From assembly GCF_034932065.1 (NCBI RefSeq), contig NZ_JAYGHP010000001.1:186001-250000 (forward strand): a DNA stretch of 64,000 nucleotides, written 5' to 3'. Source of the DNA: Crocosphaera sp. UHCC 0190. GTDB lineage: Bacteria; Cyanobacteriota; Cyanobacteriia; Cyanobacteriales; Microcystaceae. Below, in pieces: positions 1-64,000 of this stretch. The notes beneath the pieces are model-generated. The model did no database searches. It was not told the origin of the DNA and saw nothing but the letters and a program-made list of their open reading frames with translations. Position numbers and translations under genes: made by a program. Every line of letters starts with the position of its first letter. The first letter of the stretch is position 1.

Positions 1-762
1 TCAATTTTAGGGGGCGTTGCTTATATGAATCCCCAGTTAGATGAACAATTAGATCGTTTTTTTTCTTTGGCAAAAGAACGAAATTTAGAGCTAGATTTCC
101 ATGCCGATGAGACAGGAGATCCTAATTCAATTTGTTTACAAAAAATTGCTCAAGCAGCTATCAAAAATAAATTTACAGGTAAAATTTTATGTGGTCACTG
201 TTGTAGTTTAGCGGTTCAATCACCTGATGTTGTTGACAAAACAATTAAGTTAGTAAAAGAAGCCAATATTAATATTGTTAGCTTACCGATGTGTAATTTA
301 TATTTACAGGATAGAAAGCCAAATCATACCCCAAGATGGCGTGGTATAACTGATGTCCATGGCTTTAAAAAACAAGGAATTTCCGTTGCTTTTGCCAGTG
401 ATAATTGCCGAGATCCTTTTTATGGATTTGGAGATCATGATGGTTTAGAAGTGTTAAAAGAAGCGGTAAGAATTGCTCATTTAGATACTGCTTATGATGA
501 CTGGGTTTGTAGTGTAAATAAAACCCCTGCTGAGATCATGGGATTAGACAATTTAGGAAGAATAGGTCTGGGTTTAACTGCCGATTTAGTAATTTTTAAA
601 GCCCGTTACTTTAGTGAATTATTTTCCCGTCATCAAAGCGATCGCCTCGTTTTACGTCAAGGAAAATCCATTGATACAAACTTACCTGACTATGCTGAAT
701 TAGATCAATTAACTATAATAAAAATTTGGGACACCGTAAGTCAAAGCGAAAGGATTAATTAA
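1..762 (+). CDS. Cytosine deaminase-like amidohydrolase, 5' end cut by the window
   Basis: The frame is open from base 1, so the N-terminal part lies outside the window; the first internal ATG is at 25. About 253 residues remain of a family that is usually a little over 400 long. The visible part is the C-terminal portion of the metal-dependent TIM barrel: HADE (zinc and catalytic residues), GHCCSL, and ASDNCRDPF, which matches the SD..DP motif of CodA-type cytosine deaminases. The end has the usual return to the small beta domain ([12 protein letters not shown]). Family knowledge says it deaminates cytosine or a related ring to uracil for pyrimidine salvage; exact substrate is not proven by these motifs. 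It ends 2 bases before glyA, so the two are probably cotranscribed. Confidence 0.85.
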
Positions 763-764
763 CC

Positions 765-2048
765 GTGACTGACACCAATTTAGATTTTTTAGCTCAAAGC
801 GATCCAACCCTTGCCAGTATGATTCAAGGAGAACTGCAGCGTCAACGGGAGCATCTAGAATTAATCGCTAGTGAAAATTTTACCTCTCCAGCCGTCTTAG
901 CAGCCCAAGGCTCGGTGTTAACCAACAAATATGCGGAAGGATTGCCCAAAAAACGCTATTATGGCGGTTGTGAATGGGTAGATCGGGCGGAACAATTAGC
1001 CATCGATCGCGTTAAAGAACTATTTGGGGCTGCCCATGCCAATGTACAACCCCATTCAGGGGCCCAAGCCAATTTTGCCGTATTCTTAGCTCTGCTGAAC
1101 CCTGGGGATACCATCATGGGAATGGACTTATCCCATGGGGGACATTTAACCCATGGCTCCCCTGTTAACGTTTCAGGAAAATGGTTTAAGGTTTCTCATT
1201 ATGGGGTTAGTCCTGAGACGGAACGGCTTGATTATGACAAAATTTTAGAATTAGCCCGCAAAGAAAAGCCTAAAATGCTGATTTGTGGTTATTCTGCCTA
1301 TTCTAGAATCATTGACTTTGAGAAATTCCGAGCCATCGCTGATGAAGTGGGAGCCTATTTAATGGCGGATATTGCCCATATTGCCGGATTAGTCGCCACT
1401 GGTCATCATCCTAGCCCTATGTCCTATTGTGATGTAGTTACAACCACCACCCATAAAACCTTACGGGGTCCAAGGGGAGGTTTAATTATGACCAATAACC
1501 CCGAATTAGGCAAACAGTTCGATAAGGCCGTATTTCCAGGAACCCAAGGAGGCCCCTTAGAACACGTTATCGCCGCCAAAGCAGCCGCCTTTGGAGAAGC
1601 CCTTAAGCCAGACTTTAAGGTCTATTCTGGGCAAGTGATTGCCAATGCCCAGGCCTTAGCTAATCAATTGATGGTACGGGGCTTTAAACTCGTTTCTGGT
1701 GGCACGGATAACCATTTAATGTTAGTGGATCTTCGTTCCATTGGTATGACAGGGAAAGAAGCGAATAACCTAGTCAGTGGCATTAATATCACGGCGAACA
1801 AAAATACCGTTCCCTTTGATCCCCAATCTCCCTTTGTGACCAGTGGTTTGCGTCTGGGTTCCCCCGCTATGACCACCAGAGGGCTAGGAACCGAAGAATT
1901 TGTCGAAATTGGCAACATCATCGCTGATTGTCTCTTAAATCCCCAGGATGAAGCGGTTAAACAAGACTGTTTGAGTCGGGTTAAGACTTTATGCGATCGC
2001 TTTCCTTTGTATCCCCATCTCAATATTCCTCTTCCTGTGCTTGCCTAA
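765..2048 (+). CDS. glyA: Serine hydroxymethyltransferase
   Basis: 427 residues, full length for bacterial SHMT. The enzyme interconverts serine and glycine with tetrahydrofolate, supplying one-carbon units and, in phototrophs, also serving photorespiratory glycine metabolism. The PLP-binding lysine is K231 in [14 protein letters not shown]; other landmarks are LIASENF near the N-terminus, KRYYGG, and the [14 protein letters not shown] substrate loop near the end. The start is GTG at 765, two bases after the upstream stop, which suggests translational coupling with the cytosine deaminase-like gene. No internal ATG would keep the conserved N-terminal helix. The function call is secure. Confidence 0.98.
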
Positions 2049-2499
2049 TCATTAATGATTCGGGTGATGGGGTGATGGGGTGATGAGAAACTTTTCTTCT
2101 TACTTCCTCACTCCTTCTAGAAGACTGAAACCTACATAAAAATTGACATTTTTTGACATTATGTCTAGGAATTATGGCGGCTCTTGGTCAATCAATTATT
2201 TATTGACGAACCTTGGAATTAAATGTTAGAATGAGGAGAATTGTGACGGAAAACTTAGTTAATTCACTTTCTCTTAAATAAGGGAAAACCAAGCCAGAAA
2301 AACTATCATGAATAAACTGTCAAAAAGTTCTGGACAACCGTTACGATTAAATTAAAAAACAACGAAAGTTAGTTATAAAATGCCGATGGCTTATCGGTTT
2401 AATCCTGTGGACTAGAAGAGACAGATCTCCTAGGTTGAAGCAGGAATTGTACGCTAATATTGTCTAGTATTGCTTAAGTTTCATGAAGCAGTAACGTAG
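2049..2499. other. Intergenic region upstream of the GlcNAc-1-P transferase gene
   Basis: About 450 bases without a convincing gene. It holds the octamer repeat at 2062-2085 and AT-rich DNA that must include the promoter of the gene starting at 2500. I found no tRNA, no strong hairpin followed by T residues and no open frame with a plausible ribosome site. A structured 5' leader cannot be excluded by eye. Confidence 0.6.
2062..2085. repeat. Tandem octamer repeat, three copies of GGGTGATG
   Basis: Three perfect head-to-tail copies of GGGTGATG lie 13 bases after the glyA stop. Related G-rich octamers lie at the ends of cysW (15707-15720) and of the TPR gene (54057-54104). Short tandem repeats of this kind are common in cyanobacterial intergenic DNA; no function is implied. 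Confidence 0.75.
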
Positions 2500-3630
2500 G
2501 TGGTAAATCTTGTTACACTCGACCCAAGGGAACAGATCAGGCCCATGTCAATGCCAGGAGAACTATACCATCTCGCCGCCTTTTTAATCGCCCTTACTGT
2601 AGTTTGGTGGAGTACCCCCATCATCAATCGGTTTGGACGACAAAGGGGACTTGTCGATAATCCTAAAAACGACGAAAATAACCGAAAAATGCACCGACGC
2701 CCCATGGTTCGGTTAGGGGGAGTTTCCATCTTTGCCGGAACTATCACTGCTCTGTTATTGGTGTGGGTTTTTGGTGGGTTTGGCTGGCTTCCCCCCAATA
2801 AAGAATGGGAAATTTGGGGCGTAACCTTAGGGGGTGTGGCCTTCTTTCTCATTGGGTTAGCAGATGACCTTTATAATTTAAGCCCCATGCGTCGCCTCAT
2901 TTTACAAACCGTTGTGGCCAGTTGTGCTTGGGGGGTGGGGGTTCGGATTGACTTCCTTTCCGTTCCTTTTGCTGATTTGGTGCAATTGGGCTGGTTTAGT
3001 CTGCCGATAACGGTTATTTGGCTGGTGGGCATGGCCAATGCCGTTAATTGGATTGATGGGTTGGATGGCTTGGCCGCAGGGGGTTGCGGTATTTCTGCGG
3101 TGGTGATGATGGTTTTAACCCTATTTATGGAACAACCGGCCGCTGCCTTAATTGCCGCAGCATTAGCAGGGGCCGCTTTGGGCTTTCTTCGTTACAATTT
3201 TAATCCCGCTCAGATTTTTATGGGAGATGGGGGAGCCTATTTTATGGGGTTTACCCTGGCAGGTGTTGGGGCCGTTGGTTTAGTTAAGGTTGCGGCCGTG
3301 GCTACTGTTGCGGTAACGGCTGTGTTATTACCCTTTGTGGTGTTGGCCGTTCCTATTGTGGATATGTCAGCGGTGATTATTTCCCGTATTAGTCAAGGAA
3401 AATCCCCTTTTAGTGCGGATAAACGCCATTTACATCATCGTCTCATTCAAGCGGGTATTTCCCATCGTCTGACGGTATTATTTATCTATGCCTTGACTTT
3501 ATGGGTGGGTAGTATCGCCCTTGGTTTATCTAATATTCCTAGCGGTTGGGGATTTGCGATCGGTGCAACGGTATTATTAGGGTCTGTCGGTTGGCAAGCT
3601 TGGCGCAAAAGTCGTAAGCTTCGCAGTTAA
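2500..3630 (+). CDS. wecA: Undecaprenyl-phosphate GlcNAc-1-phosphate transferase (WecA/TagO type)
   Basis: 376 residues, about ten or eleven hydrophobic segments, MraY-like polyprenyl-phosphate sugar-1-phosphate transferase family. It places a HexNAc-1-phosphate on undecaprenyl phosphate in the inner membrane and starts synthesis of surface polysaccharides. Diagnostic motifs are visible: ADDLYNLSP (Asp-Asp pair), NAVNWIDGLDGLAAG (NxxNxxDGxDGL), FMGDGGAYFMGF and HLHHRL, the last typical of WecA-type rather than MraY-type enzymes. The longest start is GTG at 2500; ATG at 2545 or 2551 gives MSMPGELYH or MPGELYH and is equally plausible because the N-terminus before the first helix is not conserved. 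The donor sugar is inferred from the family. Confidence 0.92.
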   Translation: MVNLVTLDPREQIRPMSMPGELYHLAAFLIALTVVWWSTPIINRFGRQRGLVDNPKNDENNRKMHRRPMVRLGGVSIFAGTITALLLVWVFGGFGWLPPNKEWEIWGVTLGGVAFFLIGLADDLYNLSPMRRLILQTVVASCAWGVGVRIDFLSVPFADLVQLGWFSLPITVIWLVGMANAVNWIDGLDGLAAGGCGISAVVMMVLTLFMEQPAAALIAAALAGAALGFLRYNFNPAQIFMGDGGAYFMGFTLAGVGAVGLVKVAAVATVAVTAVLLPFVVLAVPIVDMSAVIISRISQGKSPFSADKRHLHHRLIQAGISHRLTVLFIYALTLWVGSIALGLSNIPSGWGFAIGATVLLGSVGWQAWRKSRKLRS

Positions 3631-3664
3631 TATCATCAGCAAGAAGTAATCCAAAAAATTGTTT

Positions 3665-4318
3665 TTAGAAAAGCTTTAAACCTTGACCTTCTAAATACAT
3701 TTCCTGCCAAGAAGGTTGACGATAATCACTATTTTCTGCTTGATCAACGAAACCAACCACATTTGGTAATTCTCTCATGTTAATTTCTTGGTTGACAAAT
3801 TGCAGCAATTTTTGTTGAAGATCTCCAGGATAATCTCGAATAATGGGATGTTGCACCACTAAGGAATGATATTTGCCTTCTTCGGGATCTGTCACCACAT
3901 CCAGACTAAACAAAGCTAAGGGACGGACAAAAATTCCCGTGGCTGCAATTCTAAAACTATCATCAACTTTATGTTGTTTCAGAATTACCACAAAATGTCC
4001 ACCCTCTGGAATATCATAGGGGACTTCATTGCGATCAAGGACGGGTTCAACTTCAAGATTATAACCCAAGGTTAACCCTTCTTCTAGGGTCATATTTTCG
4101 TATTTTTGATCAGGATGGGGAACATAAATTGTAAACTGATGTAAGTCTAACCAAGGATTATTGATCGCCTCATCGGTTTCCGATTTCCAAGCATTATAAC
4201 GTTGCTTCATACCTTGACCAATGTAACTTTCTTGGTTACAAATATTGATTAACGCTAGATTGAGAACACATTGATCGAATTTGTTGGTAGCGAGAATTTC
4301 TGAGGGGAGAAGTTCCAT
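3665..4318 (-). CDS. Conserved hypothetical protein, 217 residues
   Basis: I do not recognise a named family. The protein is soluble with no signal peptide or membrane segment, acidic in the middle and C-terminus, and ends WQEMYLEGQGLKLF. It lies convergent to the WecA-type gene and divergent from the transaldolase gene, with 143 bases between the two start codons that must hold both promoters. The start ATG at 4318 is the first in frame. Composition and codon use match the neighbours, so it is a real gene, probably restricted to cyanobacteria; function is unknown. Confidence 0.8.
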   Translation of the reverse strand: MELLPSEILATNKFDQCVLNLALINICNQESYIGQGMKQRYNAWKSETDEAINNPWLDLHQFTIYVPHPDQKYENMTLEEGLTLGYNLEVEPVLDRNEVPYDIPEGGHFVVILKQHKVDDSFRIAATGIFVRPLALFSLDVVTDPEEGKYHSLVVQHPIIRDYPGDLQQKLLQFVNQEINMRELPNVVGFVDQAENSDYRQPSWQEMYLEGQGLKLF

Positions 4319-4461
4319 GAAAGTTTACCCTGATGTTTGCAGTGGGGTCGAATAGCTTTATGCTGGCACTGTTAGGATCATTCTATCATCCGTCGTCAGT
4401 TTCTATCTGTTTCCTGTGAACAATATGGAACTATAATAGAGAAGTTTTATTCTTAATAATT

Positions 4462-5100
4462 ATGCTATATCTTGACTCTGCTATTCTCACAGAAGCGCAA
4501 ATTGCTGTTCAATTGGGATGGGTAAAAGGAATTACCACCAATCCTACCCTACTCGGAAAAAGTGACTTATCCCCAGAGGATACCTTAAAACAATTAGGGG
4601 CGATTAGTCCCGGAGAACTCTATTATCAATTAACCGCAACAGATTATGACTCAATGATTACTGAGGGACGGAAAGCTTATCAAATTATTGGTGAAAAAAC
4701 TGTCTTAAAAATTCCTGCTACAGCCGTTGGTTTTCAAGTTACGGCCACTCTTTCATCAGAAATCACTTGTGCTGTGACGGCAATTTATAGCGGCGCACAA
4801 GCGGTAATTGCGAAGGAAGCGGGAGCCAAATATGCTATTGCTTATGTTAACCGAGCAACCCGCTTATTAGGGGATGGGTTAGCTTTAGTTAAAGAGATGG
4901 CCCAATTACTTAAAAATAGTAACACTGAAATTTTAGCAGCAAGTTTAAAATCCCCCAGAGAAGCGGCAGATGCTTTACAAGCAGGGGCGGCTCATTTAAC
5001 TTTACCCTTAGCTATTTTACAAGGGATGACTACTCATGAATTATCAGAACAAACGGTGACAGAATTTAATGAAATAGGAAAAGGTATTAGTTTCAACTAA
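4462..5100 (+). CDS. Small transaldolase / fructose-6-phosphate aldolase family protein
   Basis: 212 residues, the length of the short FSA/TalC-type transaldolases, not of the 320-residue TalB form. The beta1 strand (MLYLDSAIL), the GITTNPTLL motif and the Schiff-base lysine in VLKIPAT (about K83) are present, followed by an AAYINRATRLLGDG-like segment (visible as YVNRATRLLGDG) that matches the glycolytic-shunt family. It is likely a class I aldolase on sugar phosphates in the pentose-phosphate/Calvin network; whether it acts as transaldolase or as fructose-6-phosphate aldolase cannot be told from sequence alone. It starts at ATG 4462 and stands 29 bases before the next gene on the same strand. 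Confidence 0.9.
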   Translation: MLYLDSAILTEAQIAVQLGWVKGITTNPTLLGKSDLSPEDTLKQLGAISPGELYYQLTATDYDSMITEGRKAYQIIGEKTVLKIPATAVGFQVTATLSSEITCAVTAIYSGAQAVIAKEAGAKYAIAYVNRATRLLGDGLALVKEMAQLLKNSNTEILAASLKSPREAADALQAGAAHLTLPLAILQGMTTHELSEQTVTEFNEIGKGISFN

Positions 5101-5129
5101 TGGATCATGATTGATTTCTTCTTGTTAAA

Positions 5130-6629
5130 ATGCAAAGTGAAAAACTGATTATTCTCCTAATTATTACCCTGTTTACGACAGTTTTCTTTAGTTCTCTTTT
5201 ACTGTTAATGGCAGGAACAAAAGCAGCCATTATGGGAGGTTTACTTATTCCTGCTTTAGTCTTTTCTTATTGTTTTCCTCGTTGGAGTATTTTAGTTTTT
5301 TTAATTTATTTACCCTTGGGAGGAACTATTACTTATGCGATCGCAGGGGTTTTTAAACCTATTGGCGGCGAAGTCACTTATACCCGTTCCTATCCTTTAT
5401 TTCATTTAGCTAAGGATGCTTTCTATTTTCCTGCTTTTTTTGCCCTAGTTATTGGTCATCAAGTTTGGCCAAAGCTTCGACCTAAAATTAAACCTTTATT
5501 GATAGTATTAGGGATTTTTGTCTTACTTTGTTTATTAACTTTTTTCTTGGTTAATTTACCGCAACAATTAGCAGGAAGTGATGATAAAGTATTATTAATG
5601 GGCATCATTGGGCTAAAAATTTGGTTAGGATATATTCCCTTAATTCTCTGCGGTTATTATTGGATTAATAGTCAGAAAAATTTAATTTTATTAAATCGAA
5701 TTTTCGTGATTCTGATTTTGATTTCTAGTATTTTCTGTCTCATTCAATATTTACTATTAATCAATGGAATTTGTGCAGGAAATATCGATTTACCTGAGCC
5801 AGCGAATACAAAAGCAACTCTCCAAGCTCAATGTTTTGTGGGTGGCTCTTTATTATATAATCCCCCTCAAGATTTAATTCGACTGCCAGGAACTTTTGTG
5901 TCCCCTTGGCAATGGTCTTGGTTTCTCGTTTCCAGTAGTTTTATAACCTATGGAGCAATGCTTAGTGAGCCTTCTCGTGTCTGGCAAGGAATAAGTTTTA
6001 GCTCAATAATTACCGTTTTAATTGCTGCTCTGATTTCGGGACAAAGAACGGCTTTATTATTGGTTCCGTTGATTTATGTAATCTTACTTTTGATCACAGA
6101 AAACCGTAAAAAAATATTACTTCTCAAGTTAGGACTCATCTTTGGTTTAACTATAATAATTACGTTTCAACTGTTGTCTTTTGGGGAAATAATCGGAGAT
6201 TTTATTGATCGCTGGAAATATTCTCCCCCTCAAGAATTTATGGTTAATCAATTTCAATGGTTAGCCAGCGATCGCCTAAAATGGTTAGGCCATGGATTAG
6301 GGACAACAGCTAGTGCAGCCCGTAGTTTAGGTACTATTCAACTAATTGAAGTTTTTCCTGTCAAAGTCATTTATGAAATCGGTATCTTAGGATTTTTAGG
6401 ATTTTTGGCCGTCGTGACGACTTTAACCATTCTTACCTTTAAAGCTTATCGTTCTCTCAAAACTCCGGCTTTAAGCCGTCTTGGACTGTGTTTATGGCTG
6501 TTTATTCTCTTTATCAGTTATAATCCCCATTATTACCCCCTAGCCGTCGATCCAGTCGCTGTTTACTATTGGTTTGTGGCAGGGATGTTATTGAAATTAC
6601 CAGAGTTGGAAGAGGAAAATTTGATATAA
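5130..6629 (+). CDS. O-antigen polymerase/ligase-like integral membrane protein
   Basis: 499 residues with about eleven or twelve hydrophobic segments spread over the whole chain. A large loop between residues about 215 and 260 contains two cysteines, followed by a helix with SGQRTALLLVPL. This layout, with the big periplasmic loop, is that of Wzy/WaaL-type (O-antigen polymerase or ligase) proteins that join undecaprenyl-linked glycans in the periplasm. No short signature proves the activity, and many cyanobacterial relatives are just called O-antigen polymerase. The WecA-type gene about 1.5 kb upstream fits the same pathway but is not in the same transcription unit with certainty. Confidence 0.65.
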   Translation: MQSEKLIILLIITLFTTVFFSSLLLLMAGTKAAIMGGLLIPALVFSYCFPRWSILVFLIYLPLGGTITYAIAGVFKPIGGEVTYTRSYPLFHLAKDAFYFPAFFALVIGHQVWPKLRPKIKPLLIVLGIFVLLCLLTFFLVNLPQQLAGSDDKVLLMGIIGLKIWLGYIPLILCGYYWINSQKNLILLNRIFVILILISSIFCLIQYLLLINGICAGNIDLPEPANTKATLQAQCFVGGSLLYNPPQDLIRLPGTFVSPWQWSWFLVSSSFITYGAMLSEPSRVWQGISFSSIITVLIAALISGQRTALLLVPLIYVILLLITENRKKILLLKLGLIFGLTIIITFQLLSFGEIIGDFIDRWKYSPPQEFMVNQFQWLASDRLKWLGHGLGTTASAARSLGTIQLIEVFPVKVIYEIGILGFLGFLAVVTTLTILTFKAYRSLKTPALSRLGLCLWLFILFISYNPHYYPLAVDPVAVYYWFVAGMLLKLPELEEENLI

Positions 6630-7055
6630 AAAGACTGGGTAAGCTTATCGGGCCTCCCAGTGCTGTCACGGAATTCAGTTCACCTCTTACTATAACAGGG
6701 ACTTTTTAGGGGTTTGTGGGAGTCAGATTTCAGGGATAATTTTTGAGGGTTAAAAATGTCTGTAACCCAGATCGCGGTTGAAGTGTAATGTAGTCTATCA
6801 TACAATTTATCTGAGTTGTCATTTTTCCTGAATTTTAGCCGGCCAGAGAGGGTTAAAAGTCTGATGATGACTACAATTCAGCCTGAGTACCCTAAGGGGG
6901 ATCTTCTGAACCCTAAATACCTTCACCATAGATGAGAAATATCAGTCCCTAACCCTAAAACTCTTGAATATTTAGCTGTAAACTATTATTGATCAATCTT
7001 GAGGGATTGAGTACAATTCTAAATCAATTTAATTAACGACAGGAATCCTTAGGCG
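6630..7055. other. Intergenic region between convergent genes with a stem-loop and CCCTAA-type motifs
   Basis: About 425 bases between the convergent polymerase-like and MarC genes. A stem of 6 bp (ACTGGG at 6634-6639 with CCCAGT at 6656-6661) starts just after the polymerase stop and may end its transcript, although no T run follows. Further on, the motif ACCCTAA recurs near 6897, 6909 and 6951. I see no open frame, tRNA or known RNA motif. The length is unusual for this gene-dense window. Confidence 0.5.
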
Positions 7056-7697
7056 TTAGGGGTTAGAAGGAATATGAATCACGCCAAGCCTATTAAACGC
7101 ACCTAACATAATTTCAATGGCCAAGGCAGCTTGCATAATGGCAAAAACCCAACCCACCAACAATAAAACAGGAATGCCAATGACTTTCATGATTTTGTCA
7201 GCAAAGACTATTCCCAAATAATTTAACCCCATCATTAAGACAATGAAGGCCAAAATTTTCCATTCTAAAGCAGGATTTCCTTGAGCAACCACCATATAAA
7301 ATAAAATCGCCACTACCCCATAGGGCGTAATAATCACAGGGGTGGTTAAGGGAGACAACGCTAAGGCAAAGGTTTTGGATAAAGGGGTGTCTGCTGTGAC
7401 TTTTTGTCCTCCCATGGGTTGGGGTTGCATGGTGATTACCTTGAGAGCAAAGAGCAACAAAATTAAGCCACCGGACAATTGTAAAGCTTCTAAGGAGATT
7501 TGCCATTTAGCTAAGGTATTACGTCCCACAAAGGCAATAAAAATACAAACGGCAGTGGAAATAATCCCTGATTGTAAGGCAACTTGATTACGAAATTTCG
7601 GGGTTGCTGCTTGGGTTAAGCGATAAAAGGTGGGAATTGTCTTAATCGGGCCCAGGGTTAGGAAAAAAATGGTAAATACATAGGATAAGCGAGGCAT
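7056..7697 (-). CDS. MarC family integral membrane protein
   Basis: 213 residues with six hydrophobic segments, the standard topology and length of the MarC/UPF0056 family. Conserved family features include the start of TM1 with LGPIKTIPTF (usually xGPxxxxPxF), the SGGLILLLFALKVI segment, and PLTTPVIITPYG in TM4. The biochemical role of MarC proteins is not established; the old link with multiple antibiotic resistance has not held up. The ATG at 7697 begins directly with the first helix. It is convergent with the polymerase-like gene and lies downstream of psb30 on the same strand, with 118 bases between. Confidence 0.85.
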   Translation of the reverse strand: MPRLSYVFTIFFLTLGPIKTIPTFYRLTQAATPKFRNQVALQSGIISTAVCIFIAFVGRNTLAKWQISLEALQLSGGLILLLFALKVITMQPQPMGGQKVTADTPLSKTFALALSPLTTPVIITPYGVVAILFYMVVAQGNPALEWKILAFIVLMMGLNYLGIVFADKIMKVIGIPVLLLVGWVFAIMQAALAIEIMLGAFNRLGVIHIPSNP

Positions 7698-7815
7698 AAT
7701 TTTTGAGTATCTTAACTCTAAAATTTAACTGCCCTAAGTTTACTGATAAAAATACCTTCCCACAATCAGGAAGGTATCCATAAGGGACAATGAGTTTAAC
7801 TGTAAACCCTTATCC

Positions 7816-7935
7816 TTAGAGATCGCCACCCCGAAACGCCAGCAAAAAGATGACGATGGGGCCAGCAATGACAATCAAAGCAACAAAGGTTAATTGAAAA
7901 ATAGGCTCTAGATTTAGGGCGGCTAATAATTCCAT
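7816..7935 (-). CDS. psb30: Photosystem II protein Psb30 (Ycf12)
   Basis: A 39-residue open frame. The start ATG at 7935 is preceded by AGGAGA six bases upstream. The sequence begins [15 protein letters not shown], continues with a single transmembrane helix containing [11 protein letters not shown], and ends FRGGDL. The pattern NLE.I.QL, then AGP..I.LLA.R.G.L, matches Psb30/Ycf12, a single-helix subunit at the periphery of the PSII core that helps stabilise the complex. It is monocistronic by position: 118 bases separate its stop from marC and 132 bases separate its start from the divergent Cys-cluster gene. PsbX, PsaM and PetM were considered and do not fit this motif. Confidence 0.9.
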
Positions 7936-8067
7936 ATGTTCTCCTGAATTTACCCAATGAATGATATTTAGAGGCAGCAATGCTAAAAAAACCATAGTCT
8001 ATAATACCTGGGAAGGCTTCTTTGTTTTTCAGTAACGACACAAAAATATATAAAGTTTTGTTACAAA

Positions 8068-8442
8068 ATGGAAATTAACAGAATGATTGTACGAGAAGAA
8101 TGGCGATGTGTAGAGGGTTGTGGAGCTTGCTGTCACCTTGATCCTAGCGATCGCCCTGATTTAGAGGATTATCTCAGTCCCGAAGAATTACAGCATTATT
8201 TAAGTTTAGTCGGGGAAGACGGTTGGTGTATCAATTTTGAGCATCAGACCCGAAAATGTCGTATTTACGAACAACGGCCCCGTTTTTGTCGGGTACAACC
8301 CGAAAATTTTCATGAGATGTATGATATTGACGTGGCAGAATTTAACGAGTTTGCCATTGACTGTTGTCGTCAACAAATTGAAGGGGTTTATGGGGAAGAA
8401 AGCGAGGAAATGCAGCAGTATAATCAAGCAATTCGCCCATAA
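8068..8442 (+). CDS. YkgJ-type cysteine cluster protein
   Basis: 124 residues. The N-terminal CVEGCGACCHLDP, the central C in EDGWCINF and the later KCRIYEQRPRFCR give the CxxxCxxCC...C...CxxYxxRPxxC signature of the YkgJ/CxxCxxCC family (UPF0153), which is thought to bind zinc or an iron-sulfur cluster. The family is often described only as a putative zinc or Fe-S binding protein, with no firm reaction. Two starts are possible, ATG 8068 and ATG 8083; the second has a GGA ten bases upstream. It is followed after 36 bases by the two half-size exporter genes and may share their transcript. Confidence 0.85.
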   Translation: MEINRMIVREEWRCVEGCGACCHLDPSDRPDLEDYLSPEELQHYLSLVGEDGWCINFEHQTRKCRIYEQRPRFCRVQPENFHEMYDIDVAEFNEFAIDCCRQQIEGVYGEESEEMQQYNQAIRP

Positions 8443-8478
8443 CCTTAAAATGAGAGGAGTCCCTCAAAATTTGCCAAT

Positions 8479-8841
8479 ATGACTACAATTAAACCCGTCG
8501 AAACCGAAAATCAACCTTCTTCAGCATCCTCAGCAGAAGAATCATCTGTTAAGGTAAAATCATGGAGTTTTTGGACAGTTTTTAGCTCCACTTTTCTGAC
8601 GATCTTTTTGGCGGAAATGGGGGACAAAACCCAATTAGCTACCTTATTAATCAGTGCTGAATCCCAGTCTCCTTGGGTTGTTTTTCTGGGGGCAGCAATG
8701 GCGTTAATTGCTACCAGTTTATTAGGGGTATTAATTGGCTATTGGATCGCTCGTCGTTTATCACCAAAAACCCTAGATTTAGCGGTAGCTTTATTATTGC
8801 TGTTGATTACTGGATTATTGATGGGTGATGTCATTAGTTAA
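8479..8841 (+). CDS. UPF0016/GDT1 family half-size cation exporter, first subunit
   Basis: 120 residues. After a polar 30-residue N-terminus there are three hydrophobic segments, the first carrying the diagnostic motif EMGDKTQLATLL (family E-x-G-D-K/R-T/S). Full-size GDT1/TMEM165/Mnx proteins have two such halves; this gene has one. It is followed 32 bases later by a second one-motif gene, so the pair most likely forms a hetero-oligomeric transporter that exports Mn2+ (or Ca2+) across a cyanobacterial membrane, important for photosystem manganese balance. Substrate is inferred from characterised homologues. The N-terminal extension is rich in Ser and Glu. Confidence 0.88.
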   Translation: MTTIKPVETENQPSSASSAEESSVKVKSWSFWTVFSSTFLTIFLAEMGDKTQLATLLISAESQSPWVVFLGAAMALIATSLLGVLIGYWIARRLSPKTLDLAVALLLLLITGLLMGDVIS

Positions 8842-8873
8842 CCAAAATTTATTAATTATGAGGCGGTTAAAAA

Positions 8874-9155
8874 ATGGATTGGCAACTATTTGGATTGAGT
8901 TTTATTACTGTATTTTTAGCAGAGATTGGCGATAAGAGTCAGTTAGCAGCGATTGCTTTAGGGGGAAGTTCTCAGTCTCCCCGTGCTGTTTTTTTAGGTT
9001 CAATTACTGCTTTGATTTTAGCCAGTTTTTTAGGGGTAATTGCTGGAGGAACTGTCGCTCATTTTTTACCGACAAAAGTTTTAAAAGCAATAGCTGCCAT
9101 TGGCTTTGCGGTGATGGCCTTACGACTTTTATGGCCAGACTTAGGAGAAGATTAA
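8874..9155 (+). CDS. UPF0016/GDT1 family half-size cation exporter, second subunit
   Basis: 93 residues and three hydrophobic segments, with the second half motif EIGDKSQLAAIAL in the first helix and the helix end ALRLLWPDLGED. It lacks the cytosolic extension of its partner. The start ATG at 8874 has GAGG nine bases upstream. The partner gene 32 bases upstream supplies the other half; both halves keep the acidic E..GDK/S motif that lines the ion path in the family. Its last four bases overlap the end of the convergent small gene on the other strand. Confidence 0.88.
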   Translation: MDWQLFGLSFITVFLAEIGDKSQLAAIALGGSSQSPRAVFLGSITALILASFLGVIAGGTVAHFLPTKVLKAIAAIGFAVMALRLLWPDLGED

Positions 9156-9385
9156 AGTTGTTCAATTATTTCCGATTTGCTGAGTAGTTTGGCCTCTAAA
9201 TTCTCTTGAGGATTAGGGCGTAAAGATTGATAAACTAAGGCACCTCCGAATCCAATCATCAGCCCTCCCAAAACAATTGAAAAGTAACCGGATATGACTA
9301 AAATAGAAATACTACAAGAGGGAATAAGTTGAGTAATACTTTTGGTAAAAAGAGCAGAAATAAGAGGATTAGATATATTCTTCAT
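9152..9385 (-). CDS. Small membrane protein of unknown function
   Basis: 77 residues with a hydrophobic stretch from about residue 27 to 53 that includes SGYFSIVLGGLMIGFGGALVY, then a polar tail ending KSEIIEQL. I recognise no family. The stop overlaps the tail of the convergent exporter gene by four bases. The start ATG at 9385 is plausible but has no strong ribosome site. It may be a genuine cyanobacterial small membrane protein; relation to the exporter pair is only positional. Confidence 0.55.
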   Translation of the reverse strand: MKNISNPLISALFTKSITQLIPSCSISILVISGYFSIVLGGLMIGFGGALVYQSLRPNPQENLEAKLLSKSEIIEQL

Positions 9386-9529
9386 AGGTGAATAAGGAAT
9401 AGGGGAGACTATTAATAATAGAAACTACATCAGATATTATCTAGAATAAATTAGGATTCATCTAATTGGGTGTAAGGGAAATCACAAGATAACAGCGATC
9501 ATCGACAGACTTCAGAGATGGGGAATTTT

Positions 9530-9775
9530 TTAGGTAATTGCTTGGATAATCAATTCTCTGGTTTGATGAATTTGGCCTTTGGGTTGTGTCCAAACAATCA
9601 TCCAGCGATCGCCAGATCCGAGCATTTCGAGATCATTATCGATTCCAGGTTTACCAAGGACTTTAATTATTAGCCTGGCCAGGATACATTGACTAGAGAC
9701 TTCATCAATAACAACAGTGGTGATCACCCTATCAGTATCATTGATCGCTTCATGGACAATAGATTCAATTTTCAT
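9530..9775 (-). CDS. Hypothetical protein, 81 residues
   Basis: A soluble, mixed alpha/beta-looking protein with the stretch RVITTVVIDEVSSQ and a C-terminal KGQIHQTRELIIQAIT. No family recognised. The coding pattern (HIP1-like site and third-position AT) matches the surrounding genes, and no longer frame exists on the opposite strand. It is followed on the same strand, upstream in transcription, by another small unknown gene 49 bases away, so the two may be cotranscribed. Confidence 0.6.
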   Translation of the reverse strand: MKIESIVHEAINDTDRVITTVVIDEVSSQCILARLIIKVLGKPGIDNDLEMLGSGDRWMIVWTQPKGQIHQTRELIIQAIT

Positions 9776-9824
9776 AATTTGCCAATTTAGGATAATTTGT
9801 TCAAGAGTTGGTCAAGGAATCCCT

Positions 9825-10115
9825 CTAAAGTTGCGATCGCAAGGTAAATTCATAATCTCCCCCAGGTTCCAATTGATAGTCAGAGAGTTCTAAAAATCGT
9901 CCTAAAGGTTCATAAATTAACGCTCGGCCCAAGGAAGGTTGTACCAATAACCGTCCGTGGCGAAAATGCCACTGAAACCGCCATTGATAGTTAGCGGCCG
10001 TCACTTCTCCTTCAATTTGGCCCCGTTGCCAAGACTGTTGGATAATGCGGACATAAGCGGTGGTTTCTGGTCGATGCTGAGAACTCACAATGGCTTTAAT
10101 CCTTGATACCTTCAA
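9825..10115 (-). CDS. Conserved hypothetical protein, 96 residues
   Basis: Small soluble protein rich in Arg, Trp and aromatic residues (YQWRFQWHFRHGRLLVQPSLGR), ending ELEPGGDYEF-like strand segments. Its length and mixed strand pattern suggest a small beta-rich domain. I recognise no named family and can only say it is probably real: the frame is clean, begins with ATG at 10115 and lies divergent from the GTPase gene with 79 bases between, enough for two promoters. Confidence 0.65.
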   Translation of the reverse strand: MKVSRIKAIVSSQHRPETTAYVRIIQQSWQRGQIEGEVTAANYQWRFQWHFRHGRLLVQPSLGRALIYEPLGRFLELSDYQLEPGGDYEFTLRSQL

Positions 10116-10194
10116 GCTTTTAACATAGCAAATCCCTTTTATTTTGTCAGTTGATTAATAATAGAATCATAAACTTGTCAAAATCACGTTGAGA

Positions 10195-11637
10195 ATGTCT
10201 GAGCCAATTTTTGATGATCAAGGTAATTTTCAAGACTTGGATGAAACCCTTCTAAGCTTTGAAGCTATTCAGGAAGAATTAAACTATAAACAAGCACAAG
10301 ATACCCTGAGAAACTTGGTTAACCATCTAGATTTAACCGCTCAAGAACAGGTAGGACTAGAAAAACAATTAAATCGCCTGACAGAAATGTTAGGAAAATT
10401 AGAGCAGTCAGTGGTACAAATTGCCGCTTTTGGCATGGTAGGAAGGGGAAAATCTTCGGTTTTAAATGCCTTATTAGGCCAAACTATTTTTGAAACTGGA
10501 CCCCTTCATGGGGTGACTCAAACCATTGATACTGCTCACTGGAAATTACAACCGGATCATAGTATAAAAGGAGTGCAAAGCTTAGCATTATCAGGATGGG
10601 GAAATTCTCAAATTCAGTTAATTGATACCCCTGGCATTGATGAAGTGGATGGAGAAACAAGGGAAATTTTAGCCCGTCAAATGGCCAAACAAGTGGATTT
10701 AATTCTGTTTATTATTGCCGGGGATATGACTAAGGTAGAATTTGAGGCCTTATCTCAATTAAGAGAGGCAGGAAAACCCATTATTCTAGCTTTTAATAAA
10801 ATCGATCAATATCCAGAAGCTGATCGCTTAGCGATTTATCAGAAAATTCGAGATGATCGCCTCAAAGAATTACTTTCCCCTGAAGAAATTGTTATGGTTG
10901 CAGCCTCCCCATTGGTGACAGAAATTACTCAGGATAAATCAGGTAAATTGCAATCAAAACGTCGTAGAGGAACCCCAGATATTGAGCCGTTAAAACTTAA
11001 AATTCTCGAAATTTTACAGCGAGAAGGTAAATCTTTGGTCGCCTTAAATACGATGTTATATGCGGATGATGTGAATGAACAAATTGTGGCGCGAAAGTTA
11101 GAAATTCGGGAGGAAGCAGCTAATCAATTGATTCAAAAAGCAGTGATGACAAAAGCGATGGTGATCGCTCTTAATCCTGTGACGGTGATGGATTTATTAA
11201 CGGGAGCGATCATAGATGTGGCCATGATTTTAGCCTTATCCCGTCTTTATGGAATTGCCATGACGCAACAAGGTGCGATCGCTCTTTTACAAAAAATTGG
11301 AGTGAGTATGGGAGGCATTAGTGCCAGTGAATTTCTCACCTCTTTGGGCTTAAGTTCCCTCAAAGGAATGTTAGGGTTAGCTGCACCAGTTACGGGGGGA
11401 TTTAGCCTGTTTCCTTATATGTCTGTTGCTATTACTCAAGGGGGTGTGGCCGGTGTGTCTTGTTATGCCATGGGACAGGTGACAAAACGTTATTTAGCGA
11501 ATGGGGCTGCTTGGGGGCCAGATGGGCCGAAAGCGGCGGTTAAAAGCATTTTATTATCCTTAGATGAAACATCAATTTTAAACCGTATTAAATGGGAATT
11601 GGGAGCAAAATTAAGACGGGATAAATTGTTTCTTTGA
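10195..11637 (+). CDS. Era-like GTPase with C-terminal DUF697-type membrane domain
   Basis: About 480 residues. The G domain has G1 GMVGRGKSSVLNALLG (about 80-95), G3 DTPGIDE and G4 NKID, followed after residue about 300 by hydrophobic helices (VMDLLTGAIIDVAMILALSRLYGIAMT and later) that match the DUF697 region found after HSR1-related GTPases. It is therefore a membrane-associated GTPase of unknown cellular role; homologues are widespread in cyanobacteria and plastids. A TTG at 10189 is in frame, but ATG at 10195 (MSEPIFDDQG) is the better start. The gene is convergent with the CysR-like regulator gene, 19 bases apart. Confidence 0.85.
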   Translation: MSEPIFDDQGNFQDLDETLLSFEAIQEELNYKQAQDTLRNLVNHLDLTAQEQVGLEKQLNRLTEMLGKLEQSVVQIAAFGMVGRGKSSVLNALLGQTIFETGPLHGVTQTIDTAHWKLQPDHSIKGVQSLALSGWGNSQIQLIDTPGIDEVDGETREILARQMAKQVDLILFIIAGDMTKVEFEALSQLREAGKPIILAFNKIDQYPEADRLAIYQKIRDDRLKELLSPEEIVMVAASPLVTEITQDKSGKLQSKRRRGTPDIEPLKLKILEILQREGKSLVALNTMLYADDVNEQIVARKLEIREEAANQLIQKAVMTKAMVIALNPVTVMDLLTGAIIDVAMILALSRLYGIAMTQQGAIALLQKIGVSMGGISASEFLTSLGLSSLKGMLGLAAPVTGGFSLFPYMSVAITQGGVAGVSCYAMGQVTKRYLANGAAWGPDGPKAAVKSILLSLDETSILNRIKWELGAKLRRDKLFL

Positions 11638-11656
11638 AGTAAACTAAAAATGATTA

Positions 11657-12448
11657 TCAACGCAATGGCCACCAAGGGACTTTATCTCTTGTGGCACTAT
11701 AAACTTCTTTAAGTCCTTCAGGGTCAATTACCCAGACAAAATCCGCTGATATTTCTGTATTTTTAGCAGGGGCAAGTAATCCCGCTTTTTGCATTCCTTT
11801 TAAGACTTGTTCAACGGTTCTTTGATTGAGTTGACAAGCACGGGCAATAATATCAATGGGCAAATCAAATTGATAGATTCCCTTCCCATTGGGTTGGTTT
11901 CCTAATTCCCTTTCTTGATAGATTAAGGCTCTTAATAAAGATGCAACGGCTTGGGGGGGATAGGTACTACAATTAAGCAAATGATATTGAAATTTTTGTC
12001 TTAATTCAAATAGTAAATGATACCGTTGGCGAAATTCCTCACTCTCTTGATAAAGGGTTTGAAGCGTCTCTAGGGGAATTTTCACGATATGGGTTGTTTT
12101 GTAGGCTTCGACCAAACTGGGAAACCCCTGTGCTGCTAAACCAAAGCTGAAAGGAAGACTGCGGATGCCAAAACAACTCCCAGGATAGGTAATGGAAATA
12201 ATGCGGTCTAGGGGCGCACTTCGGGCAATGACTAATCCCTCTCCTAAGATGACATATAGCCCATCGATATATTGATTAGGACGAAAGGCGGTATAGATAG
12301 GCCGATTAGAAAAGAGCTTTTCTTCCTTAATCAGACTGGGAGACAGATATTGCCCTAGCCATGATTCTTCCATCCCCCTAAATAGAAAATTTTGCTCAAT
12401 TAAGCACTTTAAGAGATTTAAGTCAGGCTTTGGGGTGGATTTTGCCAT
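11657..12448 (-). CDS. cysR: Crp/Fnr family transcriptional regulator, CysR-like
   Basis: 263 residues. The N-terminal two thirds is a cyclic-nucleotide-binding-type beta barrel (YTAFRPNQYIDGLYVILGEGLVI), a long dimerisation helix follows, and the C-terminus is a winged helix-turn-helix with IIARACQLNQRTVEQVLKGM and KAGLL. It is divergent from sbpA and the sulfate permease genes, the position of the CysR regulator needed for sulfur-starvation induction in Synechococcus. The name rests on context plus family; the protein lacks obvious cAMP contacts, so the ligand is unknown. It likely controls the neighbouring operon from the 170-base gap. Confidence 0.78.
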   Translation of the reverse strand: MAKSTPKPDLNLLKCLIEQNFLFRGMEESWLGQYLSPSLIKEEKLFSNRPIYTAFRPNQYIDGLYVILGEGLVIARSAPLDRIISITYPGSCFGIRSLPFSFGLAAQGFPSLVEAYKTTHIVKIPLETLQTLYQESEEFRQRYHLLFELRQKFQYHLLNCSTYPPQAVASLLRALIYQERELGNQPNGKGIYQFDLPIDIIARACQLNQRTVEQVLKGMQKAGLLAPAKNTEISADFVWVIDPEGLKEVYSATRDKVPWWPLR

Positions 12449-12618
12449 GATTACTTGCGATCGCTTATTATTTCACTTCTATCATGCCACAGTTTACTTT
12501 AAACTCAGCTTGAGCTTAAAATGCATTTGAAATGTATTGAAATTTTTTCTGATTTCGTGTAATATCTTTTTAAGGAACAAGTGAAACACATCTACAACCA
12601 AAATAGGAGTTGTAAGCA
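12449..12618. promoter_or_regulatory. Divergent control region between the CysR-like gene and sbpA
   Basis: 170 bases separate the two start codons and must contain both promoters and the expected Crp-type operators. Visible elements are a HIP1 octamer at 12457-12464 next to the regulator start, a CTCAGCTTGAG palindrome at about 12506-12516, an AT-rich stretch near 12540-12570, and the sbpA ribosome site AGGAG before ATG 12619. I could not fix the operator by eye. Confidence 0.55.
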
Positions 12619-13656
12619 ATGATAAGACCTTCGCACTGTATCGGTTTTATGGGATTGGGAATCATAGTTAGTGGTGCGATCGCTGGTTGTTCAGTCCCTA
12701 GTCCAACAACTCAGGGAGATCAACCCATTAAAATCACCCTTGTTTCTTATGCCGTTACCCAGAGTGCCTATGAACAGATAATTCCCAAATTTACGGAGAA
12801 ATGGCAGCAAAAAACGGGTAAAACCGTCATATTTGAGCAAAGTTATGGGGGGTCAGGTTCTCAGACTCGCGCCGTGATTGATGGCTTAGAAGCGGACGTT
12901 GTTGCCTTGGCCTTAGCCTTAGATACGAAAAAAATTGAAAAAGCAGGGTTAATCGATCCAGGATGGGAAACCGAACTTCCTAATGATGCAATTGTTCATA
13001 AATCTGTGGTTGCCCTTGTGCCTCGTAATGATCAGATTAAAATTAGCGGTTGGTCTGATTTAGCTAAAGATAAGATTCAGGTAATAACAGCCAATCCCAA
13101 AACATCTGGGGGTGCGAGATGGAATTTCTTAGCATTATGGGGATCGGTGACACAAGGGGGTGGAAACCAGGAAAAAGCTCAGAAATTTGTGGAAAACGTC
13201 TTTAAAAATGTTCCGGTACTGCCGAAAGATGCTCGTGAGGCCAGCGATGTTTTTTATAAACAAGGTCAGGGAAATGTGCTGATAAATTATGAGAATGAGG
13301 TGATTTTAGCTAAACAAAAAGGTAACAACAGCAAATTTATTGTGCCAACAGACTACAACATTTCTATTGATAATCCTGTAGCTGTGGTAGATAAAAATGT
13401 TGACAAACATGGTAATCGAGAAGTGGCTGAAGCATTTGTACAATTTCTCTTTACTCCTGAAGCTCAAAGGGAATTTGCAAAAGTGGGGTTTCGTCCTATC
13501 GATCCAACCGTTACCAAAGAATTTTCCCAACAATATCCGGCTATTAAAAATCTTTTTACTGTTAAAGATTTAGGAGGATGGACGAAACTTCAATATGAAT
13601 TTTTTGAAGATGGGGCAGTCTTTGACAAAATGTTGTCAAAAATCAATAAAAAGTAA
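12619..13656 (+). CDS. sbpA: Periplasmic sulfate-binding lipoprotein
   Basis: 345 residues. A signal peptide ends in a lipobox with C24 (IAGC), so the protein is a lipid-anchored periplasmic binding protein. The body matches sulfate-binding proteins: ISLVSYAVTQ-like start (TLVSYAVTQSAYEQI), EQSYGGSGSQTRAVIDGLEADVVALAL, TANPKTSGGARWNFLALWG, and the C-terminal FRPIDPTV. It captures sulfate (and thiosulfate) for the CysTWA transporter encoded downstream. AGGAG precedes the ATG. It opens the operon under the probable control of the divergent CysR-like protein. Confidence 0.95.
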   Translation: MIRPSHCIGFMGLGIIVSGAIAGCSVPSPTTQGDQPIKITLVSYAVTQSAYEQIIPKFTEKWQQKTGKTVIFEQSYGGSGSQTRAVIDGLEADVVALALALDTKKIEKAGLIDPGWETELPNDAIVHKSVVALVPRNDQIKISGWSDLAKDKIQVITANPKTSGGARWNFLALWGSVTQGGGNQEKAQKFVENVFKNVPVLPKDAREASDVFYKQGQGNVLINYENEVILAKQKGNNSKFIVPTDYNISIDNPVAVVDKNVDKHGNREVAEAFVQFLFTPEAQREFAKVGFRPIDPTVTKEFSQQYPAIKNLFTVKDLGGWTKLQYEFFEDGAVFDKMLSKINKK

Positions 13657-13714
13657 GATGTTCCTGTCTTACAATCTCATTGTTTAGACTCTTTAATTGT
13701 GGAGAAATGAAATT

Positions 13715-13999
13715 ATGTCTTCTGAAATTGTGGAACAAAAAAGACAAATTGAACGGCGCATCAAGATTCAAATACCTCCAGAATATCACCAAGACCCAAT
13801 TATCTCTCAGTTAGCCACATTTTATCATCTCAAAATTAGTATTGTGGGAGCAATGTTAGGTCAAGATAGCAACGGAAGTGGCTGGTTTGATCTGGAACTT
13901 CAAGGGGAATATCAACAAATCGAAAATGCCCTACTTTCTCTTAGAGAAAACAACATCATCATCTGGGATGATTCTAACGAAGAATATGATGGCTGGTAA
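13715..13999 (+). CDS. NIL domain-containing protein in the sulfate operon
   Basis: 94 residues from the ATG at 13715, which has GGAG ten bases upstream; a TTG at 13697 would add six residues. The chain (RIKIQIPPEYHQDPIISQLATFYHLKISIVGA, here seen in pieces of less than 20) shows the NIL fold: a ferredoxin-like domain known from the C-terminus of methionine importer ATPase MetN and from stand-alone proteins, where it binds an amino acid or other effector. Lying between sbpA and cysT, it probably modulates the permease or senses a sulfur metabolite. That role is inference. The gene is six bases from cysT. Confidence 0.85.
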   Translation: MSSEIVEQKRQIERRIKIQIPPEYHQDPIISQLATFYHLKISIVGAMLGQDSNGSGWFDLELQGEYQQIENALLSLRENNIIIWDDSNEEYDGW

Positions 14000-14005
14000 T
14001 TTTTT

Positions 14006-14881
14006 ATGATTTATCATCAGCAATCAAAAATGACAATTCAACCTGAAACAGTTCCTTTGAAACGAAGATTATCTTTTCCCTCTAAAATTTCCCTGCCTTG
14101 GATTGTTACCCTTAGCTATCTGTTGATTCTCCTGGTAATTCCTACCATTGCTCTGATTAGTAAATCCTTAACCTTAGGACTTTCAGAATTTTGGAGAATT
14201 GCCACCGATCCTGTTGCTTTATCTGCCTATAATGTAACTTTTTTGACTGCTTTATTCGCTGGTTTAATTAATGGAGTGATGGGAACTTTAGTGGCTTGGG
14301 TATTAGTTCGCTATCAATTTACTGGCAAAAAATTGATTGATGCTTGTATTGATTTACCCTTCGCTTTACCCACTTCTGTCGCAGGTTTAGTGTTAGCAAC
14401 AGTGTATAGTCAGGAGGGATGGATTGGTCAATTTTTTGCCCCATTTGGTATTAAAATTGCTTTTACTAGGTTAGGGGTTTTTGTTGCCATGTTGTTTATT
14501 TCTTTACCCTTTATCGTAAGAACTTTACAGCCTGTTTTACAAGAAATAGAACCAGAATTAGAAGAAGCAGCTTGGAGTTTAGGGGCTAATCCCTGGCAGA
14601 CTTTTTGGCGAGTTCTTTTGCCCCCTTTAATTCCCCCGATTTTAACAGGTGTTTCCCTAGGATTTGCCCGCGCTATTGGAGAATATGGCTCGGTGGTAAT
14701 TGTTGCTTCTAATATTCCTTTTAATGATTTAATTGCCCCTGTTTTAATCTTTCAACGATTGGAACAATATGACTATGAAGGAGCAACGGTTATCGGCACA
14801 GTTCTGATGTTAGTTTCTTTGTTAATGTTGTTGGTCATTAATTGGCTGCAACAGTGGGGACAACGTTATCAAGTAAGATGA
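14006..14881 (+). CDS. cysT: Sulfate ABC transporter permease CysT
   Basis: 291 residues with six membrane helices. The cytoplasmic loop [21 protein letters not shown] is the EAA motif that contacts the ATPase, and the family feature [15 protein letters not shown] precedes it. With CysW it forms the channel for sulfate uptake across the inner membrane. The ATG at 14006 is six bases after the NIL gene; ATG at 14030 (MTIQPETV) is an alternative start. It is the third gene of a five-gene operon with sbpA. Confidence 0.95.
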
Positions 14882-14893
14882 GGCTTAAAGATC

Positions 14894-15718
14894 ATGGAAG
14901 AAACTAAAACATCAGTGAGTAAATATGTTCCTTTTGTCTTGATTTTTGTGGCAATTACTTATCTTTTATTAGTCTTATTTATTCCGGCACTAGCTGTTTT
15001 TTATGAAGCATTACATAAAGGATTGGTCCCTTTTTTGGGGGCAATTCAAAAGACAGATTTTCTAGCATCAGTGCAATTAACTGTCATTATCGCCCTGATT
15101 GTCGTTCCCCTGAATACTGTTTTTGGACTCTGTGCGGCTTGGGTGTTGGCCCGTAAACGTTTTCCAGGACGTACCTTTTTAATTAGTATTATTGACCTAC
15201 CTTTCTCCATTTCTCCTGTGGTTGCGGGTTTAATGTTGGTGTTAGTCTATGGTCGTAATGGTTGGTTTGGCCCATTTTTAGAGCAAATAGGGGCAAGAGT
15301 TATTTTTGCTTTACCTGGTATGGTTTTAGCTACTATTTTTGTCACCTTACCCTTTGTCGCTCGTGAAGTCATTCCCGTTTTAGAAGAAATGGGATCTGAT
15401 CAAGAAGAAGCTGCCAGAACCCTTGGGGCTACAGATTGGCAAATTTTCTGGCGTGTCACTCTCCCTAGTATTCGTTGGGGTTTACTCTATGGGGTATTAC
15501 TGACCAATGGACGAGCAATGGGGGAATTTGGGGCGGTTGCAGTGGTATCAGGGAGTATTTTAGGAAAAACAGCTACATTGCCTATTTTTGTGGAATTGGC
15601 TTACAAAAATTATCAAACAGAAGCTGCCTTTGGTGCGGCGGTGATTCTTGCCCTTCTCGCCCTTGTCACCCTCATTTTCAAAGAAATTCTCTCACATCGC
15701 ACAGGGGTGAGGGAGTGA
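14894..15718 (+). CDS. cysW: Sulfate ABC transporter permease CysW
   Basis: 274 residues, six helices, partner of CysT. The EAA loop reads EEAARTLGATDWQIFWRVTLPS, and IIDLPFSISPVVAGLML plus GEFGAVAVVSGSILGKT match CysW. The start ATG is 13 bases after cysT. The stop TGA at 15716-15718 lies inside an octamer repeat (GTGAGGGA then GTGAGG at 15707-15720), so the last residues VRE are repeat-encoded. 71 bases follow before cysA. Confidence 0.95.
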   Translation: MEETKTSVSKYVPFVLIFVAITYLLLVLFIPALAVFYEALHKGLVPFLGAIQKTDFLASVQLTVIIALIVVPLNTVFGLCAAWVLARKRFPGRTFLISIIDLPFSISPVVAGLMLVLVYGRNGWFGPFLEQIGARVIFALPGMVLATIFVTLPFVAREVIPVLEEMGSDQEEAARTLGATDWQIFWRVTLPSIRWGLLYGVLLTNGRAMGEFGAVAVVSGSILGKTATLPIFVELAYKNYQTEAAFGAAVILALLALVTLIFKEILSHRTGVRE

Positions 15719-15789
15719 GGAAAAAATTTGTTGATCACCCCATTACTAACACGAAGACATTTATCAATCTTAGTTCAAGGAATTAAATC

Positions 15790-16797
15790 ATGAGTATTAT
15801 TGTTAGTCAAGTCTCCAAAAAATTCGGTCAATTTCAAGCCCTGGATAACATTAATTTGGAGATTAAACCAGGTAAATTAGTGGCTTTATTAGGCCCTTCC
15901 GGTTCAGGCAAATCTACCCTTTTAAGAGCGATTGCCGGACTGGAACCCCCAGATACAGGATCAATTATTATTAATGGGAAAAATACCACTCATTTAGATA
16001 TTCGTAAGCGCAATATTGGCTTTGTTTTTCAACATTATGCTCTGTTTAAACATTTAACAGTGCGTCAAAATATTTCCTTTGGTTTAGAATTACGAGGTCG
16101 TGTTAAAAAAGGGATTAAAGCTAAGGTCAATGAACTGTTAGAATTAATTCAATTAGAGGGACTCGGTGATCGCTATCCTGCCCAATTATCAGGGGGACAA
16201 AGACAAAGGGTAGCCTTAGCCAGAGCATTAGCTGTAGAACCCGAAGTTTTGTTATTAGATGAACCTTTCGGGGCATTAGATACTAAAGTCAGAAAAGAAT
16301 TGCGGGCCTGGTTGCGCCGTCTTCATGATAATGTTCATGTTACCAGTGTTTTCGTCACCCATGACCAAGAAGAAGCCATGGCAGTTGCTGATGAAATTGT
16401 CGTCATGAACCAAGGACGTATTGAACAGGTGGCAACTCCTGAAGAACTTTATGAACATCCTGCGACCCCATTTGTGATCAACTTTATTGGGGATGTTAAT
16501 GTGTTACCCGCAACCAGCAATTTACTCACAAATCCCGTTCCCCGTAACAATATTTCCGAGATATTTGTACGTCCCCATGAACTTAGTATTTCCCATCAAG
16601 AAAACGGTGAGGGAAGTTGGGGAATTGTTAAAAGAATTATTCATTTAGGATGGGAAATTCAAGCAGAAATTACCCTAGAAGATGGTCATGAAATTGTGGC
16701 CCATCTTAGTCGAGAAAAATTTGATCAGTTGAATCTTAAAACCCAGGAAAAAGTTTTCGTTAAGCCTAGTAAAATGCGTTTTTTTCAGATGCACTAA
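15790..16797 (+). CDS. cysA: Sulfate ABC transporter ATP-binding protein
   Basis: 335 residues. Walker A is GPSGSGKST (about 35-43), the Q-loop FVFQHYALF, the ABC signature [15 protein letters not shown], and Walker [13 protein letters not shown]; a C-terminal TOBE-like regulatory domain follows from about residue 240. It powers sulfate import by CysTW. It is the last gene of the operon and is followed by a palindromic element before the convergent pyruvate kinase gene. Confidence 0.95.
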
Positions 16798-16802
16798 TGT
16801 TA

Positions 16803-16898
16803 TAGTAAATCCGGTTATTAAAGTAGAGACGTTGCCTGCAACGTCTCTACGGAGTTTTGTCGGTTTTAATAACTCTACTTTTTAAGGCAGATTTGGTA
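16803..16898. repeat. MITE-like palindromic element after cysA
   Basis: An internal perfect palindrome at 16823-16850 has 13-base arms, GTAGAGACGTTGC and its complement, around CT. Outside it, the ends 16807-16828 and 16873-16894 form an imperfect inverted repeat (AAATC... and ...GATTT, 16 of 22 matching) that extends to TA at both sides. The GTAGAGACGTTGC palindrome is a familiar dispersed cyanobacterial repeat. The whole looks like a small non-coding mobile element of about 95 bases lying between convergent genes, where it could also form a transcript end. Confidence 0.55.
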
Positions 16899-16941
16899 TT
16901 AGGGAATGGGAAAAGAAAAATGTCCTAACTTTACAGCAGTG

Positions 16942-16963
16942 GGGGCAATTCATGAATTGCCCC
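16942..16963. repeat. Perfect 22-base palindrome (GGGGCAATTCAT...)
   Basis: A perfect 11+11 palindrome made of GGGGCAATTCA and its complement, flanked by CCCCTACA on the right. A degenerate copy with the same centre lies at 21090-21117. It sits between the convergent cysA and pyk genes and is part of the dispersed palindrome family of this chromosome. Confidence 0.7.
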
Positions 16964-16983
16964 TACATAAATTAATTGGTATA

Positions 16984-18408
16984 CTATTCCCCAATGGTAT
17001 GAATTTTCAAAAAGTTGGTTCCTTTGGCTTTTTTAGTAGGAATACCGGCCATGATTAAAATTTTATCCCCTGGTAAAACTAAATCTTTCTGAATTAAACA
17101 ATTTTCTGCTTGGTTAACTAATTCTTCAAAGGAATCAACTTGATCATTAATTAGCATCGGAATTACGCCCCAAATTAAATTTAAACGATGATAAACTTTT
17201 ACATGAGGAGTAATAGCAATAACGGGAACGGATGGCCTTTCTTTTGAGGCAATTAATGCCGTATATCCTGATGTGGTAAAGGTGACTATATAGCGTAAAT
17301 CTAAGGTTTTGTCAATAACATTTAAGGCTTCACTTAAAGCGCGAGTTTCATCTTTATCCGATGGGGGAAGATTGGGAAAATGTAGATCTTTTTCCACTTC
17401 TTTGGCAATTTTTGCTAACATTTCTACGGCTTTAATTGGATAATCTCCTACCGCAGATTCACCTGATAACATGACAGCATCTGTCCCATCAATAATCGCA
17501 TTTGCAACATCACTTGCTTCTGCACGAGTCGGACGAGGATTATTAATCATACTATCAAGCATTTGTGTCGCAGTAATCACAGGTTTACCCCGAAAATTAC
17601 ACAATTTAATCATTCTTTTTTGCAAAATAGGCACTTTTTCGGGACTCATTTCTACACCTAAATCCCCTCGTGCTACCATTAATCCATCACATTCCTCGAC
17701 AATTTCTGCTAGGTTTTCAATGGCTTGAGGTTTTTCAATTTTAGCAATTACAGGCACATCAGAATGACCTTTTTCTAACAATAAATTTTTGAGGGTGCGA
17801 ATGTCTTCAGCTTTACGAACAAAACTCAAAGATACCCAATCAATACCTTGAGATAAGCCAAAGTCTAAATCTTTTTTATCCTTTTCTGTCATGGAAGGAA
17901 GATGCAAATCTAAACTAGGAAGATTGACACCTTTGCGACTTTTTAAGATACCTCCCTCAACAATTTTACAGATAACAGAATATCCTTTAATTTCTTCGAT
18001 TGTTAACTCTAATAAGCCATCATCTAAGAGAATTTGCGCCCCTAATTGTGCTTCTTCTGCTAAATAAGGATAATCAAGGGAAGCTGTGTTAAGTTGGTCA
18101 TGATATTCGGCAATGGGAACTAAAGTTAAAGAGTCTCCGTCTTTAAGAAATATTTGACCATCGGGTAACTGCCCAATGCGAATTTTCGGCCCTTGTAAAT
18201 CTTGTAATAATGTAATAGGAGTTTCTAATTCTTGGGAAACAGACCGAATTAACTTGATGATGCGTTCATGATCATCATAACTGCCATGGGAAAAGTTTAA
18301 ACGGGCCACATTCATACCTGCGTTTACCATTTTCTTGAGAATTTCGGGGGAACTACTTGCAGGGCCAATGGTTGCAACAATTTTGGTACGGTGCATTAAG
18401 TGTTTCAT
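16984..18408 (-). CDS. pyk: Pyruvate kinase
   Basis: 474 residues, the standard bacterial length without the extra C-terminal phosphohistidine domain of longer cyanobacterial isoenzymes. Motifs: [22 protein letters not shown], the active-site [11 protein letters not shown]-type segment ([16 protein letters not shown]), [10 protein letters not shown] and [11 protein letters not shown]. It makes pyruvate and ATP from phosphoenolpyruvate. Two starts are possible, M1 at 18408 and M5 at 18396 ([12 protein letters not shown]); the second is closer to the usual length. It is convergent with cysA. Confidence 0.96.
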
Positions 18409-18568
18409 TAATTTATCTTATGAGAATTATGTAATTAGTCTATGTTTCAGAGGTTTATCTTAGTTTTCTTGCAGTATAGTCAGTTCAGGTTAAATTAAGA
18501 TAAAGCTGTTTTTAAAGTCCAGTGCTATTATATTATGATACCTAATTATTTGTTAATCTCCTAAAAGT

Positions 18569-19222
18569 ATGAAGCTGAAACTGAAACAATATCCCTTAGA
18601 TAGAATCAATAAAAATTTATTCCTTTTTATTGCAGTTTTACTATTGTTTATTTGGCTTGCAGCAGAAGTTGTTTCAGGAAATTTAGATGGTTGGGATAGA
18701 AATTTTTTAGATTGGGTTCGTCACTTTCATCATCCTAGTTTAATGATACTTGCCAGGGTATCTTATTTTCTGGGAGAAGCGGAAGTCGTCGTCTTTATTG
18801 TAATTGGTATTTTAGCTTTTTTATGCTGGAAACGCTATTGGAAAGAAGCCCAAGTTTTGGCAATATCAGCCCTAGGGGTGTTATTATTAATTGACAAGAT
18901 TTTAAAGCCTTGGTTTGGGCGGATTCGTCCCGCTCCAGGGGTGATTGATGTTCATGGAAAAAGCTTTCCCAGTGGTCATCTTTCTGGGAATTTTATGCTT
19001 TATTTGTATCTTTCCTATTTAGTTTCTTTTTATTTTCCCAAGTGGGGAATTTATTTCTATATTGCTTCGACAATTTTAGTTTCCATGATGGGTTGGGCCA
19101 GTATTTACTTAAATATTCATTGGTTTACAGATTTAATTGGAGGGTTATGTATCGGATATCTAGGATTCATCTTTTGCGTAACTTTGTTAAAACTTATTAG
19201 TAAAAAATATCGTGACTCTTAA
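18569..19222 (+). CDS. PAP2 family phosphatase
   Basis: 217 residues with five or six hydrophobic segments. The three phosphatase motifs are KPWFGRIRP (about 112-120), SFPSGH and NIHWFTDLIGG, as in lipid phosphate phosphatases and undecaprenyl pyrophosphate phosphatase of the PgpB type. It probably removes phosphate from a membrane lipid on the outer face of the inner membrane. It is 15 bases before the glycosyltransferase gene at 19238, so the two may form an operon concerned with lipid-linked sugar transfer; a second PAP2 gene lies at 29339. Confidence 0.9.
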   Translation: MKLKLKQYPLDRINKNLFLFIAVLLLFIWLAAEVVSGNLDGWDRNFLDWVRHFHHPSLMILARVSYFLGEAEVVVFIVIGILAFLCWKRYWKEAQVLAISALGVLLLIDKILKPWFGRIRPAPGVIDVHGKSFPSGHLSGNFMLYLYLSYLVSFYFPKWGIYFYIASTILVSMMGWASIYLNIHWFTDLIGGLCIGYLGFIFCVTLLKLISKKYRDS

Positions 19223-19237
19223 AAATTACTTTTGATT

Positions 19238-21067
19238 ATGATGAATAAAGCAACTGTAGAAAAAGATAAAAATATGGGTCTTAATTTCTGGGAAAAAAAT
19301 CTCAAAACCCTCTGGATTTTTTCGGTTTTATGGCTATTGTTAATTAGTTTTGTGGCTTTTCTTGTCAACTTAGGCAGCATTGGCTTAATGGATAAAACCG
19401 AACCCATGTTTGTCGAAGCGGCCCGTCAAATGGTAATTACAGGAGACTGGGTAACACCCTATTGGAATGGGGAAACACGGTTTGATAAACCCCCATTAAC
19501 TTATTGGTTAGTAGGGCTATCTTTTAAGGTATTTGGTATTAATGAATGGGGGGCAAGAATTCCCTCAGCTTTAGCAGCGATCGCCGTGGTAATTTTGGGT
19601 TTTTATACCTTAAGATATTTTGGGTTTTCCCGTGCCAATGAAACTCAGAATTCTGATAAAAAGTTGTGGTTTTCTGCATTTATTGGAGCCGCAATTATCG
19701 CCTTAAATCCTTTTTGGATTGCCTGGGGAAGAACTGGGGTTTCTGATATGTTTTTATCCAGTGGGATAGCACTGGCTTTGTTATCTTTTTTCCTGGGGTA
19801 CGGCTATTCAGGAACCAGTTCTAAGCAGTATTTAGGACTATCAATTGGGAGATTGTGGTATATAGGATTTTGGGTATTTATGGCTTTAGGCGTATTAGCT
19901 AAAGGCCCTGTTGCTCTGGTTTTGCCTGGTGTTACTGTTATTATTTTTCTTCTTTATGTCGGGCGGTTTATTGAAGTTGTAAAAGAAACACCTTGGCTAT
20001 TAGGAATTAGCAGTTTTTTATTAATATCAGTTCCTTGGTTTATTTTAGTTACATTAGCCCATGGACAAGAGTATATTAACACCTTTTTTGGGTTACATAA
20101 TGTACAACGATTTACCAGTGTTGTCAGTCGCCATCCTGGGGCTTGGTATTATTATCTTCCTGTGATATTAGTGGGATTAGTACCTTGGTCAATTTATTTA
20201 CCTTTAGCAATTGCTAATTTAAGGGTTTGGCAGCGACAGAAATGGGTTAATTCTCCCCGTTCAACCCATTTAGGAATCTTTTGTTTATGTTGGTTTTTAG
20301 TAATTCTTATATTCTTCTCTAGTTCTGTTACCAAATTAGCCGGTTATGTGCTTCCTTTAATTCCCGCAGGAGCAATTATTATCACTTTATTTTGGAGCGA
20401 AAAAGTCGAGAATAAGCAAGAAGAGTCAGGTATTTGGCCCTTATTATTCTGGTTAAGTGGACTTGCTAATATTGGGATTTTAATGGGACTTGGTGCTGCT
20501 AGTTTTATGAGTTCTCAACTCATTGGGGAAGATATAATGATGCCCCAATTTAAGGAGTTATTGCAAGCTTCAAACCTAGCAATGAAAGGGGGAATTATTT
20601 GGTCATTTGCTGGATTTAGTGCCTTATTTTTACTCTTTTTCCGTAACTACCGCCGTTGGTTATGGGTAGCGAATTTAGTTGGGTTTATGGCATTTTTTAC
20701 TTGGGTTGGTTTACCTGTTGCCAAAATTATTGATAATCAAAGACAACTCCCTTTAAGAGAACTTTCAGAGATGGTAAAAGTAGAAAGACAACCAGGGGAA
20801 AAACTTGTATTTTTAGGTTTTATGCGTCCTACTTTAGTATTTTATACCCAAGAAGTTGTAGATTCAGTTACAGAGGCAGACATTGATAACGGGCCAGCTT
20901 TTGAGTATTTTAAAAAGACAGATGGCCCTGCTACGGTGTTGATTATTAGTGAAGACAAATATCTCAATAAATTACGTTTAACCAATTCTGATTATGAGGT
21001 TATTCGTCAAGAAGGGGCTTTTAAATTAATTCGGATTAATAAGCAAACAATTATCAATAAGAATTGA
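19238..21067 (+). CDS. GT39 (ArnT/PMT-like) membrane glycosyltransferase
   Basis: About 609 residues with roughly twelve hydrophobic segments and a soluble C-terminal domain. Early acidic residues (LMDKTEPMFVEAARQM) and the GDWVTPYWNGETRFDKPPLTYW stretch are the conserved first periplasmic loop of GT39 enzymes, which transfer a sugar from a polyprenyl phosphate to lipid A, protein or another acceptor. Acceptor and sugar are unknown. A TTG at 19232 would add two residues; ATG at 19238 is preferred. It follows the PAP2 gene closely and is convergent with chrA. Confidence 0.87.
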   Translation: MMNKATVEKDKNMGLNFWEKNLKTLWIFSVLWLLLISFVAFLVNLGSIGLMDKTEPMFVEAARQMVITGDWVTPYWNGETRFDKPPLTYWLVGLSFKVFGINEWGARIPSALAAIAVVILGFYTLRYFGFSRANETQNSDKKLWFSAFIGAAIIALNPFWIAWGRTGVSDMFLSSGIALALLSFFLGYGYSGTSSKQYLGLSIGRLWYIGFWVFMALGVLAKGPVALVLPGVTVIIFLLYVGRFIEVVKETPWLLGISSFLLISVPWFILVTLAHGQEYINTFFGLHNVQRFTSVVSRHPGAWYYYLPVILVGLVPWSIYLPLAIANLRVWQRQKWVNSPRSTHLGIFCLCWFLVILIFFSSSVTKLAGYVLPLIPAGAIIITLFWSEKVENKQEESGIWPLLFWLSGLANIGILMGLGAASFMSSQLIGEDIMMPQFKELLQASNLAMKGGIIWSFAGFSALFLLFFRNYRRWLWVANLVGFMAFFTWVGLPVAKIIDNQRQLPLRELSEMVKVERQPGEKLVFLGFMRPTLVFYTQEVVDSVTEADIDNGPAFEYFKKTDGPATVLIISEDKYLNKLRLTNSDYEVIRQEGAFKLIRINKQTIINKN

Positions 21068-21089
21068 TAGTAAACATCAACAAAACCCT

Positions 21090-21117
21090 GTAGGGGCAAT
21101 TCATGAATTGTCTCTAC
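21090..21117. repeat. Imperfect palindrome between convergent genes
   Basis: GTAGGGGCAATTC and GAATTGTCTCTAC form 13-base arms with two mismatches around AT. The centre is shared with the palindrome at 16942. It lies between the GT39 gene and chrA, a place where it can act as a two-way transcript end. Confidence 0.65.
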
Positions 21118-21133
21118 TAAATTTATTGATTGT

Positions 21134-22336
21134 TTATCCCAACCATTGCCCAATTAACCCGACTGCTCCTCCACCTAAAATAAGCAACACAGAATTAACC
21201 CGAAAACGGAATAAAGCCACAGCACTTAATAGGGCCAAAAGAGTGGTTAAATTGTCAATAATAGCTGCATTGGCTAATGTGTAAGTAACCACTGCCATTA
21301 ACCCCAAAGAAGCAGCATTAACCCCATCTAAAAAACCACTTGTCCAAGCAGACTGACGCAATTTATCGACCCAAGGATTAATGATTGCTACGAAAATAAA
21401 AGAAGGAATAAAAATGCCAATTGTTGCTGCGATCGCCCCGGCATTTCCTGCTAATATATAACCAACAAAAGTGGCTGTGGTAAATACGGGGCCAGGGGTT
21501 ATTTGACCAATGGCCACAGCATCAAGCAACTGTTGTTCTTGTAACCATCCTGTTCTTTCTACTAAGTCCTTTTGTAAAAAAGCTAATAAAACATAACCAC
21601 TCCCATACAAAACTGACCCAATTTTTAGAAAAAATAGAAAAATTCGCCACCAATTTGCTGAGTATTCTGGGGTAGAATTAACTTGTGCTATCAGCGAAGA
21701 AAATGGCAATAAAAAGAAGCCTATCGTTTGATTTTTTAGCCAATTTTTTACCATCATTACCCATAAACCAGATAATAATAATAATAATAATTCGTTGATT
21801 CCTAGGAAAAATGCAGAGATTACAAACATTCCTGCGATCGCAGTAGGAATATTTTTAATTGCTTTACGTCCTAGTTTCCATAAGGCTTGTAGGATGATGA
21901 TAATAATAACAGGTTTAATGCCATATAGTAACCATTCTACCTGGGGAATACTTTGATAACGAACATAGATAATTGCCAGGAACCAAACTAAAAAAAATGC
22001 AGGTAAAATAAAGCATAATCCTGCAATTATTAAACCCCATAAACCGCCCCACTCATAACCAATATGAATGGCTAATTCTGTGGAATTAGGCCCAGGAATT
22101 AGGTTAGTAATTCCTAATAAGTCTAACATTTTTTCACGAGTTAGCCACTGACGACGTTTAACGATTTCGTCTTCCATCATTGCAATATGAGCGACTGGCC
22201 CTCCAAAAGCAATTAATCCTAGTTGAAGAAACACAACAGCTAGTTCTTTTAATCGTTGTTGTTTCTGTTGAAAATTTAACTGATTATAGGGAGTAGTTTG
22301 AGAAGTTAATGAATTGGGTTCTATTTCCTGTGACAT
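21134..22336 (-). CDS. chrA: Chromate transporter (CHR family)
   Basis: 400 residues with two homologous CHR halves of about 190 residues. Each half has the family features: GGPVAHIAMMEDEIV and PGPNSTELAIHIGYEWGG in the first, QQLLDAVAIGQITPGPVFTTATFVGY in the second. The protein uses the proton-motive force to export chromate and can also act on sulfate-like oxyanions; the sulfate operon is about 4.3 kb away, so a link with sulfate handling is only a suggestion. The N-terminus is polar (about 35 residues) before the first helix. Confidence 0.92.
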   Translation of the reverse strand: MSQEIEPNSLTSQTTPYNQLNFQQKQQRLKELAVVFLQLGLIAFGGPVAHIAMMEDEIVKRRQWLTREKMLDLLGITNLIPGPNSTELAIHIGYEWGGLWGLIIAGLCFILPAFFLVWFLAIIYVRYQSIPQVEWLLYGIKPVIIIIILQALWKLGRKAIKNIPTAIAGMFVISAFFLGINELLLLLLSGLWVMMVKNWLKNQTIGFFLLPFSSLIAQVNSTPEYSANWWRIFLFFLKIGSVLYGSGYVLLAFLQKDLVERTGWLQEQQLLDAVAIGQITPGPVFTTATFVGYILAGNAGAIAATIGIFIPSFIFVAIINPWVDKLRQSAWTSGFLDGVNAASLGLMAVVTYTLANAAIIDNLTTLLALLSAVALFRFRVNSVLLILGGGAVGLIGQWLG

Positions 22337-22354
22337 AATATTAAATTCCTGTTA

Positions 22355-23182
22355 CTAAAACTTTTTTTTGTTTAAATGAAAAGAAGATAGATAAGAAAGT
22401 TTGATTTTTTCTCCGCAAGTTTTTTCAAGTATTTTTTTCAAGTCTAAAAATAAATCATTCTTCAGTTGTTTTTCTAATTGTAAATAGGGAGAATAAGTGT
22501 TTAAGAGCAGCAAATAATCATCAATACTATAGTTGACTTTGGTGTTAAATATTTTTGTGATTACGGTTTCAAATTTTCCTGAGTCAATACTCATTTCTCC
22601 TAACTGTTTTAAAATGTTTTCTTGGGTTTCTCTATCTTCATAACGCTTTAAAGAAGAATCATATTTTTGATAAATATTAGCTAAGTTTTGGTAAACTTCA
22701 TAATCAGGTTGCAGTTCTTTATTCCATAGTAAAAGTAAGTAACCATCGTCTTTTAAACTTGCAAAAGCTTTTGTATATACTATCTCTGGTGGTATCCAAT
22801 GAAAAGAACTTGCACCTAAGACAATATCAAATGTTTTCGGTTCTAATTTCCATTTTTCAAATGATGTATTGTTAATGATTACATTAGGATAAGATTGACA
22901 GTTTTCTTTCGCTAATTTACAAAAATCTGGATTAGGTTCAAGACATAAAATTGAACAACCTAATTTCGCAAAGGGGACGGTTGCAATTCCTGGGCCGCAA
23001 CCAATTTCAAGTATTCTAGTATTAGGATTAACCTGAGTTAATTCAACAACTCTATCAATTAATTTTTGAGGATAACGGGGCCTCACTTTATTATAAGCTT
23101 CTGCTGCGGGAGAATACCAGGTGCTTCGTTCCCCTAAGTCTTTACTATACCAGTCTTTTAATTGTTCTTTTAAGTCTTTCAT
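22355..23182 (-). CDS. Class I SAM-dependent methyltransferase
   Basis: 275 residues from ATG 23182 (MKDLKEQLKDWYSKDLGERS). The Rossmann SAM site is ILEIGCGPGIATVPFAKLG, followed by an acidic strand end at CLEPNP and DIVLGASSFHWIP as motif II. It belongs to the broad methyltransferase 11/25 group; the substrate is unknown. A longer frame reaches 23260, but its first 26 residues would be translated from the palindromic repeat at 23211-23283, so the later ATG is the natural start. It is 18 bases from chrA on the same strand, downstream of the divergent NACHT region. Confidence 0.85.
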   Translation of the reverse strand: MKDLKEQLKDWYSKDLGERSTWYSPAAEAYNKVRPRYPQKLIDRVVELTQVNPNTRILEIGCGPGIATVPFAKLGCSILCLEPNPDFCKLAKENCQSYPNVIINNTSFEKWKLEPKTFDIVLGASSFHWIPPEIVYTKAFASLKDDGYLLLLWNKELQPDYEVYQNLANIYQKYDSSLKRYEDRETQENILKQLGEMSIDSGKFETVITKIFNTKVNYSIDDYLLLLNTYSPYLQLEKQLKNDLFLDLKKILEKTCGEKIKLSYLSSFHLNKKKF

Positions 23183-23210
23183 CAGAGTCAATTTTTTGCT
23201 TTTCATTAAG

Positions 23211-23283
23211 TGATCGGACATAATTAAACAAATACAACTTGTAGGGTGGGCAATGCCCACCTACGCTTATTTATGTCCGACCA
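23211..23283. repeat. MITE-like element with 13-base inverted ends
   Basis: The ends TGATCGGACATAA (23211-23223) and TTATGTCCGACCA (23271-23283) are inverted copies with one mismatch. Between them is a near-perfect palindrome GTAGG(G)TGGGCA / TGCCCACCTAC at 23241-23264. The total is 73 bases. This is a typical small cyanobacterial palindromic element; it abuts the methyltransferase start and gives a false N-terminal extension there. Confidence 0.6.
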
Positions 23284-23311
23284 TTTATAAATTATAATAA
23301 ACTCTATTGAA

Positions 23312-23339
23312 GTACGGGTCAACGGCCGTTCAACCCTAC
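23312..23339. repeat. Imperfect palindrome, GGTCAACGGCC family
   Basis: The 28 bases have arms GTACGGGTCAAC and the complement of GTTCAACCCTAC, nine of twelve matching, around CGGCC. A relative with GGTTAACGGCC lies at 42556-42577. It sits between the methyltransferase and NACHT starts. Confidence 0.5.
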
Positions 23340-23390
23340 AATAAATAATGATTGTTCATGATGATGATGATTTAATTACTTATATAGTCA

Positions 23391-24644
23391 ATGTCAGAAA
23401 ATAACCCGAACCCTCAACCTACACAACCTTCTTCACGACAAGAAGCTAGAAAAAAAAGAGTTCAAGAGGTGTTAAAATTCTTGAAAATATTAGGTTTTCC
23501 TGTTTCTGGTGGTGGAGTAGCAGGAACAATTATTTTACTCAAAAATGGTCAATATGAATTAGCAGCTATTACTATTTTTGTGAGCATTTTAGCTTTGGTT
23601 ATCGCTATAGGTGGTAAGTTTATTTCACGGGTAATAAATCGCATTTTAGACTCAATTGAAACAGAATTAGAGAACTTAGAAGAACCTCTAGCTAACTGGA
23701 TAGTTAAGCTATTAAAAACCTTTTCTATCAAACTATGGTGGCAGTTAAACCCCAGTTTTCAACGTAAATATTATGATAGTTTAATTGATAGCTTTCGGGA
23801 ATTAAAAATAGAAGGTTTTCGTATTGGTTTACCCGCACTTGATTTAGAAAATGTTTTTGTTTCTTTGCGAGTTAAAACCGGAACCCCTGATAACATTCAT
23901 GGGGTAATTATTCCCTCTCAAATAGATGAAGGTGATCGCCAAATTTGGGACTTTTTAAGCAATATTAAGCAATTTCTAGCCTATCGTCGTCTTGCTGTAA
24001 TTGCGGTCTCTGGTTCGGGAAAAACTACTTTATTAAAGCATTTAACCCTAACTTATGCTAAAGAAAAACATCAAGAATACCAGGCACCAAAATTTATCCC
24101 CATTCTCTTATATTTGCGGAATATTCGTCATCAAATCGCCACAGAAAACCCTCCCAAATTGCCCCAATTGATTCGAGAACATATCCAAAACTTGCCGGCC
24201 GATCCTCCCCTCATTTTGCCCCCAAACTGGCTGGAAGACCAGTTAAAATTGGGTAAATGTTTGGTGATGTTGGACGGACTTGATGAGGTTGCTGATAGCA
24301 TTGAACGGGAAAAAGTCAGTCAATGGGTTAATCAGCAAATGACTGTTTATCGGACAACTGTTTTTATCCTCACTTCCCGACCTCATGGTTATTTGAGTAA
24401 CCCTGTGGAACGAGTGGGAACGGTGTTAGAAGTGCTTCCTTTTAACTCTCAACAGGTTAGGGACTTTATCATCAGTTTGTATCGGCAAAATGAGATTATG
24501 AGGACGGGAAGAAAGTCACCGGCCGTACTTTCTGATGCTGAAAAATTAGCTAATGATTTAATCACACGCATTGAGGATAATCCGGCGATCGCAGCTATGG
24601 CCAAGAATCCTTTATTACTAACTATGATAGCAAATGCAAAATAA
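23391..24644 (+). CDS. Membrane-anchored NACHT NTPase, N-terminal part (truncated)
   Basis: 417 residues. A polar start is followed by two hydrophobic helices (about 33-75), then a linker and a NACHT-type P-loop domain: Walker A AVSGSGKTTLL near residue 205 and Walker B LVMLDGLDEVAD near 287, with LTSRPHGY as sensor. The chain ends at MAKNPLLLTMIANAK and a stop. In intact relatives the sequence continues past LLLTMIA into a helical region that leads to LMQxKTREF; that segment is missing here and the reading shifts to the overlapping frame at 24634. NACHT proteins are signal-transducing or anti-phage STAND ATPases in many bacteria. This copy may be a decaying allele or a split protein. Confidence 0.75.
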   Translation: MSENNPNPQPTQPSSRQEARKKRVQEVLKFLKILGFPVSGGGVAGTIILLKNGQYELAAITIFVSILALVIAIGGKFISRVINRILDSIETELENLEEPLANWIVKLLKTFSIKLWWQLNPSFQRKYYDSLIDSFRELKIEGFRIGLPALDLENVFVSLRVKTGTPDNIHGVIIPSQIDEGDRQIWDFLSNIKQFLAYRRLAVIAVSGSGKTTLLKHLTLTYAKEKHQEYQAPKFIPILLYLRNIRHQIATENPPKLPQLIREHIQNLPADPPLILPPNWLEDQLKLGKCLVMLDGLDEVADSIEREKVSQWVNQQMTVYRTTVFILTSRPHGYLSNPVERVGTVLEVLPFNSQQVRDFIISLYRQNEIMRTGRKSPAVLSDAEKLANDLITRIEDNPAIAAMAKNPLLLTMIANAK

Positions 24645-26238
24645 AACCCGTGAATTTACTCCCATTCAAGGACAAGAAATAATTCAAACGGAACTGGGAC
24701 TATTTGAATTTGCTCACTTGAGTTTTCAGGAATATTTAGCCGCAGCCCAAATTAAGGAATTACAACAAGAAAATATTCTCTTTGAGAATTTTCAAGATCC
24801 TTGGTGGGCTGAAACTATTCGTCTTTATATTGCCCAAAGTGATGCTACTCATCTGATTCAAAAAGCGATAGAAAATCCCACAATTTATACTTTAAGTCTG
24901 GCCTTAGATTGTGAGGAACAAAGTTTAAAGGTTGACCTCGCAACCAGACAACAACTAGACACAATGTTAGAACAGGGTTTAGAATCTCCTGACCCAAAAA
25001 TCGCCACCTTAGCAGCAGAAGTTAAGTTATGGCGGCGCATCAATAATTTATTAGCAATAGACGAAGACCTAGAAATTGATACTATCTATATTACCCGTGC
25101 CGAATATCAACTATTTGTAGACCAATGGTTAAATTCTGAGGAACATTTTCCGTCGGGAACGGCTAAACAACCAATTACACAAGTTAGTTGGTACAATGCG
25201 ATGCGTTTTTGTGCTTGGTTGAGTGCCAAAGCGTTATCCCTGACTCAAGCTCATTCTACAGACACTACTGTATTTTATTACCGATTGCCGACCCTGACAG
25301 AAACCGAAAACTATTGCGCTAGAGAAGATGCAAACTTAGGTTGTTGGACATTGAGAGATAGTGATAGTCAAGACAAGGGTATTCGGGTGGTAAAAACCAA
25401 AATACCGCCTTCTGTGTTTGAATTTGATGTCATCACGGTTAACAGTCAAGGGCAGGAAATTAAACGGCAACGCAGCGCGGCTCCCTATGAAACTGAAAAT
25501 TTGGGCAACAATATCGCCTTAGCTATGGTTTATATTCCTGGGGGGACATTTATGATGGGTTCTCCTAAAAATGAGCAAGATTCGAGCAATTCTGAGCGTC
25601 CTCAACATCAAGTCACTGTCCCGCCTTTCTTCATGGGTAAATATCCTGTAACTCAAGGGCAATGGAAAGCGATCGCTTCCAGAACGGATTTGAAAGTCAA
25701 GATTGACCTGGAACCCAACCCCTCACGCTTTAAAAGGGATGATAGACCCGTAGAACGAGTTAATTGGGATGAAGCCGTAGAATTTTGTCAGCGACTCACT
25801 AAGCTAACGGAAAAGAATTATCAACTCGCTTCTGAAGCGCAATGGGAATACGCTTGTCGTGGGGGGACAAACACCCCCTTCCATTTTGGGGCAACCATTA
25901 CAAAAGCATTAGCAAATTACAATGCTCAACAAACTACCTCTGTTGGTCAATTTCCTCCTAATACTTTCGGTTTATACGATATACACGGTAATGTCTGGGA
26001 ATGGTGCGCTGATGACTGGCATAAAGATTATCAGGGTGCGCCCACTGATGGAAGTGCTTGGATTGATAAAAAAAAGCAAAAAGGTTCAGATTCCGTAGTG
26101 CGGGGCGGTTCCTGGCTCGACTATCCGAATTACTGCCGTTCCGCGATTCGCAACTACTACAGCCGCCGCGACTACCGCGACTACGCTCTCGGTTTTCGGG
26201 TAGTATGCGTATTCGAGAGATCGAATTTTTTGGGTTAA
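24634..26238 (+). CDS. FGE-sulfatase domain protein, C-terminal part of the NACHT gene with a DGR-type tail
   Basis: 534 residues, overlapping the upstream frame by 11 bases (ATGCAAAATAA). It starts with what is normally the middle of the NACHT protein (MQNKTREFTPIQGQEI, then LFEFAHLSFQEYLAAAQIKE), followed by linker helices and a C-terminal formylglycine-generating-enzyme-like / C-type lectin fold: MVYIPGGTFMMGSP, MGKYPVTQGQWKAI, EAQWEYACRGG, FGLYDIHGNVWEWCAD and VVRGGSWLDYPNYC, ending GFRVVCVFERSNFLG. FGE-fold tails are common DGR targets, and residues about 490-525 carry the pattern of a diversified region. A further in-frame loss between IIQTEL and GLFEFAH is likely. Translation could be coupled to the first frame or the gene may be inactive. 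Confidence 0.75.
   Translation: MQNKTREFTPIQGQEIIQTELGLFEFAHLSFQEYLAAAQIKELQQENILFENFQDPWWAETIRLYIAQSDATHLIQKAIENPTIYTLSLALDCEEQSLKVDLATRQQLDTMLEQGLESPDPKIATLAAEVKLWRRINNLLAIDEDLEIDTIYITRAEYQLFVDQWLNSEEHFPSGTAKQPITQVSWYNAMRFCAWLSAKALSLTQAHSTDTTVFYYRLPTLTETENYCAREDANLGCWTLRDSDSQDKGIRVVKTKIPPSVFEFDVITVNSQGQEIKRQRSAAPYETENLGNNIALAMVYIPGGTFMMGSPKNEQDSSNSERPQHQVTVPPFFMGKYPVTQGQWKAIASRTDLKVKIDLEPNPSRFKRDDRPVERVNWDEAVEFCQRLTKLTEKNYQLASEAQWEYACRGGTNTPFHFGATITKALANYNAQQTTSVGQFPPNTFGLYDIHGNVWEWCADDWHKDYQGAPTDGSAWIDKKKQKGSDSVVRGGSWLDYPNYCRSAIRNYYSRRDYRDYALGFRVVCVFERSNFLG
26101..26200 (+). other. Putative DGR variable region (VR) at the end of the FGE-domain gene
   Basis: About 100 bases, from the RGGSW codons to GFRVV. 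At the positions where family members usually have Asn, the codons are CTC, GAC, TAT, TAC, ATT, TAC, TAC, AGC, GAC, TAC, GAC, TAC, GCT and CTC: all end in C or T and each can be derived from AAC, AAT or ATC by changing A only. 61 of the 99 bases 26101-26199 are G or C, against an AT-rich remainder of the gene. Adenine-directed variation in a C-type-lectin fold is the hallmark of a diversity-generating retroelement target. No reverse transcriptase or template repeat is visible in the window. Confidence 0.65.
26211..26226 (+). other. Hairpin just after the putative variable region
   Basis: ATTCGA and TCGAAT form a perfect 6-bp stem around the tetraloop GAGA, about 11 bases after the end of the variable stretch and inside the last codons of the gene. 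Known DGR targets carry a short hairpin or cruciform with a GRNA-type tetraloop at this place that helps target recognition. GAGA fits that loop rule. Confidence 0.55.
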
Positions 26239-26262
26239 TTTTTGAATTAATTAAGGGTGGGC

Positions 26263-26478
26263 TTAAAGATTAAATTTTTCTTGAAGGCGTTGAGTAATTA
26301 ATTCAATTTGTTGTTCAGGGGTTAAGGTATCTAATTCATTGACACCGATGATCACTTGTTTAGGGTGTTGCTGTTTACGATCTAAATAGGCATAAAAAGC
26401 TTCTTTATTGTCTTTATGTTCAAGAAAATATTGTTTGAGTTCTTGATCATTCATGTTAGTGTAATTAACTTGTTTCAT
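26263..26478 (-). CDS. Small protein resembling the DUF6887 family
   Basis: 71 residues starting MKQVNYTNMNDQELKQYFLE, with a helical acidic middle (DNKEAFYAYLDRKQQ) and a C-terminal helix EQQIELITQRLQEKF. The MNDQELKQY...EAFYAYLDR pattern is, from memory, that of a short cyanobacterial family that occurs next to a second small gene, as here, and is suspected to be a toxin-antitoxin-type pair. The name DUF6887 is my recollection and needs checking. Its start overlaps the stop of the upstream partner by one base, showing coupling. Confidence 0.65.
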   Translation of the reverse strand: MKQVNYTNMNDQELKQYFLEHKDNKEAFYAYLDRKQQHPKQVIIGVNELDTLTPEQQIELITQRLQEKFNL

Positions 26479-26660
26479 TAGAAGATTTCTCCCTTAGGGG
26501 TAATAACAATTTCAATGTTTTCTTGATGTCCTGCTAAAATAAACAAGTTCTGGTTTCGTTCGTCTAGACGAATAATGTGAATCGGTTGGAACATCACATT
26601 AGTTAATGTATAACTTAGCAGGTATAAGCGTTTAAGTTGTGGTAAGGTGGGTTCATTCAT
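26478..26660 (-). CDS. Small protein resembling the DUF6888 family, partner of the 26263 gene
   Basis: 60 residues from ATG 26660 (MNEPTLPQLKRLYLLSYT). A longer frame to 26708 exists but would overlap the divergent gene at 26682. The body, with FQPIHIIRLDERNQNLFILAG and the end IEIVITPKGEIF, has the small beta-rich pattern of a family that accompanies DUF6887-like genes. It is probably one half of a toxin-antitoxin-like module; which half is the toxin is not clear from sequence. Confidence 0.6.
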   Translation of the reverse strand: MNEPTLPQLKRLYLLSYTLTNVMFQPIHIIRLDERNQNLFILAGHQENIEIVITPKGEIF

Positions 26661-26681
26661 TATATTATTATATATAGATTT

Positions 26682-26867
26682 ATGCGATCGCTTGAACAAA
26701 TTACCCAAGAAGCTTTATCTTTACCGGATGATCAAAGACTTCTACTGCTAGAAAAAATTAGAGAAAGTTTAGGGTTAGAAGTTGATGAAATAAACCAAAA
26801 TCTTTGGAGAATAGAAGCACAAAGGCGACAGGATGAAATTAATAATGGAACATTCAATAAGCCCTAA
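26682..26867 (+). CDS. Addiction-module antitoxin-like protein (TIGR02574 type), truncated
   Basis: 61 residues: MRSLEQITQEALSLPDDQRL, then LLEKIRESLG and a C-terminal LWRIEAQRRQDEINNG. This is the N-terminal and central part of the RelB-like addiction module component family, which normally runs 10-15 residues further (usually with a Pro-Ile and an E-rich tail). The frame ends at TAA in the first bases of the palindromic repeat at 26860, which suggests the C-terminus was lost by the repeat. No toxin partner follows. The start lies 21 bases from the divergent 26660 gene and overlaps a HIP1 site. Confidence 0.6.
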   Translation: MRSLEQITQEALSLPDDQRLLLLEKIRESLGLEVDEINQNLWRIEAQRRQDEINNGTFNKP

Positions 26868-26985
26868 CCCTAAAGGGTTGGGCTATAGGAACAAAGCCCG
26901 CCTGCGCGGGCTATCCGACGAATTATTAATATTTGAGCCTGCGTAGGCAGGCTTCGTTCCTGTAGCTCCAGGCTTCAGCCTGCGA
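26860..26985. repeat. Nested palindromic (REP-like) element
   Basis: The outer arms GGAACAAAGCC (26888-26898) and GGCTTCGTTCC (26950-26960) pair with one mismatch. Inside is a hairpin AGCCCGC-CTGC-GCGGGCT (26895-26912), and next to the right arm GCCTGC-GTAG-GCAGGC. On the left is GCCCTAACCCT / AGGGTTGGGC. The element is GC-rich against its surroundings and lies between the antitoxin-like gene and the DUF58 gene. A smaller relative with GCAAAGCC...GGGCTTTG lies near 36964. Confidence 0.65.
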
Positions 26986-27018
26986 GCATTTCAAAAGAAT
27001 GAAATTCCCTTAAATTTA

Positions 27019-28326
27019 TCAGAGTAAACTTTTCGCTTTTAACTGTAAATAACGATTAACTAATTGTTCACTAATTTGATTTGCAGGAGCATCTAAAACT
27101 AACACACCTCGTTGTTTTAATTTGGCAAAAGCAACCTGACGCTGTGATAATAAATCTAAAGCAACTGCACGTTGATAAGCTTCATCAACTTTTAGGGTAG
27201 AAGTATGAGCAATAGTATCAACTTGGGGATCTCTTAATGCAATACAAAAAGGCAAATAACGGGGCGTTAATTTTGTCATTGCGGATAATAATTCTGCTGA
27301 GGCAGTTATATCAATAATATCCGTAATTAATACTACCAAAGCGCGGCGTGTTTGTTGTTGAACTAATTGGGAAACTGCCCCTACATAATCAGGTTCTAAT
27401 AATACAGGTTGAATGGGGGTTAAACGGTCTAAAAAAACAGATAATTGATGTTGTCCCCGTTGCGGTGGTATCCACGTCATAACTTGTTTATCAAATACCC
27501 CAATTCCTACTTTATCCCCTCGATGTAAACCCGCTAAAGCTAAGGATAAAGTCGCATTTAAACCCCAATCAAATCGTTTTAAACCTTGCACTTGAGAAGT
27601 CATTAAACGACCTCTATCTAGTAAGATAATTAAAGTTTGTTCTTTATCGGGTTCTAATATTCTAATAAAAGGACGATTTCGCCTCGCGGTTGCTTTCCAA
27701 TCAATTAACCGCATATCATCACCTTTATTGTATTCTTGTAACTCAGAAAATTCAGTTCCTATGCCAAATCTTCGCGCTTGACGCATACTTCCTGTCGCTT
27801 CTAAGGTAAGACGAATAGACAGCGATCGCAACCCAATTAAATCAGGATAAATTGCCACAGTTTCTTGAGCAGGAATTTTCCAATCATACCAGGCCAATTT
27901 CCATTTTCCCAACTGTCTAACTTGAATATTTCCCCAGTTATATTCCCCCCGATGATTAGGATAAATCGTATAACTTAGGGTTTGATTACTGTTGGGTGAT
28001 AAAATACTTTTCAAGGTATTAGTAGAAACCAAAAAATATAAAGGATAGCTATCTTTAATGATAATTTGTGCATTTCTATCCTGATTTTGCACAAACAATT
28101 CAACTAAATTATCCCTACCAATAGAGAGACGATATAAGGGGTTACGGGTAATTTGTACCTGATACTTTTTAACCTGTTGACTATCCCAAATCCCTAAACC
28201 TAGAATAATACTGTCAAAAATTAAGATAAATACAACACTACTTTGAGCATTAAAAATCATGGCAGATAAACCACCAATAATCAAGCCAAATAGTAACAAT
28301 AAATACAGTCTAATAGCAGGAATCAT
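27019..28326 (-). CDS. DUF58 domain protein
   Basis: 435 residues. Two N-terminal hydrophobic helices are followed by a beta-rich region and the DUF58 core GDDMRLIDWKATARRNRPFIR and TLIILLDRGRLM, then a von Willebrand A-like fold with DIIDITAS. DUF58 proteins occur next to MoxR ATPases and membrane proteins and are thought to assist assembly or metal insertion of a partner. Here it is the last gene of the run DUF4129-DUF4350-PAP2-MoxR-DUF58, 14 bases from the MoxR gene. Confidence 0.9.
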   Translation of the reverse strand: MIPAIRLYLLLLFGLIIGGLSAMIFNAQSSVVFILIFDSIILGLGIWDSQQVKKYQVQITRNPLYRLSIGRDNLVELFVQNQDRNAQIIIKDSYPLYFLVSTNTLKSILSPNSNQTLSYTIYPNHRGEYNWGNIQVRQLGKWKLAWYDWKIPAQETVAIYPDLIGLRSLSIRLTLEATGSMRQARRFGIGTEFSELQEYNKGDDMRLIDWKATARRNRPFIRILEPDKEQTLIILLDRGRLMTSQVQGLKRFDWGLNATLSLALAGLHRGDKVGIGVFDKQVMTWIPPQRGQHQLSVFLDRLTPIQPVLLEPDYVGAVSQLVQQQTRRALVVLITDIIDITASAELLSAMTKLTPRYLPFCIALRDPQVDTIAHTSTLKVDEAYQRAVALDLLSQRQVAFAKLKQRGVLVLDAPANQISEQLVNRYLQLKAKSLL

Positions 28327-28340
28327 GGCAGTTTTAATGG

Positions 28341-29291
28341 TTATCTGGGGACAGGAACTTGATTGAGTAAAGAAGCAATTACCGCATCAATTTTTATGCC
28401 ATCTAATTGTGATTCTGGTTTCAAAATTAAACGGTGACGTAAGAGAGGAGAAGCAATGTTTTTGATATCATCAGGGGTTACATAATCTCGTTGAGAAAAC
28501 CAAGCTTGTGCTTTACTTGTTTGTAACCAAGCAACTGCTGCTCTCGGAGATGCACCTAATTCTAAATCAGGATGTTGACGGGTTTTATCAATTAAATTGA
28601 GCAAATAATCAATTATTTTATCATCAACTTTGATATTTTGAATTTGTTGACGAGCTTGCAAAATTTCTTCTACAGTAGCGATGGGTTGCAGTTGATCTAA
28701 ATCTATTTTTTTACCCTTAAATCCTTGTTGAAAATTGAGTAACATTTGTTTAGCTGCTTCTGGGGGGGGATAATCAATAATTAGCTTAAATAAAAAGCGA
28801 TCTAATTGTGCTTCTGGTAGGGGATAAGTTCCTTCAAATTCTAGGGGGTTTTGGGTAGCAGCAACCCAAAATAAGGGAGATAAAACTAAGGTTTCGCCAT
28901 CTAAAGTGACTTGTTGTTCTTCCATTGCTTCTAACAGTGCAGATTGAGTTTTAGGGGGAGTCCGGTTAATTTCATCTGCGAGAAGAATTTCCGTAAAAAT
29001 GGGCCCTTTTTGCAGGGTAAAACTACGACTATTGAAATCAAAAATATTGGTTCCTAAGATATCTGAAGGAAGAATATCAGGAGTTAGTTGAACCCGTCTA
29101 AAATCTGCTTGAATTAATTTAGATAGAACTTTGACTAAAAGGGTTTTTCCCGTTCCTGGGACACCTTCAAGAATAACATGGCCCCCACTGAGAAGTGCGA
29201 CTAATAATTGTTTGATGACAAGGGGTTGACCAACAATAATTTTGTTAAGATTTTGACTAAGATTGATTAAGATTTCTGGTGTAAGGTTCAT
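28341..29291 (-). CDS. MoxR family AAA+ ATPase
   Basis: 316 residues. Walker A EGVPGTGKTLLVKVL, Walker B ILLADEINRTPPKTQSALLEAMEE, sensor 1 VAATQNPLEFEGTYPLPEAQLDRFLFK and the C-terminal lid with ASPRAAVAWL are all visible. MoxR ATPases act as chaperones, usually with DUF58/VWA proteins, in maturation of secreted or membrane enzymes. The stop is 14 bases from the DUF58 start; the pair is the core of the gene cluster. Confidence 0.93.
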   Translation of the reverse strand: MNLTPEILINLSQNLNKIIVGQPLVIKQLLVALLSGGHVILEGVPGTGKTLLVKVLSKLIQADFRRVQLTPDILPSDILGTNIFDFNSRSFTLQKGPIFTEILLADEINRTPPKTQSALLEAMEEQQVTLDGETLVLSPLFWVAATQNPLEFEGTYPLPEAQLDRFLFKLIIDYPPPEAAKQMLLNFQQGFKGKKIDLDQLQPIATVEEILQARQQIQNIKVDDKIIDYLLNLIDKTRQHPDLELGASPRAAVAWLQTSKAQAWFSQRDYVTPDDIKNIASPLLRHRLILKPESQLDGIKIDAVIASLLNQVPVPR

Positions 29292-29338
29292 AAGGTTATG
29301 ATAGGTTCATAATCATTGTAATTTTATCGCAATTTTAG

Positions 29339-30034
29339 TCATTTTGATGGTTTAACATCCTGATTCGATTTTAATTGACGAAGATTAAATAATAAACTCA
29401 TTCCTATTGTCCAAGGAATAGCAAGTATCCATCCTCCTAAAATATCACTAGGAAAATGAACTCCTAAATATAAACGAGTCCAAGCAATCAGTAACACAAA
29501 TAAACTCCCAAATATAGCAACTAAAAAACGCCACTGAGTTCCCCATGTTAACATTAGTAAAGCAATTACCAATGTCATACTTCCCATTGCATGACCACTG
29601 GGAAAAGAAAAATCTTGAGGTCTATAATACAATGATTCCCAAAGATAAGGACGCACTCGATGAAACAACATTTTAGTCATTATATTTAGGATAGTATTAC
29701 CTAAAATAGTTATAATTAAATAAGCTAGATATCTCCTTCTTTTTTGATAAATAAGTAATAAAATGATTGGCATTAATAATCCCATAATACCCTCAAAATT
29801 ACCAAGCTTTGTGATGTTTTTAGCTGTTTTGTCTAAAAAAGGCTGAGCAGTATCATGAATCTTTAATAAGATGAAAATATCCCAAGAAAATCCCTTGTCA
29901 GCTTGACAAACTTGCCAAGCAAGAATACTAAAGATTAGTAAAGGACAAATAATGCCAAATGTCAATATTTTCCAATTAATAACTATCTCATGGTAAGCTT
30001 TTTTTTGCAGTTGACTTAGATTGAATTTAAGCAT
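29339..30034 (-). CDS. PAP2 family phosphatase (second copy)
   Basis: 231 residues, about six hydrophobic segments. Phosphatase motifs: KMLFHRVRPY, SFPSGHAMGS and YLGVHFPSDILGG. The long N-terminal helical hairpin and the SGHAMGS motif point to the bacterial undecaprenyl pyrophosphate / phosphatidic acid phosphatase group. It lies in the middle of the MoxR cluster, 20 bases after the DUF4350 gene, which could be accidental or mean that the cluster works on a membrane lipid. Confidence 0.88.
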   Translation of the reverse strand: MLKFNLSQLQKKAYHEIVINWKILTFGIICPLLIFSILAWQVCQADKGFSWDIFILLKIHDTAQPFLDKTAKNITKLGNFEGIMGLLMPIILLLIYQKRRRYLAYLIITILGNTILNIMTKMLFHRVRPYLWESLYYRPQDFSFPSGHAMGSMTLVIALLMLTWGTQWRFLVAIFGSLFVLLIAWTRLYLGVHFPSDILGGWILAIPWTIGMSLLFNLRQLKSNQDVKPSK

Positions 30035-30054
30035 AAAAAAACATAAATCTCTAA

Positions 30055-31146
30055 CTAATTTTTAATTATCCTTCTAATTTCTTGCCACTTTTCTAACCAC
30101 TTTCTTAGACTAACCTCATTCATCTTGCTTTTGTTATTTGTAAGATTTAAAATTCCTCTTAATCCTTGAACTGATTGTCCGGTTTGTTGTTCCCACGCTT
30201 TAATTAATCTATCAGAATTAAGACTTGTATCATTTAATCCTAATGCTTTTTGTAACTGTTTTTGTTCTTCTTGATTAATGGTTGATACAACAAAATCACT
30301 ACTTTCTGCTTTGTGTAAAACACCGGACAAAGCTTTAACATAAGCTAAACTATTATTAAGATTAGGTTTATCTAAGGTAACAGCTTTACCCAAACGGTGA
30401 TTATTAGACCAAATTAATACTAAAATAATCACTAAACCTTGTACAAAAATCGGCAGTAATGGCGTATTACTTAAATAACTAAATATATTTCCTCCGACTT
30501 CTTCTTTGATTTCTTCTTTATCTTTGTATCCATGTAAGTATTCATCAACATAAATAGGATAACCTGATTGAGTGACTAATTGGGCTAAAAATTCATAATT
30601 TCCTGGACTATTTTGATAAGCATTGATCGCTAAATTAGGGGTAACGACGGCAATAAGTTTTCCCTTTCCAATATTTTCCTGCCAAATAATTGCCCCAAAT
30701 TCATCCCCTAATATTCTATTAACATCTTCTTCATTTCTTTTTCTTGTCTCAATTTTAATTTGACCAAACTGACTATCATGTACTGTAGTAAATTGAGCAT
30801 TTGTAACATTTTCTTTAACCCCTAAGATAATTAAGTTATTTCCTTTTTTAATCCATTCTTCTATAAAGTATAAAGATTTTATGGATTTATTATTAGGGTA
30901 AATTTGTAATAGGGTAACAGACTTGTTATCTGGTAAATATTTAAAGGATTTTTGCCATCTTTCTAGAGGTGTTCCCCGTTCTTTCATATAAGCATACCAA
31001 GCACCGTAACCATCAGGAGAACGACTATAAGTTGACCCACTGTTAAGTTTATTACTGCTAGGAGCAACGACAATGGTAATTATTATAATTGCTACAATTA
31101 GGATAGTAATAAATAGACCAAATTTGCGGTTTGAAATATCTTTCAT
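30055..31146 (-). CDS. DUF4350 domain protein
   Basis: 363 residues. One N-terminal helix (about 8-30), then the DUF4350 feature SPDGYGAWYAYMKERGTPLERWQKSF (shown here by its parts SPDGYGAWYAYM and PLERWQ), a Rossmann-like domain with a LIILGV strand, and a second helix near 235-255 (PLLPIFVQGLVIILVLIW). The C-terminal region is soluble. The family is found with MoxR, DUF58 and DUF4129 genes and has no proven activity. It overlaps the DUF4129 gene by four bases, so the two are translationally coupled. Confidence 0.88.
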   Translation of the reverse strand: MKDISNRKFGLFITILIVAIIIITIVVAPSSNKLNSGSTYSRSPDGYGAWYAYMKERGTPLERWQKSFKYLPDNKSVTLLQIYPNNKSIKSLYFIEEWIKKGNNLIILGVKENVTNAQFTTVHDSQFGQIKIETRKRNEEDVNRILGDEFGAIIWQENIGKGKLIAVVTPNLAINAYQNSPGNYEFLAQLVTQSGYPIYVDEYLHGYKDKEEIKEEVGGNIFSYLSNTPLLPIFVQGLVIILVLIWSNNHRLGKAVTLDKPNLNNSLAYVKALSGVLHKAESSDFVVSTINQEEQKQLQKALGLNDTSLNSDRLIKAWEQQTGQSVQGLRGILNLTNNKSKMNEVSLRKWLEKWQEIRRIIKN

Positions 31147-31796
31147 GACTCAATGTTTTGATAAGCTTGTTGACATCTTTCAAATAAAGAACGGGACGCA
31201 GTTTTATCTCGAAAACACAGTTGTTGATGAATTAATAATAAGGTTTCATAGGGATCAGGATAGGGTAATTGTAGGATAAGTAATCGATATTCTTCATCAG
31301 TACGACTTTCCTGATGAGGTGCGATCTTGTTTTCATCTAATCCTTGTAACATCGCTAAATAGAGATAAAGACATCCTTGATAATAGTCCCCTTGTTGTTG
31401 ATATTGTTGTGCTTTTTGCCATAATTTTTTTGAAGATGATTTCTTGTTTTCTTGCTGTTGTGCCTGGTTCCAAGAATTATTATAATTACTCAAAAAGCTT
31501 TGAATAAAAGGAATTAGTCTCTGAATATTTTTCCAGACTAACCAACCTAAAGTCAATAATAAAAAGACAATAGAAATATTTTTAATTAATTCTTCCCAAA
31601 AACTTAAAGCATCTAAGTCAGGTGAGGGAGTATCAGGAAATTTAAAATTGAAGTTTTTAAGTTGGAGTTCAAACCATTCCCCTATTTGTTGTTGTCGCTG
31701 TTGCATTTGCCACCCGATACTATCTTTTTCAAAACCTTGGGGAGTATCGGCTAAAATCAAAGAATTAAGAGTAATCATAGCTTTAATAAATATCAT
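31143..31796 (-). CDS. DUF4129 domain protein
   Basis: 217 residues with one central helix (NISIVFLLLTLGWLVW, about residues 74-89) and a soluble C-terminal helical domain, where ESRTDEEYRLLILQLPYPDPY and the final CQQAYQNIES match the DUF4129 end known from transglutaminase-associated proteins. The first ATG at 31796 overlaps the CNNM stop; ATG at 31778 (MITLNSLILADTP) is an alternative. It shares the cluster with DUF4350 and MoxR. Function unknown. Confidence 0.8.
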   Translation of the reverse strand: MIFIKAMITLNSLILADTPQGFEKDSIGWQMQQRQQQIGEWFELQLKNFNFKFPDTPSPDLDALSFWEELIKNISIVFLLLTLGWLVWKNIQRLIPFIQSFLSNYNNSWNQAQQQENKKSSSKKLWQKAQQYQQQGDYYQGCLYLYLAMLQGLDENKIAPHQESRTDEEYRLLILQLPYPDPYETLLLIHQQLCFRDKTASRSLFERCQQAYQNIES

Positions 31797-33120
31797 TAGG
31801 AACTTGATGTAAAAGATGCTTATTCACAGAAGTTACTAAGATTTTGTCCACTCGATTACCATCCATATCCATGACCTCAAATTTTAAATTTTTCCACTCA
31901 AAACCATCAGCAGCTTTAGGAATTCTCCCGTAATGAGTAATAATAAATCCTCCTAATGTATGAAAATTACCTTGAGTTTCTCCAGGGATAATGTTTAAAC
32001 CAAAAACTTTCTTAAAGTCCTCTATTGAAACAATACCATCCATTAACCAAGAGCCATCATCCCGACGAATAATTGAAGGAATATCTGTCTTGTCAATGCG
32101 GGGAATATCTCCCACAATTGCCTCTAATATATCATTAATGGTGACTAACCCTTGAATCACTCCATATTCATCCACAACCAAAGCAATATGATTCCCAGTT
32201 TGTTGAAATAATTCTAAAACTTTTAGACCCAAGGTACTATCAGGAACTAATAAAGGTTGTCGTAAAGAAGCGGTTAAATCAAATTGTTTACAAGACAAAC
32301 AATCAGATAATAAATTCGTCACTTGAACCACTCCTAACAACTCATCTAAACCCCCTTGACAAACTGGAAAACGGGTATGGGTACTATTAATAATTTTATG
32401 ACGATTAATGTCTGCTGAATCTTCTAAATTTAGCCAAATAATTTCAGGACGGGTTGTCATTAAAGTGCTGACTTTGCGATCGCCGAGTTGTAAAACCCGT
32501 TCCACCATATCATGTTCCGCTTTTTCAAACATTCCGGCCTCTCTCCCCTGTTTGAGAAGAACCTTAATTTCTTCTTGAGTCACGGGGGGTTCTGTGATCG
32601 TGGTCGCAATGCCCAAAAAGGATAAAATTAGATTGGTGGAAGCTCCCAATAGGTTGACCACAGGAGACAATAAACGGGAGACATAGAGCAAGGGAATGGC
32701 CATTAAACTCGCAATTCTTTCAGGATTGCTTAATGCGAGTCTTTTGGGAACTAATTCTCCAATGACTAGAGATAGATAAGTAAGACTCAGAACAACAATT
32801 GTAAAAGCGATCGCCTCACTATGGACAGTTAACCCTGGAATGCGCTCTAAAATGACCGTCAGACGAGCAGATAAATTAGCCCCTCCATAAACCCCTGCTA
32901 GGATACCAATCAGGGTAATGCCAATTTGAACCGTTGACAGCACTTGATTAGGATCATTGGCTAATTCTAGGGCAACCTTAGCTCGTTTGTCTCCTTTGAG
33001 ACTCAGTTGTTCCAACCGAATTTTACGGGACGATAACAATGCTATCTCTGATAGAGCAAAAATAGCATTGATCAGAATTAACAAGAAGATGACGAGAAGT
33101 TCGCTTACAACCGAAACCAT
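31783..33120 (-). CDS. CNNM/CorC-type transporter (hemolysin family protein)
   Basis: 445 residues with the three-part layout of the family: four-helix DUF21 domain (1-190), a CBS pair (about 205-335, with STLMTTRPEIIWL and NHIALVVDEYGVIQGLVTINDILEAIVGDI in pieces) and a C-terminal CorC_HlyC domain (about 350-440, WLMDGIVSIEDF, TLGGFIITHYGRIP). CNNM/CorC proteins are linked to magnesium or cobalt efflux. The name hemolysin is historical. It is the first gene of the minus-strand run and its stop overlaps the start of the DUF4129 gene. Confidence 0.92.
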   Translation of the reverse strand: MVSVVSELLVIFLLILINAIFALSEIALLSSRKIRLEQLSLKGDKRAKVALELANDPNQVLSTVQIGITLIGILAGVYGGANLSARLTVILERIPGLTVHSEAIAFTIVVLSLTYLSLVIGELVPKRLALSNPERIASLMAIPLLYVSRLLSPVVNLLGASTNLILSFLGIATTITEPPVTQEEIKVLLKQGREAGMFEKAEHDMVERVLQLGDRKVSTLMTTRPEIIWLNLEDSADINRHKIINSTHTRFPVCQGGLDELLGVVQVTNLLSDCLSCKQFDLTASLRQPLLVPDSTLGLKVLELFQQTGNHIALVVDEYGVIQGLVTINDILEAIVGDIPRIDKTDIPSIIRRDDGSWLMDGIVSIEDFKKVFGLNIIPGETQGNFHTLGGFIITHYGRIPKAADGFEWKNLKFEVMDMDGNRVDKILVTSVNKHLLHQVPNDIY

Positions 33121-33330
33121 AGATACTATTGATATCAGAGGTTGTTTAAAGGTGCTGATATCTTCTAGTATCGTGTATTCAATGGGTTTTCGTCATTCAT
33201 GAACCCAAAAAAAAACACTTTTCAGGATAAATAGCATAAATTAAGCATTAATTTGAGAAAAACATGAAATAGCAGGGAATTATTAGGGATTTCTTTATTT
33301 ATTATAATTTATGATAATTGATCAGAGGGA

Positions 33331-34248
33331 ATGATGAGCATTATTATTTTTGGTAGTATTAATATGGATCTGGTGGTTCAAACCCATCGTTTACCCCAAC
33401 CAGGAGAAACCGTAACAGGGGATCATTTTCTGACCCTAGGGGGTGGAAAAGGAGCTAATCAGGCAGTTGCAACCGCGCGACTGGGTGCATCAACCTATTT
33501 GGTGGGACGGGTTGGCGGTGATAGTTTTGGACAGGAATTATTAGCTAGTTTAAATAATTTTGGAGTCAATACTCAAGGGGTTTTTATTGATAAAAATAGC
33601 TCGTCAGGGGTGGCAATGATTAATGTGGAAACAGGGGGAGAAAATACGATAATTGTTGTTCCTGGGGCTAATGGTAAGGTCGAGCAATCTGATGTGCATC
33701 GTCTTAATAATATTTTACCTAAAACCAGTCTTTTATTGTTACAGTTAGAAGTTCCTTTAGAAGCCGTACAATCTGCGGCGATCGCGGCTAAAAAGTTCGG
33801 GGTAACAGTGATGCTTGATCCGGCCCCTGTTCCTGATAACTTTCCTGATCGTTTTTATCCATTAATTGATATTATTACACCCAATCAAACAGAAGCTGCT
33901 CGATTAGTAGGTTTTGAAATAACTGATCAAGAAAAGCTGAATCAAGCTGTTAATATTTTTCTCGAAAAAGGGGTAAAAATTGTCATTATTAAACTAGGGG
34001 AAAAAGGAGCATTTTATGGGACAGAAAAAGAACGAGATTTTGTTAAACCTTTTGCTGTTAAATCCGTTGATACTGTTGGGGCAGGAGATGGCTTTAATGG
34101 AGGAATAGCAGCCGCTTTAGATCGAGGTTTACCCCTCAAAGAAGCCTTGAAATGGGGGGCAATTGTGGGAGCATTAACCACCACAAAAGAAGGCGCACAA
34201 ACTGCATTACCAGACTTCAAAATGCTGGAAAATTGTTTAAATGAGTGA
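33331..34248 (+). CDS. rbsK: Ribokinase (PfkB family)
   Basis: 305 residues. GSINMDLV at the start, TLGGGKGANQAVATARLGA (PfkB signature 1), and DTVGAGDGFNGG (signature 2) with the catalytic base Asp253. The pattern, length and RLPQPGETV (ribokinase-type) place it with RbsK, which phosphorylates ribose at O5. No ribose transporter is nearby. Start ATG 33331; ATG at 33334 is equivalent. Confidence 0.92.
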   Translation: MMSIIIFGSINMDLVVQTHRLPQPGETVTGDHFLTLGGGKGANQAVATARLGASTYLVGRVGGDSFGQELLASLNNFGVNTQGVFIDKNSSSGVAMINVETGGENTIIVVPGANGKVEQSDVHRLNNILPKTSLLLLQLEVPLEAVQSAAIAAKKFGVTVMLDPAPVPDNFPDRFYPLIDIITPNQTEAARLVGFEITDQEKLNQAVNIFLEKGVKIVIIKLGEKGAFYGTEKERDFVKPFAVKSVDTVGAGDGFNGGIAAALDRGLPLKEALKWGAIVGALTTTKEGAQTALPDFKMLENCLNE

Positions 34249-34301
34249 GAAAATTAATCTAAATTAAAACCAAAGTAATATAATAAAAAATCGTTGACAA
34301 A

Positions 34302-34847
34302 TTAGCTTTTAATAAAATCGACCTTTGCCCATTCCGCAATAATTTGTCCAAGCCAATGGCTTTTTTCATAAGGCTGTCTATAGATTACACTTACTTGTTT
34401 ATTGGCTTCAACGTTTAACCCCCAACTTGGAAAACTGTCTTCATCTTCTCCTCCATCTTGAATTTGAATGACGCTTTTTATAAAGTTTTTTTGAACTTTT
34501 TGTTCCCATCTTAATACTAATATTTTTGTTTCTATAGTAAGATTATTGTCATCAAAATAAAATGTTTTCTGACAAAAAAGTGAGTAAATAATTAAATAAA
34601 TAAATCCAATAGCAAAGCCCCACATAAACAATGGAATTACTATAAATAACCAGGCTCTTAAATTTAATAAAAAAGGTAAAATTAACAAACAAAAAGGAAG
34701 CCATAAAACTAAGCACACAATAAGAAAAGCATTCATACACCCCATTCCCGTTCGCTTGTATTTAATTACAAACTCATAATATCCCGAAGCAATCAGAGTA
34801 AATCCGTTTGGGATTGGCTGATTAAACTGATATCTAAATTGATTCAT
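34302..34847 (-). CDS. Hypothetical membrane protein, 181 residues
   Basis: Two or three hydrophobic helices between residues about 37 and 88 (MNAFLIVCLVLWLPFCLLILP, in pieces), preceded and followed by soluble, beta-rich regions. The C-terminal half (KFYFDD-like, LGLNVEANKQVSVIY, GQIIAEWAKVDF) looks like a PH-like or similar small domain. No named family is recognised. It is 12 bases from pyrC on the same strand and may be cotranscribed. Confidence 0.7.
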   Translation of the reverse strand: MNQFRYQFNQPIPNGFTLIASGYYEFVIKYKRTGMGCMNAFLIVCLVLWLPFCLLILPFLLNLRAWLFIVIPLFMWGFAIGFIYLIIYSLFCQKTFYFDDNNLTIETKILVLRWEQKVQKNFIKSVIQIQDGGEDEDSFPSWGLNVEANKQVSVIYRQPYEKSHWLGQIIAEWAKVDFIKS

Positions 34848-34859
34848 AATAAAATTGAG

Positions 34860-36173
34860 TTACGCTTCAAATTGTAACGCTTTCCCCCTAACTTCTGTAT
34901 TTAATTTACCCTGTTCATAAACTACATTGCCCCCCACAATAGTAATCACTGGCCATCCCGTTAAATTCCACCCCTCAAAGGGACTCCAACCGCATTTAGT
35001 TTGTAATTCTTCCCGTAAAACCGGATGATAATTATCCAGATCAACTAAGATCAAATCTGCATCATAACCAGATTTAATTAAGCCTTTGTTGGGAATTTTA
35101 TACGCCTTTGCTGGTGCAGTAGACATCCAATGAGATACTTGAGCAACCGTACATTTTCCTGTCATTGCTTGAGTTAACATTAACGGCAAAGAAGTCTCTA
35201 CTCCAGGCATTCCCGAAGGCGTATTAGGATAACCTTTCCCCTTTTCTTCTAAGGTATGAGGTGCATGATCTGTGGCAATAAAATCAATCACCCCATCTAA
35301 TAAAGCTTGCCACAAAATCTGATTGTTTTCAGGAGATCTTAAAGGTGGGTTCATCTGGGCCAAAGTGCCAATTTTTTCATAAGCATCTGTATTTAATAGC
35401 AAATGTTGGGGGGTAACTTCTGCTGTCACCCAACTGGGTTTATCTTGCCGCAAAAATTCCGCTTCTATCCCTGTGGAAAGGTGTAAAATATGTAAGCGTC
35501 GTTGATACTTTTTCGACAATTTTAAAGCTAATTTTGTCGCATTTAGGGCCGCTGTTTCATCCTGAATTTGCGAATGGATAGCAGGATCAGTAATACCCGC
35601 AAATTCCTGACGACGTTGTATAATTCTGGCTTGATCTTCCGCATGAACCGCAATTAAACGGCTTCCTTGGGCAAAAATTGGCTCTAATTCCTGTTCTCGA
35701 CTCACTAATAAGGCCCCATGAGCAGACCCCATAAAAATTTTAATACCACAGGTCGGATTAGCGGTTAATAAGTCAGGGAAATTATCAGGGGTTGCACCGA
35801 TAAAAAAACCATAATTGACCAGACATTTTTGTGCCGCTAGATCTAACTTATCATCTAATATGGCTTGAGTGGTGGTTAAAGGCAGCGTATTCGGCATTTC
35901 CAGGAAAGAAGTTACTCCTCCCCTAGCACAAGCACAACTCGCCGTAAACAGGTCTTCTTTGTGTTCTAATCCAGGTTCCCGAAAATGTACTTGTGGATCA
36001 ATAACTCCCGGTAACAAAGTCAGTCCTCTAGCGTCTATGATGGTATTAAGGTTTGTTTCGGAAATCTCTGAGGCAACCTCGATGATCTTACCCTGTCTCA
36101 CGAGAACATCTCCGAGGAAAAATTCACCATCTGGTAAGAGAATACGAGCGTGACGAATAAGAAGTTGTGTCAT
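34860..36173 (-). CDS. pyrC: Dihydroorotase (class I)
   Basis: 437 residues, the length of class I dihydroorotases, pyrimidine synthesis step 3 (carbamoyl aspartate to dihydroorotate). Recognised: LLPGVIDPQVHFREPG, EMPNTLPLTT, KIFMGSAHGALLV, RLHILHLST, TAEVTPQHLLLN and the catalytic DHAPHTLEEK. The first metal motif reads Q-V-H where the family typically has H-V-H, so one histidine ligand is replaced by glutamine. The frame is intact; I recall the same replacement in other cyanobacterial dihydroorotases but cannot check. Confidence 0.92.
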   Translation of the reverse strand: MTQLLIRHARILLPDGEFFLGDVLVRQGKIIEVASEISETNLNTIIDARGLTLLPGVIDPQVHFREPGLEHKEDLFTASCACARGGVTSFLEMPNTLPLTTTQAILDDKLDLAAQKCLVNYGFFIGATPDNFPDLLTANPTCGIKIFMGSAHGALLVSREQELEPIFAQGSRLIAVHAEDQARIIQRRQEFAGITDPAIHSQIQDETAALNATKLALKLSKKYQRRLHILHLSTGIEAEFLRQDKPSWVTAEVTPQHLLLNTDAYEKIGTLAQMNPPLRSPENNQILWQALLDGVIDFIATDHAPHTLEEKGKGYPNTPSGMPGVETSLPLMLTQAMTGKCTVAQVSHWMSTAPAKAYKIPNKGLIKSGYDADLILVDLDNYHPVLREELQTKCGWSPFEGWNLTGWPVITIVGGNVVYEQGKLNTEVRGKALQFEA

Positions 36174-36316
36174 TTGAGGATGAGTCCCCCTAAAATAAAT
36201 TCAAGAATACTTTAATCTTCCCATTGACCAGGGTTTCGTTAAACTAATAATCAAACATTCGTTACCTTAACTTTTCGATTTATTGATTCCCTTACCTCCC
36301 ACTCTATCCAAATACT

Positions 36317-36916
36317 ATGACTCGAAGCTTGAAACAAGATAAAAATAAAAACTCCAATTCTCCCCCAGAAAATCCCTGGGTTGAACTGACTAAAACCGTT
36401 GTTACGGCGGTAATTCTTGCCTTGGGAATTCGGACTTTTGTCGCGGAAGCACGTTACATTCCTTCATCTTCCATGGAACCGACTTTAGAAATTAATGATC
36501 GCTTAATTATTGAAAAATTGAGCTACCATTTTAAAGAACCCGTGCGGGGAGATGTGGTGGTTTTTAACCCAACAAAAACCTTAGAAGCCCAGGATTTTCA
36601 TGATGCGTTTATTAAACGGATTATTGGGTTGCCAGGGGAAAGCATTGAAGTAAAAAGTGCTCATGTTTATGTCAATGGCCAAAGAATATCAGAAAAATAC
36701 ATTTCTGAAGATCCTGAGTATAATTATGGGCCAGTTACGGTTCCCCCTGGACAATATTTAGTCTTGGGAGACAATCGGAATAATAGTTACGATTCTCACT
36801 ATTGGGGTTTTGTTCCTAAAGATAAAATTATCGGTAAAGCCTTTGTTCGGTTTTGGCCATTTAACCGTTTAGGTTCCCTGGATCAACAACCTTTATATCC
36901 TAATAATCCTAAGTAA
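36317..36916 (+). CDS. lepB: Signal peptidase I
   Basis: 199 residues. One N-terminal membrane helix (about 26-44), the nucleophile Ser52 in IPSSSMEPTL and the general base Lys100 in FIKRIIGLPGE; box E is LGDNRNNSYDSHYWG. It removes signal peptides from exported proteins on the periplasmic or thylakoid-lumen side. Many cyanobacteria have two or three copies; this short type is one of them. It is divergent from pyrC, 143 bases apart. Confidence 0.95.
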   Translation: MTRSLKQDKNKNSNSPPENPWVELTKTVVTAVILALGIRTFVAEARYIPSSSMEPTLEINDRLIIEKLSYHFKEPVRGDVVVFNPTKTLEAQDFHDAFIKRIIGLPGESIEVKSAHVYVNGQRISEKYISEDPEYNYGPVTVPPGQYLVLGDNRNNSYDSHYWGFVPKDKIIGKAFVRFWPFNRLGSLDQQPLYPNNPK

Positions 36917-36936
36917 AATAAACAACTATATACATA

Positions 36937-36990
36937 CAGGCTAAAGCCTGATGCTATTAGGAGCAAAGCCTGGATCGCCGGGCTTTGTTT
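36937..36990 (+). terminator. Repeat-type hairpins between lepB and the convergent hydrolase gene
   Basis: The first is CAGGCT-AA-AGCCTG at 36937-36950; the second CAAAGCC-GGCTTTG (36964-36987, 10-base loop) with TTTGTTT following its 3' arm. The second hairpin plus the T-rich tail fits a rho-independent terminator for lepB and, being symmetrical, also for the convergent hydrolase gene. The hairpin shares its stem with the element at 26860. Confidence 0.6.
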
Positions 36991-36992
36991 GT

Positions 36993-37877
36993 TTAGTTAT
37001 TTGATGAGATCTCAAGAATGGCTTGTGCCGTTAATTCTGGTTTTTCTAAATGGGGAACATGACCACATTTCGGTATCCAAGTTAATCGACTATTGGGAAT
37101 TAATTGTTTAAACTGCTCAGCATCTTTTCCCCCTAAAATTTTATCATTTTCTCCCCATAAAATCAAGGTAGATTGTTCTATTTTTCCTAGCTCATCCTTA
37201 AAGGAGCCATAACCACCACTTTTTGTAAAGGTAATTAATCCTTGACTCCATCTCTCACAATTAAGATGTAAAGACGCACAAAGTTGAGCATCTTGACTAG
37301 CAAAACTTTTATCATAATAAGCGGTTTGACTTATCTTTTGTCTTACCCTAGAATTTTTTAAAAAAGCAGTGGATAAATAATCTAACGGGGGAAACATAAA
37401 TTTACCAATTTTAGGAGGAGAAGCTAACCCCGCACTATCAATTAAGACTAATTTTTTCACAATATCGGGATAGGTTAAGGTAAAATCAATGGCGGTAGCA
37501 CCTCCCATAGAAGCACCCACTAAAATCATGGGTTGTTTAATTAAAGTTTTCCAGGTATGGTAAATGTGGGTTTTTATTTCTTGGGGACTCAATGATAAAT
37601 CAGGCATTCTTTGGGTAAAACCAAATCCTAATAAGTCAATGGCCCAAGTTTCATGATGTTGGGATAATAAAGGAAAAAGACGACGAAATTCTAATAAAGA
37701 ACTGTCGAAACCATGTAATAGTAAAAGGGGCGGATTTCCCATTCCCTGACAGACGTAGGTGGTGGGAATGGGTTGCGCTAATAAAGGCGTTGAAATGGGT
37801 TCAACCTTAATCTGATTAACTAAATCAAGGGAAGTTTTTTCTGTTAAGTTTTGAGCAGCGAGAGGAACCCAAATCAT
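36993..37877 (-). CDS. Alpha/beta hydrolase
   Basis: 294 residues. The fold is clear: LLLHGFDSSLLEFRR (oxyanion region), nucleophile elbow GASMGG (Ser about 119), acid in LILWGENDKIL and His in PKCGHVPHLEKPE. It acts on an ester, amide or similar bond; the substrate is unknown. Homologues in cyanobacteria occur as chlorophyll- or lipid-related esterases. A start at 37877 is the first in frame and no signal peptide is visible. Confidence 0.85.
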   Translation of the reverse strand: MIWVPLAAQNLTEKTSLDLVNQIKVEPISTPLLAQPIPTTYVCQGMGNPPLLLLHGFDSSLLEFRRLFPLLSQHHETWAIDLLGFGFTQRMPDLSLSPQEIKTHIYHTWKTLIKQPMILVGASMGGATAIDFTLTYPDIVKKLVLIDSAGLASPPKIGKFMFPPLDYLSTAFLKNSRVRQKISQTAYYDKSFASQDAQLCASLHLNCERWSQGLITFTKSGGYGSFKDELGKIEQSTLILWGENDKILGGKDAEQFKQLIPNSRLTWIPKCGHVPHLEKPELTAQAILEISSNN

Positions 37878-37976
37878 AAAGGATTTTTAGGAACAAGTAG
37901 AATGATTAAATCATATCATACTTGCTCATTTTAGCCAAATTATTCTTCAGCAACTTACTTGTTTAGATTTATAATC

Positions 37977-38870
37977 TTATCCAAGAATATTGCCTAATAT
38001 GGCATTTTTTTGTCGGAGAATTCTGATGGCACGACTGTATATTTGACGGGCCCTTTCATGACTAATTCCGCATTGTTTTCCAATCGCTTTATAACTGAGG
38101 GGCTTACCATCACATAACCCAAAACGTAAGGTGATCACTTCCCTTTGTTTGGGGGAAAGCATTTCTAATAATTTCTCGATTTGAGATGTTTTTTCTTGTT
38201 CTTTGACAAACTCACTGGGGGATAAAGATTCTTCATCAGAGAGTAATTGTTCTAATTCTGTTTGATTTTCATCAATTATTAAATTTAAGCTACGGGTGTT
38301 TGTTCTAAAGGCAGATTGTTGAATAAACTGAAGTTTTTCTACGGAAATATCCATGATGCCAGCAATTTCTGCTTGAGTGGGTTTTCTGCCTAATTTTAGG
38401 CTCAATTCTCGGAGAGATTTTTTATATTTATTGAGGCTTTCGTTGATATGAATAGGCAAGCGAATGGTACGACTTTGTTCGGCGATCGCCCTAGTCATTC
38501 CTTGTCGTATCCACCAATAAGCATAGGTCGAAAATTTGTAGCCACGACTGGGATCAAATCTTTCTACCCCCCTAATTAATCCTAAACTTCCTTCTTGGAT
38601 TAAATCTAATAAAGATAAACCTCTGTGCAGATATTTTTTGGCAATCGATACCACTAAACGAAGGTTAGCTTCAATCATTTTCGCCCTGGCATTTTGTCCT
38701 TTTTCAATTATCTTTTCTTCAGTTGCAGTCAATATCTCTTTTTCCAATAAAGGCAACATCGCTTGAATTTGTTCAGCCAGTTTGATTTCTTCTTCAGCAC
38801 TGAGTAAAGGAGTTTTTCCGATTGCTTGAAGGTAATGGCGAACCGTATCAACTTTCTGGGAAGTAATCAT
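37977..38870 (-). CDS. Group 2 RNA polymerase sigma factor
   Basis: 297 residues. The core region 2 reads [61 protein letters not shown] (in pieces here), region 3 starts RTIRLPIHI, and region 4 has the helix-turn-helix [27 protein letters not shown] (in pieces). There is no long region 1.1, which marks a group 2 (SigB/C/D/E-type) sigma. Which one it is cannot be settled without alignment. Such factors redirect transcription under light, heat or nutrient stress. The gene is divergent from the helicase gene. Confidence 0.93.
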
Positions 38871-39305
38871 ATTTAATTGCTATTTGTCTTGTTTATTTTG
38901 TGCCTTGGGTCAAGTTCTCACCCTTGGCTCAAACTTCACTTGCTTTAATAGTGAGTTGATTGAAAACATCTTTTTCCTTAACAAAAAATCAAAACCCTGT
39001 CAGTTTATTCATGTTAAAATTATAACCTAAAATTAAGTTGGTTGCAATTTTTTTATGAGAAATTTTAGGGAGATTATGGGATAGTTTAGGAGAATTGGTA
39101 AGGAATTGGGCGTAATCATTAACGATTCACCATCTAAATCCTGGGTAAAATTTATTTTTGCCATAGGCCATAGCCCTATGGCCTTTTACTGGGATATTTG
39201 TCTTACAACTAAAATAAGACGGCTAGATCTTCTCTGAAAACTTCAAGAATCGAATACAATAGAAATAGGGTTTTAACCTTATAGTAGACAATATTGTGAT
39301 TTTGA
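38871..39305. promoter_or_regulatory. 435-base gap between divergent sigma factor and helicase genes
   Basis: It holds the promoters of both genes. A perfect inverted repeat, GGCCATAG-CC-CTATGGCC, lies at 39166-39183 and is followed by TTTTACT, so it may be a terminator or a binding site. The rest is AT-rich. I see no gene. Confidence 0.55.
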
Positions 39306-42218
39306 GTGAATCAACCATTAACATCGCCGCAACTAAATATTAAAGACCTCTTTCCCTTTGACCTCGATAAATTTCAAGAACAGGCGATCGCCGCTTTGGC
39401 CAAGGGAAAATCTGTCGTGGTTTGCGCCCCCACGGGATCGGGAAAAACAGTCCTTGGGGAATATGCCATCTATCGCGCCTTAAATTTAGGAAAGCGGGTT
39501 TTTTACACCACACCCCTCAAAGCCCTCTCTAATCAGAAATTTAGGGACTTTCAAGAACAATTTGCCACCACAGAAAACGGCATCGATAATGAGATTGTGG
39601 GCTTAATTACCGGAGATATGGTCATCAATGCCAATGCCTCCATCGTGATCATGACCACAGAAATTTTCCGTAATATGCTCTATGAAACCCCCATTGGTCA
39701 AGTGGGAACCTCCTTAGAAAACGTGGCCACGGTAATTTTAGATGAATGTCATTACATTAGCGATCGCGGACGGGGTACAGTTTGGGAAGAATCGATCATT
39801 TATTGTCCCCCCACCATCCAATTAGTGGCCCTTTCGGCCACCATTGGCAACCCCGAAGAATTGACTGACTGGATCAACCAAGTGCGAAAAACCGCCCCAA
39901 ACATTGATCCTGCCACCACATCCGTCAGTTTATGTGAACTAATTAACTCAGATTTTCGGCCCGTTCCCCTGCGCTTCTATTTTAGTAATAAAACCGGACT
40001 CCATCCCTTACTCAATGGGCAACAAACCGCCCTCAACCCCCGCCTCAAACCCAAAGGGCCTCGCAATAAACGCAACCGAGTTAAACGAGAAGACTGCCCC
40101 AATACCTTCAAAGTAGTTCAACAATTATATGAACGGGACATCTTACCCGCCATTTATGTCATTTTCAGTCGTCGGGGTTGTGATACGGCTGTCGAAAAAC
40201 TGAGTGGCATTGTTTTAGTTTCCCCAGAAGAAGCCCATGCCATTCAATACAACCTGTTAACTTTCTTCTTAGGCAACAATACAGAATTACAAGAAATTCT
40301 GTTGAAAGCCGTTAAAACTGAAAATCCTCCCTTATATCAACCCCTTTTGGATTTTTTTACTAACCCTGCCCCTGATGCTGGCATTTTCCCCTATTTAGCC
40401 GCAGATGAAGAGAGTAAAACCCATTTATTCCATCTTTTGGCCAGTAGTTGTAAGTTAGTGAGAGGGGAACAACTCGAACCCTTAACCAGAGGCATTGCCG
40501 CCCACCATGCGGGCATTTTACCCGTGTGGAAAGAATTAGTGGAACAATTATTTGAAGCAGGGTTAGTCAAGGTCGTTTTTGCCACCGCCACCCTTTCCGC
40601 CGGAATTAATATGCCCGCGAGAACTACCGTGATCTCTGCCCTGTCTAAACGGACAGACAAGGGCCACAGTATGTTAACTCCGTCAGAATTCTTACAAATT
40701 GCGGGACGGGCCGGACGACGAGGCATGGATGAGGTGGGCTATGTCGTCACTATCCAAACCCCCTTTGAAGGGGCGACAGAAGCCGCTTATTTGGCCACGG
40801 CCCAGTCAGAACCCCTGAAAAGCTGTTTTACTCCTTCCTATGGCATGGTCTTAAACCTCCTGCAAAAACATACCCTAACGGAAGCTAAAGACCTCTTAGA
40901 AAAGAGTTTTGCCGAATATTTAGCCCAACTAAAACTCGAACCCGAACAACAGGCGATCGCCTATTTAACCCAAGAATTAGCCAAACTTGACATTGAATTA
41001 GGGGGAATCACCGAAAGCGAACTGTTAGGGTATGAAAAGTTAAAAGGCCGTTTGAGAGAAGCGGAAAGACTGTTAACAACCTTGGCAGAACAAGCTGAGG
41101 AACGACGTAAACAAGAAATTTTTGGGCAATTACCTCAATTAAACCTCGGAGATTTAGTTTATTTAAAAGGTAAACGCTTAAAAATTGCTAACCCCCAATT
41201 AGCTGCCGTTGTGGCATTGGTGTCTGGTTCGGGCCAAATTCATGATTTACTCTGTTTAGGTGGGGATAATTATTGGTATTTGGTAAAACGGGGAGACATT
41301 GTCGATGTCAATGGGGACTCTTTACCCCTCTCTTGTCTGAATAATTTAACCCTGCCGAATGTTAAAAATTTGTCCTTGGGGAAAGGGCCCAAAGGAGACA
41401 AAGGTTGTGAAGAAATTTGTCAGCAGATGAGAGATCGCGCCTTTGAGAGAATGACACCCTCAGAAGTGATCGATCAACAAAACCGTTTAGATCAGGCACA
41501 ACAATTATTAGATCAACATCCCCTGGGACAACAAAAAAATGCCACCCGTTTATTAAAATTACATCACCAACGGTTGAGTTTACGGGAACAACTTCATCTG
41601 AGTCAAATTAAGTTTCAAAAATTACAATCTCATCAATCTTATTATTGGGAAGAATTTCTGAATCTAATTGAAATCTTACGGGAGTTTGGGGCTTTAGATG
41701 GTTATACTCCCACTCCCTTAGGAGAAGCGGCCGCTACCATGCGAGGGGAAAATGAATTATGGTTAGGATTGGTGTTTATGTCAGGTATTTTAAATCACCT
41801 GGAACCCCACCAATTAGCGGCTGCTGTCAGTGCCATTATTACGGAAACTTTGCGCCCTGATACCTGGACAAATTATTTACCTTCTCCAGAGGTTTTAAGC
41901 TTGTTTCGGGAGTCCCCTGAGCATGGGATTAGTATTGGAGAAATGCGTCGTTTATTGAATCAAACTCAGCGACGTTATCATATTACTATTCCTGTGTGGT
42001 TAGAGTTAGAATTAATGGGGTTAATAGAACAGTGGGCTTTAGGCACTGACTGGCAAGTCTTATGTGAAAATACCAGTTTAGATGAAGGGGACTTAGTGCG
42101 TTTATTACGACGAACTATTGATTTATTATGGCAAATTCCCCAAATGCCAGGGGTTGCTGGAAGTTTAAGAACAACGGCAAAAGAAGCGATTATGCAGTTA
42201 AAACGCTTTCCCATTTAA
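39306..42218 (+). CDS. Ski2-like DExH-box helicase
   Basis: 970 residues. Motif I APTGSGKT, motif II DECHYI, motif III LSATIGN, motif VI QIAGRAGRRGMDEVG; the family order, with LKALSNQKF after motif I and a long C-terminal region with the DSHCT-like domain (from about residue 800), marks a Ski2/Mtr4-like (HelY type) helicase. It probably acts on RNA or structured nucleic acid. The start is GTG at 39306, with AACC context and no in-frame ATG nearby. HIP1 and GC-rich codons mark it as an ordinary chromosomal gene. Confidence 0.92.
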   Translation: MNQPLTSPQLNIKDLFPFDLDKFQEQAIAALAKGKSVVVCAPTGSGKTVLGEYAIYRALNLGKRVFYTTPLKALSNQKFRDFQEQFATTENGIDNEIVGLITGDMVINANASIVIMTTEIFRNMLYETPIGQVGTSLENVATVILDECHYISDRGRGTVWEESIIYCPPTIQLVALSATIGNPEELTDWINQVRKTAPNIDPATTSVSLCELINSDFRPVPLRFYFSNKTGLHPLLNGQQTALNPRLKPKGPRNKRNRVKREDCPNTFKVVQQLYERDILPAIYVIFSRRGCDTAVEKLSGIVLVSPEEAHAIQYNLLTFFLGNNTELQEILLKAVKTENPPLYQPLLDFFTNPAPDAGIFPYLAADEESKTHLFHLLASSCKLVRGEQLEPLTRGIAAHHAGILPVWKELVEQLFEAGLVKVVFATATLSAGINMPARTTVISALSKRTDKGHSMLTPSEFLQIAGRAGRRGMDEVGYVVTIQTPFEGATEAAYLATAQSEPLKSCFTPSYGMVLNLLQKHTLTEAKDLLEKSFAEYLAQLKLEPEQQAIAYLTQELAKLDIELGGITESELLGYEKLKGRLREAERLLTTLAEQAEERRKQEIFGQLPQLNLGDLVYLKGKRLKIANPQLAAVVALVSGSGQIHDLLCLGGDNYWYLVKRGDIVDVNGDSLPLSCLNNLTLPNVKNLSLGKGPKGDKGCEEICQQMRDRAFERMTPSEVIDQQNRLDQAQQLLDQHPLGQQKNATRLLKLHHQRLSLREQLHLSQIKFQKLQSHQSYYWEEFLNLIEILREFGALDGYTPTPLGEAAATMRGENELWLGLVFMSGILNHLEPHQLAAAVSAIITETLRPDTWTNYLPSPEVLSLFRESPEHGISIGEMRRLLNQTQRRYHITIPVWLELELMGLIEQWALGTDWQVLCENTSLDEGDLVRLLRRTIDLLWQIPQMPGVAGSLRTTAKEAIMQLKRFPI

Positions 42219-42257
42219 TTGTTAGTCAGTGATTATTATTACTAAATATTAGGCTAA

Positions 42258-42282
42258 TTTTGGGGTAGATTGTTCCCCAAAA
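42258..42282 (+). terminator. Hairpin after the helicase gene
   Basis: TTTTGGGG at 42258-42265 and CCCCAAAA at 42275-42282 form an 8-bp stem with a 9-base loop. No T tract follows on this strand, but the A run gives one on the other. It is the best candidate for the helicase transcript end. Confidence 0.5.
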
Positions 42283-42555
42283 AATCAACCGTGATCGCAA
42301 CTGCTATTTTGACCCCCAAATTAAAACAAATGAACTAACAAATAATTTTTGGTTAAAACAAGCCTGGGACTTTGCATTATAATGATATCATAAGTACCTC
42401 AAAAGGCGCAAACTCGTAGACTGATTTTCGACCAATTTGCCTCTGGGAAGCTAAATTGAGCATTTTAGAGAAGCATTAGAAATTAAAAAGATATTTGTCG
42501 ATTTCATTAATAAAAATTATGTTTTATTGCAATCAAAACCAAAAAGCTTGTTGTC

Positions 42556-42577
42556 GGGGTTAACGGCCATTGACCCC
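42556..42577. repeat. Palindrome of the GGGGTTAACGGCC family
   Basis: GGGGTTAAC and ATTGACCCC flank GGCC with seven of nine bases paired. It resembles the 23312-23339 repeat and is followed by TAC. Confidence 0.5.
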
Positions 42578-42657
42578 TACTTTGGCCTGACTGTTCAGTA
42601 ACTACGTCTTTCGTTACCATAGGTGAAGGATAAGCACTGAGTTAGGATAAAAATTCG

Positions 42658-42972
42658 ATGAGCGATCGCAACACCCCCAACTGGGAACAAAGACTCAAAG
42701 ACCTGGAAGCAGAAATCAACGGAGAAACTACCCCTGTCCGTCCCTTCAACCCCAACGAAGACACAGAGGGTATATTTACCCGTGTCGCTACTTGGTATCA
42801 AGGATTAGCAACTCCTACCAAAGTTGGCATTACCATTGTCGGGGTAATTGTGGGGTTATCTGTCCTCAATAGTATTTTAAAATTAGTGACTTCTGTGATT
42901 ATTCTGGGAATTTTAGGGATTATTCTTTATGGATTATATCGAGCATTAATTAAAGATAAATCTTCTTCTTGA
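42658..42972 (+). CDS. Conserved hypothetical membrane protein, 104 residues
   Basis: The first half is polar (NWEQRLKDLEAEINGE, acidic helix), the second has two hydrophobic helices (about 56-70 and 74-94: VGITIVGVIVGLSVLNSIL and LVTSVIILGILGIILYG) and a short basic-acidic tail. This is a common layout of a small cyanobacterial family with no known function. The start ATG at 42658 lies next to a HIP1 site. 89 bases separate it from the CRTISO-like gene. Confidence 0.75.
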   Translation: MSDRNTPNWEQRLKDLEAEINGETTPVRPFNPNEDTEGIFTRVATWYQGLATPTKVGITIVGVIVGLSVLNSILKLVTSVIILGILGIILYGLYRALIKDKSSS

Positions 42973-43061
42973 ATTTAGGGATTTAGCCATTCAGGGATTA
43001 ACTTTTCTGCTCATATTCTCCTCACATATTGACCCCCTCACCTCCTCACCTAAACTTAATT

Positions 43062-44591
43062 ATGAGTTTTGATATTATTATTATTGGTAGTGGCATTGGT
43101 GGATTAACTGCCGGAGCTTTATTAGCCAGATATGGTCAAAAAGTCGCTATTTTTGAGAGTCATTCCATAGCGGGTGGTGCTGCTCATAGCTTTGTGCGTC
43201 AAGGGTTTAAGTTTGATTCTGGCCCTTCTTTTTATTGTGGGTTAGGGAAAGAGCGTCCTAGTCTTAATCCCCTTAAACAAGTCTTAGATATAATAGGGGA
43301 ATCTTTAGAAGTTATTCCCTATGATCCCTTGGGACACTATCATTTTCCAGAGGGAAAATTTCCGGTTTTTAGTGATTTAGATAAATATCGTCAAGCTGTT
43401 GCTAAAATTACGCCACAAGGAGCCAAAGAATTAGAACAATTTGAGTCGATAATGTTAGGACTATATGACTGTTTAAAAGATATTCCTACTATCACATTAC
43501 GAGCAGATTGGCAATTAATTCCTGTTTTGATTTCTCGCTATTTTCCTGCTTTATTAAAAACCTTATTTCAAGTAGGAATTATTCAAGGTTCCGTTGGCGA
43601 TGTGATGAATAAGACAGTTAAAGATCCTTGGGTGCGTCGCTTAATTGATCTCGAATGTTTTTTGTTATCAGGGTTAAAAGCAGAGGGAACAGTTGCTCCT
43701 GAAGTTGCGTTTATGTTAGGAGAAAGAACTCGCGCAGGGGTAGAATATCCTCTGGGGGGAAGCGAAGCTATTATTAATGCTTTGATCAAGGGATTTAAAC
43801 AATGGGGAGGCGAATTATATTTAAGTCATCATGTAGAAAAAATAATCGTTAAATCAGGTAAAGTAACAGGTATAAAATTACGAAAAGGTGATATAATAAA
43901 AGCCCCAATTGTAATTTCTAATGCCACAGTTTGGGATACTTATGGTCATCTTTTAGCCCCAGAAGATTTACCTAAAAATTATAAAGAAAAAGAATTAAAA
44001 ACTCCTTCTGTAGAAAGTTTCATGCACCTTCATCTAGGAATAAAAGCATCTGAGTTAGAAAATTTAACAGGACATCATGTAGTAGTTCATGATAGTAACC
44101 AAGATATTACGGTTCCTGGTAATACCTGTATGATTTCTATTCCTTCCGTTTGGGATAAAAATTTAGCCCCTGATGGTCATTATGTCATTCATGCTTATAC
44201 CTTAGAACCCTATCAGGGATGGAAAAAAAATGATGATTATGAAAATAAGAAAAAACAGCGATCGCAATCACTTTATAAAGCCATTGAAAAAGTCATTCCC
44301 GATATTCGTCAGCGAGTAGTTTTAGAATTAATTGGAACCCCCTTAACCCATGCTCGTTTTTTACGTCGTCATCAGGGAAGCTATGGTCCAGCGATCGCCG
44401 CAGGAAAGGGAATGTTTCCCAGTTGTCATACCCCCATTGAAGGATTGTATCGGGTAGGAGATAGCACCTTACCTGGGATTGGCGTTCCCGCAGTGGCAGC
44501 GTCAGGAATTTTATGTGCCAATACCTTAGTCTCTCCAACAACTGTGGAAAAATTGGTCAATGAAACTATCAAGAAACCCCCAATAATGTGA
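43062..44591 (+). CDS. FAD-dependent oxidoreductase, CRTISO/retinol-saturase-like
   Basis: About 509 residues from ATG 43062 (MSFDIIIIGSGIGG); an in-frame TTG at 43029 would add a poor N-terminus. The dinucleotide-binding motif is GSGIGGLTAGALLA; GGAAHSF is the second FAD contact, and LPGIGVPAVAASGI near the end is the FAD-fold C-terminal motif. The chain resembles the carotenoid isomerase / phytoene desaturase superfamily and its retinol-saturase-like branch. The true substrate (carotenoid, retinoid or lipid) is not known. The gene is convergent with the mgtE genes, with fabZ between on its own strand. Confidence 0.82.
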   Translation: MSFDIIIIGSGIGGLTAGALLARYGQKVAIFESHSIAGGAAHSFVRQGFKFDSGPSFYCGLGKERPSLNPLKQVLDIIGESLEVIPYDPLGHYHFPEGKFPVFSDLDKYRQAVAKITPQGAKELEQFESIMLGLYDCLKDIPTITLRADWQLIPVLISRYFPALLKTLFQVGIIQGSVGDVMNKTVKDPWVRRLIDLECFLLSGLKAEGTVAPEVAFMLGERTRAGVEYPLGGSEAIINALIKGFKQWGGELYLSHHVEKIIVKSGKVTGIKLRKGDIIKAPIVISNATVWDTYGHLLAPEDLPKNYKEKELKTPSVESFMHLHLGIKASELENLTGHHVVVHDSNQDITVPGNTCMISIPSVWDKNLAPDGHYVIHAYTLEPYQGWKKNDDYENKKKQRSQSLYKAIEKVIPDIRQRVVLELIGTPLTHARFLRRHQGSYGPAIAAGKGMFPSCHTPIEGLYRVGDSTLPGIGVPAVAASGILCANTLVSPTTVEKLVNETIKKPPIM

Positions 44592-44635
44592 AACAATGAT
44601 AAAAGATAATTGTTATTGATGACTTACTAATCACC

Positions 44636-45136
44636 ATGTCTAGTGTTACTGATAGAGATATTGTTAATGATGCCGAAAACACCACAGAAAGCCCTAAAAT
44701 CCAAACAACCTTTACCGTTCGAGAAATTCAAGAATTATTACCCCATCGTTACCCCTTTGCCTTAGTTGATCGTATTATTGATTATGAACCTGGTAAAAAA
44801 GCCGTAGGTATCAAAAATGTGACTATTAATGAGCCTTTTTTTCCTGGCCATATCCCTAGTCTTCCAATTATGCCAGGGGTGTTAATTGTAGAATCTATGG
44901 CTCAAGTAGGGGGGGTTATATTAACATTATTACCAGGTATGAAAGGGGTATTTTTTGCCTTTGCTGGTATTGATAAAGTCAGGTTTCGTCGTCCCGTTGT
45001 CCCTGGAGATCAATTGATTATGACGGTGGAATTATTAGCCCTCAAAAGGAATAGAATTGCTAAAATGCAAGGAGAAGGTAAAGTCGATGGAGAATTAGCA
45101 GTACAAGGAGAAATGCTCTTTTCTCGAATTGATTAA
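44636..45136 (+). CDS. fabZ: 3-hydroxyacyl-ACP dehydratase FabZ
   Basis: 166 residues, hot-dog fold. [33 protein letters not shown] with catalytic His72 and ESMAQVGG with Glu86. It removes water from 3-hydroxyacyl-ACP in fatty acid synthesis. The 25-residue N-terminal extension ([13 protein letters not shown]) is longer than in E. coli. The gene stands alone, without the lpxC/lpxA neighbours often found in cyanobacteria. Confidence 0.95.
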
Positions 45137-45140
45137 TCAG

Positions 45141-46526
45141 TCATATTGGCAACAATAACTTGGCCGTATTTAAGTAAATTAAAATTCCCACAATATCAAC
45201 AATTGTGGTGATAAAAGGGCCAGATATTAATGCTGGATCAAATCCTAAAGCCTTAAATACAAATGGTAAAGCGGCACCTGTTGCCGCTGCCATTATACTA
45301 ATGACCAATAAACTAATACCGACTGTTATGCCAATTTCAGCCGTTCCTAAGAGAATAAAAACTAAAACAATGGCTAAAATACCAAGGACAATTCCTAGCA
45401 TTCCTCCTGTCATTAATTCTCGCCAAACTACGAGGGGAGGTTTCTTATTTTTTAACTCATGGGTACTGAATCCTCGAATAACAACCGTTGAAGATTGGGC
45501 CCCAATATTTCCCCCAGTATCAATGAGTAATGGGGTAAAAAAGGCTAAGGCGACAACCGCATCTAAAACTGCTTCGTAACGACTCATAATCAAGACGGTA
45601 ACTGAATTAGTTACTAATAAAATTAAAAGCCAAGGAATTCGTTTTTTAATAACATTTAATAGGGAAATTTCAAAATAATCATTTCCTTCAGATTCTACGG
45701 CTGCCATTTTATAGACATCTTCCGTTGTTTCAGTTTCTATAATATCAATAATATCATCGATAGTAACAACGCCTAATAAGGTTTCTCCCCGATCTAAAAT
45801 AGGCAAAGCTAATAAATTATAGCGTTGCATTAAATTAGCAGCTTCTTCTTGATCCGTATCTGTGTAAGCATAAATAATATCTTGTTTCATAATCTCATTG
45901 AGAGGTTGCTCAGGGGTAGCTAGAATTAAATCTTTTAAAGAAACAATTCCCAATAAGCGACCAAATTGATCCGTAATATAGCCATAGTAAAATACTTCAG
46001 AATCTTGAGCTAATTCACGAATTTTAGCCTGTGCTTCTTCAACCGTTAAATTTTCTGATAACTCCATATATTCTGGAGTCATGATACGTCCCGCTGTCTC
46101 AGGGGAATATCCTAATAAAAGAGAGGTGACTTTTCTTTCTTTTGGGGATAATTTTTTGATTAATTGTTTGACAATAATTGGAGGTAATTCATCAAACAGT
46201 TTAACCCGCTCATCAGGAGCAATATTATTGATAATTTCTCCCGCTTCTTCCTCTTGAAATTCGGTTAAAAGCAATTGTTGAAGGGGAGAATTAAAATATT
46301 CATAAACTTCGATAGCAACAGGTTTATTAAGAAGACGAAAAGCAAGCAGTTGTAAAGATTTTGGTAACTGAGTGATCGCCTCAGCAATATCCACAGGAGC
46401 AACAGGTAATAATAAGGTTTTTGCTGCCTCATAATTTTTCTGCTCAAGAAATAATTGTAACTGTTGACTAATAACATCACCAAGATTACGAGGGCCAATT
46501 TTCAGATTGCTAGTTGCTGTATTCAT
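45141..46526 (-). CDS. mgtE: Magnesium transporter MgtE (first of two)
   Basis: 461 residues: N domain of helical repeats (about 25-130, with PDERVKLFDELPPIIVK), a CBS pair (about 140-260, including VTIDDIIDIIETET), and a membrane part with five helices (from about 285; IDTGGNIGAQSSTVVIRG, the selectivity segment GNIGAQSS). MgtE is a Mg2+ channel or transporter gated by cytosolic magnesium. It is next to a second mgtE, 35 bases apart. The start ATG 46526 has no strong ribosome site. Confidence 0.93.
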   Translation of the reverse strand: MNTATSNLKIGPRNLGDVISQQLQLFLEQKNYEAAKTLLLPVAPVDIAEAITQLPKSLQLLAFRLLNKPVAIEVYEYFNSPLQQLLLTEFQEEEAGEIINNIAPDERVKLFDELPPIIVKQLIKKLSPKERKVTSLLLGYSPETAGRIMTPEYMELSENLTVEEAQAKIRELAQDSEVFYYGYITDQFGRLLGIVSLKDLILATPEQPLNEIMKQDIIYAYTDTDQEEAANLMQRYNLLALPILDRGETLLGVVTIDDIIDIIETETTEDVYKMAAVESEGNDYFEISLLNVIKKRIPWLLILLVTNSVTVLIMSRYEAVLDAVVALAFFTPLLIDTGGNIGAQSSTVVIRGFSTHELKNKKPPLVVWRELMTGGMLGIVLGILAIVLVFILLGTAEIGITVGISLLVISIMAAATGAALPFVFKALGFDPALISGPFITTIVDIVGILIYLNTAKLLLPI

Positions 46527-46561
46527 GGTAAATCCATATCCTTAATAGATAATATAACGGT

Positions 46562-47950
46562 TTAAATTCCCAAAATTAATCTGGCCATATTCAGATAAAT
46601 TAAAATCCCTAAAATGTCAACCACGGTTGTAATTAGAGGGGCAGACATAAAAGCTGGATCAAACCCTAATTTACTAAATAAATAGGGTAAAGCAGCACCA
46701 GTTGTTGCTGCAATTATCGTGATACAAAGCAAACTAATCCCCACAATCAAACTAACTTCTTGATGTCCCAAAAAAAGAAAAATTCCGATAATAACTAATA
46801 TACCTAAAATCAGTCCGAGTAATCCGCCACTAACTAATTCACGGAGAACAATTTCTAGGGGTTTCTTATCTTTTAACGCTTCGGTACTCAATCCTCGAAT
46901 AACAACCGTTGAAGATTGGGCCCCAACATTACCTCCTGCACCAATTAATAAAGGTGTAAAAAATGCTAAAGCAACTACTTCATCTAATATAGCTTCATAG
47001 TTACTCAAAATCATTACCGTTGCTGAATTGGTAAATAATAATAACAATAACCAAGGCATTCTTTGTTTGAAAACATGAAATAAACTGGCTTCAAAATAAT
47101 TATACCCCGTAGATTCTAAGCCACCCATTTTATAAATATCTTCCGTTGCTTCCTCTTCAATTACATCAATTACGTCATCAATAGTCACAACCCCTAATAA
47201 ATTTTTATCCTTATCAATAATGGGTAATGCTAATAAATCATAACGTTGAATCAACTTAGCAACTTCTTCTTGATCTGTATCTGTATCAGCACAAATTACC
47301 TCCCGCTTCATGATTTCTTCTAAGGGCTTTTCAGGGTCAGAAATAATCAAATCTTTTAGAGAAATCAGGCCCATTAAATGTTTATTTTGATCAGTGATAT
47401 AAAGATAATAATTAACCTCTGATTTCTGTGCTAAACTTCTGATTTTTTCCTGCGCTTGTCTAGCTGTTAAGTGTTCCTTTAGGGCAATATATTCAGGAGT
47501 CATGATACGCCCTGCGCTATCCCCTCGGTATCCTAACAGTAGGGCTGTTGCTTCCCGTTCCTCTGGGGTTAAATGATTAATTAACTTTCGTACTAATTGG
47601 GGCGGTAATTCATCAAATAATTTGACTCGTTCATCGGGAGACATTTGATTGACAAGATCAATCGCCTCTTGCGCTTGAAATTCTTGAATTAATGACTGTT
47701 GTATGTTACAATCAAAGTATTCATAAACTTCAACAGCTATCTGTTTTTGAAGAAGGCGAAAAGCAATTACCTGTAAAGTACCTGGTAATCCTTCAATCGC
47801 CTCAGCAATATCAACTGCCTGAACCGGAATTAAAAGGTTTTTAACTCCTTCATAATTTTTTTGTTCTAGAAATAGCTGAAGTTGAAAACAGACCAAATCT
47901 CTGAGTTCGCTACGGGATTCTAAGGGAATCCGAGGAGCAATATTTGTCAC
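46562..47950 (-). CDS. mgtE: Magnesium transporter MgtE (second of two)
   Basis: About 462 residues, same layout as its neighbour: N domain (PDERVKLFDELPPQLVR), CBS pair, membrane helices with GAGGNVGAQSSTVVIRGLST. The longest frame begins at 48001, but its first 17 residues are odd (ISNY..FFQKGVF) and a GTG at 47950, spaced 8 bases after AAGGAG, is a much better start (VTNIAPRIPLESR). The two MgtE copies are about half identical by eye, so they are old paralogues. They are probably cotranscribed in the order second, first. Confidence 0.9.
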   Translation of the reverse strand: MTNIAPRIPLESRSELRDLVCFQLQLFLEQKNYEGVKNLLIPVQAVDIAEAIEGLPGTLQVIAFRLLQKQIAVEVYEYFDCNIQQSLIQEFQAQEAIDLVNQMSPDERVKLFDELPPQLVRKLINHLTPEEREATALLLGYRGDSAGRIMTPEYIALKEHLTARQAQEKIRSLAQKSEVNYYLYITDQNKHLMGLISLKDLIISDPEKPLEEIMKREVICADTDTDQEEVAKLIQRYDLLALPIIDKDKNLLGVVTIDDVIDVIEEEATEDIYKMGGLESTGYNYFEASLFHVFKQRMPWLLLLLFTNSATVMILSNYEAILDEVVALAFFTPLLIGAGGNVGAQSSTVVIRGLSTEALKDKKPLEIVLRELVSGGLLGLILGILVIIGIFLFLGHQEVSLIVGISLLCITIIAATTGAALPYLFSKLGFDPAFMSAPLITTVVDILGILIYLNMARLILGI

Positions 47951-48145
47951 TCCAAATACTCCTTTTTGAAAGAAAATATAGTTTGATTGTAGAGATAACA
48001 ATCAGGTTATCCATAAAATTTTTAACATATCCTGTTTAACAACTGTTTAAGAATAAAACACTATCTTCACTCAAACGTCTTAAAATAGTTAGAGAGCGGA
48101 ATAGAAAAACTATAAACTATTCCACTCCTAAAGATTAAATGTCAA

Positions 48146-49087
48146 TTAATTATTCACTAAACTTTTAGATAAAGGACGAACATTGGGAACAGAAAACTTG
48201 GGACTTTCTTCGAGTAAATAATTTAAGAAAGCTTTAGTAATTACCGATAGTTGTTTTCCCCCTAAATAGGCCACATACCAACGACGTTTAATGGGGAAAT
48301 GTTCTATATCTAACACCGTTAATTCACTATCTATCCCCTCAGAAATTAGGGTATGTTGGGAGAGAACAGAAATTCCTAGCCCTCCAGCGATCGCCTGTTT
48401 AATCGCTTCATTACTGCCTAATTCAAGTCTGACATGAACCGATACCCGATGCTTAGCCAAAAGGTTTTGTACAGCTTGTCTGGTTCCCGATCCCTGTTCC
48501 CGCATGATAAAGGGTTCTCCCTCTAAACTGCTAATAGGAATATTGCTCTGGCCGGCCAGGGAATGACTTTTAAGGGCAATCACCACTAAAGGATTATCTA
48601 AAAAGGGTTGAGTACATAAATCTAGTCCTTCCGGGGGATTACTGACAATATAAAGATCATCCTCATTTTCTAACATTCGTCGCTGAATTTGTTGATGATT
48701 AGTGACTTTTAAGGATACTTCAATGCCCGGATATTGTTGACAAAAAGAACCTAAAATTCTGGGAATAAAATATTTAGCCGTGGTAATCACCCCTAAACGC
48801 AGTTGTCCTTGTTTAGTTCCCTTTAAATCAGCCACTTTCATCTCGAAATTGTCTAACTTTTCAAAAATTCCCTGACAAGTTCGCAATAATTCCTGACCCG
48901 CTTCCGTCAGATAGAGACGTTTACCAATTTGCTCAAATAACGGTAAACCAATGGCTTTGGTTAGTTGTTTAATTTGACTGGACACCGTCGGTTGAGTAAT
49001 AAATAACTCTTCCGCAGCACGGGTAAAACTGCCATGACGCGCTGTCGCCTCAAAAACTTTTAATTGATGTAGAGTTGCTTGTATCAA
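48146..49087 (-). CDS. LysR family regulator, CmpR/CbbR-like
   Basis: 313 residues. Helix-turn-helix at 20-45 (HGSFTRAAEELFITQPTVSSQIKQL), then the two-lobed effector domain. The start (HQLKVFEATARHGSFTRAAEELF) and YFIPRILGSFCQQYPGIEVSLKVTNHQ closely resemble CmpR and other cyanobacterial CbbR-type regulators of CO2 acquisition and carbon metabolism. Its targets are not evident here; no bicarbonate transporter genes are in the window. It is divergent from the 69-residue zinc-ribbon gene, with 238 bases between. Confidence 0.88.
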   Translation of the reverse strand: MIQATLHQLKVFEATARHGSFTRAAEELFITQPTVSSQIKQLTKAIGLPLFEQIGKRLYLTEAGQELLRTCQGIFEKLDNFEMKVADLKGTKQGQLRLGVITTAKYFIPRILGSFCQQYPGIEVSLKVTNHQQIQRRMLENEDDLYIVSNPPEGLDLCTQPFLDNPLVVIALKSHSLAGQSNIPISSLEGEPFIMREQGSGTRQAVQNLLAKHRVSVHVRLELGSNEAIKQAIAGGLGISVLSQHTLISEGIDSELTVLDIEHFPIKRRWYVAYLGGKQLSVITKAFLNYLLEESPKFSVPNVRPLSKSLVNN

Positions 49088-49325
49088 TGGTGATGCCCTC
49101 TGCTGTATTCTAGGCTAATCCCTAAACTGTCTTCTGTTAATCCCTAGATTGGGTTTAATTTAGGTTATTTTTATTATCATAGACTAAACACCATGATTAC
49201 ACAACTTTAAGTTGAAAAAAGTCTATTGAAATAGCCTAACTATCTTGTAACAAAAACGACTGTTTCCTTTACCTGATAGCTGTATCCTGTGTCAAGCTCT
49301 CAACAACAATTAGTAATAATTACTT

Positions 49326-49535
49326 ATGGTTAACCCTAATGTACAAACTTGTCCAGTGTGTGGTGTCAAAATTGAGGAGGGAGATAAAGTCATCTTTTCT
49401 GCTGGCCCCCCAGGGACTCGCGCCCGTTTATGGGCGAGGGTCTGTAATTATGCACAAAAACCTGATTGTATCAACCAGGATCACACTGCGATTGGTTCGG
49501 TGCATGAAAATGATTATTATAAACCCTTGCCCTAG
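49326..49535 (+). CDS. Small zinc-ribbon-like protein
   Basis: 69 residues. CPVCG near the N-terminus and, further on, VCNYAQKPDCIN give four cysteines in a CxxC...C...C pattern that could bind zinc. SAGPPGTRARLWARVC is strongly conserved-looking. I recall similar short cyanobacterial proteins of unknown function. The start ATG 49326 lacks a strong ribosome site. A hairpin follows the stop at 49551. Confidence 0.7.
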   Translation: MVNPNVQTCPVCGVKIEEGDKVIFSAGPPGTRARLWARVCNYAQKPDCINQDHTAIGSVHENDYYKPLP

Positions 49536-49550
49536 TTGACAAATATAGAC

Positions 49551-49571
49551 AAGGCTACTATTGGTAGCCTT
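49551..49571 (+). terminator. Hairpin between the zinc-ribbon gene and menA
   Basis: AAGGCTAC and GTAGCCTT are perfect 8-base arms around TATTG. It lies between convergent genes and is the likely two-way transcript end. Confidence 0.65.
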
Positions 49572-49587
49572 TCATGCCCGCTCATTG

Positions 49588-50502
49588 TTATAAAAATCTA
49601 GGTAAAACTAAGCCTAATGCCAATAAGATACCACTCAAAAAATGAAGATTAACTGCAATAAACTTACAATTACTAACCTTTTCAGGTTGAGCGTGATATT
49701 GTCGAACATGATTAACCAATTGATAGGCCGTAGGAAAACTGAGAAAAATTAGCAAAGTCCAGGAAGAAATGATCCCTAATAAAGAAAAAATCAGGGTTAA
49801 GACAAAGATTGAAATGGTTATCCCTGTTAAAATTTGAGAACCTAACTTTGTACCTAAACGAACGATAGGGGATTTTTTTCCGGCAGCTAAATCATCTTCC
49901 ACTTGATGAAAATGGGAACAAAATAAAATGATTGAGGTACTCAAACCAATAATTGTTCCAGGGATTAAACTCGATAAAGAAAACTGTTGAGTTTGGGAAT
50001 AATAAGCGGCCGCAATTGCCATAGGGCCAAAAGTAAAAAAGCAAATAATTTCTCCCAATCCCTGATATCCTAGACGAAAGGGAGGCCCTTGATAACTATA
50101 ACCAAAGGCGCAACAGAGTAGAATAATCCCTAATACCGTTGCATCTTGTTGCCACCAAGTAATTAATAGAATTCCGAACATTCCCAAAGCTAAAAAGAAA
50201 TTAGCCAACCAAAACATTAAGGATTTATTGCCCGTTAAATTAACAATAGAATGAGCTTTATTTTTATCAATTCCGGTTTCCGCGTCAAAAACATCATTGC
50301 TAATATTGAGCCAAGCAATAATTAAAATAGCTGACAGTAAAAAGGTTCCAAAGATTGGAAAATTAAAGTGCTGAGTCTGCCAAAAGGCGGCCGCTGTCCC
50401 CACAGTAATCGGTATAATAGCGACACTGTACATAGGAGGTTTGATGGCAGCAAGCCATAATTTCCCTTTTGAGGGGGGGTTGAGGGGGGTGGTTGTGGTC
50501 AT
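49588..50502 (-). CDS. menA: 1,4-dihydroxy-2-naphthoate phytyltransferase MenA
   Basis: 304 residues from ATG 50502 (MTTTTPLNPPSKGK); the open frame runs to 50655, but those 51 residues would come from the upstream promoter region. UbiA fold with about eight helices. The prenyl-diphosphate motif NDVFDAETGIDKNKAHS and the second one DDLAAGKKSPIVRLG are plain. The enzyme puts phytyl on dihydroxynaphthoate to make phylloquinone, the photosystem I cofactor. It is divergent from menF; the 188 bases between hold the promoters. Confidence 0.93.
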   Translation of the reverse strand: MTTTTPLNPPSKGKLWLAAIKPPMYSVAIIPITVGTAAAFWQTQHFNFPIFGTFLLSAILIIAWLNISNDVFDAETGIDKNKAHSIVNLTGNKSLMFWLANFFLALGMFGILLITWWQQDATVLGIILLCCAFGYSYQGPPFRLGYQGLGEIICFFTFGPMAIAAAYYSQTQQFSLSSLIPGTIIGLSTSIILFCSHFHQVEDDLAAGKKSPIVRLGTKLGSQILTGITISIFVLTLIFSLLGIISSWTLLIFLSFPTAYQLVNHVRQYHAQPEKVSNCKFIAVNLHFLSGILLALGLVLPRFL

Positions 50503-50690
50503 AAAATGCGACTTCGATAAATTGTATATAAGTTCTCTTGTCCCTATGATATGATGCTCAAAAGGCGAGAACCTGACTTGAATACCTTTCTTCGATACTA
50601 TCGTTAAACAAGACCTTTTTAACGGTTGACAGGGTTGAGGAGGTATGCTGAACAATTAGGATAACAGCGTCATCAAGAAAAAAGGTATGG

Positions 50691-52211
50691 ATGATATTCA
50701 AGACATACCATCAATATCAGGCTAAGGTGGAACAAATTATAAATAACTTTACGATGTCTGTTACCGCACCAGTCATTCCTAATCGTGCTAATGTCGGGTA
50801 CGATGAACATAAGCTTGATCAATTACTCTTAGCTTGTCAAGCATCTTTAGACGGAACAAATAAATCAGTAATTATCAGTTTTTCTCAAATCATTGAGTCT
50901 ATTGATCCCTTGTTGGTTTTGTCTTTTTTGACAGAAAAACAACAATCAATGACTTTTACTAAACCTAATGAGCTTTCTTTTTATTGGGAAAATCGAGGTA
51001 AAAAAGAGTCTATTCTCGGTTATGGAAAGACTCAATCTTTATGTTTAAATACCCCTGATAGATTTACTCAATCTCAAACATTTATTAAAGATTGTTTGCA
51101 AAAAATTATTAGACTTGGTGAACAAAATTTAGCAGAATCATCGCCTCACTTTTTTTGTGGTTTTACTTTTTTTGTTAAAAATCATAACTCAAGTTTTCCT
51201 TTCCCGTCTGCTTCATTATTTTTACCCAAAATACAACTAATTAAGCGAAATAATCGTTGTGTTTTAACTTTCAATATTTTGATAGACAAACAAACAAATA
51301 TTAAGGAAATAATTCAAAAAATCAATAACCAAACTAAAAGTATTGATCAAGTTAATAGTTCGAGTCAATATTTGTTTAATTTAACCCCTTCAATTCATCC
51401 CCAAACTAAGTATCAAATGTCCCATGATTTTCAAGCTTCTGTGACCTCAGCTTTAAACTCAATTAAAGCTAATCATTTTCATAAATTAGTGCTTGCTCAT
51501 GCTTTAGATTTAAAATCTCCGACGGATTTTTCTTTAATTAATTGCTTAAATAATTTACGGATTTCTTATCCTGATTGTTATGTTTTTGCGCTTAATAATG
51601 GTCAAGGAAATTGCTTTATTGGGGCGAGTCCTGAACGGTTAATTAGTATTCAAAATCAACAATTAGTGACTGATGCTTTAGCGGGTTCTGCCCCTAGAGG
51701 TAAAACGAAAAAACTTGATGATGATTTAGGACAAAACTTGCTCAAAAGTGACAAAGAAAGACGAGAACATCAAGTTGTTATTGATTGTATTACTAACCGT
51801 TTACTAGGTTTAGGATTAACACCACAAATCTCTCCTTTAAAATTACTAAAATTGTCCAATATTCAACATCTTTGGACACCCATTTATACTCAATTATCTC
51901 CCGAAATTCATCCCCTAGAAATCGTTGCTAAACTTCATCCTACTCCTGCTGTTTCAGGATTTCCTACTGAGATAACTTGTGAAGAAATTCGGCGATATGA
52001 AACATTTGAAAGGGGGCTTTATGCTGCACCTTTAGGATGGATAGATTATCAAGGAAATAGTGAATTTGTCGTAGGAATTCGTTCCGCTTTAATCTCAGGT
52101 AATCATGCTAGATTATATGCAGGGGCTGGTATTGTAGAAGGATCGGAACCTCACAAAGAATTAGCGGAAATTCAACTAAAATTTCAAGCCCTACTTAAAG
52201 CTTTGTCTTAA
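50691..52211 (+). CDS. menF: Isochorismate synthase MenF
   Basis: 506 residues, chorismate-utilizing enzyme fold in the C-terminal half: KLVLAHALDLKS, FIGASPERLIS, ALAGSAPRG, KDRREHQVVID-like (DKERREHQVVID), LHPTPAVSGFPTE, FERGLYAAPLGWID and the last YAGAGIVEGSEPHKE. The N-terminal 200 residues are less conserved and typical of cyanobacterial MenF. It makes isochorismate from chorismate, first step to phylloquinone. Start ATG 50691 with AAAGG five bases before; ATG at 50754 is an alternative. Confidence 0.93.
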   Translation: MIFKTYHQYQAKVEQIINNFTMSVTAPVIPNRANVGYDEHKLDQLLLACQASLDGTNKSVIISFSQIIESIDPLLVLSFLTEKQQSMTFTKPNELSFYWENRGKKESILGYGKTQSLCLNTPDRFTQSQTFIKDCLQKIIRLGEQNLAESSPHFFCGFTFFVKNHNSSFPFPSASLFLPKIQLIKRNNRCVLTFNILIDKQTNIKEIIQKINNQTKSIDQVNSSSQYLFNLTPSIHPQTKYQMSHDFQASVTSALNSIKANHFHKLVLAHALDLKSPTDFSLINCLNNLRISYPDCYVFALNNGQGNCFIGASPERLISIQNQQLVTDALAGSAPRGKTKKLDDDLGQNLLKSDKERREHQVVIDCITNRLLGLGLTPQISPLKLLKLSNIQHLWTPIYTQLSPEIHPLEIVAKLHPTPAVSGFPTEITCEEIRRYETFERGLYAAPLGWIDYQGNSEFVVGIRSALISGNHARLYAGAGIVEGSEPHKELAEIQLKFQALLKALS

Positions 52212-52389
52212 TATGGCCTTTCTATTTCAAGACAACGGAGAACGGAGAACCGAAAGTTCTCATCAATCATTCTAGGATTGCTAGAGTTTACAAAACGATA
52301 CAAAATATTAATAATTCAGGATTATCCCTAAAGGAATCTGTATTAATTAGGATAAATCTGTATGTTGATTCTCTTGAGGAACCAAGATT

Positions 52390-54060
52390 ATGAAGATTAA
52401 AAGAACAAAAAGCTTGGTTTTATACGGTTTACTAGCTATTTCCCTCTGTCTTTGCCCAAATTTCCTAATGGCAACAACAGTTAAGGGGTTTAACTTAAAC
52501 CAACCCGATCACCCGGTTCCCCTGATTGACAATTTAGGGGATTATCACCATAAGATTACCACCCAATCCCCTCAAGCCCAACAATATTTTGATCAAGGCT
52601 TAATCTACGTTTTTGGGTTTAATCATGGCGAAGCCTTACGTTCATTTCAACAAGCGGCTAAATTTGACCCCAACTGTGCTATGTGTTATTGGGGTGTTGC
52701 CTTATCCCTAGGGCCTCATGTTAATGCCCCTATGGGTAAAGATTCCATGCCCCTGGCTTATCAAGCAATTCACAAGGCAAGTCAACTCAGTAATCAAGTC
52801 ACTCCCCCCGAACAAGCTTATATTAAGGCATTGGCTTACCGTTATTCTGCCCAACCCGTGGATGATCGCAAAGCCTTCGATCAGGCCTATGCCCAAGGAA
52901 TGGAACAATTGTCCTCTCAATATCCAGAGGATCTAGATGCTGCCACTTTGTACGCTGAGGCCTTAATGGATCTCATGCCTTGGGACTATTGGACAGAAGG
53001 AGGAGAACCGAAACCAGAAACCCAAAAAGTTTTGAAGGCCCTCGAATTTGTCTTAAGCAAAAACCCCAAACATCCAGGGGCAACCCATTACTACATCCAT
53101 GCAGTGGAAGCCTCCCATCATCCTGAAAAGGCAGAAATGGCTGCGGATAACCTCCGAAACTTGATTCCGGCCTCTGGCCATTTAGTCCATATGCCTTCCC
53201 ATATTTATCTACGGGTGGGGCGTTATCATGAGGCGGCCGAGGTTAACCAAAACGCGATCGTCACGGATGAAACCTATTTGGCTAGTTCTCAAGAAAAAGG
53301 CTTATATTCCCTGCTTTATTATCCCCATAATATTCACTTTTTCTGGTTCGCCGCTAGTATGGAGGGCCGGAGTCAAGAGGCGATCGCCGCAGCAAGAAAG
53401 TTAGTTTCTAAGGTCCCGCTCTCCTTAGCAGAACAGTTTCCCATGACAGAAGGTTTCTTGCCTACTCCCTATTTCGCCTTGGTACAGTTTCAGCAATGGG
53501 ATGAGGTGTTAACAGAACCCAAACCGTCAGCTAAGTTACTTTATACCCTCGCTATGTGGCATTATGCAAGGGGAATGGCTTGGGCAGCTAAGGGAGATTT
53601 GACCCAAGCAATGGCAGAAAAACAACTATTGGAACAATTATTGTTACAAAATAATCTTCCTACCTTAGAAACGGCAGGACTTCCCGCTAAATCTTTGATG
53701 CAAATTTCTGATGAATTATTGGCCGCCCAAATAGCTAGTTTACGTCAGAAAAAATCACAGGCGATCGCCCATTATCAAACGGCAATTAACTATCAGGATA
53801 AGTTACCCTATATGGAACCTCCCTATTGGTATTATCCCATCCGTCAATCCCTTGGGGCAGAACTGCTTAAACAAGGCACGGCAAGGGAAGCAGAGGCAGT
53901 CTATCGAGAAGATTTACAAGAACATCCTCATAATGGTTGGTCATTATTTGGCTTAACACAGAGTCTAAAAGCCCAAGGAAAATTAGAAGCAGCGACTCAA
54001 ATACAGGCTGACTTTCACAAGGCCTGGTCAAAAGCAGATATATCTTTAGGGGAAAGGTGA
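52390..54060 (+). CDS. TPR-repeat protein with signal peptide
   Basis: 556 residues. The N-terminal 30 are basic then hydrophobic (LVLYGLLAISLCLCPNFLMA), probably a signal peptide, so the rest is periplasmic or lumenal. It has TPR-type helices from about residue 60 (FDQGLIYVFGFNHGEALRSF) through 530, with DPNCAMCYWGVALSLGPHVNAPM. Such sequences are widespread but uncharacterised in bacteria. No catalytic motif is apparent. The stop TGA lies in the first unit of an octamer repeat. Confidence 0.85.
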   Translation: MKIKRTKSLVLYGLLAISLCLCPNFLMATTVKGFNLNQPDHPVPLIDNLGDYHHKITTQSPQAQQYFDQGLIYVFGFNHGEALRSFQQAAKFDPNCAMCYWGVALSLGPHVNAPMGKDSMPLAYQAIHKASQLSNQVTPPEQAYIKALAYRYSAQPVDDRKAFDQAYAQGMEQLSSQYPEDLDAATLYAEALMDLMPWDYWTEGGEPKPETQKVLKALEFVLSKNPKHPGATHYYIHAVEASHHPEKAEMAADNLRNLIPASGHLVHMPSHIYLRVGRYHEAAEVNQNAIVTDETYLASSQEKGLYSLLYYPHNIHFFWFAASMEGRSQEAIAAARKLVSKVPLSLAEQFPMTEGFLPTPYFALVQFQQWDEVLTEPKPSAKLLYTLAMWHYARGMAWAAKGDLTQAMAEKQLLEQLLLQNNLPTLETAGLPAKSLMQISDELLAAQIASLRQKKSQAIAHYQTAINYQDKLPYMEPPYWYYPIRQSLGAELLKQGTAREAEAVYREDLQEHPHNGWSLFGLTQSLKAQGKLEAATQIQADFHKAWSKADISLGER

Positions 54061-54104
54061 GGGAGTGAGGGGGTGAGGGAGTGAAGGGGTGATGAGGTGA
54101 TGAG
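54057..54104. repeat. Six tandem GTGA-type octamers at the end of the TPR gene
   Basis: Six head-to-tail 8-base units: GTGAGGGA, GTGAGGGG, GTGAGGGA, GTGAAGGG, GTGATGAG, GTGATGAG. The TPR stop codon is in the first. A two-unit version forms the end of cysW (15707-15720), and GGGTGATG repeats follow glyA. Confidence 0.8.
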
Positions 54105-54244
54105 TTATTATTTTTAATCATCAAATAACTCAATTTGTTTTAAATTTCTAATGTCTCTCAAAATGGCTCAATATTTCCCATTATGAGACAGTATATCATA
54201 AAACTTTTCCTTTTGGATCATTAAAGTTGAAATTTCGGGAATTT

Positions 54245-57200
54245 TTAAGGTTCAGATATTTGATTAAAACAACTGGATAATTTTTCTTGTTCTTGGGGAC
54301 GGGTGACTAAATAATCATGTAACCAATGACATCCTTGGTCTAAAAGTGAGTTTAAGCGGGCAAATTCTTCTTCTACTGGCCACACTTTTACCATGCCATC
54401 TCTAGCGATAGTAAGTATTTGTTGATTATCAGGACTAAATTGTAAACTTTCCACAGATTCTTGATGGCCTTTCATCTTAGTATGAAGATTTCCTTGTTTA
54501 TCCCACAATCTTACTGTACCATCCCGTGAAGCCGTAATTATATAGTCACCACTGGGACTAAATGCGACACGGGAGATAGGAAATAAATCACTTTTCAGGG
54601 TGTTTAATAGTTCCCCTTTTAAGTTCCATAATTTAGCGGTACTATCCTTAGATGCTGTTAAGAAATACTGGCCATCAGGACTAAAGCTTAAGGAATTGAT
54701 CCGATCTTGATGTCCTGTAAAAGTTTGTAAAAGCTGGCCTTGTAAATCCCATAATTTAGCAGTACCATCGGCTGATCCTGTAGCTATATTTTGACCATCA
54801 GGACTAAATATTATCTGATAAATGCTATCATCATGAGCCGTAAAATGCTTAATTAATTGATAGGGTTTTTTCTGAATATTCCATAACCAAACTCCTCCTG
54901 AGCGATTAGCGATCGCTAATTTTTGACCATCAGGACTAAAACTAATACTATAAACCCTAACTGTATTGTCATTTAATTCCCCTAATAATTTACCTTGTAA
55001 ATCCCATAATCTAACGCTTCCATTACTAGCAGAAGTAGCAATTGTTTGACCATCAGGACTAATACTAATCGTATTAACTCCACTACCATGAGCTTCAAAT
55101 TGTTGTATTTTTTTCCCCTGTAAATTCCAGAGATAAACCATACCACTTTCATCAGCGATCGCTAATAATTTACCATCCTGAGAAAAATCCGCACTGGTAA
55201 GATAATTATTGAGGGTATCAAAGCCTTGCTCATTTGCCTTATTGAGTTCCCATAATTTAACCGTTCCATCACTCGAAGCGGTGGCCAAACGGCTTGCCGT
55301 CGCATTAATAGCCACATCATAGACAGGATCTTGATGTCCCCTTAATATGGCCACCTCTTGCCCTTGAGTATTCCAGAGTCTAGCGGTACCATCACTTGAT
55401 CCACTGACTATCCACTGACCATCTCGACTAAAAACCACACTATTGACTAATTCTTGATGACCTTCCAATGTTAAGCGCAAATTTCCCTGTTTATCCCAAA
55501 TTCTGATCTTACCATCCTTCGCCCCTGTAGCAATAAGTTGACCATCAGGACTAAAACTGATGCTATAGAAAGGAATTGCGTCGTATTGTAAGCTTTTAAG
55601 CAATTTTCCTTGGCTATCCCATAATTTTGCTGTACCATCCCGTGAAGCAGTAGCCACAAATTGACCATCAGGACTAAAAGCCACATCATCCACGGATTTT
55701 TTATGACCTTTTAAGATAGCCAGTTGTCGTCCTTGTAAGTCCCAAATTCTCGCGGTTTCATCCCGTGAGGTGGTGGCAATACGTTGACCATCTCGACTAA
55801 AGGTAACACTATAAACCGAGGCTGTATGGCCTTTGAGGATAGCCAATTGTTTGCCGTTCAAGTCCCACACCCTAGCTGTATCATCTTGAGCCGCGGTGGC
55901 AATATGTTGACTATCAGGACTAAAGACAACCCCATAAATATTGCCTTCATGACCCGTTAATAGGGCTTTTTGCCGTCCTTGACTGTCCCAAAGACGTACA
56001 GTACCGTCACTGGAAGCAGTGGCTATCCAGCGACCATCTGGGCTAAAATTGACGCTATTTACCGCATCTTGATGGCCCGTGAGTTTATTTTTTTCTTGAA
56101 TGCGATCAAGAATTTGCTCTAGGGCTAAAATGGGGCTAGTAGCGGGATAATCTGCTAAAAGTCGCCGATCTTCCACTAAGGTTTTCAATTTTTGACCTGC
56201 TTCCATGGCAGAGACTAACCCTTCCAGTTGTTCAAATTCAAATTGTCGCCAAGCACTATCCCCAGTCTGTTCTAATTGTGTCCCCATTTGCGCTTCTTTT
56301 TGCTTCTGAAAGGCTGATTTTGCTTGGGTAAAGGCAATGGTCGCACCCAGCAAAGAAACGGCTAATATGCCGATTCCTAAGCGGATCATGCGTTGGGCTT
56401 TTTGATTGGCTTGGGTTAAGATTTCATTGGCTTGTTGTTGGGCGGCGAGATTGAATTCGGCTTCTCGTTTATCTAAGTTTTGGCTTTCAGTTAAGTATTT
56501 ATAATCTAAGTTACTTAAACTTTTATCCATGGCCCAACCGAGAGCATCTTTAAGAGCTTGTCCCCGCAATAAACGGGAATCATCTTCATAATTGGAATTG
56601 AGCCAAGCGGTAAACATTTCTGAATAGGGACGAATTTTTTCTAGTTCTTTACTGACCCATTTTTGATTAAAAACGTTTTTATAAATAGGATTATAAACCA
56701 CTAAATGACCATTGCGTTTGACTACTAATCCTGATAATCTTAATTCTGTTTGTTCTGGACTTTCATCGGTTTCCAAGAATTCTTGTTGTAAAATTTGTTG
56801 ATACATTCCCAGGAGTCTTCCGGCCCGTTTTTCATTCCTAAAAAGTCGATCTCGAATGGTTTTGAGGTGAACGGGTTCATCTTGAGATTCCCAATTTTCA
56901 ATAATAGATAATTTGACAAAATTTTCGACCCATTTGTCTTCTTGTCCTGGGGGAATAATGGCAGAATTAATTAACAATAAATTACATAATTTTTGAGTTA
57001 AGAATGGCTGTCCTCCTGTCCAATTTACAACGGCTTTTAATACTGCCAGAGGATGGGGACTAATGGGGCTTAAACCTGGGGCAAGGGGTTCAATTTCTTC
57101 TGGGGTAAATCCTGTTAATTCTATGGGTTGTCCGATATTAAAAGGGGTTTGAGTTTTGTCTTGAATTAAGTCTGAAGGAGTCGCTACACCAAATAAAGAA

Positions 57201-57751
57201 AAGACTAATCTTTCAAATTTGGGATTTTCTGCTCTTTGATTATAAAAAAAACGAATTAAGGTAAAAAAGTCATCTAAAGAAAATTTTAAACTGAGAACCT
57301 TATCAATTTCATCAATAAAAATATAAACCTTTTCTCCCGGACAATGAACTAATAAAACTTCTTCCAAAAACTGACTGAATTTTTGAACTCCTGATAACTC
57401 CTCCCGTTCCCGCAACCAGACTTTTAAGTTAACTTTCCCAACTAAATTAAAACCTAAAAATAATTGAGTAATAATGCCACTGTACCATTGTTTTTGGCTT
57501 AAATCGCTGCCTAAACTGGTAATATCAACTGAGGCACAACTCATTCCTAGGTCTTGTAATTGGTGCATTGCTCGCACCCTCAAGCTCGATTTTCCCATCT
57601 GACGACAATTAAAAACATAGCAAAACTTACCCAAGTTTAAGGCAGTCAATAGGTCTTTATCTGCTTGACGTTCGACATAAGTTGGATGATCAAAAGCGAG
57701 ACTTCCACCGACTTTATAATTATAAGATTCTTGGGTTGTTAAATTCATCAC
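54245..57751 (-). CDS. AAA-like ATPase with 14 WD40 repeats
   Basis: 1168 residues. The N-terminal AAA-like domain (1-about 400) has a P-loop variant CRQMGKSSLRVR and VYIFIDEIDKV as Walker B. A helical linker and one membrane helix (about 455-475) follow, then from about 560 to 1125 fourteen WD40 repeats, each ending in LWD/IWD and many with FSPDGQ; this is enough for two seven-bladed propellers. The C-terminus (FARLNSLLDQGCHWLHDYL) is the usual short tail of such cyanobacterial proteins. It is thought to be a signalling or scaffold ATPase; no target is known. Confidence 0.9.
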   Translation of the reverse strand: MMNLTTQESYNYKVGGSLAFDHPTYVERQADKDLLTALNLGKFCYVFNCRQMGKSSLRVRAMHQLQDLGMSCASVDITSLGSDLSQKQWYSGIITQLFLGFNLVGKVNLKVWLREREELSGVQKFSQFLEEVLLVHCPGEKVYIFIDEIDKVLSLKFSLDDFFTLIRFFYNQRAENPKFERLVFSLFGVATPSDLIQDKTQTPFNIGQPIELTGFTPEEIEPLAPGLSPISPHPLAVLKAVVNWTGGQPFLTQKLCNLLLINSAIIPPGQEDKWVENFVKLSIIENWESQDEPVHLKTIRDRLFRNEKRAGRLLGMYQQILQQEFLETDESPEQTELRLSGLVVKRNGHLVVYNPIYKNVFNQKWVSKELEKIRPYSEMFTAWLNSNYEDDSRLLRGQALKDALGWAMDKSLSNLDYKYLTESQNLDKREAEFNLAAQQQANEILTQANQKAQRMIRLGIGILAVSLLGATIAFTQAKSAFQKQKEAQMGTQLEQTGDSAWRQFEFEQLEGLVSAMEAGQKLKTLVEDRRLLADYPATSPILALEQILDRIQEKNKLTGHQDAVNSVNFSPDGRWIATASSDGTVRLWDSQGRQKALLTGHEGNIYGVVFSPDSQHIATAAQDDTARVWDLNGKQLAILKGHTASVYSVTFSRDGQRIATTSRDETARIWDLQGRQLAILKGHKKSVDDVAFSPDGQFVATASRDGTAKLWDSQGKLLKSLQYDAIPFYSISFSPDGQLIATGAKDGKIRIWDKQGNLRLTLEGHQELVNSVVFSRDGQWIVSGSSDGTARLWNTQGQEVAILRGHQDPVYDVAINATASRLATASSDGTVKLWELNKANEQGFDTLNNYLTSADFSQDGKLLAIADESGMVYLWNLQGKKIQQFEAHGSGVNTISISPDGQTIATSASNGSVRLWDLQGKLLGELNDNTVRVYSISFSPDGQKLAIANRSGGVWLWNIQKKPYQLIKHFTAHDDSIYQIIFSPDGQNIATGSADGTAKLWDLQGQLLQTFTGHQDRINSLSFSPDGQYFLTASKDSTAKLWNLKGELLNTLKSDLFPISRVAFSPSGDYIITASRDGTVRLWDKQGNLHTKMKGHQESVESLQFSPDNQQILTIARDGMVKVWPVEEEFARLNSLLDQGCHWLHDYLVTRPQEQEKLSSCFNQISEP

Positions 57752-57894
57752 AAACTGTTAGGTTATTTATTAAGGGAATATCTTAAATTAATTTATTTCT
57801 CTTATTCTACCATCTCTCATCTTATCATCTTATCATTTCTCCTCTCACCAACCACCCAATCCTGTTAATCTTATCATCCCAAAAATCCTGATCC

Positions 57895-59445
57895 ATGACC
57901 CTAACTAAAATTTCCTCCCGTTCTCAAAAAAAGTTTTTCCGTCCCCGTCTCTGGTTTGAAAAAATCATGGCGTTAATTGTCCTCGCTAATTATAGTATCG
58001 TTATTTTTAATTTAACTTATATTCCTCTCCGAGATTTTTGGTTACAGGGGAGGGTACAAATATTTATAAAATTAGGGAGATTTGAGCGAAATATTCCCCC
58101 AAAACCCTTAAGAATTTTACCGCCTATTTTTTCAGAAATTATCACCAAATATGATGTAATTAAAGGAATTGAACCTCATCGAGATACGGCTCGATATTTA
58201 CAAAGAATCGACAATCTTAATGAAGCAGTTAATCAGCAAGTTTTTTCTAATAAAACACCAGATGAAAGACAAAAGGTAACAGAAGAAATTGAGAAAATAT
58301 TAGCTGATTTGCGACTGAGAAGTCGAGACATGATTAACCAAAATCCTTTTCAGATAGCCAATAAGACGGGAACTTTAGAACGGATAAAAAATAAAATGCG
58401 TCAACACATTTTTGAGACAGAAGATAGTTCAGCAACAGAAGCTTTTGAGCAGTTTTGGAGTGCTGAAAACTTCCGTAAAAATGGTTGGCGAGAAGAATTG
58501 AACTTTTTTGATGAAAGAATTCGTCCTTTAATCGAGACAAATTATTTTCGTCCTGTGGGAGAAAATGGGCAACCAATTGATAATTTTGGCTTAATAGATT
58601 TTCCTTTCTTTTTAATATTTTTAACAGAATTTTTAGCCCGTACTTGGTATATTAGTCGCCGTCATACTGGTGTTAGTTGGTTTGATGCGATGTTATGGCG
58701 TTGGTATGATATTTTTCTTTTAATTCCCTTGTTCCGTATCTTAAGAATTATTCCCTTAACTATTCGTTTAAATCAAGCAAAATTAATTGATCTCAAAGCA
58801 ATTCAAAAACAAGCAAGTCAGGGTTTTGTTGCTAGTATTGCCCAAGACATTACGGAAGTCGTTATTCTTCAAGTCATTAATCAAGTTCAATCTTCTATTG
58901 AAGAAGGCATTGTCAGGGATTTACTGATGCAGCAAAATACTCATCAATATATTGATCTTAATGATATTAATGAAACCTCTGAATTAGTGAAATTAATGTC
59001 TCATGTCGTGATTGAAAAAGTGTTACCAGAAATTCGCCCTGAAGCAGAAGCGTTTTTACAGTATAATGTCGAAAAAGCCCTAAGCCAAACTCCAAATTAT
59101 CAAGGCTTAGCCAATATTCCTGGACTCAAAACCATACAAAATCAGCTAACAGAAAGATTAGTCTCTCAACTTTATTATGGTTTATCTGTAGGACTTCAAG
59201 GACTCTTAGTCGAAGATACTGAATTTGATCAACTGCTGGAAAAATTGATTGAAAAATTCAGTAAATCTATGGGAAATGAACTCCAAGAAAAGCACAGTAT
59301 TGAACAAATTGAATCCCTCTTAAATGACTTATTAGAAGAGATTAAAGTTAATTATGTTGAAAGTTTATCCCAAGAAAATGTTGAAGATATATTAGAACAA
59401 ACCCGCGCCCTTCGCCAAGCCGCAAACATCGCCAATAAAACTTAA
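57895..59445 (+). CDS. Membrane protein of unknown function with voltage-sensor-like segment
   Basis: 516 residues, no family recognised. A hydrophobic helix at about 23-45 is followed by a long polar, partly coiled region (50-230), then FFLIFLTEFLARTWYI (about 238-252), WYDIFLLIPLF (270-280) and RILRIIPLTIRL with Arg281, Arg284 and Arg291. This resembles the S2-S3-S4 part of a voltage sensor, whose S1 partner would be the first helix. The C-terminal 220 residues are soluble and helical. The neighbour on the other strand shares 4 bases at the end. Resemblance to ion channels is an inference. Confidence 0.7.
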   Translation: MTLTKISSRSQKKFFRPRLWFEKIMALIVLANYSIVIFNLTYIPLRDFWLQGRVQIFIKLGRFERNIPPKPLRILPPIFSEIITKYDVIKGIEPHRDTARYLQRIDNLNEAVNQQVFSNKTPDERQKVTEEIEKILADLRLRSRDMINQNPFQIANKTGTLERIKNKMRQHIFETEDSSATEAFEQFWSAENFRKNGWREELNFFDERIRPLIETNYFRPVGENGQPIDNFGLIDFPFFLIFLTEFLARTWYISRRHTGVSWFDAMLWRWYDIFLLIPLFRILRIIPLTIRLNQAKLIDLKAIQKQASQGFVASIAQDITEVVILQVINQVQSSIEEGIVRDLLMQQNTHQYIDLNDINETSELVKLMSHVVIEKVLPEIRPEAEAFLQYNVEKALSQTPNYQGLANIPGLKTIQNQLTERLVSQLYYGLSVGLQGLLVEDTEFDQLLEKLIEKFSKSMGNELQEKHSIEQIESLLNDLLEEIKVNYVESLSQENVEDILEQTRALRQAANIANKT

Positions 59446-59960
59446 AATAATCTACCCTGTAAGCTATAATAACTGAATAAACCCAAACCAAATCCTCCTA
59501 AACAAATAACTCCTAATAATGACAAAACTTGCCATTCTGGATAATTTTGTTTTTCTAATTCTAATTTACCTAAAATAGCAGCACATAACAAGATCAAAAA
59601 TCTCATAAAATCTCCGAGCCATCGTAGCATAAAGACAACAGCAAATGACCAAAACAAAACCGCAAAGATTGCTCGATTATCAGATTTAAACCCACTGCCG
59701 AATAAAATTGTTACCAAAGCAACCGGGGCCACTAAACTCGATGTAATTAACAACACGACACAACCTGCTACTATGTGAAGTACGAGAAAAACCGTCTGAT
59801 CTTCAAAAAACCATCCCCAGGTTTTTCCCCGTTCAACTAACCAATGAGTCCAGGTTGTTACAGAAGCACCAACATACCAGCCAAAGGTACTATAAGTCAG
59901 TAGAACAACCCCAAGAGAAAGGAAAGGAAACTTAATTGACTTGATCATTTTAACTATCAT
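59442..59960 (-). CDS. Membrane protein of unknown function, 172 residues
   Basis: Four or five hydrophobic segments (residues about 10-30, 55-85, 95-110, 115-135, 145-165); the N-terminus is basic (MIVKMIKSIKF). No family recognised. It overlaps the end of the convergent 57895 gene by four bases and starts nine bases after the aldolase/dehydrogenase gene, so it may be cotranscribed with it. Confidence 0.7.
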   Translation of the reverse strand: MIVKMIKSIKFPFLSLGVVLLTYSTFGWYVGASVTTWTHWLVERGKTWGWFFEDQTVFLVLHIVAGCVVLLITSSLVAPVALVTILFGSGFKSDNRAIFAVLFWSFAVVFMLRWLGDFMRFLILLCAAILGKLELEKQNYPEWQVLSLLGVICLGGFGLGLFSYYSLQGRLF

Positions 59961-59969
59961 GAAATGGAA

Positions 59970-61943
59970 TTAAATAACTCGTTCATTTCCCCCATCTAAA
60001 GGAATTTGGGCCGCGGTTATCTTACTAAATAACCCATCACACATTGAGGCAGCTAATTCCGCCACATCTTGACTTGTAACTTCTTCTTTTAACACATTAT
60101 TGGTTTTATATTCTTGCACTGTCAAACCATAATGTTTGGCCCGCGCCTCTAATACTTCTTCTGTCCAAATACCCGTATCAAAGACCCCGTTAGGATGAAT
60201 AGAATTGAGGCGAATCTTATCCTTACCCCATTCTAAAGCAGCCACACGGGTTAACTGATTTAACGCCGCTTTTGAGGCAGAATAGGCTGCAACTCCTGGG
60301 CCGGGGGCCGGCACGTTTTTCGAGCCAATCACCACGATTCTACCGCCTTTGGGAGCTAATTTTAGGAAGGGGTGTACCTCCCGCATTAAAACTAAATTAG
60401 CATCAAGATTAATATTCATAATGCGTCGCCATTGTTCCGTTGAAAGGTTTTCTATTCGACAGGCCGGGGGGAAAATGCCCGCATTGAGGATCATCATATC
60501 AATACCCCCAAACTGTCTAATTCCCTGCTCTAAGGCTTGTTTAATGGCGGTTTCATCGGTAAGATCGCAAGGGATACCACAAAAATCAGGGCGTTTATGT
60601 AACTGGGTAATTTCCCCGTTAATATCTAGTGCTATCACTGCGGCCCCTCGTTTTAATAGGGACTCTACACAAGCTTTGCCAATACCCGAAGCGGCCCCCG
60701 TAACTAGGGCTACTTCCCCTGCAAAAACGGGAGGTTTTCCCCCTTTGGCTAATTTTGCTTGTTCGAGTTCCCAATATTCCACATCAAAGATATCCTGGGA
60801 GGGTAAGGCTTCATATCCTTCTAATTCGGTGGCTCGTTGGATAATATCAATGGTATGGTCATAAATATCAGCAACAATGGCCGCTGCTTTGGCATTTTGT
60901 CCGATCGCACCTAATCCTAATTCTGGGTCTAAAATTACCCTAGGGGCAGCATCAAGCATCGTTTTCGTCTCTTTAGCTTGGGCCAGATGAGTCTTAAAGT
61001 AGTCTTGATAAGCGGTTACATATCCCTGTACATCCCGTCCCAATAGGGGTAAGCGTTTGGTGCGAATAACGTGATCGGGAGTGGCGGGGCCTTGTTGGGA
61101 AATGGTCTGAATATCGTCTCTTTGGGCAAATCTTAGGGTTTTTGGGCTTTGATGTAGGGCCAATATGAGGGGAAACCCTGCAGCTTTTGAGACTTGATAA
61201 CGCAACTCCGCTAAAGTGTGACTTAGGGGGGTTTGGGGGACAGTTACGGGAGTTTGAGGAATATTCCAAGCATCATGTTTTTTTAGATAGTCTTCTGCTT
61301 GAGAGACTAACTCAATCATCCCTTGGTAGGATTCTTGGGCGGTTTCTCCAAAGGAAAAGATACCATGATTCATTAATACCATGCCAATCGTATTATCTCC
61401 CCTTTGGGCAGCAAATTCTTGGGCGCAGAGACGAGCAAGGTCAAAGCCTGGCATAATGTAGGGGATAATGACGACGCGATCGCCGTAAATGTCCTGTATT
61501 CTCTGTCTTCCTTCTGCTGTATTGGTGATGGTAACAACCGCATCCGCGTGGGTATGATCTACATATTTGTAGGGTAAGATGGCATGGAGAATGGTTTCAA
61601 CGGAGGGAGATGGGCCATTAGGCTGGATCATCTGTGTTTTTAGTTCATTGACCATCTGGGAGTCTGATAATGCCGTAAGTTTGGCTAATTTCAGCAAATG
61701 GGGCATTTTTACCCCAGAAAATCCCCCTTCTTCGATGGTAGCTAAATCCCAACCACTGCCTTTAACATAGAGAATTTCTGCCGTTTCCCCAACTAAGTTA
61801 GTTTGACGAATTTTAACCGAAGTATTGCCCCCACCATGTAAGACTAATGAGGGATCTTGTCCTAATAATCGGGAAGTATATACTCTTAAGGCTAACTCTG
61901 TGGGATATTTAGCCGCATCTTGCTCATTCCACAAACTTTTCAT
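59970..61943 (-). CDS. Bifunctional class II aldolase / short-chain dehydrogenase
   Basis: 657 residues, two enzymes in one chain. Residues 1 to about 405 are a class II (fuculose-phosphate-type) aldolase with VDHTHADAVVTITN as zinc-binding His motif and MNHGIFSFG; residues from about 410 are an SDR with VALVTGAASGIGKA, NAGIF, and the catalytic YSASK. Such fusions are known as rhamnulose-1-phosphate aldolase/lactaldehyde dehydrogenase-like proteins. In a cyanobacterium without an evident rhamnose operon the true substrate is uncertain. Confidence 0.9.
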   Translation of the reverse strand: MKSLWNEQDAAKYPTELALRVYTSRLLGQDPSLVLHGGGNTSVKIRQTNLVGETAEILYVKGSGWDLATIEEGGFSGVKMPHLLKLAKLTALSDSQMVNELKTQMIQPNGPSPSVETILHAILPYKYVDHTHADAVVTITNTAEGRQRIQDIYGDRVVIIPYIMPGFDLARLCAQEFAAQRGDNTIGMVLMNHGIFSFGETAQESYQGMIELVSQAEDYLKKHDAWNIPQTPVTVPQTPLSHTLAELRYQVSKAAGFPLILALHQSPKTLRFAQRDDIQTISQQGPATPDHVIRTKRLPLLGRDVQGYVTAYQDYFKTHLAQAKETKTMLDAAPRVILDPELGLGAIGQNAKAAAIVADIYDHTIDIIQRATELEGYEALPSQDIFDVEYWELEQAKLAKGGKPPVFAGEVALVTGAASGIGKACVESLLKRGAAVIALDINGEITQLHKRPDFCGIPCDLTDETAIKQALEQGIRQFGGIDMMILNAGIFPPACRIENLSTEQWRRIMNINLDANLVLMREVHPFLKLAPKGGRIVVIGSKNVPAPGPGVAAYSASKAALNQLTRVAALEWGKDKIRLNSIHPNGVFDTGIWTEEVLEARAKHYGLTVQEYKTNNVLKEEVTSQDVAELAASMCDGLFSKITAAQIPLDGGNERVI

Positions 61944-62110
61944 TATCTAGGCGATCGCTTTGAGACTACAACAGCTATTTTTTGCTTCTCAACTGTATAA
62001 CAATTTGACCCAAGGCCGCCAAAAATACCCAGGATAGTTAAGATTTTAGTCTATCCTGAGTTAGTTGCCAGTCTGAACATTGCCAATTTTGTCAAGTTCT
62101 GGTGATTGAA
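61944..62110. other. Short intergenic region upstream of the aldolase gene
   Basis: About 165 bases with a HIP1 site near 61951, no gene and no strong hairpin. It should contain the promoter of the aldolase/dehydrogenase gene. Confidence 0.4.
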
Positions 62111-62275
62111 TTAGTTTTCAACTGATTTTAAGAGGAAATTATGGCTACGAATGGCATCTTCCCAGTCTAGCAAAGGATCGACGGTTAGACTGGTTTCTTT
62201 TTCCAGTAATTCATTGACAAAATTTTCGTATCCTTCTAAAGTATCAAACATTGATGGTGATTGGTTTGTATACAT
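62111..62275 (-). CDS. Small protein of unknown function, 54 residues
   Basis: Starts at ATG 62275 with AGAGG six bases upstream. The protein is acidic and soluble: MYTNQSPSMFDTLEGYENF, then NELLEKETSLTVDPLLDWED and a short tail to SVEN. No family recognised. It is too short for the usual cut-offs, but the ribosome site and the absence of a competing frame support it. It lies between the aldolase gene (same strand) and the phnC gene (divergent). Confidence 0.55.
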   Translation of the reverse strand: MYTNQSPSMFDTLEGYENFVNELLEKETSLTVDPLLDWEDAIRSHNFLLKSVEN

Positions 62276-62493
62276 AATTAACCTCTTTATTTTTGGTCGT
62301 TACTATTTTTATAAATTTTCAGAGTAGGTTACTCTCGATCATAAAATTTAATCCCCTCAAAGTAAACTCGAAAACCTACGGATTTTAATGATTACCAGTC
62401 TTTCCGAAAGAATACTTATCTCCCTTGAAAATAAGAACAATTTTACGGTAGACTTTATCTAAAATTAAGGGTAACTTTTGCCGATTAAAAAAG
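62276..62493. promoter_or_regulatory. Region upstream of phnC
   Basis: 218 bases, AT-rich, likely holding the promoter of the phnCD transcript and of the small gene. A Pho-box-like pattern was looked for; none is clear enough to claim. Confidence 0.4.
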
Positions 62494-63231
62494 ATGATTC
62501 GACTCGACAACCTTGGGGTAACATATCAAGATGGAACCGTAGCACTCCAAAACATTTCCCTTGAATTTACGGAGGGAGAATTTACGGTGATTTTAGGATC
62601 TTCTGGTGCGGGAAAATCTACTTTATTACGCTGTATAAACTTTCTGACTTATCCCACCAGTGGTCAAGTGATTTCTCAAACTTTAGGGGTTTTAAATCAC
62701 CCTAAAATTTTACGGAAACACCGTCAAAGGACAGGGATGATTTTTCAACAGCATCAATTAATTCCCCGACAAACTGCCCTCAAAAATGTGTTAATTGGTC
62801 GCTTAGCTTATCATTCTACCCTGAGAAGCTTCTTTCCCTTGCCCAAAAAAGATCAATATATTGCCTTAAATTGTTTAGCAAGAGTTGGGTTATTAGAAAA
62901 AGCCTTAACCCCTGTCAATTCTCTAAGTGGAGGACAACAACAACGGGTAGGAATTGCCCGCGCTTTAGCCCAACAACCACGCTTTTTATTGGCAGATGAA
63001 CCCGTTGCTAGTTTAGATCCTAATACTGCCCATCAAGTATTATCAAATTTACGGCAAATTTGTCAAGAAGATGGCATCGGGACATTAGTTAGTTTACACC
63101 AAATTGACCTCGCCTTAGACTATGCCGATCGCATTATTGGGTTAGCTAATGGTACTATTGTCTTTGATGGTAGTTCTTCAGACATCAGACCTGAACAACT
63201 GGCAAAAATTTATCAGGTTTCATCCCCTTAA
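62494..63231 (+). CDS. phnC: Phosphonate/phosphite ABC transporter ATP-binding protein
   Basis: 245 residues. Walker A GSSGAGKSTLL, Q-loop MIFQQHQL, signature LSGGQQQRVGIARALA and Walker B FLLADEPVASLDP. The family is PhnC (also PtxA for phosphite), the ATPase of a phosphonate or phosphite importer. The binding protein gene follows after 94 bases. Whether it takes phosphonate, phosphite or phosphate cannot be told from this part. Confidence 0.9.
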   Translation: MIRLDNLGVTYQDGTVALQNISLEFTEGEFTVILGSSGAGKSTLLRCINFLTYPTSGQVISQTLGVLNHPKILRKHRQRTGMIFQQHQLIPRQTALKNVLIGRLAYHSTLRSFFPLPKKDQYIALNCLARVGLLEKALTPVNSLSGGQQQRVGIARALAQQPRFLLADEPVASLDPNTAHQVLSNLRQICQEDGIGTLVSLHQIDLALDYADRIIGLANGTIVFDGSSSDIRPEQLAKIYQVSSP

Positions 63232-63319
63232 ATGTTAACTAGAATACATTGTTAAATAAATAAAAATTATATTAATTTTTGCTGTAGAATGCCTATAATT
63301 GATGTTTGAAGTCTTTTAA

Positions 63320-64000
<681 letters not shown>

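Follow-up and report, generated by a model that had tools for sequence, protein, structure and literature searches.

The NACHT-FGE gene of Crocosphaera sp. UHCC 0190 ends in a variable region (VR) that we read as an orphan, probably fossil, DGR target, with a probability of roughly 0.8. Within the 64,000-nucleotide stretch of DNA that was analysed (referred to as the window), this VR is homologous to the template of a relative and differs from it with a clear adenine bias, the sequence following it has diverged, the gene that carries it is split and shortened, and the genome gave no match to a DGR reverse transcriptase (RT), to Avd or to a template repeat (TR). The features on which this reading is based are listed in Table 1.

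Table 1. Coordinates of the features discussed (positions in the window unless another locus or genome is named)
Feature	Position	Strand	Basis or remark
ORF 1, 417 aa: N-terminal region and NACHT ATPase domain	23391..24644	+	PF05729
Break	24626..24650	+	about 51 orthologue residues absent, with frame change; aligned with G029, G254 and G182, and local sequence compared with G029
ORF 2, 534 aa: remaining NACHT protein and FGE domain	24634..26238	+	PF03781, E = 6.4e-62
FGE-sulfatase / C-type-lectin-like domain, its end being the VR	25522..26205	+	best stretch of PF03781, ORF 2 residues 297-524
DGR-type VR	26101..26215	+	33 codons (RGGSW...GFR) and 16 bases; gap-free alignment with the G263 template
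Diverged tail	26216..26238	+	window reads AGAGATCGAATTTTTTGGG, both G263 VRs read GGGAGAACTCTCTAACCC; stop codon moved
FGE gene with GC-rich VR-like end	L270:5183-7285 (G000:C1)		about 8.7 kb upstream of the window
FGE gene with GC-rich VR-like end	L271:7273-8348 (G000:C19)		
TR of G263	G263:C2:26806-26920		
DGR RT of G263	G263:C2:26948-28000		

Adenine signature of the variable region

The VR is located near the 3′ end of the FGE ORF, 23 bases short of its end; its 3′ limit lies at about 26215, and blastn against a template neighbourhood matched the window at 26099-26220. The best match outside its own genome was found in G263, a genome of the same family (genus g7) in which the TR adjoins a full-length DGR RT. 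Both sequences align without gaps over 115 bases, with differences at 13 of the 30 template A but at only 4 of the 85 other bases (Fisher P = 3e-6), i.e., 81/85 non-A template bases are retained by the window VR. Differences are therefore concentrated at template adenines, as in a DGR VR, with the template being that of another genome. The two resident VRs of G263 differ from their own TR at 14/30 and 17/30 A and at 0/85 other bases, and when the roles were reversed (i.e., with the window sequence as template) the A bias was absent (1/18 A vs. 16/97 other, P = 0.96). The four non-A differences from this nearest template suggest that the exact ancestral template differed from any that was found.

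A second comparison, with the template of G033, yielded differences at 18/35 A and 9/80 other bases (P = 8e-6). G033 carries a complete DGR (L072), arranged as VR gene, Avd, RT, TR and VR gene, and a similar arrangement is present in G042 (L075). Its Avd is matched by NF033474 (E = 1e-40, above the cut-off) as well as by PF22296, and its RT is matched by PF00078 and contains GNLTSQ and YVDD, which we take to be DGR RT motifs. The templates of both the G263 (L217) and the G033 (L072) cassettes align gap-free with the window VR and the targets are alike in being of FGE type, but those cassettes have RT, Avd and TR, for which the window genome is without matches. Non-A identity to the G263 template amounted to 96% (of 71 bases compared) for the window VR, vs. 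58-66% for three other FGE genes of the same genome (L003, L004, L006).

The earlier note on this DNA had listed 14 codons at positions where Asn is often found in this domain family, and these are present exactly as claimed. The GC-richness that it described is likewise borne out, with 61/99 bases being G or C at 26101-26199, vs. 38.0% in the window and 41.4% in the remainder of ORF 2. Only 13 of the 63,902 99-mers of the window have at least 61 GC, with starts in two places (26092-26102 and 40701-40707). The second of these (approximately 40701-40805) is the sole other place in the window with such 99-mers.

While all 14 codons indeed end in C or T, this carries little weight alone (P = 0.015 for these amino acids at the local codon use), as Asp and Tyr have no codons of another kind. 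In contrast, the presence of a third-base C in 11 of them, with 2.2 expected (P = 1.6e-7, codon use from 16,771 window codons), is strong evidence. The further claim that each codon could be reached by changes at A only holds for 11 of the 14 (comprising 13 adenines, compared with the G263 template), and would extend to a twelfth only if AAC stood in the lost template; opposite the first CTC, the G263 template has GGC (a non-A difference) and the L072 and L222 templates have AAC. The claim fails for ATT and the first GAC (of RRD), which are identical in the G263 template and are therefore not mutated positions. Adenine mutagenesis from a template, as originally proposed, is nevertheless the best reading of the 13/30 vs. 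4/85 distribution and of the third-base C excess.

A split host gene with a diverged tail

The domain architecture proposed earlier, a NACHT ATPase followed by an FGE/C-type-lectin-like domain, is supported by profile and structure matches. NACHT was recognized in ORF 1 by PF05729 (E = 2.2e-11, 44.3 bits vs. a cut-off of 26.7), and in addition to PF03781 the FGE domain matched the PDB entries of PvdO (5hha, E = 2e-40) and of the Treponema variable protein (2y3c, E = 2e-22). By the latter sequence match, the domain shares the FGE-like C-type-lectin fold of Treponema denticola TvpA, which PMC7159879 assigns to a DGR system; unlike TvpA, the domain in the window is preceded by a NACHT ATPase and has been orphaned. 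Neither ORF was matched by PADLOC at E <= 0.01, and since all NCBIfam matches of ORF 2 were far under their cut-offs, no enzyme name is given for it.

Instead of a single NACHT-FGE chain, the window contains two ORFs that overlap by 11 bases in different frames. Single-frame orthologues occur in G029 (1088 aa, with 72% identity to ORF 1), G254 (1066 aa), G182 (1145 aa) and as two Pseudanabaena genes. Compared with these, the window gene misses about 51 residues past the NACHT core, with the frame shift that gives the two ORFs located at this first gap, and 29 more ahead of EFAHLSFQEYLAA; an insert that is variable among the orthologues is also absent. The orthologue of G017 is broken as well (a 315-codon frame with one TAA). 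Judged from its sequence, the window gene thus looks broken, a point beyond what the earlier note described, although ORF 2 could still be made and used, both ORFs being long and the FGE domain whole. Promoter- and terminator-like sites were found at shuffle level. Just downstream, at 27019-29291 on the minus strand, Pfam recognizes a DUF58/VWA protein and a MoxR-type AAA ATPase; MoxR-vWA pairs figure in conflict systems (PMC7159879), and the present one may be an ordinary pair.

The 3′ ends of the orthologues (G029, G254, G182 and both Pseudanabaena genes) consist of other FGE C-termini or other VR-like segments, and even G029, the nearest orthologue, has a C-terminus that differs from that of the window gene. 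The sequence after a VR is the integration sequence (IMH). The window and the G263 VRs are shared up to GTATTCG and divergent beyond, and many other VRs have a tail close to GGGAGAACTCTCTAACCC, which the window tail does not resemble. The integration site may thus have been lost in the window gene, an interpretation that is not decisive, since some other VRs (both of L074) are also without this tail.

Search for DGR machinery and further relics

The host genome (G000; 4.43 Mb in 38 contigs, 99.96% complete) contained none of the three components of a complete DGR. A profile search with RVT_1 gave 0 matches at E <= 10, neither a DGR RT nor Avd was matched, and there was no second copy of the template repeat, the VR itself being the sole match. 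Among relatives, RVT_1 was detected in 41/57 genomes, a DGR RT in 36/77 and, in the same search, Avd in 7/16. An active DGR in the vicinity was rejected. Neither of two DGR RTs nor an Avd was matched by tblastn at E <= 1 across the window and L269-L271, which belong to the same genome, and blastn with template neighbourhoods gave, apart from the VRs, only short matches in the window (E 0.069-0.84). Outside the window, the latter search gave a 33-base match (E 2e-8) at L270:13234-13268.

These results do not bear out the active system that the earlier note implied for this genome. Its proposed search for a template next to an RT and an avd gene found none, and the joint lack of RT and template that it had held against its own reading is what we observed; because matching templates exist in relatives, this speaks only against present activity. 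It is possible that a small replicon is missing from the 38-contig assembly.

Two further FGE genes of this genome (on L270 and L271) have a GC-rich VR-like end, with a 22-base tail (GTGCGTTCATCCCCCAGGACTT) that is common to both and to a gene of Crocosphaera sp. MO_188.B44 (L125). The gene on C19 is disrupted and spread across a number of frames (of 239, 314 and 109 codons). No template for these two ends was found, and their fit to the G263 template is poorer than that of the window VR (differences at 16/28 A and 15/71 other bases for L008, and at 16/26 A and 26/70 other bases for L005). Both are probably VR relics of a second DGR class, which is a weaker claim than that made for the window. 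They point to former DGR activity in this lineage, transfers being possible too.

A survey that took genomes with complete DGR cassettes (PMC7517822) covers cyanobacterial DGRs whose variable proteins are of C-type-lectin type and whose targets can be remote. These have the same 3′-end VR and C-terminal C-type-lectin/FGE-like domain as the window gene, which likewise shows adenine-directed template differences; those DGRs have full cassettes, whereas RT, Avd and template were not found in the window genome. In Nostoc sp. PCC 7120, the same survey describes the paralogue all3226, which retains a remnant of TR-VR homology and has neither RT genes nor RT pseudogenes close by (PMC7517822), so remnant VRs that lack an RT in their vicinity are already in print and their kind is known. 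Two DGRs are present at other loci of PCC 7120, while none was found in the window genome, where the gene is also split. In the portions of the literature available to us, we found neither a genome that bears VR footprints and has no DGR RT at all nor a count of such genomes, though either may still be in print.

Orphan variable regions in the order and their origin

DNA searches revealed similar segments in 23/58 genomes and, across the same order, in 77/291 (own genome included in both counts), the 291 being those covered out of 300 requested. A DGR RT match was obtained in 36 of these 77 genomes, all of which have a VR/TR-like match, and was lacking in the other 41, among them the present genome. 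RT-less is defined here as no DGR RT match at E <= 1e-40; G022, with a 63-residue RT remnant (E = 3e-19), thus falls into this group, and the RT matches of at least four of the 36 (G272, G274, G283, G291) are partial only. The RT-less genomes include some assembled in 1-5 contigs, namely G250, G295, G229, G265, G233, G136, G012 and G149.

A signature test, passed at P < 1e-3 together with >=85% non-A identity to whichever of 29 templates fitted best, was applied to 21 of the 41 RT-less genomes. From these, 18 segments could be extracted, of which 16 passed and two failed (G057, G039), while three genomes gave none (G276, G017, G009). Five of the 16 passes represent a single g7 VR, which carries one change in one of them, and are therefore not independent. 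Among 16 control loci, 13 gave 18 segments, none of which passed although 6/18 reached P < 1e-3. One control FGE segment, from a Magnetospira MAG (L178), reached P = 1e-7 with 83% of the non-A bases of the G263 template retained, and may be a DGR VR itself. Orphan VRs thus recur in this cyanobacterial order. Intermediate stages were also encountered, i.e., G029 (C177, L073) has a DGR RT gene that is split in two, the parts being separated by a second small ORF, and the RT remnant of G022 lies near a VR-like match.

One VR of genus g7 (L192-L196, L198, L199), carried by what by eye is a TIR-like FGE gene, is identical over 99 bases in six of seven loci, with one difference in the seventh. Up to 1.4 kb upstream of it, the six loci with the identical VR are only 82-97% identical. 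Two of these six genomes (G006, G275) have a DGR RT. Taken together, this VR is not being rewritten. Because the 150 bases 3′ of it are also near-identical (96-100% among five loci), recent spread is an alternative to selection.

For the window, our preferred reading supposes that in an ancestor, or in the donor of the gene's 3′ end, a DGR RT and Avd copied a template near-identical to that of G263. Adenines of the template RNA would have been misread during copying, and the cDNA would have been pasted into the 3′ end of the NACHT-FGE gene, thereby rewriting residues of the C-type-lectin-like domain. RT, Avd and template would then have been lost, after which the sequence following the VR would have diverged; the gene would also have lost internal segments and its single reading frame. 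This order of events is inferred, as are the end of mutagenesis and the loss of the protein's function as a sensor.

Alternatively, recombination or horizontal transfer may have brought in a segment that was already diversified, without mutagenesis ever having occurred in this lineage. The nearest template belonging to another genus (g7), the different C-terminus of the nearest orthologue and the g7 VR itself, whose identity across loci indicates that VR-bearing genes may spread, all point this way. The two further VR-like relics, with their other tail, suggest past DGR work in the lineage, unless they too were transferred, and we consider such an import unlikely, if by some distance the most serious competitor. 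It is a sub-case of the fossil-target explanation, with which it shares the DGR origin.

It is improbable that the VR is still being diversified as a remote target, by RT, Avd and template on a missing replicon or contig or on a transient mobile element. Remote targets are known in cyanobacteria (PMC7517822), the assembly is in 38 contigs and the VR frame is open, but a genome of 99.96% completeness without RT, Avd or TR matches, the diverged tail and the split host gene argue against it. That no DGR was involved at all, and that an ordinary FGE C-terminus gained GC-rich, C-ending codons by chance, is hardly credible: the RGGSW...GFR frame is common to FGE proteins and, with 6/18 controls below 1e-3, a low Fisher P does not settle the matter by itself, but chance does not fit the gap-free retention of 81 of 85 non-A template bases, the codon bias (P = 1.6e-7), or the 0/18 controls that pass once 85% non-A identity is demanded.

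Read as a fossil target, the window VR illustrates that a DGR footprint can be recognized in a genome without an RT of its own via the templates of relatives, and that counts starting from the RT miss such genes. The relatives form a natural experiment, in which the same VR type occurs with and without machinery; together with the identical g7 VR and its less conserved upstream region (82-97%), this makes the fixation and retention of DGR variants after loss of the mutator testable. Tentatively, and with more doubt than confidence, we suggest that the DGRs of this order are transient mutators, which make lectin-domain variants of an immune-type protein, after which the machinery is lost and chosen variants are fixed. 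If so, the window VR would belong, at a late stage and in decay, to a large class of frozen variants, which show up as VRs in those VR-bearing genomes (about half) that gave no DGR RT match.
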